This document shows, one piece after another, positions 1 to 32,637 of a stretch of DNA of 32,637 bases. A model generated the notes under the pieces. The model worked only from the letters and a program-made list of their open reading frames with translations. It was not told where the DNA came from and ran no database searches. A program made the position numbers and the translations under genes. This stretch comes from Candidatus Methanoflexus mossambicus (GTDB lineage: Archaea > Methanobacteriota > Methanobacteria > Methanobacteriales > Methanobacteriaceae). The stretch spans positions 1 through 32,637 of the forward strand of contig JAISIT010000144.1 in NCBI GenBank assembly GCA_031261915.1, written 5' to 3'. How positions within the stretch are numbered: the first letter of the stretch is position 1; each line of letters opens with the position of its first letter.

Positions 1-249
1 CATACAAGCAAAAATAATAATATAAAAAAAAATAATAATTACTAAAAAAAAATATTAAAAAAATTAAAAAATTTTATTGCAATTAAAAAAAGTTAACCAA
101 CTTTGAAACACAACTAATTAATTTTATGTTAAAAAATTGATTTCAAACTATAATGATATTAAAACTATAAAAATCAAAAAATAAACTTTTAGGCAAAAAT
201 CATGGAAAAAAATTAGAAAAAACAATAGCTAACCAAATTAATTTTCAAA

Positions 250-2427
250 TTAAAGTATCATAGACAATTGAACTCTTTTTTTAGGAATATCCACATCAAT
301 AACCTTAACTTTTACAATATCTCCAACATTAACAATATCTAATGGGTGTTTAACAAATTTATTTTCTATTAATTGAGAAATATGAACTAAAGCATCTTGA
401 TGTATGCCAATATCAACAAAAGCACCGAAATCAACGACATTTCTAACTGTTCCTTCAAGTATCATGTCTTCTTTTAAATCTTCAATAGTTAAAGCATCTT
501 TTCTAAGAATTGGTTGAGGTGTAGTATCTCTTGGATCTCTTCCTGGTTTTTTAAGTTCATTTACAATATCTTTTAAAGTTATTTCACCAACATTAAGTTT
601 TGTTGCTAATTCTTTAATATCAATAGAGTTTAATGAAAAATTAATATTGCCAAGATCATTTAAATCTTTATTTAATATATTTAAAAATTTAATAGCTATT
701 TTGTATGATTCTGGATGGACTGTTGTAGTATCTAAAGGATTATTGGAATTAAAAACCTTTAAAAATCCTGCACATTGTTTATATGTTTTAGCTCCAAGAC
801 CTGGAACATTTAAAAGTTCCTCACGACTATTAAATAATCCATTTTCTTGTTTATATTTAATAATCTTCTTTGAAATAGCTATACTTAATCCAGAAACAAA
901 TTTAAGTAAAGAAACCGATGCAGTATTTAAATCAACCCCTACATTATTTACTGTCTTTTCAACAACAGTTTTTAAGGTTTCATTTAACTTCTTTTGATTC
1001 ATATCATGTTGATATTGTCCAACACCTATTGATTTTGGTTCAATTTTTACAAGTTCTGCCAATGGATCTTGAAGTCGCCTTGCAATAGAAACAGCACTAC
1101 GAAGTCCTGGTTCTAAATTTGGAAATTCTTCATTAGCTAATTCACTTGCAGAATAAACAGATGCACCAGCTTCATTAGTTATCACATAATTAACCTTAGT
1201 TTCTTTAATAGTATTAGATATAATAATTTCAGATTCTCTTGAAGCTGTTCCATTACCGAGCGAAATTAAATCAACATCATGTTTATTTATTAAACCAAGA
1301 ATAGTTTTTTTAGTTTCTTCTATTTTATTTTGTGGCTCTGTTGGATATACAATAGTTGTATCTAAAACATTGCCAATTTTATCAACAACAGCTATTTTAC
1401 ATCCAGTTCTAAAAGCTGGATCCCAACCTAAAACAACCTTACCAGTTATAGGAGATTGCATAAGTAAATCTTCAAGATTTCGAGAAAAAACCTCAATAGA
1501 TTTATCTTCTGCTTTTTCTTTTAAAAAACCACGAATCTCTCTTTCAATTGATGGAGCTATTAACCTTTTATATGCATCTAAAATAGCTTCTTTAATAATT
1601 AAAGTCGTGTATTTATTATATCTTTTCCCATCAATTAATTCAGCTATTTCAATGTTCGTAATTGGAATTAAGACATTATAATTAATATATTTGATTATAT
1701 CATCTTCTACACCTACAATTTTTACTTTAAGTATCTTTTCTGACTCTCCACGATTAATAGCTAAAATTCTATGGGGTTTTATATTGGAAATAGCTTCCCT
1801 ATAATTACTATACATCTCATACTTGGATAAAATATCCTTATCAACTTTATTTTTAGATTTAACTTCTAAAAATCCATTATTATAAGTAAAATTACGAATA
1901 TATTTTCTAAAATCATGATTATCAGATATTATCTCAGATATTATGTCTTTAGCACCAGATATTGCATCTTCCACAGTTAATATTCCATGTTCATCAGATA
2001 AAAAATTAATAGCTATTTTTTCAACTGGAACTGTTAATTCTTGTTTAAAAATCTCTTCTGCAAGGAGTGTTAAACCTTTTTCTTTAGCTATTGAGCCCCG
2101 TGTGCTTTTTTTAGTTTTAAAAGGTCTGTAGATATCATCTACTTCAACAAGAGTTGATGCATTTTTAATAGCTATTTTTAAATCTTCAGTTAATTTATTC
2201 TGATTTGAAATACTTTTAATGACTTGTTGTTTTTTATCTTCAAGATTTCTAAGATATTTAAGTCGAGTATCAAATAATCTAAGGGTTTTATCATCTAAAG
2301 AACCTGTAAGTTCTTTTCTGTATCGTGCAATAAATGGTATAGTATTTCCATCATCAATTAAATCAATTGTAGCTTTAACTTGCCATTTTTGAATATTTAA
2401 TTCCTTAGATAATGTTTCTGTAATCAT
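250..2427 (-). CDS. tex: Tex-family RNA-binding transcription accessory protein
   Basis: Tex proteins bind nucleic acid and are linked to transcription and RNA quality control in the cytoplasm. The 725-residue length fits the family. An N-terminal helical region is followed by a YqgF/RNase H-like domain starting near residue 330 (GWDPAFRTGCK), a helix-hairpin-helix segment near 508-553 (NVPGLGAKTY), and a C-terminal S1 RNA-binding domain from about 650 (GTVRNVVDFGAFVDIG). The ATG at 2427 is preferred over the in-frame TTG at 2430 because AGGAG at 2434-2438 gives a 6-nt spacing. It appears to be a single-gene unit. The family assignment is secure from the domain order; the precise role in archaea is not known. 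Confidence 0.95.
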   Translation of the reverse strand: MITETLSKELNIQKWQVKATIDLIDDGNTIPFIARYRKELTGSLDDKTLRLFDTRLKYLRNLEDKKQQVIKSISNQNKLTEDLKIAIKNASTLVEVDDIYRPFKTKKSTRGSIAKEKGLTLLAEEIFKQELTVPVEKIAINFLSDEHGILTVEDAISGAKDIISEIISDNHDFRKYIRNFTYNNGFLEVKSKNKVDKDILSKYEMYSNYREAISNIKPHRILAINRGESEKILKVKIVGVEDDIIKYINYNVLIPITNIEIAELIDGKRYNKYTTLIIKEAILDAYKRLIAPSIEREIRGFLKEKAEDKSIEVFSRNLEDLLMQSPITGKVVLGWDPAFRTGCKIAVVDKIGNVLDTTIVYPTEPQNKIEETKKTILGLINKHDVDLISLGNGTASRESEIIISNTIKETKVNYVITNEAGASVYSASELANEEFPNLEPGLRSAVSIARRLQDPLAELVKIEPKSIGVGQYQHDMNQKKLNETLKTVVEKTVNNVGVDLNTASVSLLKFVSGLSIAISKKIIKYKQENGLFNSREELLNVPGLGAKTYKQCAGFLKVFNSNNPLDTTTVHPESYKIAIKFLNILNKDLNDLGNINFSLNSIDIKELATKLNVGEITLKDIVNELKKPGRDPRDTTPQPILRKDALTIEDLKEDMILEGTVRNVVDFGAFVDIGIHQDALVHISQLIENKFVKHPLDIVNVGDIVKVKVIDVDIPKKRVQLSMIL

Positions 2428-2462
2428 CAAATGCTCCTAATTGTAGATATTAGTATTTCTTG

Positions 2463-2499
2463 AACATATTTTGAATATCTCTTAAACATATTTTGAATA
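2463..2499. repeat. Two copies of a 15-bp direct repeat, 22-bp period
   Basis: AACATATTTTGAATA occurs at 2463-2477 and 2485-2499, with further TTTGAATAT and TTTCTTAAAAT fragments up to about 2540. It lies just upstream of the Tex start, so it is either a regulatory repeat or simple-sequence drift. Nothing in the sequence decides between them. Confidence 0.5.
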
Positions 2500-2613
2500 A
2501 TATTTCTTAAAATTTGAATATATTTCTTAAAATATATGAAATATATATTTATTCCTATTTAAATTCATATTATTTTTTCAATTACTGAAAATATAAAATA
2601 AAAATAAGATATT

Positions 2614-3240
2614 TTAATCTTTAGTAGCTAAAACACACATCCAATTTGTTCCTTCTTTTCTAAAAGTTTTAATATCCACAAATCCAGCATCCAAAAGGGC
2701 TGATTTAAGCTCATCTTCAGAATAAATTTTCATATCCAATAAATCAATATGTTCTTTCATTTTTTCAATTACTTCTTTATCTCCAACGGCTTCATTACAT
2801 ATAAAAATAGTTCCATTATCTTTTAAAACTCTATAAGCCTCTTTTAAATCATTTAAAAAATCTGGCCAAAAGTAAACTGTTTCAAATGCAGTTATTAAAT
2901 CAAAAGTTTCATCTTCAAATGGAATATCAGATACAGAACCTTGAATAATTTCAACAGAACCTTCTTCAATAGCTATTTTATTCAAATCCTGAGATTTTTC
3001 AACACTAAGTGATGAATAATCCATACCATAAACTTTTCCACCAGTAGCTATTTCACTAAATCTTTTAACATTAACTCCACCACCACAACCAATATCTAAA
3101 ATAACATCATTAACATCAATATTTAAATGACTAACACCCCATTGTGCTAAATTTTCATGAGATTTATTCATTCTATCAATCATTTTAGATCCTAATTCGC
3201 CTTTAGGTTTACGTGCATTTAATATCAATTCTTTATCCAT
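2614..3240 (-). CDS. Class I SAM-dependent methyltransferase
   Basis: A 208-residue Rossmann-fold methyltransferase. Motif I is VILDIGCGGG at residues 47-55, the post-II acidic segment is in DLITAFETVYFWPD, and the whole body matches the Methyltransf_11/25 type that methylates small molecules. The start is supported by AAGGTGAAATT just before the ATG. The substrate cannot be read from the sequence. It stands alone between the Tex gene and the tRNA-Val gene, each separated by an AT-rich spacer. Confidence 0.9.
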   Translation of the reverse strand: MDKELILNARKPKGELGSKMIDRMNKSHENLAQWGVSHLNIDVNDVILDIGCGGGVNVKRFSEIATGGKVYGMDYSSLSVEKSQDLNKIAIEEGSVEIIQGSVSDIPFEDETFDLITAFETVYFWPDFLNDLKEAYRVLKDNGTIFICNEAVGDKEVIEKMKEHIDLLDMKIYSEDELKSALLDAGFVDIKTFRKEGTNWMCVLATKD

Positions 3241-3476
3241 AATTTCACCTTTAATTATTGAATAGCTATTTATAAAAGTTTTATGAAACTTAAAAATAGA
3301 AATTTATAAATTAAAAATACAAAAACTTATATATATAGTTAATAACAAATAATATTATTGTTAAAATTTATTAAAATAATATTATTAAATATATTACTAA
3401 ATTTGTTTTTAAATATATTATTAAATATTTTTAAATTAAAATAGTATTAAAAGATAAATTATATTTATCTATCTAT

Positions 3477-3487
3477 ATTTAAATTTA
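3477..3487 (+). promoter_or_regulatory. Probable TATA box of tRNA-Val
   Basis: ATTTAAATTTA lies about 25-35 bp before the first tRNA base, the usual distance of an archaeal TATA element from the transcription start. In such AT-rich DNA the match is weak evidence; position is the main argument. Confidence 0.4.
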
Positions 3488-3511
3488 TCCAATTATATCT
3501 AAAAATAATAA

Positions 3512-3583
3512 GGACCAGTGGTCTAGGGGTATGATACCGCCCTCACATGGCGGTGATCACGAGTTCGAATCTCGTCTGGTCCA
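3512..3583 (+). tRNA. tRNA-Val (anticodon CAC)
   Basis: A complete 72-nt cloverleaf can be drawn. The acceptor arm GGACCAG (3512-3518) pairs with CTGGTCC (3576-3582) with discriminator A3583. The anticodon stem CCGCC/GGCGG encloses loop CTCACAT, so the anticodon at 3544-3546 is CAC and reads GUG (valine). The T arm is ACGAG-TTCGAAT-CTCGT. The 3' CCA is not encoded and there is no intron. It stands out by its GC content and borders the accessory gene stretch. Confidence 0.97.
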
Positions 3584-3631
3584 TAAAAATGTTTTAAAAA
3601 AATAATAAACTTATTCTTTATTCTATAATCA

Positions 3632-3727
3632 TTATAATTCTTGCATTCTTCCAATTTTTTGCATAACTACTTTATCTGTATCAGTTAATTGTTTCATGAT
3701 GTTTTCTCTTTCATCATCATTAAATTG
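3632..3727 (-). pseudogene. Decayed 3' extension of the DUF3467-like gene
   Basis: After the stop of the upstream gene at 3754, the next frame reads on as KNKKELIKISPKNS, meets a TAG at 3728-3730, and then continues through these coordinates as QFNDDERENIMKQL and TDTDKVVMQKIGRMQEL to a TAA at 3632-3634. The composition is protein-like, with charged and hydrophobic residues spaced as in a helix. I infer that the gene was once longer and was broken by a slip in the A-rich tract near 3757-3775 plus a nonsense mutation. It could also be chance; the segment is only 32 codons. Confidence 0.4.
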
Positions 3728-3753
3728 CTAAGAATTTTTAGGTGAAATTTTAA

Positions 3754-4038
3754 TCAACTCTTTTTTGTTTTTAAAAATTTATTTTCATGTTTTTTTGACT
3801 CTTTAATTAACAGTTCCCCAATAGTTTTAGCTATTTCTGGTGGAAATACAATTTCACATTGTGCATTTCTCACGGCAGGTATTGTATCATCAATAGATTC
3901 ACCTTTAACAATATCATCATCAAATAATATTAAACGAATGTTAAATGGAGTAAGCAATGAAGCAGCTCCAGTTGTATGTATTTTAGGAATTTCTTCAGGA
4001 ATAAAGACTTTAATTTTTTTATTTTCTTTTTTTTCCAT
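3754..4038 (-). CDS. DUF3467-like small protein
   Basis: A 94-residue soluble protein. The centre (TTGAASLLTPFNIRLILFDDD) and the C-terminal block CEIVFPPEIAKTIGELL resemble the two halves of DUF3467 proteins, small proteins of unknown function. The start ATG follows the stop of the winged-helix gene by 9 nt, so the two are surely co-transcribed. The C-terminus is Lys-rich and ends where an A-rich tract seems to have shifted the frame, so this protein may be a shortened version. A role as partner of the upstream DNA-binding protein is inferred from the pairing only. Confidence 0.7.
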   Translation of the reverse strand: MEKKENKKIKVFIPEEIPKIHTTGAASLLTPFNIRLILFDDDIVKGESIDDTIPAVRNAQCEIVFPPEIAKTIGELLIKESKKHENKFLKTKKS

Positions 4039-4047
4039 GTTTTCACT

Positions 4048-4434
4048 TCATTTTGGTAAATTAGCTAAATTATATTGATACAATTCTTGATTTTCTATTT
4101 CTGGTAGGATTTCAAATTTTACTGAATCAAAATAAGAAATATCCTCTTCATCATGGATTTCATTAAGTTTTCGTGAATATTCTTCACTATCGATTAATAC
4201 CAGTGATAGTGCTCTTTTATCATCTTTTTTTAATCTAAACTTATTGGATTTTCCATCTTTAAGTTCTAATAATCCTATTTTTAATAACTGAGTAATTTGT
4301 GTGTATGCCGTTTTTGATGATACTTCAGCCATTCTTGCTATCTCTTGAGTAGTTAAAAATATTCCCCAATTTGATACAAATTCCTCAAGAACCTTAACTC
4401 TCGCAGAATCTCCAAAAATTTCACTTAAAATAAT
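4048..4434 (-). CDS. Winged-helix transcriptional regulator, probable non-AUG start
   Basis: The helix-turn-helix reads LTTQEIARMAEVSSKTAYTQITQLLKIGLLEL, with the recognition helix near SSKTAYTQITQLL. The only ATG, at 4332, falls inside the HTH and has no ribosome binding site. The frame is open upstream to 4464, and the extra residues (IILSEIFGDSARVKVLEEF) are the usual N-terminal helix of such regulators. GGAGGA at 4441-4446 lies 7 nt before an ATT codon at 4434-4432 (another ATT follows). I therefore place the start at ATT 4434, giving 129 residues. It likely controls its own operon with the DUF3467-like gene. Confident about family, less about the exact first codon. Confidence 0.75.
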   Translation of the reverse strand: MILSEIFGDSARVKVLEEFVSNWGIFLTTQEIARMAEVSSKTAYTQITQLLKIGLLELKDGKSNKFRLKKDDKRALSLVLIDSEEYSRKLNEIHDEEDISYFDSVKFEILPEIENQELYQYNLANLPK

Positions 4435-4585
4435 ATTATCTCCTCCAATATCATATAAAAATATCTAATTTATTAAATACTTTCAATATATTTATGTTTT
4501 TATAATATATAAAATTTTCTTTTTTTACAATCCATTATACTTTTTTACAATATCTTTAATTTCTAACGATTTATAAAGATTTATA

Positions 4586-4601
4586 TACTATTAATATAGT
4601 A
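4586..4601. promoter_or_regulatory. Inverted repeat in the Panacea/winged-helix intergenic region
   Basis: TACTAT-TAAT-ATAGTA, perfect 6-bp arms, about 76 bp upstream of the Panacea gene; ATACTAT recurs at 4621-4627. It lies between two divergent regulator-type operons, so an operator is plausible, but AT-rich inverted repeats also arise by chance. Confidence 0.35.
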
Positions 4602-4676
4602 ATATCATATAAATAAAATAATACTATTTTACAATATTTATAAATATATAATGAAAATAAATTATAGTGTGAAAAA

Positions 4677-5171
4677 ATGTTATACAATATTGAAAAAATG
4701 AAGGAAGCAATACATTACATTATCCATCAATGTGGAGAAAAAGAAAATGTGGGAAAAACAGTAATATACAAGCTATTATACTTTTCTGATTTTGATTATT
4801 TTGAATTAAATGAAAAATCAATCACAAATGAAACTTATCAAAAATACCCACAAGATCCAGTACCAATACACTTTGAAGAAATAAAAAACGAATTAATAAC
4901 AGAAAATAAAATAACAGAAGAAATAACTCAAAGCTACCCAGGATACAGCAAATATAATTACTCATCAAAGACAAATCCAGAACTAAAATATCTTAAAAAA
5001 GATGAAATAGAAAGAATTAACAAAGTAATAAATAAATTATCAAATAAAACTGCAAGAGAAATTAGTGATTATTCCCATAATGATATTCCCTGGAGAGCAA
5101 CTAAAGATTATAACAATATTAAATATGAATTTGTATTTTACAGAAATGAACCCTACACTGTCGGAGAATAG
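4677..5171 (+). CDS. Panacea (DUF4065/SocA-like) domain protein, probable antitoxin
   Basis: A 164-residue protein with the Panacea signature: an early KTVIYKLLYFSDFDYFEL block (about residues 27-44), the YQKYPQDPVPIHF block, and the late SDYSHNDIPWRATKDY block near 131-146. Panacea domains act as antitoxins or proteolytic adaptors paired with many unrelated toxins. The next reading frame (5174) starts 2 nt after this stop and is broken by a nonsense codon, so the antitoxin seems to have outlived its toxin. The start has only a weak GTGTGA ribosome binding site. Confidence 0.85.
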   Translation: MLYNIEKMKEAIHYIIHQCGEKENVGKTVIYKLLYFSDFDYFELNEKSITNETYQKYPQDPVPIHFEEIKNELITENKITEEITQSYPGYSKYNYSSKTNPELKYLKKDEIERINKVINKLSNKTAREISDYSHNDIPWRATKDYNNIKYEFVFYRNEPYTVGE

Positions 5172-5173
5172 TA

Positions 5174-5383
5174 ATGATAGAATATGAATTCATATACCAT
5201 CCAAAATTCAAATAAGCATATAAAACAATATTCAAACAATTCCCAAATTTCTGTGATGATTACAACATTCAAATAACCCATAAATGCAAACTTAGACATC
5301 TACAACCATCAACTACCCAAAAAATAAAAAAAGAAATTATAGATTATAAACATCATCTCTATTACCAATTGTTAAAATCCTAA
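5174..5383 (+). pseudogene. Nonsense-mutated partner of the Panacea gene
   Basis: An ATG 2 nt after the Panacea stop opens MIEYEFIYHPKFK, then a TAA at 5213-5215 (codon 14), then the same frame runs open for 55 more codons (AYKTIFKQFPNFCDDYNIQI and on) to a stop at 5381-5383. One base change (AAA or CAA to TAA) explains the break. The beginning faintly resembles the first strand and helix of RelE/ParE toxins, which would fit the operon position, but the similarity is weak. The 3' end runs into the tail of the convergent RelE gene. Confidence 0.55.
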
Positions 5384-5621
5384 TTTCATTACCAATAATA
5401 GTATAAATAATTCTAAAATTTCTAACTCGTTCTCTAAATTTATTTTTATGTTTATCAGATAAGGGTTTTCCTCTAAAAGGGTTTTTTTGAATTTTATCTA
5501 ATGTTTTAAATATTTCAAAATAAAAAGCCCTATCTTTTTTCTTTAATTTCTCAAGAAAATCATTAACATCAACAGAAACTGAAAGTTGATATTCATTCTT
5601 CTTTAAGGACTGATTTGACAT
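5337..5621 (-). CDS. RelE/ParE-family toxin
   Basis: A 94-residue protein with the typical RelE/ParE layout: helical hairpin DVNDFLEKLKKKDRAFYFEI, the NPFRGKPLSD loop, then the basic strand core FRERVRNFRIIYTIIGNEI and the closing ILTIGNRDDVY strand. Such toxins cut mRNA on the ribosome or poison gyrase; which one applies cannot be told. It overlaps the AbrB antitoxin by 29 nt, the classic antitoxin-first arrangement. AGGT lies 8 nt before the ATG. The gene appears intact. Confidence 0.88.
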   Translation of the reverse strand: MSNQSLKKNEYQLSVSVDVNDFLEKLKKKDRAFYFEIFKTLDKIQKNPFRGKPLSDKHKNKFRERVRNFRIIYTIIGNEIRILTIGNRDDVYNL

Positions 5622-5850
5622 CTAATATTACCTTTTTTCCTTGATCCATATCATCATTTATTTTATCTAACTTATCAAAGAAATCATCACAATCATTTTC
5701 AGAATATTTCTTTTTAAATTTTAAAACTGCCTCATTATTACTATTAATATCCCATTCTATGACCATATTACTATTTAAACCTAATTTTTGTCGTATTTCT
5801 TTAGGAATAGTTGTTTGATTTTTACCAAAAATATTTGTTACAGCGATCAT
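5593..5850 (-). CDS. AbrB/SpoVT-family antitoxin
   Basis: An 85-residue protein with an N-terminal swapped-hairpin AbrB domain (TNIFGKNQTTIPKEIRQKLGL, then VIEWDINSNNEAVLKF) that binds DNA, and an acidic C-terminal tail (ENDCDDFFDKLDKINDDMD) expected to wrap the toxin. It starts from an ATG preceded by GGTGAAATT and overlaps the RelE-type toxin downstream. Autoregulation through sites upstream of 5850 is expected from the family. Confidence 0.9.
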   Translation of the reverse strand: MIAVTNIFGKNQTTIPKEIRQKLGLNSNMVIEWDINSNNEAVLKFKKKYSENDCDDFFDKLDKINDDMDQGKKVILDVKSVLKEE

Positions 5851-6427
5851 AATTTCACCAAATGATTAATAAAAAAATAATAAAAAAAATAAAAAATAAA
5901 AAAATTATAGAAATTATATACTTTATAGTATTATTATACTTAATATTATACTGTTACTATTTATAATTTTTGATTTAACAATAGATTGCTGCCCAAAAAA
6001 ATTATTACACAAAAAATCTTCATTAAAAATATATTACAAATAAATGATTGAAATTTTTTATTTTATTCATCAAAATTGGTTTTTCATTTTTAAAAGTGTC
6101 AATTAAGCTATTAGAATCTTGTATATTGTATTTATTAAATTTTCTTCATTTACATAGAAACAATTATATTTAATTTTTTTAGAATCGTAACATTAGTTAC
6201 TATTAACCAATAATAACTGTTTTAAATATTTCAAGAATTAATTTAACCTTTTTATGTTTTAATAGTATTTTAATAATATTTTTATTACTTAAATCTTCAA
6301 ATTTTAGGAAAATATAATTTTTTATAAAATTTCCATATTATAATACACTGAATTAAAAATAGTGAAATAAACTTATTAATTAAAATTATGTTAAATCTAT
6401 GTTAAAAAATAATTAAAAATATATTAA

Positions 6428-6488
<61 letters not shown>

Positions 6489-6508
6489 GTTAAATAAATA
6501 TATAAAAT

Positions 6509-6778
6509 ATGGATAAAAAAACAGTAGATTTAATAGTTTATATTAAATTATCAGAGCATAGAAAAGATACATTGAAACTTTTAAGTGAAGAATTACTATT
6601 TCCATCAGAAATTGGTAAAAGATTAAAAATGAGTCCAGCAAACATTAGTAGAACATTGAAAGGATTAGAAGAAAAAGGACTTGTTAAATGTTTAAATCCT
6701 GAAAGAAAAGTTGGAAGACTGTATCAGACAACAGAACTTGGAAATAAAATATTAAATAATATAAAGAAAAAGAAATAA
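6509..6778 (+). CDS. Winged-helix (MarR/ArsR-like) DNA-binding protein
   Basis: An 89-residue protein that is almost only a winged helix: helix 1 around YIKLSEHRKDTLKLLSEELL, HTH FPSEIGKRLKMSPANISRTL (recognition helix SPANISRTLKGLEEKGLV), then the wing GRLYQTTELGNKIL. It should bind DNA as a dimer. The start lacks any Shine-Dalgarno sequence, suggesting a leaderless mRNA. The promoter sits against an (AAT)16 tract, which could make expression variable. No partner gene is adjacent; the target is unknown. Confidence 0.85.
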   Translation: MDKKTVDLIVYIKLSEHRKDTLKLLSEELLFPSEIGKRLKMSPANISRTLKGLEEKGLVKCLNPERKVGRLYQTTELGNKILNNIKKKK

Positions 6779-6922
6779 GCAAAATATAATATGGAAAAAA
6801 TATAAAAACATCCATTAAAAAAAATATTGAAATTTTATTACAAGTGCAAAAAATTATCAAAATTAAACATAACTAAAGAATTTAAATAATATTAGAACAA
6901 TAATAACAATTAGGTGAAAATC

Positions 6923-7222
6923 ATGGTTCTTATTGATATATCTAATAATATTTTTAATGATATAAAATCAATTGCTGAAAAAAATAATACAACGGAAACT
7001 GAAATAGTAACAGAAGCATTAGTAAGATTAATTGAAAAAAATGAAATAAAAGAAGAAATTTCAATGTATAAAAACGGAATAGATATTTCAATTGTTAGCG
7101 AAGAATTAGGAATGGATAAAACAGAATTAATCAAAGAATTAGATGAAGCTAAAAAAGAAATTGATCAAGGAAAAGGAATTACTCTTAATCCTAACAATTT
7201 AGGAGAAAGATATGGATTATAA
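6923..7222 (+). CDS. Antitoxin-like protein with N-terminal ribbon-helix-helix-type segment
   Basis: A 99-residue protein. I choose the ATG at 6923 over the GTG at 6914, because AGGTG at 6912-6916 is itself the ribosome binding site 6 nt upstream. The N-terminus (VLIDISNNIFNDIKSIAEKN, then TTETEIVTEALVRLIEK) has the strand-helix-helix pattern of RHH antitoxins. The C-terminus (MDKTELIKELDEAKKEIDQG) is acidic and helical, suited to binding a toxin. It overlaps the broken RelE-like gene by 11 nt, which is the main support for an antitoxin role. Confidence 0.7.
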   Translation: MVLIDISNNIFNDIKSIAEKNNTTETEIVTEALVRLIEKNEIKEEISMYKNGIDISIVSEELGMDKTELIKELDEAKKEIDQGKGITLNPNNLGERYGL

Positions 7223-7485
7223 ACTCACAATAAGTTCAAAAGCAGATAAATATTTAAAAAAATTATCTAAAAAAAAATAAAAAAGATTTAAAATTAATCC
7301 TTGAAGGAATAAATGAACTTATTATAAATCCATATAATTCTATTTCTATAATAGATACAAACAATAATGAAAGAAGGTATAGAAAAGGAAAATTTAGAAT
7401 TATTTTTATAATTAATACAGAAACTAATCCTCATGAAATTAACATAACTCAAATTGGAAAAAGAAGCAAAATTTATAAAAAATAA
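7212..7485 (+). pseudogene. Frameshifted RelE-like toxin gene
   Basis: The frame starting at 7212 reads MDYKLTISSKADKYLKKLSKKK and stops at a TAA (7278-7280) right after a run of nine A. In the +1 frame the protein continues as KKDLKLILEGINELIINPYN, then ERRYRKGKFRIIFIINTETN and ITQIGKRSKIYKK to a TAA at 7483-7485. This is a full RelE-type body (helical hairpin, NPYN loop, basic strands). Removing one A from the 7269-7277 run restores one 90-residue protein. It is either a pseudogene, a slippage-switched gene or a sequencing error in the homopolymer. Confidence 0.8.
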
Positions 7486-7534
7486 ACAAAAAACATGCCA
7501 AGAAAAAACAATAAAAAAAGAAAATAAAAAGAAT

Positions 7535-8494
7535 TTAAGTATATTCTGCTAACTTAGCCATTCTTTTAAGCATGTTAGGGTGTGTGGATAATATTTCCAT
7601 GAATTTTTCTCCACCACTAAGGTTAACTTTTCTGAATTTTAATTGTGAGAGTTCTGATGCGGAAATATTACCGTCTTTATCAGTGTCAAGTTCAGACATT
7701 TCTCTAATATCATAATCTGATTTTCCAACATTATTTAAAAATAAAGCAGAACTTCCTTTAACTTTCTTAATATCTTTTTTATCCACTTTTGATGCACCAT
7801 AAACCAATTTATACAATGCAGATGCTAATTTTTCTGGAGGATTACCAAATTCAACACTCGCTTCATCAGCATAATATTCTCTGACTCTTGAAACAAATAA
7901 AACAATTAATTGGCCAACAGCATAAGCAATAAAAGCTAATATTCCAATAATTAATCCTCCATTACCATTATCACTTCTAGATAATAAGAAGCTCATTCCA
8001 ATATAGTAACATATTAAAGGTATTCCACTGACTACTGTTGTCACAATCATATCATTATGTTTTATATGGCCTAATTCATGACCTAAAACTGCTTTAACTT
8101 CATCTTCTCGGAGTATATTTAAAAGTCCTCTTGTAACACAAACTCTTCCATCTTTTTTATATCTTCCAAAAGCGAAAGCATTAGGAACTGGTGTTTCACT
8201 GATTCCTATTTTTGGTTTAGGAATATTTGCAGCAATAGCTAATTCACCAACAATTCTGTGTAAGTCTGGTGCTTCTTCTTCTGATAGATATTTAACATGC
8301 ATTGACCATTCTACCAATTTTGGTCCAGCTAAATATTGAGCTAATACAATAGCTATTCCTAAAAATGCATATATTTGATAAGATCCAACTCCTGCAAAGC
8401 TTGCAATAACAAGTATAATTGCATATATAAGTGCAAATAATGCAAACATCGCAGCCCATAAACGTAATCTAAGCTTCCACATACTTAATTTCAT
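7535..8494 (-). CDS. htpX: HtpX-like M48 membrane metalloprotease with an EF-hand-like loop
   Basis: HtpX degrades damaged membrane proteins. The 319-residue protein has two N-terminal membrane segments (about 13-35 and 40-56), the zinc motif HELGH at 139-143, a further membrane pair around 155-172 and 180-202, and the third-ligand motif SRVREYYADEAS with Glu207. Unusually, residues 270-281 form a perfect 12-residue EF-hand pattern, D-T-D-K-D-G-N-I-S-A-S-E, between helical flanks near the C-terminus. Calcium control is a possibility, not shown. The start is supported by GGAGTG upstream. It sits alone among toxin-antitoxin genes. Confidence 0.93.
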   Translation of the reverse strand: MKLSMWKLRLRLWAAMFALFALIYAIILVIASFAGVGSYQIYAFLGIAIVLAQYLAGPKLVEWSMHVKYLSEEEAPDLHRIVGELAIAANIPKPKIGISETPVPNAFAFGRYKKDGRVCVTRGLLNILREDEVKAVLGHELGHIKHNDMIVTTVVSGIPLICYYIGMSFLLSRSDNGNGGLIIGILAFIAYAVGQLIVLFVSRVREYYADEASVEFGNPPEKLASALYKLVYGASKVDKKDIKKVKGSSALFLNNVGKSDYDIREMSELDTDKDGNISASELSQLKFRKVNLSGGEKFMEILSTHPNMLKRMAKLAEYT

Positions 8495-9014
8495 TTAAAC
8501 ACTCCACATAATCTAAATTAATTAAAAATAAGTTTAATTAATATAAATAAATTTAAATTATAAAAAAATCTAAATTATATAATAAATTTAAATTGTAAAA
8601 AAAATAATTCAACTTAAGACTTATTTCAATAATAAATAAAATCATATTAATTTAATAACTTTTTGTAATTTTAAATATATAAAATTTTTGATAAAATGAT
8701 AAAAACATTACTATTTTTAAATATTTTTTATTTAATAATTCTACTTATTCAATAATTATATTAATATTTATTAATTAATAATTCAATATTTTAAATTTTA
8801 AATTTTTAATTCATAAAAAAAATAATTCTAATTCATGAAAAAAATAATTTTTATTTTCTTCCCATAAATCTTATATTATTTATTATCATATATAAACATT
8901 TTGATTTGTCTAATTTTAAATAAAATAAACAAGAAGAAATAAGCAAATATAAAATAGAGATTAAATAAATTTAAATAACTTTAAATTAAACTCTATATTT
9001 AAATATCAATGAAA
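8495..9014. other. 520-bp AT-only spacer
   Basis: Runs of A and T with loosely repeated AATTTAAATT and AATAATTC strings; I see no ORF with coding character. The HtpX promoter must lie at the left end and the 3' end of the ATPase transcript at the right end. Confidence 0.6.
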
Positions 9015-10463
9015 TTAAATATATGAAAATGTTGTTAAGGGAATAAAAATAATATTATCCTCTTTTTTTATTAAAGAAGTTTTATTTGAAATAATAATTC
9101 CATAATCACTGTTATATTTATCTATTGCATTTTTCACTTGTTTTTTATTTTTTTCTCCAATTCCAACTTCTACTGGAATTACATCACCATAAATATTAGT
9201 TAAAAGAAAATCTACACCTCCTTTTTCTGATGCATAGAAAATTCCTAATGGTCTTTTAATTGTTTCCTGCATTTTAAAAAAATAGGATGCAACTAAATTT
9301 TCAGCTAAATTTCCTAAAAATTCTCTATTTTCTGGAGTATACTTTCCTAAAGTAAAATTAATACTTGATTTTATAGATGGGGAAAGGAAATAATATTTCC
9401 ATGGTTTTCTTATTTGTTTTCCTGCCCCACCATAGGCATCAATATGGAATATTAAATGAGTTTTTTCAAGAATGTATAAAATTTCTTGAATAATCGATGG
9501 AGATACACCTATATTTTTTCCTAATTTTACTTTAGAAAGCTCTCCTGGTTTTTGAATAGATAAAAATCTAATTATTTTCAATATTGTTGTTTTTGTATTT
9601 TTTCCAAGGGATTTATAATGTGAAACATCTTTTTCAATTATTCTTTCTATCATATCATAAGTTTTTCTGTGAATATCAAACTCATTTAACGATAAACTCA
9701 TTGGAAAAGACCCATAAGTTAAATAATTTTCAAATTCTTTATTTAATGGAGCTTTTAAATTAGAAAAATTATTAATAATTTTTATTTCTTTATTTATCGC
9801 ATCATCAATATTTCCTGTGAAAATCATTTCTCTAATAGCTGAAGATATTCCTTTAGGAAGATTTATGTCATGTTTTAAATACAAATATTCTTTAAAATTC
9901 ATTGGATAAATAGCTTCTCTTTTCATTCGCCTAACGGAATCTATATTTACTTCAAAATCCAATGCTGAAGAACCTGTAAATATCATAAAAATTTTTTTAC
10001 TCTCATCATAAATGATTTTTCCAGCCATAGACCATTTTTCATCGTATTGTGCCTCATCAATAAAAATAAACAATTCTTTATCTAAAGTAATAGGAGATCT
10101 TTGATGTATTTCATTTATATAAACATATATTGTATCTATTAATCTTTCACCTAAAAATTCATTTAACTGATCTACAGATAAGTATAATATTCTATCATTT
10201 TCAATTTTTTTCTGATTTAATAAATAATCATATAATTGAAAAATCAAAGTACTTTTTCCTAATCCTCTTAAACCTGGCATTATAATAAATCTATTTTCAA
10301 CATATCCATCAAGAAAATCATCAATATACTTTTTTAAGTTTAAAAAAGCATTTCTATACTTAAATTTTTGATTATTATCATAAATATTTTCTTTCATTAA
10401 TGTTGGTTCATCAATCAATCTTTTTTTAATATATGAAATCAATAAATCTTTATTCCCTTCCAT
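9015..10463 (-). CDS. AAA ATPase with DUF4143-type C-terminal nuclease-like domain
   Basis: A 482-residue protein of the ATPase family common in methanogens. Walker A is GLRGLGKST at residues 64-72, Walker B is LFIFIDEAQYDE near 127-138, sensor-like FTGSSA follows. The centre holds a winged-helix segment (GELSKVKLGKNIGVSPSIIQ). The C-terminal DUF4143-like part has GGVDFLL and IPVEVG, the remains of a PD-(D/E)xK nuclease pattern. The ATG at 10463 is preferred over the GTG at 10472 because AGGTG then serves as ribosome binding site. The physiological role of the family is unknown. Its promoter carries four 16-bp palindromes. Confidence 0.88.
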   Translation of the reverse strand: MEGNKDLLISYIKKRLIDEPTLMKENIYDNNQKFKYRNAFLNLKKYIDDFLDGYVENRFIIMPGLRGLGKSTLIFQLYDYLLNQKKIENDRILYLSVDQLNEFLGERLIDTIYVYINEIHQRSPITLDKELFIFIDEAQYDEKWSMAGKIIYDESKKIFMIFTGSSALDFEVNIDSVRRMKREAIYPMNFKEYLYLKHDINLPKGISSAIREMIFTGNIDDAINKEIKIINNFSNLKAPLNKEFENYLTYGSFPMSLSLNEFDIHRKTYDMIERIIEKDVSHYKSLGKNTKTTILKIIRFLSIQKPGELSKVKLGKNIGVSPSIIQEILYILEKTHLIFHIDAYGGAGKQIRKPWKYYFLSPSIKSSINFTLGKYTPENREFLGNLAENLVASYFFKMQETIKRPLGIFYASEKGGVDFLLTNIYGDVIPVEVGIGEKNKKQVKNAIDKYNSDYGIIISNKTSLIKKEDNIIFIPLTTFSYI

Positions 10464-10497
10464 GAAATTCACCTAAAAAAATTTTAAAACATACCAG

Positions 10498-10505
10498 TAT
10501 ATAAA
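10498..10505 (-). promoter_or_regulatory. Probable TATA box of the AAA ATPase gene
   Basis: TTTATATA on the minus strand, 35-42 bp upstream of the ATG at 10463; the first palindrome (10509-10524) begins 3 bp upstream of it, where the BRE would be. Confidence 0.5.
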
Positions 10506-10508
10506 TGC

Positions 10509-10633
10509 ATTCTAAATTTAGAATGAATATTTAAATAAACTTATTCTAATTTTAGAATAAACTATTATATAAAGTTATTCTTTTTTTAGAATAAATAATA
10601 ATATGAAATAGATAATTATTCTATTTTTAGAAG
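10509..10633. promoter_or_regulatory. Array of four 16-bp palindromes, 34-bp spacing
   Basis: The first unit is the perfect palindrome ATTCTAAATTTAGAAT (10509-10524). Variants with the same ATTCT...TAGAAT ends follow at 10543-10558 and 10577-10592, and a degenerate fourth (ends TAGAAG) at 10618-10633. Spacings are 34, 34 and 41 bp. The array covers the promoter of the AAA ATPase gene and nothing else, so it is best read as a multi-site operator for a dimeric regulator. Confidence 0.8.
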
Positions 10634-10715
10634 ATCTCATATCAACTAAGATTTTCAATATCCAAAAATAGAAAAAGATTATTAAAAATGCTAAAACAAA
10701 ATCAAATAATTGTTT

Positions 10716-11279
10716 TTAATATTTTAAAAAGTTTTTACAATCATTTTTATATCTTTTAGAATAATAATCATGAAAAGAAGAATCAGGTAAATGTCTATTT
10801 CTATTTAACATTTTTTTCCATAACATTTCTGCTTTATCCTGAGTAATTATGTTTTTTTCAACTGATTTTCCTAAAATAATTGCTGTAGTTAAAAGAGATA
10901 AATTAAATTCATCAGTTAATTTTTTAACATCCGAAATATTATTACTTGCCACCATTCCATTATTTTCAATTGCAAGAGCTATAACTGATGCTTCTCCTTT
11001 ACCTAAAGATTTACCTCCCCAATATCCTTTTTCAATACATCTATAATTACTATATTCTTTAGATAATATACTAATCTCTTTAACTTCAACAAAACCAGAG
11101 TTTATTAATAAATTAAGATTATTTTTAATATTTTTAGGAGTGCTTTCAATAAAAAATTCATCAAATACTGGTTCAGGAATAATGACTTTAGAAAACATTT
11201 TAAAAAGAACTGAACATTCATCAATTATTAAAAAACAAGCTAAACAATCAGTATCATAAAATATAGGTTTATTTTTCAA
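10716..11279 (-). CDS. PIN-domain-like protein, third gene of XRE/ImmA operon
   Basis: About 187 residues. The N-terminal IFYDTDCLACFL gives the first acidic pair of a PIN nuclease, GKGEASVIALA carries the conserved Glu, and MVASNNISDVKKL the later Asp. PIN domains are Mg-dependent RNases. Possible starts are TTG 11309, ATG 11303 and TTG 11279; I favour TTG 11279 because AAGAAGGGG lies 6 nt upstream and PIN proteins begin just before the first strand. The gene then overlaps the ImmA/IrrE gene by 11 nt. In this operon it is the likely effector, with the first two genes as regulator and protease. This role is inferred from gene order. Confidence 0.78.
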   Translation of the reverse strand: MKNKPIFYDTDCLACFLIIDECSVLFKMFSKVIIPEPVFDEFFIESTPKNIKNNLNLLINSGFVEVKEISILSKEYSNYRCIEKGYWGGKSLGKGEASVIALAIENNGMVASNNISDVKKLTDEFNLSLLTTAIILGKSVEKNIITQDKAEMLWKKMLNRNRHLPDSSFHDYYSKRYKNDCKNFLKY

Positions 11280-12012
11280 TGAAATCCCCTTCTTTAAAGC
11301 CATAAACAATATCTGATCTAAAAATATCCATTAACAATTCTTCTTTTTTTCCAATAGATATTTTTTTATCATCAAAAGCTTTTTCAGTCAATCTAATATA
11401 ATTACCAAAAGAAAAGTATTTCTTATTTTCAGGTGCAGGATCATATAATTCTGTGCTAAAACCTAATTTAATAGCTTCTCGTTTAATATTATATTTATAG
11501 TCTTCAAAATCTCTTTGTGAAATTAGTTTTTCAGTTTTTAATTTATATAACATTGCAACATGACTAATTTGAAAAAATTGTTCACAAAATATAATATCCT
11601 TTAAATTCCATTTTTTTATGTTATTTTTTCTCATATAATCATTTAATGCACAACTTGGAAGTAATAAAGATGATGCAAAATTATCCGCTTCTTTTTCACT
11701 GTTAATATTTGTTTCATATCCACTACAAATCAACCATTCATTGTTGTCTTCATATATTAAGTGATATATTTCATGGGCTAAAGTAAAATTTTGTCTACCT
11801 TTAGAATGCTCTGAATTGATAAAAATAACTTGATCTATCCCTATTTTAGAACAGCACCCACTAATTTTTTCATCTAATGGTAATAAAACCAATGTTAAGT
11901 TAGGCATTTTTTCTATGGTTAATGAAAATATATCAATTGGAGAATAATTGTCAATTCCCCATTCTCTTCTTAAATTTTCAGCTAATTGATTAGTATCATA
12001 ATATTGTTTCAT
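11269..12012 (-). CDS. ImmA/IrrE-family metallopeptidase
   Basis: A 247-residue protein with zinc motif HEIYH at 80-84 (in NFTLAHEIYHLIYED) and the downstream EKEADNFASSLLLP block with Glu108 as likely third ligand. Members cleave XRE-type repressors, as ImmA does in ICEBs1 and IrrE/PprI does in Deinococcus. The XRE repressor gene lies 2 nt upstream, and the PIN gene overlaps downstream, so the three form one operon. The C-terminal third (about 150-247) is less conserved and may act as sensor. Confidence 0.9.
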   Translation of the reverse strand: MKQYYDTNQLAENLRREWGIDNYSPIDIFSLTIEKMPNLTLVLLPLDEKISGCCSKIGIDQVIFINSEHSKGRQNFTLAHEIYHLIYEDNNEWLICSGYETNINSEKEADNFASSLLLPSCALNDYMRKNNIKKWNLKDIIFCEQFFQISHVAMLYKLKTEKLISQRDFEDYKYNIKREAIKLGFSTELYDPAPENKKYFSFGNYIRLTEKAFDDKKISIGKKEELLMDIFRSDIVYGFKEGDFIEK

Positions 12013-12014
12013 TT

Positions 12015-12344
12015 TTATTCCTCATTTTCTAAATTTCTTAAAAACTTTAAATTGCCAATTATTTTATTCATTTTAGCAACAAGACTTAAATCAAGATTAT
12101 TTTCACTAATTCTAAATGCAATTTTTGGAATATTGTATTCATCAGATTCTAATAAAATATATTCATAAGAACAATCATATAATGCAGAAATTTTATCTAA
12201 CAAACTTAAATTAAGCACCCTATTTCCATTTTCAATTTTAGAAAGCTGTCCTTGATTAATCTTTAAATAATCTGCAACTTGTTTTTGAGTATAATTACTT
12301 TCTATCCTTAATTTCTTTAATCTTTCTCCTATTTTCTTATTCAT
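12015..12344 (-). CDS. XRE-family (Cro/cI-like) transcriptional regulator
   Basis: A 109-residue protein with a canonical lambda-repressor-type HTH at about residues 5-60 (RLKKLRIESNYTQKQVADYL, then INQGQLSKIENGNR) and a short C-terminal tail. It is probably the repressor of the operon and the substrate of the ImmA/IrrE protease encoded 2 nt downstream. The start follows AAGGTGATAAT. A TATA-like element at 12382-12393 flanked by inverted arms (12374-12380 and 12408-12414) suggests autoregulation. Confidence 0.92.
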   Translation of the reverse strand: MNKKIGERLKKLRIESNYTQKQVADYLKINQGQLSKIENGNRVLNLSLLDKISALYDCSYEYILLESDEYNIPKIAFRISENNLDLSLVAKMNKIIGNLKFLRNLENEE

Positions 12345-12664
12345 ATTATCACCTTAATACTTATATATTAATATGGCATAAATAATATATAAATATTTCC
12401 ATAAAAATATGCCACAAATATTAATTGTTCTATCCATAATTCAAATTTTTAGGAATTTTTATAATAAATAAATTCATGATAATTTTATTTATGATAATTT
12501 TAATAACATATCGCAAATAGATAAGAAATAAGAAAAATGATTATGATTATTTTGAGTTATATATGCTTTAAAAAATAGATAAAAATAGATAAAATAATAA
12601 AATAAAAAATTTATTAATATTAAATAGCTATTTTTAAATATAACTATCAATATTAATTTAATGT
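12345..12664. other. 320-bp spacer with XRE operon promoter
   Basis: It contains the XRE operon promoter on the minus strand at the left. The remainder is AT-rich, with a duplicated ATAGATAAAATA-like string near 12577-12600; it is the 3' flank of the MFS gene. No gene seen. Confidence 0.5.
12374..12414. promoter_or_regulatory. Candidate operator of the XRE operon
   Basis: Inverted arms TGGCATA (12374-12380) and TATGCCA (12408-12414), start-to-start 34 bp, lie on either side of a TATA-like TTTATATATT on the minus strand. The G/C core is rare in this spacer, which makes the match more meaningful than most AT repeats here. Confidence 0.55.
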
Positions 12665-14071
12665 TTAATCTGAGTTATCTGAATGGGCTTTAATGCCAAT
12701 AGCACAACAAATAACTGCCAAAATACATAAAATAGTTGCAATAATTGCAGCAATTTCAGAACTTTTAATTAAAAGAGGATAAACCTTAGGAACAATCTCA
12801 ACAGAACCCATCACAAATGCAAACACCAATGTTAAAATTCCCATACTTAAATTCTGACCAACAACTCTCATAGTTGAAACTGTAGCTGATGCATGGGAAG
12901 AGTATTCAATAGGAACTGAACTCATAATTGTGTTTGTGTTTGGAGCTGTGAAAAGACCGAATCCAAAACCTTTAACTGCCATAATAGCTACCATAAATAG
13001 TATTGTTGACTTTGCATCTAAAAATGATAACATAAACATTGATAAAGTAATGAAAATCATTCCAGTTGTAGCTATTATTTGTGGATTAATCTTATCTGAT
13101 ATTTTTCCAGCAATTGGAGCTACAATAGCCATGACAACAGGCATAACAATTAAAATAATCCCAGCAGTTTCTGTATTGTATCCATTAATGTATTGTAAAT
13201 GATAACTTAAGGAATAAATAAGGAAAAATGATGCTAAATAGCTAATAAGAGAAGCTAAGGATGCTGATGAGAATTTTAAGTTTTTAATTAAATGAACATT
13301 AAAAATAGGATCTTGTTCTCTTTTTTCCCAGAAATAAAAACCAATTAATAATAAAATTGACATTACAAAGGTTATTTGACCAATAAGATCTGTTAAACTT
13401 GTAAATCCAAAGATTAAAAAGAAAATACCTAATGAAAAGAGTATAGTTCCAATATAATCAAATTTATGCTTTGTTTCATAGACCCATTCTTTATCTATTT
13501 TCCATAGAGTTAAAACTAAAGTTAGAATTATAAATGGAATAGAAAATAAAAATACACTACCCCAACCGAAATTAAAGGTTAAAGTTCCACCTAAAACAGG
13601 AGAAAGTGCCATTCCAACATAAATAGCTGCCATTATAATACCAATAGCTTTTCCACGATCTTCTACAGGAAATGCTTCATTAATAAATGCAAGAGAGCAA
13701 ACATTTAAAATAGCTGAAGCTATACCTTGAATAACTCTAAATAAAATTATAGATTCAGCAGAAAATGCAAAAGCTGCCCCAAAAGAAGAGACTATGAGAA
13801 TTATTAAGCCAATAATAAAAAGTTTCTTTAATCCAACCTTATCTGCCACTTTAGCGACAGGAATAGAGAAAATAGCTATTGCAAGGAGATTACTTATAAC
13901 TGCCCAATTTTGCATAATTGCATCCATATGAAAGTCTGCACCAATTGGAGGAGCTACAACTGCCATTACAGATGAAATAAAAGTCACTAAAAAAGAAATA
14001 AATGCTGAAACAAAAACAACATACCATTTAAACGAATGCCCTTCAGAAGACACATTTTTATTTGAAAACAT
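12665..14071 (-). CDS. MFS drug-efflux-type transporter (DHA2-like, 14 TM)
   Basis: A 468-residue integral membrane protein with about 14 hydrophobic segments, first near 17-40. The loop 2-3 motif A-like sequence (KVADKVGLKKLFIIG, about 73-87) and motif C-like GMALSPVLGGTL (about 152-163) match drug:H+ antiporters of the EmrB/QacA group. It should expel toxic compounds or organic anions; the substrate is unknown. The start follows GGTGAATC. The gene is alone, with no regulator next to it. Confidence 0.88.
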   Translation of the reverse strand: MFSNKNVSSEGHSFKWYVVFVSAFISFLVTFISSVMAVVAPPIGADFHMDAIMQNWAVISNLLAIAIFSIPVAKVADKVGLKKLFIIGLIILIVSSFGAAFAFSAESIILFRVIQGIASAILNVCSLAFINEAFPVEDRGKAIGIIMAAIYVGMALSPVLGGTLTFNFGWGSVFLFSIPFIILTLVLTLWKIDKEWVYETKHKFDYIGTILFSLGIFFLIFGFTSLTDLIGQITFVMSILLLIGFYFWEKREQDPIFNVHLIKNLKFSSASLASLISYLASFFLIYSLSYHLQYINGYNTETAGIILIVMPVVMAIVAPIAGKISDKINPQIIATTGMIFITLSMFMLSFLDAKSTILFMVAIMAVKGFGFGLFTAPNTNTIMSSVPIEYSSHASATVSTMRVVGQNLSMGILTLVFAFVMGSVEIVPKVYPLLIKSSEIAAIIATILCILAVICCAIGIKAHSDNSD

Positions 14072-14160
14072 GATTCACCATAAGTTTTTATATAAATAAA
14101 ATAATTTAATAAAATTAAATAAAAAATTAAAGAAGATTATTTAAATTATGTTAAAAATAA

Positions 14161-14220
14161 CTAAAATAATATTTATTAAATTAAAATTAACTAAAATAAT
14201 ATTTATTAATTTAAAATTAA
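14161..14220. repeat. Two tandem 30-bp AT-rich units
   Basis: Two near-identical 30-bp copies beginning CTAAAATAATATTTATTAA (14161-14190 and 14191-14220), with a degenerate third after it. Upstream of the MFS gene; function unknown. Confidence 0.8.
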
Positions 14221-14343
14221 TTAAAATAAAATTTAAATAATTTATTCTAATTAAATAAAAAAATAATTAAATTTAAATAGAAAATATTAAATTTTAAAGA
14301 AAGATAATCTTTCAATATTAAAAAAAAAAGTTTATTTCATTTA

Positions 14344-14745
14344 TTAATTTCTTTGAGAACGATGAATTTTGTGTTTAATTAAAAACTCACGAATTCCTTT
14401 ATAATCCATTCCATTATTAAATAAAATTTGTTGAATCTGAATTTTAAAGAATAATTGATTGAAAAAATTTAAAATAAGTAAAAATATTTTATATATAAAA
14501 ATATTATGCTTGTTAATATGTTTCTTAGACAAATTATAATTAATATTATTATAATTACCAGAAATATTATTGTTTACATTACATTTAGTATTAAAATTAT
14601 TAAAATTATTAAAATTATTAAAATTATCATAAAAATTATTACATTTATTGTTAAAATTATTGCCTAAATCATTATTAAAAATAATATTAAAGTTTAAATT
14701 AATAAAAAAATTTAAATAAATATTCATTTTAATTTTTATCTCCAT
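14344..14745 (-). CDS. Doubtful Asn-rich ORF
   Basis: A 133-codon frame dominated by Asn, Phe, Ile and Lys, much of it produced by AAT/AAC repeats including a 9-bp tandem repeat at 14591-14626. Only the last 25 residues (MDYKGIREFLIKHKIHRSQRN) have normal protein composition and may be the end of an old gene. The first ATG has no ribosome binding site; GGAGAT inside the frame could serve an ATG at 14727. I recognise no family. It may be a repeat-expanded pseudogene. Confidence 0.3.
   Translation of the reverse strand: MEIKIKMNIYLNFFINLNFNIIFNNDLGNNFNNKCNNFYDNFNNFNNFNNFNTKCNVNNNISGNYNNINYNLSKKHINKHNIFIYKIFLLILNFFNQLFFKIQIQQILFNNGMDYKGIREFLIKHKIHRSQRN
14591..14626. repeat. 9-bp tandem repeat, four units
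   Basis: TTAAAATTA repeated four times without change. Nine is a multiple of three, so within the Asn-rich ORF it encodes a repeated N-F-N pattern. Confidence 0.9.
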
Positions 14746-14926
14746 AAATAATAATAAAAGAAAAAATAATAGCTATAAAATTATAATAAATATATTAAGA
14801 TAAATATTCATCAATAAAAGTCATAATTCTTAATTTTAAAGCTAATCACAAATAATAAGAACATCACTTTGATTAAATTCATTTCTCATATTATCCATCA
14901 ATGTATCAAGTATCAAGTTAAATTTG

Positions 14927-15367
14927 CTACTTTTTTGGTTTTACCTTAATACCTACCAACTGGATAATATCCGACAATTCATCATCCAATTCAACAGAAT
15001 AATGTATCCATCCTCCAAAATCACCACAAGGATAGCGATTTTTCCAGATATCCTGTGTTTTTGGTAGCAAATCATCCAGTATTGTATCTACTTGGGATGC
15101 TCCTTTGTCATTAATTGAAATAGTGCAACAGAACCCATTTTCTTCAAAAAATACATATAGCAACAATGATTTTTTATGAGCATAACGGAAACTCCAGCCG
15201 TATTCATTGCCGAAAGGAAATTTCATTTCTCGATTTAAGTCATATCGTTCTTGTAACATCTTTTCAAAGTGTATGAGCCATTGCCAAGCATCATCACCTA
15301 AAAAAAGCTGGATAAAATCTTCTGTGGGTTGATGGGACTTTTCAGTCAATCGTTTTTTCTCATTCAT
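14927..15367 (-). CDS. DUF3788 family protein, probably acquired
   Basis: A 146-residue soluble protein with the DUF3788 pattern: DAWQWLIHFEKML (about 26-38), WSFRYAHKKSLLLYVFFEENGFCCTI (about 58-83), then the C-terminal WKNRYPCGDFGGWIHY block. The function is unknown; the fold is thought to bind small molecules or DNA-less partners only by analogy. Its GC content is visibly higher than every neighbour and codons such as CCG, CTG and CGT appear, so it looks horizontally acquired, probably from a Firmicute-like donor. GAGGT lies 7 nt before the ATG. It faces away from the nitrogenase-like cluster. Confidence 0.8.
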   Translation of the reverse strand: MNEKKRLTEKSHQPTEDFIQLFLGDDAWQWLIHFEKMLQERYDLNREMKFPFGNEYGWSFRYAHKKSLLLYVFFEENGFCCTISINDKGASQVDTILDDLLPKTQDIWKNRYPCGDFGGWIHYSVELDDELSDIIQLVGIKVKPKK

Positions 15368-15448
15368 AGAAAAAACCTCATTATTTATAAAAAACTTAAA
15401 AACTAATTACAATAGATTAAAAAAGAAAGTGTAATATATTATTTATTT

Positions 15449-15498
15449 TTTCTATAATTTAAAGTTCTCGTTTTCATGAGTGTGTCAAATTATAGAAA
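15449..15498. repeat. 12-bp perfect inverted repeat around a GC-richer loop
   Basis: TTTCTATAATTT (15449-15460) and AAATTATAGAAA (15487-15498) are exact reverse complements enclosing 26 nt that contain a smaller CTC...GAG pairing. It may be a hairpin in the DUF3788 leader, an operator or a recombination scar. Confidence 0.75.
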
Positions 15499-15530
15499 TA
15501 TTTATATATTATGTTTAATAAAAATATTAT

Positions 15531-15544
15531 ATAACAATTGTTAT
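15531..15544. promoter_or_regulatory. Palindrome ATAACAATTGTTAT, distal copy
   Basis: A perfect 14-bp palindrome, identical to the copy at 15796-15809, and not seen elsewhere in this window. Probable binding site for a dimeric regulator of the nitrogenase-like cluster or of the divergent DUF3788 gene. Confidence 0.65.
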
Positions 15545-15760
15545 AAATTATAAAATAATTTTTATTCTAATAAAATTAAAATATTTTTTTAAATTTTTTT
15601 AAATCAATTTATATTTATTTTAGATTTAAACTTATATTTATTTAGATTTATTTATATTATAGATTTAAAGCATATTTAAAGTATATTTAAAGTATATTAA
15701 AGTCTATAAAGCATACTAAATTATATTTAAAATAATAATAGCTTTATATTTCTATGTGTA

Positions 15761-15768
15761 TTTATAAA
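15761..15768 (+). promoter_or_regulatory. Probable TATA box of the nifH-like gene
   Basis: TTTATAAA; transcription would start about 25 bp on, at roughly 15788-15796, just before or at the proximal palindrome. Confidence 0.45.
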
Positions 15769-15795
15769 TATTTTAAATAAATCTTAAAATTAAAT

Positions 15796-15809
15796 ATAAC
15801 AATTGTTAT
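15796..15809. promoter_or_regulatory. Palindrome ATAACAATTGTTAT, proximal copy (candidate operator)
   Basis: The same perfect 14-bp palindrome, between the TATA box and the ribosome binding site (AGAGGT at 15831-15836). A protein bound here would block RNA polymerase, as expected of a repressor operator. The sequence differs from the GGAA-N6-TTCC operator described for NrpR in methanococci. Confidence 0.7.
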
Positions 15810-15842
15810 GTTTTTAATTAATTATTTTAAAGAGGTAGAAAT

Positions 15843-16712
15843 TTGACAAAAATAAAAGAAATAGCCATATATGGAAAAGGTGGAATAGGAAAGTCCACTA
15901 CAACGTCAAACATTAGTGCAGCATTATCATACGAGGGCTACAATGTAATGCAGATTGGATGTGACCCTAAAAGTGATTCAACTAATACATTAACAGGTGG
16001 AAAATCTATACCAACCGTGCTTGAGTCACTAAGAAAAGGAAGGGGCGCAGTTGAAGTAGAAGATGTGATATTTGAAGGTTATAATGGAATTCACTGTATT
16101 GAAGCTGGAGGTCCTGAACCAGGAGTAGGATGTGCTGGAAGAGGAATAATCACAGCAGTAGAGTTTTTAAAACAGGAAAATGTATTTGAAGAATATGCTC
16201 CTGATGTTGTATTATACGATGTTCTTGGGGATGTTGTATGTGGAGGATTTGCAATGCCAATAAGAGAAGGAGTGGCAGACCAAGTTTATACAGTATCCTC
16301 TGCAGATTTCATGGCTATTTATGCTGCTAATAATTTATTTAAAGGTATTAAAAAATATTCAACTGGAGGTGGAGCATTATTTAGTGGAGTCATTGCAAAT
16401 TCTATAAGTTTTTCAGCGCAAAAAGATATTTTAAATGATTTTACAAAACAAACTGAAAGTACAATTGCTGGATTTGTACCAAGATCCCTTGCAGTCACTC
16501 AAGCAGAACTATCAGGTAAAACAACAATCGAAGCAGACCCTGACAGTGAACAAGCAGAAGTTTATAAAAAATTAGCCAATGATATTTATAAAAATAAGGT
16601 TGAATATGTGCCTTCACCTTTAGAAAGTGATGAACTAAAAGATTGGGCTGCATCATGGTCAGACAAGCTTATTGAAATGAAAAAACAAGAAGAAGGTGAC
16701 TTTAAAATTTAA
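15843..16712 (+). CDS. NifH-like reductase component (H of nitrogenase-like HDK cluster)
   Basis: A 289-residue ATP-dependent iron-sulfur reductase that should pass electrons to the downstream D-K complex. Walker A GKGGIGKST is at 11-19, the switch motif is DVLGDVVCGGF, and the ligands of the inter-subunit 4Fe-4S cluster are Cys97 (GGPEPGVGCAGRG) and Cys133. Arg100 matches the ADP-ribosylation site of NifH. IGCDPKSDST is the style of group IV and other nitrogenase-like H proteins (CfbC, MarH) as well as NifH. The start is TTG at 15843 with AGAGGT 6 nt before it. The partners downstream argue against CfbC, which pairs with CfbD alone. Confidence 0.93.
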   Translation: MTKIKEIAIYGKGGIGKSTTTSNISAALSYEGYNVMQIGCDPKSDSTNTLTGGKSIPTVLESLRKGRGAVEVEDVIFEGYNGIHCIEAGGPEPGVGCAGRGIITAVEFLKQENVFEEYAPDVVLYDVLGDVVCGGFAMPIREGVADQVYTVSSADFMAIYAANNLFKGIKKYSTGGGALFSGVIANSISFSAQKDILNDFTKQTESTIAGFVPRSLAVTQAELSGKTTIEADPDSEQAEVYKKLANDIYKNKVEYVPSPLESDELKDWAASWSDKLIEMKKQEEGDFKI

Positions 16713-16740
16713 ACCCAATATTAATAACATATTGAATTAT

Positions 16741-16848
16741 AATATTAAATGAATATTAAATGAATATTAAATGAATATTAAATGAATATTAAATGAATAT
16801 TAAATGAATATTAAATGAATATTAAATGAATATTAAATGAATATTAAA
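16741..16848. repeat. 11-bp tandem repeat, nine units plus a partial
   Basis: AATATTAAATG repeated nine times without change (16741-16839) and then a partial unit. The period is one helical turn and each unit carries the palindrome AATATT. It fills the gap between the H and D genes; related AAAAGAATATT strings continue to about 16890. Confidence 0.95.
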
Positions 16849-16930
16849 AAAAATTAAAAGTGCATATAAAAGAATATTAAAAGAATATTAAAAATATTTG
16901 AAATATTTAAAACAAATTTAAGGTAATAAA

Positions 16931-18469
16931 ATGTCAAAAAATAAATATTCAGAAGATTATATTGTAAATCTTGAAAAAAATACATGCCCTACACGTGAAC
17001 AACGTGCAAATGGAACCAATGTCTATTTTGGAAAAGCAACTGAACTTCTTGAAGATGCGAAAAAAGGAAATTTAAGATGTACGGAACGAGGATTTCAACA
17101 ATCTGGAGGTTGTATTTTAAATTTTTATCTTTCAGTGAGAGTTTCAACAATCAGAGATGCAGCCATTATATTTAATGGTCCTGTTGGTTGTTCTCATGCA
17201 GCATTAAGTTATAAAGAGTTATATGGTGCAATTCCAGAATCTTTAGGAAAACCAGCTAAATACAACCTAAATTGGCTTACAACAAACTTAGGTGAAGAAG
17301 ATGTTGTATTTGGTGCTAAAGATAAACTTATTGAAGCTATTAAAGAAGCAGAAAAAAGATACAATCCAAAAGCTATTTTTATTTTAACTACATGTGTTAC
17401 AGGAATCATTGGAGAAGATATTGAATCTGCTGTAAATGAAATACAACCAGATATAAATGCAAGAATTGTTCCAATACATTGTGAAGGTGTAAGATCTAAG
17501 ATTATGCAAACAGGATACGATGCATTTTGGCATGGAGTATTAAAATATCTAGTTAAAAAACCAGAAAAGAAACAAAAAGATTTAGTTAACATAGCGAGTA
17601 TGTTATCATATGCATGGCAAGACAGGATTGAAATAGAACGTCTACTTGGAAAATTAGGTCTTAAAGTAAATTGGATTCCAGAATTTGCAAGTGTTGAAGA
17701 CTTCGAACAACTTGGAGAAGCAGCTTTAACTGCACCAATTTGTCCAACCTACACAGATTATATCTCAAGAGGACTCCAACAACATTTTGATGTCCCTTAT
17801 TTCATGTATCCATCTCCTATTGGCATACAAAATACTGATGAATGGCTTAGAGCAATAGCTAAGCATACTGGAAAAGAAGAAGAAGTTGAAAAACTTATAG
17901 CCGAAGAACATGAAAAATGGGTTCCTAAAATGAAAGAGATTAGAGATAAATTTAAAGATCTTGAAATTGAAAGAGGAGGAAAAAAGATTGATGTTTTAGG
18001 TTCACTTGGACAAGGACGGCTTGTTACTCAATTACCATATTTTGATGAATTAGGAGTCAAATCTTCTTCTGCAATGGCTCAGGATTTTGATAATATCTTA
18101 GTTGATGAATTAGAAGAGGTTATTGATAAAGTTGGAGATTTTAATGTAATGGTTAATACTTTCCAAGCTGCAGAACAACTTCATATCACTGAAAAAACAA
18201 AACCAGATATGGCTTTAACTTGTCCTTTCCAAGGAGGAGCTTGGAAGCGTGAAGGTTCTGTTTCAAGACTCCATTCATTAAGAGGAGATCCTAGAAAGTG
18301 GAGTTCACAGGCAGGATATGCTGGTGCAATAGCTTATGGAAACTTCTTACTACAAGCACTTAAAAATGAATCATTACAAAGACTTTCAAAGGAGAATACT
18401 GGAACTGCTGTTAAAAAATGGTATTTAGAACAAGATGATCCTTTATACTTTGCTGAAAAAGGAAAATAA
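16931..18469 (+). CDS. NifD-like catalytic subunit of a nitrogenase-like reductase
   Basis: A 512-residue nitrogenase component 1 alpha-type protein. Cys61 (QQSGGC), Cys87 (GPVGCSHA) and Cys155 (LTTCVTGIIGEDIE) match the P-cluster ligands Cys62/88/154 of Azotobacter NifD. Cys271 (TAPICPTYTDY) and His448 (SRLHSLRGD) align with the FeMo-cofactor ligands Cys275 and His442. In the segment matching NifD 183-196 (here CEGVRSKIMQTGYD) the positions of Gln191 and His195 are Met192 and Tyr196, so the N2-active-site histidine is missing. CfbD lacks a FeMo-type cofactor, so this is a different branch. AGGTAA precedes the ATG. The substrate is unknown; a carbon-sulfur substrate is one option. Confidence 0.9.
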   Translation: MSKNKYSEDYIVNLEKNTCPTREQRANGTNVYFGKATELLEDAKKGNLRCTERGFQQSGGCILNFYLSVRVSTIRDAAIIFNGPVGCSHAALSYKELYGAIPESLGKPAKYNLNWLTTNLGEEDVVFGAKDKLIEAIKEAEKRYNPKAIFILTTCVTGIIGEDIESAVNEIQPDINARIVPIHCEGVRSKIMQTGYDAFWHGVLKYLVKKPEKKQKDLVNIASMLSYAWQDRIEIERLLGKLGLKVNWIPEFASVEDFEQLGEAALTAPICPTYTDYISRGLQQHFDVPYFMYPSPIGIQNTDEWLRAIAKHTGKEEEVEKLIAEEHEKWVPKMKEIRDKFKDLEIERGGKKIDVLGSLGQGRLVTQLPYFDELGVKSSSAMAQDFDNILVDELEEVIDKVGDFNVMVNTFQAAEQLHITEKTKPDMALTCPFQGGAWKREGSVSRLHSLRGDPRKWSSQAGYAGAIAYGNFLLQALKNESLQRLSKENTGTAVKKWYLEQDDPLYFAEKGK

Positions 18470-18692
18470 ATAGAATAAATAAAATAAACGATTAAATAAT
18501 GTTTTGTTTAATTTATATTTAAATTGACATAATAATTTAGATTAATAATAATAATTTTATAATTATTTATTATTATAACTTTTAATAATTAATATTTTAA
18601 TAATTTTTATTTTTTATAATTTTTATATAAATATTTTTTATGAAATTATTTTTAATAATATTATTAATTTAATAAAAATTAAATGAAGCTAT

Positions 18693-18702
18693 TAAATATA
18701 AA
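18693..18702 (+). promoter_or_regulatory. Possible TATA box of the nifK-like gene
   Basis: TAAATATAAA about 44-53 bp before the ATG at 18746, inside a 276-bp gap that is long for genes of one complex. The K gene may have its own promoter. Confidence 0.3.
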
Positions 18703-18745
18703 ATTCTAATTAAATTATTGATAATTACATAAAAAGAGGACTAAA

Positions 18746-20092
18746 ATGAGTAAGAACAAATCAAAAGAATATATAGATGAATCAAGATCGCCAAGGATTG
18801 TAGAAGCTCCACGATATGGATGTACTTTATCTGGAGCATATGAAGCTGCTGTTGGATTAAATGAAGGTGTTCCAATTCTTCATTCAGGTTCAGGATGCGG
18901 TATGAGTCAGTTATTTGGTGCTAATTACGGAGGAGGACAAAATGCTCCTGGAGATTATGGGGGATCATCAACGCCATGTTCATGTTTAGTTGAAGAGCAT
19001 GTTATCTTTGGAGGAGAAGAAAAATTAAGAAAATTAATTGATTCAACTATAAAAATCTCAACAGGAGAATTTTTCACTGTTATATCTGGATGTGTCCCAT
19101 CTCTTATTGGAGATGATGTTGATGCAGTAGTTGGTGAATTTAGAGATAAAGCACCAATTATCCATGTAAATGCTCCTGGTTTTAAAGGAAATTCCTTTGA
19201 AGGATATGAATTATTTTTTGAAGCACTTATAGACCAATATTTAAAACCTGCAACTGAAAAAAGAAAAAGATTGGTTAATATATTAGGTGTTGTTCCATTT
19301 CAACATATATTTTGGAAAGGAGAACTCAAAGCTATAAAAGACTTACTTGCAAAATTTGATATTGAAGCTAATGTCTTATTTGGAGAGTTTAACACAGTTG
19401 AAAACATTGAAAAGATTCCAGCTGCAGAATACAATATTGTTTTATCTCCATGGGTAGGCCATAGAGCGGCCAAAAAACTTGAGGAAGCATTTAAAACTCC
19501 TTATGTAAGTTTTCCTGGTTTGCCAACAGGACCTATTCAGACTTCAAAATTTTTAAATAAAATAGCTGAAATACTTCCAGTTGATAAAGAAAAAGTTAAT
19601 GAATTTATAAAAAATGAAAAAAGAAGAGCATATCGTATGATTGAATATGTAGGAGATCTTCTTCAATTTGATGTTCCAAATGTTTATTTTGGAGTCGTAG
19701 CTGACTCAAATACTGCAATAAGCATCACAAGATACTTAACTGATGAAGTTGGTCAACTTCCAGATATTGTAATAATCACTGATAATCCCCCTAAAGAATT
19801 TAGGGAGAATATAGTTGAAGCTATAACAAGTAGTGAAGAAATCCAATTTACTCCAGATATTGTTTTTGAAATTGATTCTTATAAAATAAGTCAAATTTTA
19901 AAAGATAGACCATTTTTAAACCTCTATGCAAGCTCACTTGAATCAACCATAACTGATGAATTAGAAACTACCCATGTGACTGTTTCTTTCCCTTCATTTA
20001 ACAGAGCAGTTTTAGTAGACCACTATGTTGGTTTCGATGGAGGATTAAGATTAATTGAAGATCTGTTTTATGATAAAGCTGGTCCTTTATAA
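18746..20092 (+). CDS. NifK-like subunit of a nitrogenase-like reductase
   Basis: A 448-residue component 1 beta-type protein. Cys26 (RYGCTLSGAYEA), Cys51 (HSGSGCG) and Cys116 (VISGCVPSLIGDD) match P-cluster ligands Cys70/95/153 of Azotobacter NifK; Cys78 and Cys80 (PCSC) are extra. It lacks the long N-terminal extension of NifK from Mo-nitrogenase, which fits nitrogenase-like enzymes and Vnf/Anf-type K. Together with the D protein it should form an alpha2-beta2 complex with P-clusters. AGAGGA precedes the ATG. It is followed by a T-rich terminator-like stretch and the convergent GXGXG gene. Confidence 0.9.
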   Translation: MSKNKSKEYIDESRSPRIVEAPRYGCTLSGAYEAAVGLNEGVPILHSGSGCGMSQLFGANYGGGQNAPGDYGGSSTPCSCLVEEHVIFGGEEKLRKLIDSTIKISTGEFFTVISGCVPSLIGDDVDAVVGEFRDKAPIIHVNAPGFKGNSFEGYELFFEALIDQYLKPATEKRKRLVNILGVVPFQHIFWKGELKAIKDLLAKFDIEANVLFGEFNTVENIEKIPAAEYNIVLSPWVGHRAAKKLEEAFKTPYVSFPGLPTGPIQTSKFLNKIAEILPVDKEKVNEFIKNEKRRAYRMIEYVGDLLQFDVPNVYFGVVADSNTAISITRYLTDEVGQLPDIVIITDNPPKEFRENIVEAITSSEEIQFTPDIVFEIDSYKISQILKDRPFLNLYASSLESTITDELETTHVTVSFPSFNRAVLVDHYVGFDGGLRLIEDLFYDKAGPL

Positions 20093-20150
20093 TTTTTCTT
20101 ATAATTTTTTTCTTTTTTATTTTATTTTATTTATACTCTTTTTTATATAT
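20093..20150 (+). terminator. T-rich terminator downstream of nifK-like gene
   Basis: Several runs of five to seven T directly after the stop codon, typical of archaeal intrinsic termination. It lies between two convergent genes. Confidence 0.5.
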
Positions 20151-20218
20151 CCATTGTTTGATTTATTTAAATTTTCAGACATGTGATACTTAATATTTTA
20201 TTAATTAAACTTTTTTTA

Positions 20219-21151
20219 CTAATTAAACTTTAAAAATCTATTTGGATTAATCATTAAAGAATTTAATAATTTTTTATCATCATTGGTTATTGTTTGCTCT
20301 TTTAAAGGTGGAATTGGGCTTCCTTTTTTAGCAAAAATAGTTCCTGAAATTCTATTTGCTCCTAAAAATTTACCAGCATTTCCATTAATTATAATTGTCC
20401 CTTTTTTCATTTCAGCAGCAGTAAAATCATCAGTATTTCCGTCAATTATAATAGTTCCACCATTTAAAATTGTTCCACTATTTTTACCTGCATTTCCTTT
20501 AATTCTAACCAAACCATTTCTCATTAAAATTCCTGTAGATAAATCAGCATCGCCATTTAAAACAATTTCAAAATCCTTATTTAAACGAGCCCCAAGAGTA
20601 TCACGAATAAGACCATCATTAATTATTAATTTTTTTCCAGAAATCTCTGCATTAATCATTTTTTCTTTTTTGTTTTCCATAATAATTTCTGTAAGAGAAA
20701 CAAATTTTTTATATCCTTTAAAATCAGATTTAACTTCAACTAAATTGCCTATTGGATCAGTAATATTTCCTTTAACATAAATAGCTCCTTTAATCATACT
20801 AATACCCATACGAGAAGAAACATCCCCTTCAACGAATATATTTCCAACATCAATAGCTTTTCCAGAGCCACCAAAATAAGCTAAATCTACACCCATACTT
20901 GAAGCTAATCTATGACCTGCATCACCATTTATTTTAAGATTTCCATTATTTTTAAGATGATCAACAATTTCTTTGTATGTATAGCTATTTTGAGGAATTT
21001 TATCATTATAATCTAATTTTTCACCCTTATGAGCCCAATAAAAATTATATGTAAAATCAGCTATACAATCAACGGCTTCATCAAAATCCAAAGTAATTAG
21101 GTTTTCCATATCTTCAAGTTTTTTACCTTTTTTTTTAAAAAAACTTACCAT
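20219..21151 (-). CDS. GXGXG beta-helix protein (FwdC/GltB C-terminal-like), standalone
   Basis: A 310-residue protein. From about residue 90 onward it is a chain of short repeats of the form G-x-I/V-x-I-x-G-N/D-A (NLKINGDAG, NIFVEGDVSS, AIYVKGNIT, EIVLNGDAD, LVRIKGNAG, TIIIDGNTD, TIIINGNAG). This is the right-handed beta-helix found in formylmethanofuran dehydrogenase subunit C and the glutamate synthase C-terminus. It lacks the rest of either enzyme. The N-terminal 80 residues are separate and unrecognised. GGTGATTAA precedes the ATG. The HEAT-repeat gene lies 47 bp upstream in the same direction, so they may form an operon. The role is unknown. Confidence 0.82.
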   Translation of the reverse strand: MVSFFKKKGKKLEDMENLITLDFDEAVDCIADFTYNFYWAHKGEKLDYNDKIPQNSYTYKEIVDHLKNNGNLKINGDAGHRLASSMGVDLAYFGGSGKAIDVGNIFVEGDVSSRMGISMIKGAIYVKGNITDPIGNLVEVKSDFKGYKKFVSLTEIIMENKKEKMINAEISGKKLIINDGLIRDTLGARLNKDFEIVLNGDADLSTGILMRNGLVRIKGNAGKNSGTILNGGTIIIDGNTDDFTAAEMKKGTIIINGNAGKFLGANRISGTIFAKKGSPIPPLKEQTITNDDKKLLNSLMINPNRFLKFN

Positions 21152-21198
21152 TTAATCACCATTTATCCAATATTATTTTATTTATTTTTAAATTTAAA

Positions 21199-22206
<1,008 letters not shown>

Positions 22207-22467
22207 AACACTCACATATTTACTATATTTAAAATCATATTTATTATTTTCTAAAATTAATCAATAACTATCAACTTAAGAAAAAATTCATCAAAATTTT
22301 ATCAAAAATTGTTTTTTTATTCCGTTTAAATAAAAGTAATCACTTTTTCAAAAAAAAATCAAACCACATTCTTAATTTGACATTATTAGAAATTTGTAGG
22401 TAAATTTATATATGCTTGGAAACATATATTTTCCTTGATATTTAAAAAATCTTGGAAGATGATATTT

Positions 22468-22704
22468 ATGATAGCTAAAACTAGTATTTATCCAAAATTT
22501 CAAACTACAATACCTAAAGAAATTAGAAAAAAAATTAAAATATCTGAAAATGATATTATTGAATGGGACATTAATAAAGAAGGCATAATTGAGTTAAAAA
22601 TAAGAAAAAAAACTGGATTTATGGATTTAGTTGGGAAATATGATAGTGAACCCTTTGATAGTAATTCATTACTTAAAAAAATGGATATGGGTGAGGATAT
22701 ATGA
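22468..22704 (+). CDS. AbrB-family antitoxin (VapB-like)
   Basis: A 78-residue protein with an AbrB swapped-hairpin domain (KTSIYPKFQTTIPKEIRKKI, then IIEWDINKEGIIELKIRKK) and a C-terminal tail (LVGKYDSEPFDSNSLLKKMD) for toxin binding. The ATG at 22468 is chosen over an in-frame TTG at 22435 because GGAAGATGAT lies just upstream. It overlaps the PIN toxin gene by ATGA. It resembles the AbrB antitoxin at 5593-5850 in the IPKEIR core, yet is paired with a PIN toxin rather than RelE. Confidence 0.9.
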   Translation: MIAKTSIYPKFQTTIPKEIRKKIKISENDIIEWDINKEGIIELKIRKKTGFMDLVGKYDSEPFDSNSLLKKMDMGEDI

Positions 22705-23090
22705 TTTTTGTTGATGCTGGTTTTGTAATAGCTTTAGTTTCAAAAAATGATCAATGGCATGAAAATGCATTAAAAGTCGCTCCAAAAATTATTAATAAAG
22801 ACAAAATTATTAGTAATTTAGTTATTGAAGAAATTATTTCATTAACTGGAAGTAAATTAGGAACCAAAGCAACAAAAGAAATTTATCATAATATACTTGA
22901 TAACTATAAAATATTTGATGAAACAAGAGCACTTTATGATAAAGCTATTGATACTTTTATAAAATATAATGCTAAATTATCTTTAACTGATTCTATGAGT
23001 ATTGAAATTATGAAAGAAATAGGAATACATGAAATTGTTTCATTTGATTCTGATTTTGATAATAAAAAAGGTATTGTTAGAATTCATTAA
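22701..23090 (+). CDS. vapC: VapC-like PIN-domain toxin
   Basis: A 129-residue PIN RNase. The acidic site is made of Asp5 (IFVDAGFVI), Glu43 or Glu44 (LVIEEIISL), Asp97 (LSLTDSMSIEIM) and Asp116/118 (SFDSDFD). VapC proteins cut tRNA or rRNA and are held in check by VapB. The start overlaps the antitoxin stop by 4 nt. All key residues are present, so the module looks functional. Confidence 0.92.
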   Translation: MIFVDAGFVIALVSKNDQWHENALKVAPKIINKDKIISNLVIEEIISLTGSKLGTKATKEIYHNILDNYKIFDETRALYDKAIDTFIKYNAKLSLTDSMSIEIMKEIGIHEIVSFDSDFDNKKGIVRIH

Positions 23091-23203
23091 TTTGAATTAG
23101 GATAGTATTATATTAAATAGAATAATAATTAAATATCATAAACAAATATTAAAAAATAAAAAAATAAAAAATATAATATTCAATAGATTTTGAAGGAAAT
23201 AAT

Positions 23204-24505
23204 ATGATTTGGAATGAAAAGATTGAATGTGCAAGTCGAGAGGAAATAGAAGAGATACAGCTTAAAAAACTACAAAATATAGTCAAAAAAGCATACAAAA
23301 CTATTCCTTATTACCATAAAAAATATAGTGAATTAGAAATTTATCCTGAAGATATTCAAGAATTGAAAGACATTGAAAAACTTCCATTTACTACAAAAGA
23401 TGATTTAAGAGAAAGTTATCCTTTTGGAATGTTTTCTGTAGATAAAAAAGAAATAATAGAACTTCATTCATCATCAGGAACAACAGGAAAACCAGTAGTA
23501 TCTGGATACACCCAAAAAGATATTGACCACTGGTCAGAGTTAATAGCTCGTGGATTAACAATGATGGGAGTTGATGAAAATGATATTATCCAAAACACCC
23601 ATGGATACGGTCTTTTTACAGGAGGATTTGGTGTTCACTATGGAGCACATAAAATTGGAGCAACAGTTATCCCTATTTCAACAGGACAAAGTAGAAGACA
23701 GATTGAAATAATGGAAGATTTTCAAACATCCGTAATGATTTTTACACCATCCTATGGATTATATTTAGCAGAACTTGCTGAAGAAGAGAATATTGATTTT
23801 AATAAAATCAATTTAAAAGCTATTGGTTTTGGAGCTGAAATGTGGAGTGAAGAAATGAGAAAAATGATAGAAAATAAATTTAAAGCTCCAGCATATAACA
23901 TATATGGGTTAACAGAATTAATGGGTCCAGGAATAGCTATTGAATGCCCATCACAAGAAGGACTACATATTCAAGAAGATTATTTCTATCCCGAGATTAT
24001 AGATTCAAAAACTGGAATAACTAAAGGTAGCAATGAAAAAGGAGAACTTGTTTTAACTAATTTAGAACGAGACGGAATGGCAGTTATACGATTTAGAACA
24101 AAAGACATTAGTGCAATAAACTATCAAGAATGTAGCTGTGGTAGAACAACTGCAAGAATCAAAAGAATCACTGGAAGAAGTGATGATATGATTAAAGTTA
24201 AAGGAGTAGCTGTTTTCCCTTCACAAATAGAAAAAGCCATTTTAAAAGTAAATGGTATCGAACCACACTATCAAATTATTGTAACACGCCCTCATTTAAT
24301 GGATGAAATAGAAATCAAAGTAGAAGCATCAAAAGAAATATTTTCTGATGAAATTAAAGAATTAATTAGAGTTAAAACTAAAATTGAAGAATATATTGCA
24401 AATGAAATAGGTTTAAAAGTTAAAGTAACTTTAGTAGAACCAAAAAGTATTCCAAGAAGTGAAGGAAAAGCCGTTAGAGTCATAGATAAAAGAAATTTAC
24501 ATTAA
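23204..24505 (+). CDS. paaK: Phenylacetate-CoA ligase (PaaK-type, AMP-forming)
   Basis: A 433-residue adenylate-forming enzyme that links aryl acetates to CoA. The phosphate loop SSSGTTGKP is at 89-97, [10 protein letters not shown] near 228-237 is the adenine motif, and the C-terminal [20 protein letters not shown] segment is the hinge. In methanogens PaaK homologues act with indolepyruvate or phenylpyruvate ferredoxin oxidoreductase in aromatic amino acid use. No such oxidoreductase lies in this window. AAGGA precedes the ATG. The double-ACT gene follows after 71 bp. Confidence 0.92.
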
Positions 24506-24576
24506 AATAACTAAAATACATAATAACCAATAATAACTATAATAATAAACTAATAAACTAACAACTAAGTGATAAA

Positions 24577-25008
24577 ATGAAAATTAAACAACTATCAATA
24601 TTTTTAGAAAATAAAAAAGGAAGATTATGGAAAGCTCTAAATACATTAGCCGAAGGAGATATTAATATACGTGCCCTTTCAATAGCAGATACATCAGAAT
24701 TTGGAATTTTAAGAATCATAATTAAAGATCCAATTACTGCAAAAGAATTACTTGAGAAAAATAACTTTATTGTTAAAACCATAGATATTGTAGGGGTAGA
24801 ATTAGATGACACACCAGGTGGACTTAGTAATGTATTGAAAATCCTCAATGACGAAGATATTAACTTAGAATACATTTATGCATTCACTCATGAAAAAACA
24901 GAAAAAGCTATTCTTTTACTTCAAGCAGAAAACCTTGATTTATTAATCGATACATTAAATAAACATGAAATAGCTATTGTTCCACCAGAAGATATTTATA
25001 ATTTATAA
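24577..25008 (+). CDS. Tandem ACT-domain protein
   Basis: A 143-residue protein of two ACT domains: 1-70 (KQLSIFLENKKGRLWKALN, with ALSIADTSEFGILRII) and 71-143 (VVGVELDDTPGGLSNVLKIL-type second domain). ACT domains bind amino acids and give feedback control. Proteins of this type commonly follow PaaK genes, so it probably senses an aromatic amino acid and regulates the ligase or related enzymes. AGTGAT precedes the ATG. Confidence 0.9.
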   Translation: MKIKQLSIFLENKKGRLWKALNTLAEGDINIRALSIADTSEFGILRIIIKDPITAKELLEKNNFIVKTIDIVGVELDDTPGGLSNVLKILNDEDINLEYIYAFTHEKTEKAILLLQAENLDLLIDTLNKHEIAIVPPEDIYNL

Positions 25009-25077
25009 AAATATAAAAAATAGAAAATGAAAAATAAAAAAATAAAAAAAATCAATATAATAAAATTAGAAATTCAT

Positions 25078-25203
25078 TTATTTTTCAGCAAACATAGATT
25101 TGCCTGCACCACACATAGGACAAACCCAGTCATCTGCTAAGTCTTCAAATGTTGGTTCTGCATCAGAATATTCATAACCACATAAAGTACATACATAAAC
25201 CAT
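25078..25203 (-). CDS. Rubredoxin (41 aa)
   Basis: A 41-residue minimal rubredoxin. Two CxxC pairs, Cys5/Cys8 ([11 protein letters not shown]) and Cys28/Cys31 ([11 protein letters not shown]), bind one iron. The spacing between pairs is shorter than in standard rubredoxins (19 residues), as in rubredoxin-like domains of rubrerythrins. It carries electrons in oxidative-stress or reductase pathways. The gene is preceded by GAGGTGAAAAT. It lies 238 bp downstream of a second rubredoxin on the same strand and converges with the ACT gene. Confidence 0.93.
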
Positions 25204-25441
25204 ATTTTCACCTCAATTAAGATATATATAATTATTATTTAAAATACAATTATTATTTAAAGTATTCTTACAATTAAAAATTATTGCAATTATTAATCTT
25301 AAAAATACAATTATATTCATATTAAAAATATCATTAATAATAAAAATATCATTAATATTTAAAAGCATTAATAAAATAATTAAAAAATAATTAAAAAATA
25401 ATTAAAAAATAAAAAATACTCTAATAAGTAATTAAATAAAC

Positions 25442-25600
25442 TTAAACTTCATTAAAACTCTTTTTAGGAGCACCACAAGATGGACATGTGAAAGCTTCAG
25501 GAACATCAACCCATAGAGTTCCAGCATCTACATTTCGTCGTTTTTCTCCTTTTTCTTCATCATAGATATATCCACAAATCTTACATTTATATTCTGACAT
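25442..25600 (-). CDS. Rubredoxin (52 aa)
   Basis: A 52-residue classical rubredoxin with Cys6/Cys9 (YKCKICGYIYDEEKG) and Cys39/Cys42 (FTCPSCGAPK), the usual 29-residue gap. The ATG at 25600 is preferred over the upstream 12-residue extension because AGGAG (25609-25613) lies 8 nt before it. It donates electrons, often to rubrerythrin or flavodiiron protein. The shorter rubredoxin follows downstream. Confidence 0.95.
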   Translation of the reverse strand: MSEYKCKICGYIYDEEKGEKRRNVDAGTLWVDVPEAFTCPSCGAPKKSFNEV

Positions 25601-25636
25601 GATTGCATCTCCTAAATAAAAATTATTATTAAACAT

Positions 25637-25959
25637 ATAAAATAAAAAAAAATTAAAGATTTAAATATATTAAATATTAACATTTAATTTTTAATTTTTA
25701 AACATTAAACATTAAACATAATATATAACATCATACATATTAATTATACTTAAAAATATATAAACATTTTTATAATTTAAGGATATAATCTATGATTGTG
25801 ATCCTTTTAGTTACTGATGTTTTTTTAAAATAAAGATATTTTAAAATAAAGATAAGTAAATATTTATTTTAATATTTTATGACATTTTTCATATTAACCT
25901 AAATGACATTTATTTTCCCATATTCTCCTATATTTTCCAATATTTTTCCATTTATTGAT
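25637..25959. other. 323-bp spacer
   Basis: It contains the rubredoxin promoter at the left, repeated AACATTAAACATTAAACAT strings at about 25698-25720, and T-rich sequence at the right, downstream of the methyltransferase. A 13-codon frame at 25792 is too short to support. Confidence 0.5.
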
Positions 25960-26583
25960 TTAATTTTCTTTTTTTAACTCTATTACTTTCGTATAATTTC
26001 CATAATCAATATTACTAATTATTAATCCATTTTTTTTAAAATATTCATTCAAATCCTTTTTCATAAACTGATTGAATTCTTTATTAGCCATATATTCTAA
26101 TAAACTCATTACAGAAAATAATATTTTTTGAATTAGTTTTTTAGGATATTCCCATTCTAAAATTAGTATTTTTCCATTATTCTTTAGTATTTCCATACAT
26201 CCTTTTAATATTTTATTAGATTCAACTTCGGTTAATTCATGTAATAATAAAGAAATAATAATAAAATCAAATGTTTCATTTTCAAATTGCATATTTGTTC
26301 CATCCATCTTAATTAATTCAATGTTTTTAATATTATGTTTGTCAATATTACTTTTAGCAATTTTTAACATATCTTCTGACGAATCTATTCCAGTAATTTT
26401 TAATTGTGGATTATTTTTTAACAATAAAATACTATTTTCTGCTGTTCCTATTGCAATTTCCAATATTTTATACTCTTTATTTGGGATTTTACTTAATAAA
26501 ATATTTCTTGGACTATTTTTGTGAAAAAAGAGTATATCCAACAAGCCATAAATTTTGGATACTATATTATATGAATTAGCCAT
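25960..26583 (-). CDS. Class I SAM-dependent methyltransferase (UbiE/ArsM-like)
   Basis: A 207-residue methyltransferase. Motif I is ILEIAIGTAENS (40-51), in which the usual GxGxG is reduced to IGTAEN; motif II is TGIDSSEDML and the post-motif NETFDFIIISLLLHEL is strong. The substrate is unknown. GAGG precedes the ATG. The pattern resembles methyltransferases that act on small metalloid or quinone-like compounds, but this is only a family-level impression. Confidence 0.85.
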   Translation of the reverse strand: MANSYNIVSKIYGLLDILFFHKNSPRNILLSKIPNKEYKILEIAIGTAENSILLLKNNPQLKITGIDSSEDMLKIAKSNIDKHNIKNIELIKMDGTNMQFENETFDFIIISLLLHELTEVESNKILKGCMEILKNNGKILILEWEYPKKLIQKILFSVMSLLEYMANKEFNQFMKKDLNEYFKKNGLIISNIDYGNYTKVIELKKEN

Positions 26584-26604
26584 TATTTTTCCTCAAAATC
26601 TATT

Positions 26605-26679
26605 ATTTTAAAAACAATTATTTTAAAATCTATTATTTTAAAAGCAATTATTTTAAAAGTTATTATTTTAAAAGCTATT
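26605..26679. repeat. 15-bp tandem repeat, five units
   Basis: Five units of ATTTTAAAANNNATT with variable middle bases, between the methyltransferase start and the universal stress protein gene. Confidence 0.9.
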
Positions 26680-26722
26680 ATTCCATTAATCAAAGTCATA
26701 TAATCTATCACAACCATAATGA

Positions 26723-27136
26723 TTATTTAACTATTAAAATAGGAATATCAAATGTTTTCAATACTCTATCAGTGATACTACCAAAGAATAAGTTATCATA
26801 TTGATTTTGGTAGTCATCTTGATTTGATCCATAAGGACTAATGACAATAAGATCTGATTTTGATTGTTTAGCAATAAATTTCATGTCCCTTAATGGATCA
26901 CCAGTAATTAAATGTTCAACAACATTAACATTAAATTTTTTAGCTTTTTTGGTTATATTATTTAATATTATATTTCCAAAATCTTCAAGCGCCTCATAAG
27001 TTTGAGATAAATTCTCATTAATTACATAAATAGCTACAATTTTAGCATCATGTTTATTTGCAATTTCAATAGCTAAATCTTCAGCTTTTTTTGAATATTT
27101 TGAACCATCTGATGGAACCATTATAGTTTTAAACAT
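26723..27136 (-). CDS. Universal stress protein (UspA family)
   Basis: A 137-residue UspA-fold protein: first strand FKTIMVPSDGSKYSKKA (about 2-18), GDPLRDMKFIAKQSKSDLIVISPYG in the middle and FFGSITDRVLKTFDIPILIV at the end. The nucleotide loop normally reads G-x2-G-x9-G-S/T; here the first part is SPYGSNQDDYQNQYDN, longer and lacking the second Gly, so ATP binding may be altered. GAGGT precedes the ATG. Confidence 0.92.
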   Translation of the reverse strand: MFKTIMVPSDGSKYSKKAEDLAIEIANKHDAKIVAIYVINENLSQTYEALEDFGNIILNNITKKAKKFNVNVVEHLITGDPLRDMKFIAKQSKSDLIVISPYGSNQDDYQNQYDNLFFGSITDRVLKTFDIPILIVK

Positions 27137-27483
27137 TTAAACCTCAAATATTAATTTAATTTAATTTAAAATATCAATTTAATTTAAAATATCAATTTAA
27201 TTTAATATTCTAATTCAAAAAGAAATATAAATAAAAAATAAATTCATAAAACTTTTAGATATTTCCTATTTAAAAAAAAATAAATATAATTTATATACAT
27301 TTTTAAATATAATTTTATATATCATAGTATTTAAATATTAAAAAATCAATAAAATATTAATTTAAATAATTAATTTAAATAAGTTAATTTAAATAATTAA
27401 TTTAAACATAATAAAAAACAAAAAGAATAACTAAAAATATATAAAAATTAATGACTTAAATAATAACTAATGGAGAAAAAAAT
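27137..27483. other. 347-bp divergent promoter region
   Basis: It separates the stress-protein gene from the RqcH gene. Two exact 18-bp units AATTTAAAATATCAATTT lie at 27163-27180 and 27181-27198. TTAATTTAAATAA-type repeats fill about 27357-27410. No gene seen. Confidence 0.6.
27163..27198. repeat. Two tandem 18-bp units
   Basis: AATTTAAAATATCAATTT occurs twice without change directly upstream of the universal stress protein gene. Confidence 0.85.
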
Positions 27484-29583
27484 ATGAAAGCAATGTCTAA
27501 TGTGGATATATATGCCTCTGTTTATGAATTAAATGAATTACTTGTTAATAGTAGAGTAGATAAGTCATTTCAGCCAGATAAAAATACTGTTGTGATGAGA
27601 TTTAATGTTAAAGGAATGGGGAGAGTTGATTTAGTATTAGAATCTGGAATTAGAATACATAAAACACAATATCCAATAGAAAATCCTACAATTCCTCCAT
27701 CATTTCCTATGTTACTTAGAAAACGATTAAAAGGTGCTCATGTTCGATCAATTAAACAACATAACTTTGATAGAGTTGTAGAAATAAAAATGGAAAAAGA
27801 ACAGAATTATACTTTAATTGTTGAGCTATTTGCAAAGGGAAATATTATTCTTTTAGATGAGCAAAACCAAATTATAATGCCATTAAAACGAAAACACTGG
27901 AGTGATAGAGATATTAGTTCCAAAAAAGAATATAAATTCCCAACAAGCCATGGTATAAACCCTTTTGAAATTAAAATTGATGAATTAAAAGAATTATTTA
28001 ATGAAAGTGAAGATGATTTAGTTAGAACCTTAGCAAAGAATGGATTAGGCAAAGTTTACAGCGAAGAAATTGTAATGAACTCAAAAATTGAAAAAACAAA
28101 ATTAACACGAGATTTAACTAATGAAGAAGTAGCTATTATTTTTAATTCAATAAATACTATCTTTAATCCATTAAAAGAACTTAAATTTACTCCAAATATT
28201 GTTTTAAATAATAAAGACAATGATAATAATAATAACGACAATGGAGATAATGATAAAAATAATAATGACACTAACAACAATAAGAATATTAATAAAAATA
28301 ATAATGATATTAACAAGAATAAAAATGAAATAGCTGCTAATGGAAAAGATGTTGTTCCATTTAACTTGAAATACTACGAGAATTACAAAAAAGAATATTT
28401 TAATAGTTTTAATGAAGCTTGTGATGAATTTTTCTCAAGTAAAGTAAATACTCAAATAAAAGCAATAAAAGAAAATGTATGGAATAAAAAAGTAAATAAA
28501 TATGCAAAACGGCTTGAACATCAGGAAAAAACATTAAAAGACTTTGAAAATACAATTATAAACTCAAATAAAAAAGGAGAATTATTATACACAAATTACA
28601 TTCAAGTTGAAAATATACTAAAAACAATATCCACTGGAAGAGAAAAAGAATATGGATGGTTAGAAATAGCTAAAACCTTAAAAAAAGCTAAAAAAGATGG
28701 ATTAAAAGATCTTCAAATATTTGAATCAATGGATAAACTTGGAAACATTGTTTTAGATATTGATAATATTAAAATAGCTATGGATAGTAAAAAATCAATT
28801 GAAGAAAATGCCGAAGGTTTTTATGAAAAAGCAAAAAAAGCTAAAAGAAAAATAAAAGGAGCATTAATAGCTATTGAGAATACTAAAAAACAGTTAGCTG
28901 AAATGGAAAGTAAGAGAGATATTGAAATAGAAAAAATAAGCACTCCAACTAAAAGAGTCAAAAAAGATTTAAAATGGTATGAAAAGTTAAGATGGTTTTT
29001 ATCTTCAGATAAAACTCTTGTTATTGGAGGTAGAGATGCCAATTCAAATGAAGATGTTGTTAAAAAATATTTAGATAATAATGATATTTATTTACATAGT
29101 GATATTCATGGTGCACCATCCGTTGCAGTTAAATTAGATGGAGGCGAAGTTAATGACCAGTTACTCAAAGAATCAGCTATTTTTGCAGCATCTTACTCTT
29201 CTGCATGGGCAAACAACTATGGAAGTCAAGATGTTTATTGGGTTAAACCAGAACAGGTTTCAAAAACTCCAGAAAGTGGTGAATTTTTAAATAAAGGTTC
29301 ATTTGTAGTTAGAGGAAAAAGAAATCATATTCGTGGAGCAGAATTAAAAATAGCTGTTGGAATTATTGATTACAATGGTGAAAGAATAATGGCAGGTCCT
29401 GTTGATGCTATAAAAACTTATACTAATAATTATGTTACTATACGACCTGGATATGAGAAAAAAGAAAAAATAGCTAAAGAAATACTCCATAGAATTAATA
29501 AAAACAATTTAATAACATTAGACGATGTAGTTAGAGTTCTTCCTTCAGGAAAATGTGAAATAATTAAAGATAAAAGTAAATAA
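27484..29583 (+). CDS. rqcH: NFACT-family protein RqcH (Rqc2/NEMF homologue)
   Basis: RqcH works on stalled large ribosomal subunits and adds C-terminal tails to unfinished chains. The 699-residue protein has an NFACT-N domain with the conserved Asp96-Arg97 pair (HNFDRVVEI), helical middle and coiled coil (about 300-490), and NFACT-R from about 495 (WYEKLRWFLSSDKTLVIGGR, later HSDIHGAPSVAVKL). Residues 242-282 are an Asn/Asp/Lys low-complexity insert (encoded at 28207-28329) that is not part of the family core. GGAG lies 8 nt before the ATG. Confidence 0.94.
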   Translation: MKAMSNVDIYASVYELNELLVNSRVDKSFQPDKNTVVMRFNVKGMGRVDLVLESGIRIHKTQYPIENPTIPPSFPMLLRKRLKGAHVRSIKQHNFDRVVEIKMEKEQNYTLIVELFAKGNIILLDEQNQIIMPLKRKHWSDRDISSKKEYKFPTSHGINPFEIKIDELKELFNESEDDLVRTLAKNGLGKVYSEEIVMNSKIEKTKLTRDLTNEEVAIIFNSINTIFNPLKELKFTPNIVLNNKDNDNNNNDNGDNDKNNNDTNNNKNINKNNNDINKNKNEIAANGKDVVPFNLKYYENYKKEYFNSFNEACDEFFSSKVNTQIKAIKENVWNKKVNKYAKRLEHQEKTLKDFENTIINSNKKGELLYTNYIQVENILKTISTGREKEYGWLEIAKTLKKAKKDGLKDLQIFESMDKLGNIVLDIDNIKIAMDSKKSIEENAEGFYEKAKKAKRKIKGALIAIENTKKQLAEMESKRDIEIEKISTPTKRVKKDLKWYEKLRWFLSSDKTLVIGGRDANSNEDVVKKYLDNNDIYLHSDIHGAPSVAVKLDGGEVNDQLLKESAIFAASYSSAWANNYGSQDVYWVKPEQVSKTPESGEFLNKGSFVVRGKRNHIRGAELKIAVGIIDYNGERIMAGPVDAIKTYTNNYVTIRPGYEKKEKIAKEILHRINKNNLITLDDVVRVLPSGKCEIIKDKSK

Positions 29584-29606
29584 ATAAATTAAAAAATAAA
29601 AAAAAC

Positions 29607-29954
29607 TTATTTATCTCCATTTTCACCTTTGATTTGTTTTTTTAAAAGAGAATCAATAGCTATTCCATATTCTCCATCTTTATTTTTATAAATATCTGTT
29701 TCACCCTCTAAAAGTTGAGAAAGATTAAGTTCATAAACTCCTTTATCGTTTACTTTAATACTTTCAACATCTGATTCATTTAAAGAAGATTCAACTTGTT
29801 TTTTTTCCTCTTTAATTTGTTTAAGTCGTTTTTTTTCCTCTTTTTTATCTGCATCTGGATCAATAAAACGAAACTTTTTACTTCCACATTTAGAACATCC
29901 TTTAAGAAAATCCTCTTGTTCAATTTTATTTCCACATTCAGCACAAATATTCAT
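29607..29954 (-). CDS. Zn-ribbon protein (COG3364 / DUF2072-like)
   Basis: A 115-residue archaeal protein with an N-terminal zinc ribbon: Cys4/Cys7 (NICAECGNK) and Cys19/Cys22 (KGCSKCGSKKF). A Lys/Glu helix follows and then the conserved GVYELNLSQLLEGE block. It is found in archaea next to DUF2073 and an Era-like GTPase, as here, and is suspected to bind RNA. GGAGATAAA precedes the ATG. A 286-bp spacer separates it from DUF2073, so it may have its own promoter. Confidence 0.88.
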   Translation of the reverse strand: MNICAECGNKIEQEDFLKGCSKCGSKKFRFIDPDADKKEEKKRLKQIKEEKKQVESSLNESDVESIKVNDKGVYELNLSQLLEGETDIYKNKDGEYGIAIDSLLKKQIKGENGDK

Positions 29955-30064
29955 TTTATCTCCGTAAATATATAGTAAAAAATTAATATTTCATAATAGA
30001 AAGCATATATCCTATACTACATGAAAAATAGATTAGAATTTAGTTAAATAATAAAGTAATATTG

Positions 30065-30118
30065 GATATAACTAAATATTAAATAAAATTAGATATAACT
30101 AAATATTAAATAAAATTA
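30065..30118. repeat. Two tandem 27-bp units plus a partial
   Basis: Two exact copies of a 27-bp unit starting GATATAACTAAATATT (30065-30091, 30092-30118), with a degenerate third beginning at 30119. It lies in the spacer between the DUF2073 and Zn-ribbon genes. Confidence 0.92.
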
Positions 30119-30240
30119 GATATAAAACCATATTAAATAAATAAAATAATTAGTTAAAATAATAAATTATATTATTTAAAATAAGATAATTATACTAGTT
30201 AATAAATTATTATTAGTAATTTAATTAGTTAATAATTGAT

Positions 30241-30606
30241 TTAATCATCATCCAAGTTTTCATCTAATTTTGCAACAATTGAAAGAATATTAGATTGTTT
30301 TTTAACATTATGCATAACATTTGCAGGACCAACAATTGTAATAACAACTTGTTTTTTCTTTTTAAATCCAAATAAACTCTTTGTATCTTTTTCTAAAGTC
30401 TGAATATCAATTCCAACAAAATTTTCAATATCAATTTCTCTCATTGTGGTTTCAATAAGTTCAGTTCTCTCAAGAGGAGTTAAATTACCTTCTACTACTA
30501 CAACACTACCTTTTTTAACACGTTCTATAATCATAGATATTTTTTCCATGCTTGTAGCATTTTCAATTGCTTCAAAAGATATAAAATCAAGCTTAATTCC
30601 ATCCAT
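30241..30606 (-). CDS. DUF2073 family protein
   Basis: A 121-residue archaeal protein of unknown function. The conserved blocks are [39 protein letters not shown] and [19 protein letters not shown]. It is encoded 11 nt after the Era-like GTPase and is its usual partner across euryarchaea, so a common role, perhaps in ribosome or RNA biology, is inferred. GAGGT precedes the ATG. Confidence 0.9.
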
Positions 30607-30617
30607 AAAACCAACCT

Positions 30618-31232
30618 CTAATTAAATTTCTTAAACATCGTAGTATACAATTCTTCAATATTTTCACCATTTAATGCAGAAATTGATACTATTTTATGTT
30701 GTGGAAAAACAGAAGCTATTCTATCGGCATTTGCATTTTCCATATCAATTTTGTTTGCTACAATAATAAATGGGATATTACGAGCTTCAAGATGTCCAAT
30801 AATAGTAAGATTAGTTTGTGTAAGTGGATCTGTAGTGGAATCAATAACTAACAAAACACCAGTCACATCTTCCATCCATTTAATAGCTTCAATTATTCCT
30901 TTAGTAGCTTCTTTCGCCCTTTCTTTTGCTTCTTCTTCATCCAAACCATATTCTAAAAAATTATGATAATCGATTTTTGTTGATATGCCTGGAGTATCAA
31001 TAATATCAAAATCTAATTCTTTTCCATCTTGTTTTATTTTGACTTTTTCTTCTTTTAACACCTTTCGAGTTTCATGGGGCACATTAGATGCTGAACCTAA
31101 TTCTTTACCCATCCAATCACGAGAAATAGTATTTGCAAGTGTAGTTTTACCTGAATTCGGAGAACCATACAGTCCTAATCCTATTTTTTTATTTTTCTTA
31201 AAAAATTTCTTTAAAAAATCCAATAATCCCAT
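30618..31232 (-). CDS. Era-like archaeal GTPase
   Basis: A 204-residue small GTPase. G1 is GSPNSGKT (23-30), G3 is DTPG (79-82), G4 is NKID (160-163) and G5 is SAL (185-187). A basic N-terminus ([11 protein letters not shown]) may touch RNA or membrane. It is first in the operon with DUF2073. The family is conserved in archaea together with the Zn-ribbon protein; its role in ribosome assembly is suspected, not proven. A weak GTGAT precedes the ATG. Confidence 0.92.
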
Positions 31233-31400
31233 TTTATCACAATAAAATAAGTTTAATATGTTATGAATTAAAAATATTCAAATCTATTTAAATATCCATA
31301 TTTTATATTATATTCTAAATTTTAATATTGATATTTAATAATTCTAATAAATAATTCTAATAATTGATTTATTTAATAATTTTAATATTATATTTATAGT

Positions 31401-31440
31401 TTAATATTTAATAATATTTAATAATATTTAATAATATTTA
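31401..31440. repeat. 10-bp tandem repeat, about four units
   Basis: ATAATATTTA three times exactly from 31411, with a first near-copy TTAATATTTA at 31401, and related TTTAATATTTAA strings to about 31472. Confidence 0.9.
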
Positions 31441-31670
31441 ATAGTTTAATATTTAACTAGTTTAATATTTAAAAAAATAATCATATAAATATAATAACTA
31501 TATAAAAATGTATAAATAAAAAAATAAAATCAATAAAGATATAATTTATAATATTATAATTATTTAAATTAATAATATATAAATATATTTAAAAGTAATA
31601 ATAACTATAAAATTATTAATAAAATAAATAATCATAAATCAAAAGAAAAAAAACATAAAAACAATAAATC

Positions 31671-31720
31671 AAAAGAAAAATGAAACTAAAAAAAGAAAAA
31701 TGAAACTAAAAAAAGAAAAA
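31671..31720. repeat. 20-bp tandem repeat, 2.5 units
   Basis: AAAAGAAAAATGAAACTAAA at 31671-31690 and 31691-31710, then AAAAGAAAAA. It abuts the stop codon of the UlaG-like gene; on the minus strand it is a T-rich stretch that may aid termination. Confidence 0.9.
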
Positions 31721-31725
31721 ATAAA

Positions 31726-32424
31726 TTATAAATCTATTTGTTCCCCAGGATTCAATATCAAAACTTCAATTTCTGAATTTAATCTATTTACATAATCAGA
31801 AAACTCAGATGGATCCTGTTCTATTGCTGGAAAAGTATTATAATGAATAGGAACAACAATTCCAGGATTTATCCAGTTACTTGCAAGAGCAGCTTCAAAA
31901 GGACCCATTGTAAACTTTCCACCAATTGGAAGTAAAGCCAAATCAGGTTTATAAATTCTTCCTATAATTGTTTCCATATCCCCAAATAATCCTGTATCTC
32001 CTCCATGAAAGACTTTCTTACCACTTTCGCTTTTAATGATATAACTACAAGCAACACCACCATCAACAATGTCGTCTGTAAAATCAATAGATCCAGAATG
32101 TTTAGCTTCCAACATAGTAATTGAAATATCATTAAATGAAATTGTTCCACCAATATTCATTCCAATTGTATTTAAACCATTACTCGAAATAAATAAAGAA
32201 ATTTCATGAATTCCAATAACCGTTGCACCAGTTCTATTAGCTATTTCTAAAGTATCTCCAAAATGGTCTGAATGTCCATGGGTTAAAAGTATATAATCTG
32301 CTTCAAAATCTTCAACAGGAACATTACAACTTGGATTATTACTAATAAAAGGATCTATTAATAATTTAACACCATTATCTGAAATAATTTGAAATGCTGA
32401 ATGACCTAACCATTTAATTTCCAT
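31726..32424 (-). CDS. UlaG-like metal-dependent hydrolase (UPF0173)
   Basis: A 232-residue metallo-beta-lactamase-fold enzyme. The metal motif THGHSDH is at 48-54, the HGGDTG loop near 140 and VVPIHYNTFP near 190 provide further ligands. The family includes L-ascorbate-6-phosphate lactonase, but most archaeal UPF0173 members have no known substrate. GGTG precedes the ATG. It seems to be a single gene. Confidence 0.92.
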   Translation of the reverse strand: MEIKWLGHSAFQIISDNGVKLLIDPFISNNPSCNVPVEDFEADYILLTHGHSDHFGDTLEIANRTGATVIGIHEISLFISSNGLNTIGMNIGGTISFNDISITMLEAKHSGSIDFTDDIVDGGVACSYIIKSESGKKVFHGGDTGLFGDMETIIGRIYKPDLALLPIGGKFTMGPFEAALASNWINPGIVVPIHYNTFPAIEQDPSEFSDYVNRLNSEIEVLILNPGEQIDL

Positions 32425-32481
32425 TTAAAACACCAATTAAAAAAAAAGAATACAAAGTTCTTAAAAAGCAAACAAAGAAAA

Positions 32482-32547
32482 TAATAAAAAAATAATAAAA
32501 AAATAATAAAAAAATAATAAAAAAATAATAAAAAAATAATAAAAAAA
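32482..32547. repeat. 11-bp A-tract tandem repeat, six units
   Basis: TAATAAAAAAA six times exactly, then degenerate. Each unit has a run of seven A at 11-bp phase, which is the classic arrangement for bent DNA. It lies between the UlaG-like gene and the next gene. Confidence 0.95.
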
Positions 32548-32604
32548 TAATAAAAATAAAAAATAATAATAAGAAAAAATAATATTAAAAAAATAAATAA
32601 AATT

Positions 32605-32637
32605 CTAAGCTAAATTGATTTCTAAAACTTTAGCAGA
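32605..32637 (-). CDS. Last codons of a gene cut by the window edge
   Basis: On the minus strand the last bases read SAKVLEINLA followed by TAG at 32605-32607. The residues look protein-like and higher in GC than the spacer, so this is probably the 3' end of a gene that starts beyond the window. It is too short to name. Confidence 0.4.
   Translation of the reverse strand, partial: SAKVLEINLA

What the first reader, a model, noticed from the sequence alone, without database searches (positions are those of the whole stretch)
15531..15809. Two identical 14-bp palindromes in front of the nitrogenase-like cluster
ATAACAATTGTTAT occurs at 15531-15544 and 15796-15809 and I see it nowhere else in the window. 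The second lies just downstream of the presumed TATA box, as a repressor site would. It differs from the GGAA-N6-TTCC operator of methanococcal NrpR. Two sites 265 bp apart allow looping.
Basis: partly seen in the sequence, partly recalled or inferred. Interest (0 to 1): 0.65.

Follow-up and report, generated by a model that had tools for sequence, protein, structure and literature searches.

The report
Sulfur-gene operator in gut methanogens
The two identical 14-base palindromes are copies of a DNA switch that recurs across a whole family of methane-making archaea in front of genes for making cysteine and methionine and for handling sulfur, so the nitrogenase-like enzyme cluster behind them is probably switched on by sulfur shortage rather than nitrogen shortage.

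Summary
In detail: ATAACAATTGTTAT lies at 15531-15544 and 15796-15809 and nowhere else in the window; no dinucleotide shuffle out of 5000 reproduces the pair. It is a conserved operator, not a chance repeat. It (or a one-mismatch form) sits upstream of H in 12 of 12 orthologous HDK clusters with upstream DNA, and is enriched across Methanobacteriaceae (329 exact copies against 25 of the reversed control in 139 genomes). Of 125 distinct copies examined, 122 are intergenic, mostly about 10-45 bp behind a TATA-like box.

The genes behind it form a sulfur regulon: metY, cysS, cysK-cysE, thiI, metK, hom, ThiS/ThiF-like proteins, sulfonate-type transporters and the nitrogenase-like HDK/DKH. In the window's own assembly it also precedes cysS, thiI, metY and an FAD/GMC oxidoreductase.

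HDK's closest solved relative is methylthio-alkane reductase, a C-S bond-cleaving enzyme. The best regulator candidate is a 126-aa Cys-rich HTH protein of an operator-cysK-cysE-HTH operon, nearly universal in the family and absent from outgroups lacking the operator. Repressor mode and sulfur signal are inferred. Looping is not supported.

The parts
15531..15544 (.). Distal operator copy ATAACAATTGTTAT (also fits the 16-bp form TATAACAATTGTTATA at 15530-15545)
15796..15809 (.). Proximal operator copy ATAACAATTGTTAT, 33 bp before the start codon of H; conserved at -46 to -54 (to the 5' end of the site) in the close orthologous promoters
15501..15508 (+). TATA-like box TTTATATA in front of the distal operator (a second, upstream promoter is inferred)
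   Evidence: similar boxes cluster 10-45 bp before operators family-wide
15761..15770 (+). TATA-like box TTTATAAATA in front of the proximal operator; start site inferred near 15790
15832..15836 (+). GAGGT ribosome-binding-like motif before the TTG start of H
   Evidence: sequence; GAGG(T/C) kept in close orthologues
15843..16712 (+). H: NifH-like reductase (PF00142), just below the NifH cut-off
16931..18469 (+). D: nitrogenase-like catalytic subunit; nearest solved relative MarD (9FMG)
18746..20092 (+). K: nitrogenase-like catalytic subunit

Best explanation
The two palindromes are operators (core ATAAC-N4-GTTAT, best form TATAACAATTGTTATA) of a sulfur/cysteine/methionine regulon of Methanobacteriaceae. 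A dimeric HTH repressor binds over the transcription start just behind the TATA box and blocks transcription when sulfur amino acids or reduced sulfur are plentiful. When sulfur is short it lets go, and the cell makes cysteine and methionine enzymes, sulfur-relay proteins, sulfonate-type uptake systems and the HDK enzyme. HDK is most likely a methylthio-alkane-reductase-like enzyme that frees sulfur from organic sulfur compounds. The most likely repressor is the 126-aa Cys-rich XRE-type HTH protein of the cysK-cysE-HTH operon, itself behind the operator in many genomes; the copy in the window's own assembly is at G000:C192:161-526. Shown here: the sites, their conservation, the target genes, the TATA-proximal position, and the operon linkage and distribution of the HTH gene. 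Inferred: repression, the sulfur signal, binding by this protein, and the substrate of HDK.
For: Exact or 1-mismatch site upstream of H in 12 of 12 HDK loci with upstream DNA, from several genera, with otherwise diverged spacers, and in most Methanobacteriaceae DKH promoters. 329 exact copies against 25 control in 139 family genomes; none in 13 outgroup genomes. 122 of 125 distinct copies are intergenic, with TATA-like boxes gathered 10-45 bp upstream. Targets in many genera are sulfur genes: metY, cysS, cysK, thiI, ThiF/ThiS-like, SsuA-like, metK, hom and metB/C-like. In the own assembly: cysS, thiI, metY, GMC/FAD oxidoreductase. HTH gene in an operator-cysK-cysE-HTH operon in many genomes, with variant operators (ATAACAATAGTTAT, ATAACAATCGTTAT) at cysK where the exact 14-mer is missing. 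Among good-quality genomes 0 of 14 without the gene have an exact copy against 53 of 77 with it. G012, whose HTH copy has an in-frame stop, has no 16-bp operator. MarD is the nearest solved relative of D.
Against: No binding or expression data. The own-genome count at up to 1 mismatch is not above control. The gene/operator correlation is dominated by one family-versus-outgroup split. G066, G036 and G002 have the HTH gene without a site next to it, and G066 has no 16-bp operator at all. The own-assembly HTH locus (L309) shows no site nearby, though the contig ends 160 bp from the gene. Some targets (a glutamine amidotransferase, hcgB, surface proteins) are not obviously sulfur genes.
Confidence: 0.68

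Rival explanations
1. Same sulfur regulon and operator, but read by a different protein: the HTH-CBS protein (PF03444 winged HTH plus two CBS domains, which could sense SAM), or a regulator not found here. The cysK-linked HTH protein would control something else.
For: The HTH-CBS gene lies near operator-carrying genes in G017 and G035. CBS domains can bind adenosyl ligands (general knowledge).
Against: The HTH-CBS protein is found in nearly every genome searched, including Methanothermobacter-like outgroups without the operator, and its HTH is almost invariant. No conserved operator stands at its own gene.
Confidence: 0.2
2. The site is an activator or dual-use site, or the two copies work together by looping, in the same sulfur regulon.
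For: Several promoters have two or more copies. Nine sites have a second copy at exactly 14 bp, which suggests cooperative binding.
Against: Most copies lie behind the TATA box, where a bound protein would block initiation. Spacing between distant copies is not conserved (14-567 bp), and many promoters have a single copy.
Confidence: 0.08
3. Nitrogen control by NrpR through a divergent operator, as expected for a nitrogen-fixation cluster.
For: NrpR-like genes (PF01995) are present in the own assembly and relatives.
Against: NrpR-like genes are equally present in a Methanothermobacter-like genome without the palindrome. The operator sequence is unrelated to GGAA-N6-TTCC, and no such site with up to one mismatch lies in the HDK promoter. 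The co-regulated genes are sulfur genes.
Confidence: 0.02
4. A chance or mobile-element repeat in AT-rich DNA without regulatory role.
For: In genus g3 an IS-like element end carries the 14-mer and inflates counts there (G042, G029, G003). Own-genome counts at up to 1 mismatch do not exceed control.
Against: 0 of 5000 shuffles; conservation in orthologous promoters; 122 of 125 copies intergenic after removing IS-like ones; one dominant functional class of targets.
Confidence: 0.02

Closest known systems
NrpR / GGAA-N6-TTCC nitrogen operator of methanogens
   Same: Palindromic repressor operator near the start site of a nitrogenase-type operon in a methanogen
   Different: Different sequence, different distribution, and sulfur instead of nitrogen target genes
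Bacterial cysteine/methionine regulons such as MetJ, MetR, SahR (PMC4239095) and CymR (from memory)
   Same: One regulator controlling cysteine, methionine and SAM genes through a palindromic site; tandem copies in some promoters
   Different: Archaeal promoters; candidate regulator is a Cys-rich XRE-type HTH protein that matched no NCBIfam model above its cut-off and no solved structure convincingly
SurR of Thermococcales, sulfur-responsive archaeal regulator with GTTn3AAC sites (from memory)
   Same: Archaeal sulfur response, short half-sites with AAC/GTT
   Different: Opposite half-site order (AAC-N4-GTT), different protein family, different target genes
Methylthio-alkane reductase MarHDK of Rhodospirillum rubrum (9FMG; PMC12552129)
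   Same: H-D-K gene set, nearest solved structure, and the three P-cluster cysteines of D conserved
   Different: Distant archaeal branch; activity, substrate and cluster type untested

Membership tests
NrpR operator | GGAA-N6-TTCC sequence in the promoter | tested here: not met
   The palindrome does not fit, and no match with up to one mismatch lies in 15368-15842
NrpR operator | Distribution follows NrpR | tested here: not met
   NrpR present in G145 and G020, which have no exact copy; G145 also has no 16-bp operator
Methanobacteriaceae sulfur regulon (defined here) | ATAAC-N4-GTTAT core in intergenic DNA close behind a TATA-like box | tested here: met
Methanobacteriaceae sulfur regulon (defined here) | Site conserved in orthologous promoters | tested here: met
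Methanobacteriaceae sulfur regulon (defined here) | Shared with sulfur genes in the same genome | tested here: met
   cysS, thiI, metY in the own assembly; caution: assembly 8% contaminated
Methanobacteriaceae sulfur regulon (defined here) | Bound by the cysK-linked HTH protein and derepressed by sulfur limitation | not testable with these tools
   needs binding and expression experiments
XRE-type HTH regulators (PF01381) | HTH_3 domain above cut-off in the candidate regulator | tested here: met
   25.6 bits against a cut-off of 23 for the G017 copy
Methylthio-alkane reductase (Mar) | P-cluster cysteines of D (MarD Cys66, 91, 158) | tested here: met
   Align with D Cys61, 87, 155
Methylthio-alkane reductase (Mar) | P-cluster cysteines of K (MarK Cys32, 56, 121) | tested here: inconclusive
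   K Cys26, 51, 116 have nearly the same spacing; not aligned
Methylthio-alkane reductase (Mar) | Placement inside the Mar clade by phylogeny | not tested
   No tree was built; nearest solved relative is MarD
Methylthio-alkane reductase (Mar) | Reduction of methylthio-alkanes to methanethiol and hydrocarbon | not testable with these tools
   needs enzyme assay or growth test

The most novel reading that the evidence does not exclude
A family of Cys-rich HTH proteins with five invariant cysteines senses iron-sulfur clusters or sulfide and represses, through TATAAC-N4-GTTATA, a sulfur-starvation regulon in Methanobacteriaceae. The regulon's inducible scavenging enzyme is an archaeal nitrogenase-like C-S reductase fed by sulfonate-type transporters. 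This would be an uncharacterised archaeal regulator class and would give the methanogen nitrogenase-like clusters a role in sulfur supply.
Probability: 0.35. Interest if true: 0.82.

Novelty: new variant of a known kind. Interest (0 to 1): 0.7.

Why it matters
Little is known of how methanogens acquire and traffic sulfur (PMC8351635), and no sulfur regulon or regulator for Methanobacteriaceae turned up in the paper library. This family includes the main rumen and human-gut methanogens (general knowledge). The operator gives a ready list of co-regulated genes and one testable regulator gene. It also ties the uncharacterised nitrogenase-like HDK/DKH clusters to sulfur supply instead of nitrogen fixation, which makes their function directly testable.

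Tried and rejected
MarR protein of G015 (palindrome 110 bp upstream): orthologues in other genera lack the site, and it was not found in operator-rich genus g17. Rrf2 family (PF02082): the only widely conserved hit is the HTH-CBS protein, found throughout the order. NrpR: wrong sequence and distribution. Looping: spacing not conserved. Raw own-genome enrichment at up to 1 mismatch: none, so not used. Counts in genus g3 are inflated by an IS-like element. DKH promoters of Methanosarcina, Methanothrix and bacteria show no copy. No Rfam element in the promoter. Structure prediction was not run, because the candidate regulator came from loci outside the permitted sources. Paper searches found nothing on this operator; most subscription papers are not held, so prior description cannot be excluded.

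Full report
OBSERVATION. ATAACAATTGTTAT is exact at 15531-15544 and 15796-15809 and has no other window match with fewer than two mismatches. In 5000 dinucleotide-preserving shuffles of the intergenic region 15368-15842 (11.4% G+C), at least one copy appeared in 2 shuffles and two copies in none, and no repeated perfect 14-bp palindrome with at least two G/C appeared. The relaxed form ATAACN4GTTAT is expected 0.09 times in the window and occurs twice, at these places. Both copies begin 30-35 bp after the start of a TATA-like box (TTTATATA 15501-15508; TTTATAAATA 15761-15770). The proximal copy is followed by GAGGT and the TTG start of H at 15843.

OWN GENOME. The assembly (3.07 Mb, 316 contigs) has four exact copies. 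The two outside the window precede cysS and a GMC/FAD oxidoreductase, each again behind a TATA-like box. Including one mismatch there are ten places. Three lie inside genes. The others stand before HDK (two), cysS, the oxidoreductase, thiI (90 bp), metY (258 bp) and an HdrC-like gene (207 bp; named by eye from the sequence). The count alone is not above control (10 against 20), so the case rests on position and comparison.

CONSERVATION AT THE CLUSTER. Orthologues of D were fetched from named genomes and from the family. All twelve HDK loci with upstream DNA have the exact site or a one-mismatch form within 300 bp of H. The close group has it at -46 to -54 (M. cuticularis L021, L067, L019, L020, L070, L071). 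M. filiformis has it at -82. More distant genera have it at -86 to -295, in several cases directly behind a TTTATAT box. Spacer DNA between these promoters has otherwise diverged, except between the two near-identical species L070 and L071. Most DKH-type clusters of other Methanobacteriaceae carry it as well, often twice or more. A few (L074, L029, L092) do not within 700 bp of D, nor do Methanosarcina, Methanothrix and bacterial clusters.

FAMILY-WIDE DISTRIBUTION. In 139 Methanobacteriaceae genomes there are 329 exact copies against 25 of the same pattern read backwards. Thirteen outgroup genomes of the order and class have none. Genus g3 is inflated by an IS-like element whose end carries the 14-mer. 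After removing IS-like copies, 122 of 125 distinct copies in the fetched loci are intergenic, with TATA-like boxes gathered 10-45 bp upstream. In genus g17, sites with up to one mismatch number 19 and 20 against 2 and 3 for control, so most are probably real there. The information extends one base outward on each side (TATAACAATTGTTATA), and nine sites have a second copy exactly 14 bp away.

TARGET GENES. Clustering of genes that start behind an exact site gives cysS in six genomes, metY and a GMC/FAD oxidoreductase in five, HDK in four, cysK and a ThiF-like protein in three, and thiI, SsuA-like substrate-binding proteins and a pyridoxal-type kinase in two (domains). One-mismatch sites in g17 add metK (SAM synthetase), homoserine dehydrogenase, a metB/C-like enzyme and a ThiS-like carrier in both genomes, and a MOSC protein in one. 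This is largely a sulfur amino acid and sulfur-relay regulon. Around HDK in L138 the neighbours are thiI, the oxidoreductase and sulfonate-type ABC transporters.

REGULATOR. Listing genes near sites turned up a 126-aa protein with an HTH_3 domain as the third gene of cysK-cysE-HTH, with the operator in front of cysK. The arrangement is seen in G017, G025, G010, G033, G020 (1,853,160 bp), G043, G004, G021, G030 and G008; in G006, G007 and G015 the order is cysS-cysK-HTH. In genomes without the exact 14-mer, variants such as ATAACAATAGTTAT or ATAACAATCGTTAT stand at the same place. The alignment shows five cysteines kept in all full-length copies (PPCE or QPCE, CxxC, CxxC). The gene is found in 125 of 152 genomes. 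Among good-quality genomes, none of 14 without it has an exact operator, against 53 of 77 with it (Fisher 9e-7), but shared ancestry makes this weaker than the number suggests. G012 is a useful exception within the family: its copy has an in-frame stop and it has no 16-bp operator. G066 goes the other way: gene present, no 16-bp operator. MarR, Rrf2/HTH-CBS and NrpR candidates were examined and set aside.

WHAT HDK IS. D's nearest solved relatives are 9FMG and 9D9U, 227 bits against 104 for the next nitrogenase. 9FMG is methylthio-alkane reductase MarDK2H2, which releases methanethiol from methylated sulfur compounds (PMC12552129). MarD P-cluster cysteines 66, 91 and 158 align with D Cys61, 87 and 155. 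A sulfur-scavenging role fits the regulon, but activity and clade membership were not tested.

MECHANISM AND LIMITS. Most likely a dimer of the HTH protein covers the start-site region of each promoter and blocks transcription while sulfur is sufficient. Binding, direction of control and signal are inferred. The two-site arrangement is best read as two operator-controlled promoters or reinforcement. Looping has no support, because spacing is not conserved. The assembly is 8% contaminated, and the window's Tex gene is closer to G007 and G009 than to the same-genus genome G001, so the window contig and the other contigs may come from two related organisms. This weakens the own-genome regulon list but not the cross-genome argument.

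Noticed in passing
window 16750-16850: About nine head-to-tail copies of an 11-bp unit (GAATATTAAAT) in the gap between H and D.
   Followed up: no
L160-L171, L191, L195, L196 (genus g3): A repeated element end (GTCAAAAATCCTTGTGATAACAATTGTTAT and variants) carries the operator sequence in many places in this genus; a mobile element may be spreading operator copies.
   Followed up: partly
window as a whole; G000: The assembly is 8% contaminated and holds two NrpR-like genes, and the window's Tex and HDK proteins are closer to other genera than to the same-genus genome G001; the contig may belong to a second organism.
   Followed up: partly
window 14927-15367: Divergent DUF3788 gene (PF12663) with its own TATA-like motif very close to its start codon, so possibly leaderless and not driven from the operator region.
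   Followed up: no
window, 24 places (exact at 20310 and 31850): Matches to GGAA-N6-TTCC with up to one mismatch exceed shuffles (24 against 10), most of them inside genes.
   Followed up: no
L305 (G012:C35:1425-1784): HTH regulator copy with an in-frame stop codon in a genome that has no 16-bp operator.
   Followed up: yes
L013:3419-4265 (G000:C74): HdrC-like iron-sulfur protein gene with ATAACAATAGTTAT 207 bp upstream: heterodisulfide chemistry may be part of the regulon.
   Followed up: no
window 20219-21151: FwdC-like GXGXG-repeat protein, convergent with K, below the curated FwdC cut-offs.
   Followed up: no

Follow-up and report, generated by a model that had tools for sequence, protein, structure and literature searches.

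Methylthio-alkane reductase (MAR), the MarHDK enzyme of Rhodospirillum rubrum (PDB 9fmg/9d9u; PMC12552129), holds its [Fe8S9C] cluster through Cys270 and His429, the latter beside Arg428 in a MAR-specific loop, and lines its pocket with His194, Trp195, Phe199 and His375 (PMC12552129). The isethionate reductase IsrBHDK of Rhodobacter capsulatus, a group IV HDK enzyme of sulfur assimilation with an SsuABC transporter, has a D subunit with one P-cluster cysteine and without equivalents of Cys275 and His442 (PMC11423573). Group IV-A, or NfaHDK (Endomicrobium proavitum, Paenibacillus riograndensis, Heliophilum NflDK1; PMC9147875, PMC10418091), is described with both cofactor ligands, without NifEN, and as clustering with NifB, NifX, MetY and MtaA-type methyltransferases, and an association of its bacterial HDK genes with sulfur genes was noted earlier (PMC10418091). 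The Nfa group has also been predicted to hold ligands for N2 reduction, 15N2 uptake has been reported for E. proavitum with only Nfa genes (PMC9147875), and its group IV-A homologue is claimed to fix N2 (PMC9147875, PMC11257099). The function of group IV-A, nitrogen fixation versus sulfur mobilisation, is thus unsettled, and nifH surveys pick up its genes.

The window analysed here, a stretch of 32,637 nucleotides, is contig C39 of genome G000, the host genome, from the gut methanogen Candidatus Methanoflexus mossambicus (G, L and C label genomes, loci and contigs). It carries an HDK operon whose enzyme group is already known by sequence, probably as IV-A/Nfa and with conflicting functional claims; we compare it with that group, to which its clade probably belongs, by published descriptions, and bacterial clade members have the same companion genes. 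The window set shares with MarHDK the fold, the subunit plan, the six P-cluster cysteines, an equivalent of Cys270, the loss of the N2-site residues and probably a NifB-type cluster, but its D subunit forms a clade of its own, a NifD-type His448 replaces the Arg428-His429 of MAR loop I, and no dedicated marB lies beside the operon, NifB being elsewhere in the genome. It resembles IsrBHDK as a group IV HDK system with links to sulfur assimilation and an SsuABC transporter, whereas window D has all the ligands that IsrD lacks. With the Mo-nitrogenase NifHDK, represented by the nif operon of G013, it shares the P-cluster and cofactor anchor residues, and differs from it in an identity of only ~25%, a separate clade, the NifEN beside the nif genes, a different operator and the loss of His195 and Gln191. 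The features are as follows.

15530..15545, no strand: distal predicted operator, the perfect palindrome TATAACAATTGTTATA, whose 12-bp core is found before sulfur genes of related genomes
15795..15810, no strand: proximal predicted operator, TATAACAATTGTTATG, core at 15797-15808, 34 bp before the H start codon
15843..16712, + strand: H, 289 aa, TTG start, Fe-protein-like ATPase/reductase with Cys97 and Cys133 for the shared [4Fe-4S] cluster
16931..18469, + strand: D, 512 aa, catalytic subunit with P-cluster Cys61/87/155, cofactor Cys271 and probably His448, and Met192/Tyr196
18746..20092, + strand: K, 448 aa, partner subunit with P-cluster Cys26/51/116

Kinship and active site of the enzyme

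All three reading frames are intact and run in the same direction (15843-20092, +). H belongs to the NifH family (PF00142, E 1e-100) and D and K to nitrogenase component 1 (PF00148, E 2e-71 and 3e-68); H scores 1.3 bits below the NCBIfam cut-off of NifH, and D and K fall hundreds of bits under those of NifD, NifK, NifE, NifN, VnfD, AnfD and BchN/B. The gap between H and D (16741-16892) is mostly an 11-bp tandem repeat, AATATTAAATG, in ~14 copies. By sequence the best PDB match of each subunit is MAR, with E 2e-121 for H against MarH (9fmg_D; 2e-85 against NifH) and 1e-75 for K against MarK, and the modelled fold of D reaches a TM of 0.81 to MAR (9fmg_A) and ~0.62-0.70 to nitrogenases, so that among solved structures MAR is the closest in both respects, with nitrogenase far behind. 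In the D tree the window protein sits in its own clade of 24 rows (support 99/99), separate from MarD (100/99) and from NifD/VnfD/NifE (98/98). This clade spans archaea (Methanobacteriaceae, Methanosarcina, Methanothrix, Methanospirillum, Methanoperedens) and bacteria (Geobacteraceae, Myxococcota, Acidobacteriota, Chloroflexota, Sporomusaceae). The K tree, from which MarK itself was left out, agrees, with the partners of MAR-type D as a separate clade (100/99); grouping with bona fide NifDK, one of the two outcomes that would have refuted the first-pass annotation, is seen in neither tree.

That annotation had placed the metal ligands of all three subunits and the replacement of the N2-site residues, and alignment bears it out: Cys97/Cys133 of H, Cys61/87/155 and Cys271 of D and Cys26/51/116 of K match the ligand positions of the MAR subunits, and Gln191 and His195 of NifD correspond to Met192 and Tyr196, positions held across the clade by Met/Val/Ile and by an invariant Tyr. 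His448, which it had proposed as the second cofactor ligand, lies in an R-x-H-[SA] motif whose histidine is aligned by the clade profile with the FeMo-cofactor histidine of NifD (1mio), and this histidine occurs in all clade members and in the divergent L112, L114 and L124. The structure model of D, which was run partly to place His448, succeeded for the fold and failed for this residue, as loop 434-449 is of very low confidence (pLDDT < 50); His448 is thus probably a cofactor ligand as judged from sequence alone. At the place of MAR Arg428-His429 window D has Cys431-Pro432, at His194/Trp195 it has Ile-Met (Leu-Val in many other clade members), at Phe199 a Tyr, and at His375 the Gln384/Asp385 region, the histidine being lost. 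The predicted pocket of window D is therefore neither a MAR pocket nor an N2 pocket, and as Arg428-His429, His194/Trp195 and His375 are absent, MAR chemistry is not simply transferable to this enzyme.

Several related sets were met in other loci. Window-type and MAR-type (Arg-His) DK pairs lie close together in one locus in L083, L092, L096 and L113, which suggests different substrates for the two, and L086 holds two window-type sets. The D proteins of L112, L114 and L124 carry the loop signature [CA]P-F-x-G ... H and are placed by the tree outside the clade of 24 rows. Another D type of group IV (L087:3320-4849, L042:3909-5402, L112:12039-13511) has neither the Arg-His of MAR nor the Cys-Pro...His of the window and apparently offers no second cofactor ligand in these positions. 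In G130 (L042:3939-8657) two K genes follow a single D (~35%), and one of the two is window-type (52%) and lacks an adjoining D of its own. The Methanosarcina homologues L118:8001-9517 and L109:8001-10205 are otherwise good matches to D with apparently disrupted frames, from assembly error or decay.

A palindromic operator and the genes behind it

The perfect palindrome TAACAATTGTTA occurs exactly at 15532 and 15797 of the window, both times before the H gene, and the flanks lengthen this core to TATAACAATTGTTATA. We used the exact 12-bp core alone, because in the host genome the 16-bp pattern, searched with two mismatches allowed, did not outnumber its reversed control (33 versus 60 copies); exact TAACAATTGTTA has 71 copies in ten genomes, against 15 for the reversed control. 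In 21 of 27 family loci it lies at most 450 bp upstream of the gene that opens the operon, and in 2 more it does so with one mismatch, for both gene orders, HDK and DKH; three of the four members of genus g12 have no site before the operon. Among 56 sites read in six genomes (G033, G009, G019, G013, G055, G000), 8 precede the HDK operon, 19 precede genes for MetY, CysK, CysS, SsuA, MoeB/ThiF, ThiI, LarE or DUF39, 7 precede a GMC-type oxidoreductase and 15 precede other genes, while no gene begins in range of the other 7, which for two of them reflects a D start placed too far upstream in the gene calls of G033. The five exact copies of the host genome stand before the HDK operon (two), CysS and the GMC gene (one each), the remaining copy lying beside an AIR-carboxylase-type (LarB-like) and an acetyltransferase gene. 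Sulfur-gene sites are present in G019 as well, a genome that has no HDK operon. This distribution suggests that TATAACAATTGTTATA marks an archaeal regulon for sulfur that includes CysK, MetY, CysS, ThiI, LarE, MoeB/ThiF, SsuA and DUF39 (methanogenesis marker 16), the last of which acts in homocysteine synthesis.

Nine regions around nif genes contain no exact copy of TAACAATTGTTA. Just upstream of nifH in G013 lies GGAAAACGGTTTCC, of the form GGAAN6TTCC, the known form of the NrpR site, which is absent from all 27 HDK loci. Of the new evidence on function this regulatory link is the strongest: as the operator stands before HDK and sulfur genes and not before nif genes, we conclude that in this family the HDK operon is wired to sulfur, not nitrogen.

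Gene neighbourhood and genome content

In the window the operon has neither a transporter gene nor a sulfur gene beside it, and the SsuABC set of the host is on another contig (C213). In the close relatives L045, L059, L064 and L121 an ABC transporter whose binding protein is of the SsuA/NMT1 type directly follows the operon, and the complete genome G013 has just two SsuA-family genes, both within ~7 kb of the operon. Among 51 loci of at least 9 kb, 29 have ABC transporter genes, and genes for NifX, NifB, MetY-type and MtaA-type methyltransferase proteins are recurrent companions. Clade operons adjoin SsuA-type ABC transporters, NifB, NifX and MetY across phyla, and annotated plasmids of Chlorohelix and Treponema carry similar companion genes. 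Binding proteins of the SsuA/NMT1 type are used for nitrate, cyanate and thiamine precursors as well. In two loci the transporter cassette beside HDK ends with a small Cys/His-rich protein that has a hydrophobic segment at its N terminus (L045:16708-17016, without a family match, and L061:10700-10948).

The host genome is a draft of 3.07 Mb (94% complete, 8% contaminated), and its content was read from family and pattern searches, which in a draft cannot prove absence. These searches, proposed in the first-pass annotation, found a stand-alone NifB of archaeal length (C202), a separate CfbD (C69; TIGR03282, 538 bits) and, as the second NifH-like gene, CfbC (C170; NF033200, 433 bits), so that the other refuting outcome, D as the genome's only CfbD, is not seen either; NifDK, NifEN and any component-1 gene beyond D, K and CfbD were not found in the draft. 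Seven operon-carrying relatives (96-99% complete) likewise yielded only D, K and CfbD, and neither NifDK nor NifEN. All ten genomes checked have NifB, two of them lacking the HDK operon, as expected if its role is in methyl-CoM reductase activation (PMC12176620). In genus g12 two members have, besides a copy elsewhere, a second nifB directly adjoining the DKH operon (G109:C2:11343-12164, G124:C59:80318-81151). G013 has the HDK operon together with a full nif operon, and the HDK operon is kept in vertebrate-gut lineages that are reported to have lost nif (PMC13135261).

The window set was checked against several known identities. MarHDK has the same six P-cluster cysteines and the Cys270 equivalent, but window D falls outside the MarD clade and Arg428-His429, Trp195 and His375 are missing. 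The others were rejected: for a canonical Mo, V or Fe nitrogenase, Tyr196/Met192 stand in place of His195/Gln191, D lies outside the NifD/VnfD clade and NifEN was not found. CfbCD of F430 synthesis is encoded elsewhere (the real CfbD on C69, CfbC on C170) and the window set has a K subunit; IsrHDK does not fit a D that keeps all P-cluster cysteines and the Cys275/His442 equivalents, and a NifEN-like scaffold was rejected on the D tree, ligand residues and genome content.

Function of the enzyme

The model that most reasonably accounts for these observations, to which we assign a probability of about 0.72, is that of a two-component nitrogenase-like reductase for sulfur acquisition, regulated by sulfur, which would use an [Fe8S9C] cluster to cleave C-S bonds of imported organosulfur; the substrate and cofactor we infer. 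Under sulfur limitation a putative regulator would release the operator, in the direction of regulation that we infer. NifB, already in methanogens for methyl-CoM reductase activation, would supply the [Fe8S9C] cluster, which would be inserted into D at Cys271/His448 without NifEN, Mo or homocitrate. The Fe-protein dimer of H (H2) would deliver ATP-driven electrons through the D/K P-cluster to this cluster, which would reductively cleave the C-S bond of an organosulfur compound brought in by an SsuABC-type transporter, and the freed sulfur would enter assimilation through CysK, MetY or DUF39. We know of no biochemistry for this clade. The simplest mechanism to propose is that a NifB-derived cluster cleaves C-S bonds, since MAR does so and Isr, of the same group, has been proposed to. 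The transporter type favours sulfonates, and the MetY neighbours would fit thioethers also. The first-pass annotation, which had suggested a metal-cofactor reductase with a non-N2 substrate, possibly a thioether used as sulfur source, is well supported in its general part, the sulfur-source role gaining strong independent support from the common operator and neighbouring genes; a thioether is no more than a candidate substrate, the neighbouring transporters being SsuA-type and the MAR-specific residues absent.

A special case of this explanation is a methylthio-alkane reductase in function, acting on the MarHDK substrates 2-methylthioethanol, dimethyl sulfide and ethyl methyl sulfide. The closeness of MAR in sequence and fold, the MAR-type DK beside clade members in four loci and the MetY neighbours all speak for it, but the two enzymes form separate clades, every MAR hallmark residue is missing, and their presence side by side in one locus suggests different substrates; we regard this as unlikely. 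Still less probable is a sulfur-regulated reductase without C-S cleavage, for instance one that reduces inorganic or nitrogen-containing compounds or delivers electrons for sulfur cofactors: thio-transfer genes (LarE, ThiI, MoeB/ThiF) and the GMC oxidoreductase in the regulon would suit it, as would the breadth of the transporter family, whereas the closest characterised homologues are C-S cleavers (MAR and, as proposed, Isr within group IV) and the MetY, CysK and SsuA neighbours fit an organosulfur source. We find it very improbable that the operon encodes a group IV-A (Nfa-type) nitrogenase reducing N2 with an Fe-only cofactor, as claimed for E. proavitum. Such an enzyme would explain why all P-cluster ligands, the cofactor Cys and the NifD-type His are kept, and Nfa ligands are predicted to be fit for N2 in a group with reported 15N2 uptake (PMC9147875); however, His195 and Gln191 are replaced, NifEN was not found, the operator is of the sulfur-gene and not the nif-operon type, and the operon both persists in lineages reported nif-less (PMC13135261) and, in G013, occurs alongside a full nif operon.

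A more specific form of the sulfur-acquisition model, which we hold only tentatively, is that the clade constitutes a kind of enzyme of its own, the third built on an [Fe8S9C] cluster, in which the His ligand is of the NifD type and N2-reducing residues are lacking, and which would desulfonate organosulfonates in methanogens through the NifB supply of methyl-CoM reductase activation; were this true, the supposed group IV-A 'nitrogenase' would be a sulfur enzyme. In the open-licence literature we found no report of this HDK system in Methanobrevibacter, and the methanogen branch, the comparison with the MAR active site, the nif-less distribution and the operator link to sulfur genes appear new relative to the literature searched. 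An operator that the operon shares with cysteine and homocysteine genes, and that is absent from nif operons of the same family, makes the choice between nitrogen fixation and sulfur mobilisation directly testable in culturable methanogens such as Methanobrevibacter cuticularis and M. filiformis. If the model holds, termite-gut and rumen methanogens would obtain sulfur from organic compounds by means of a nitrogenase-type cofactor needed anyway for methane formation. Furthermore, the operator gives access to what appears to be an undescribed archaeal regulon for sulfur, in which a GMC/flavoprotein-like oxidoreductase (L138:3370-4578, L150:3161-4402, L045:3973-5247) recurs and lies near HDK in G013.
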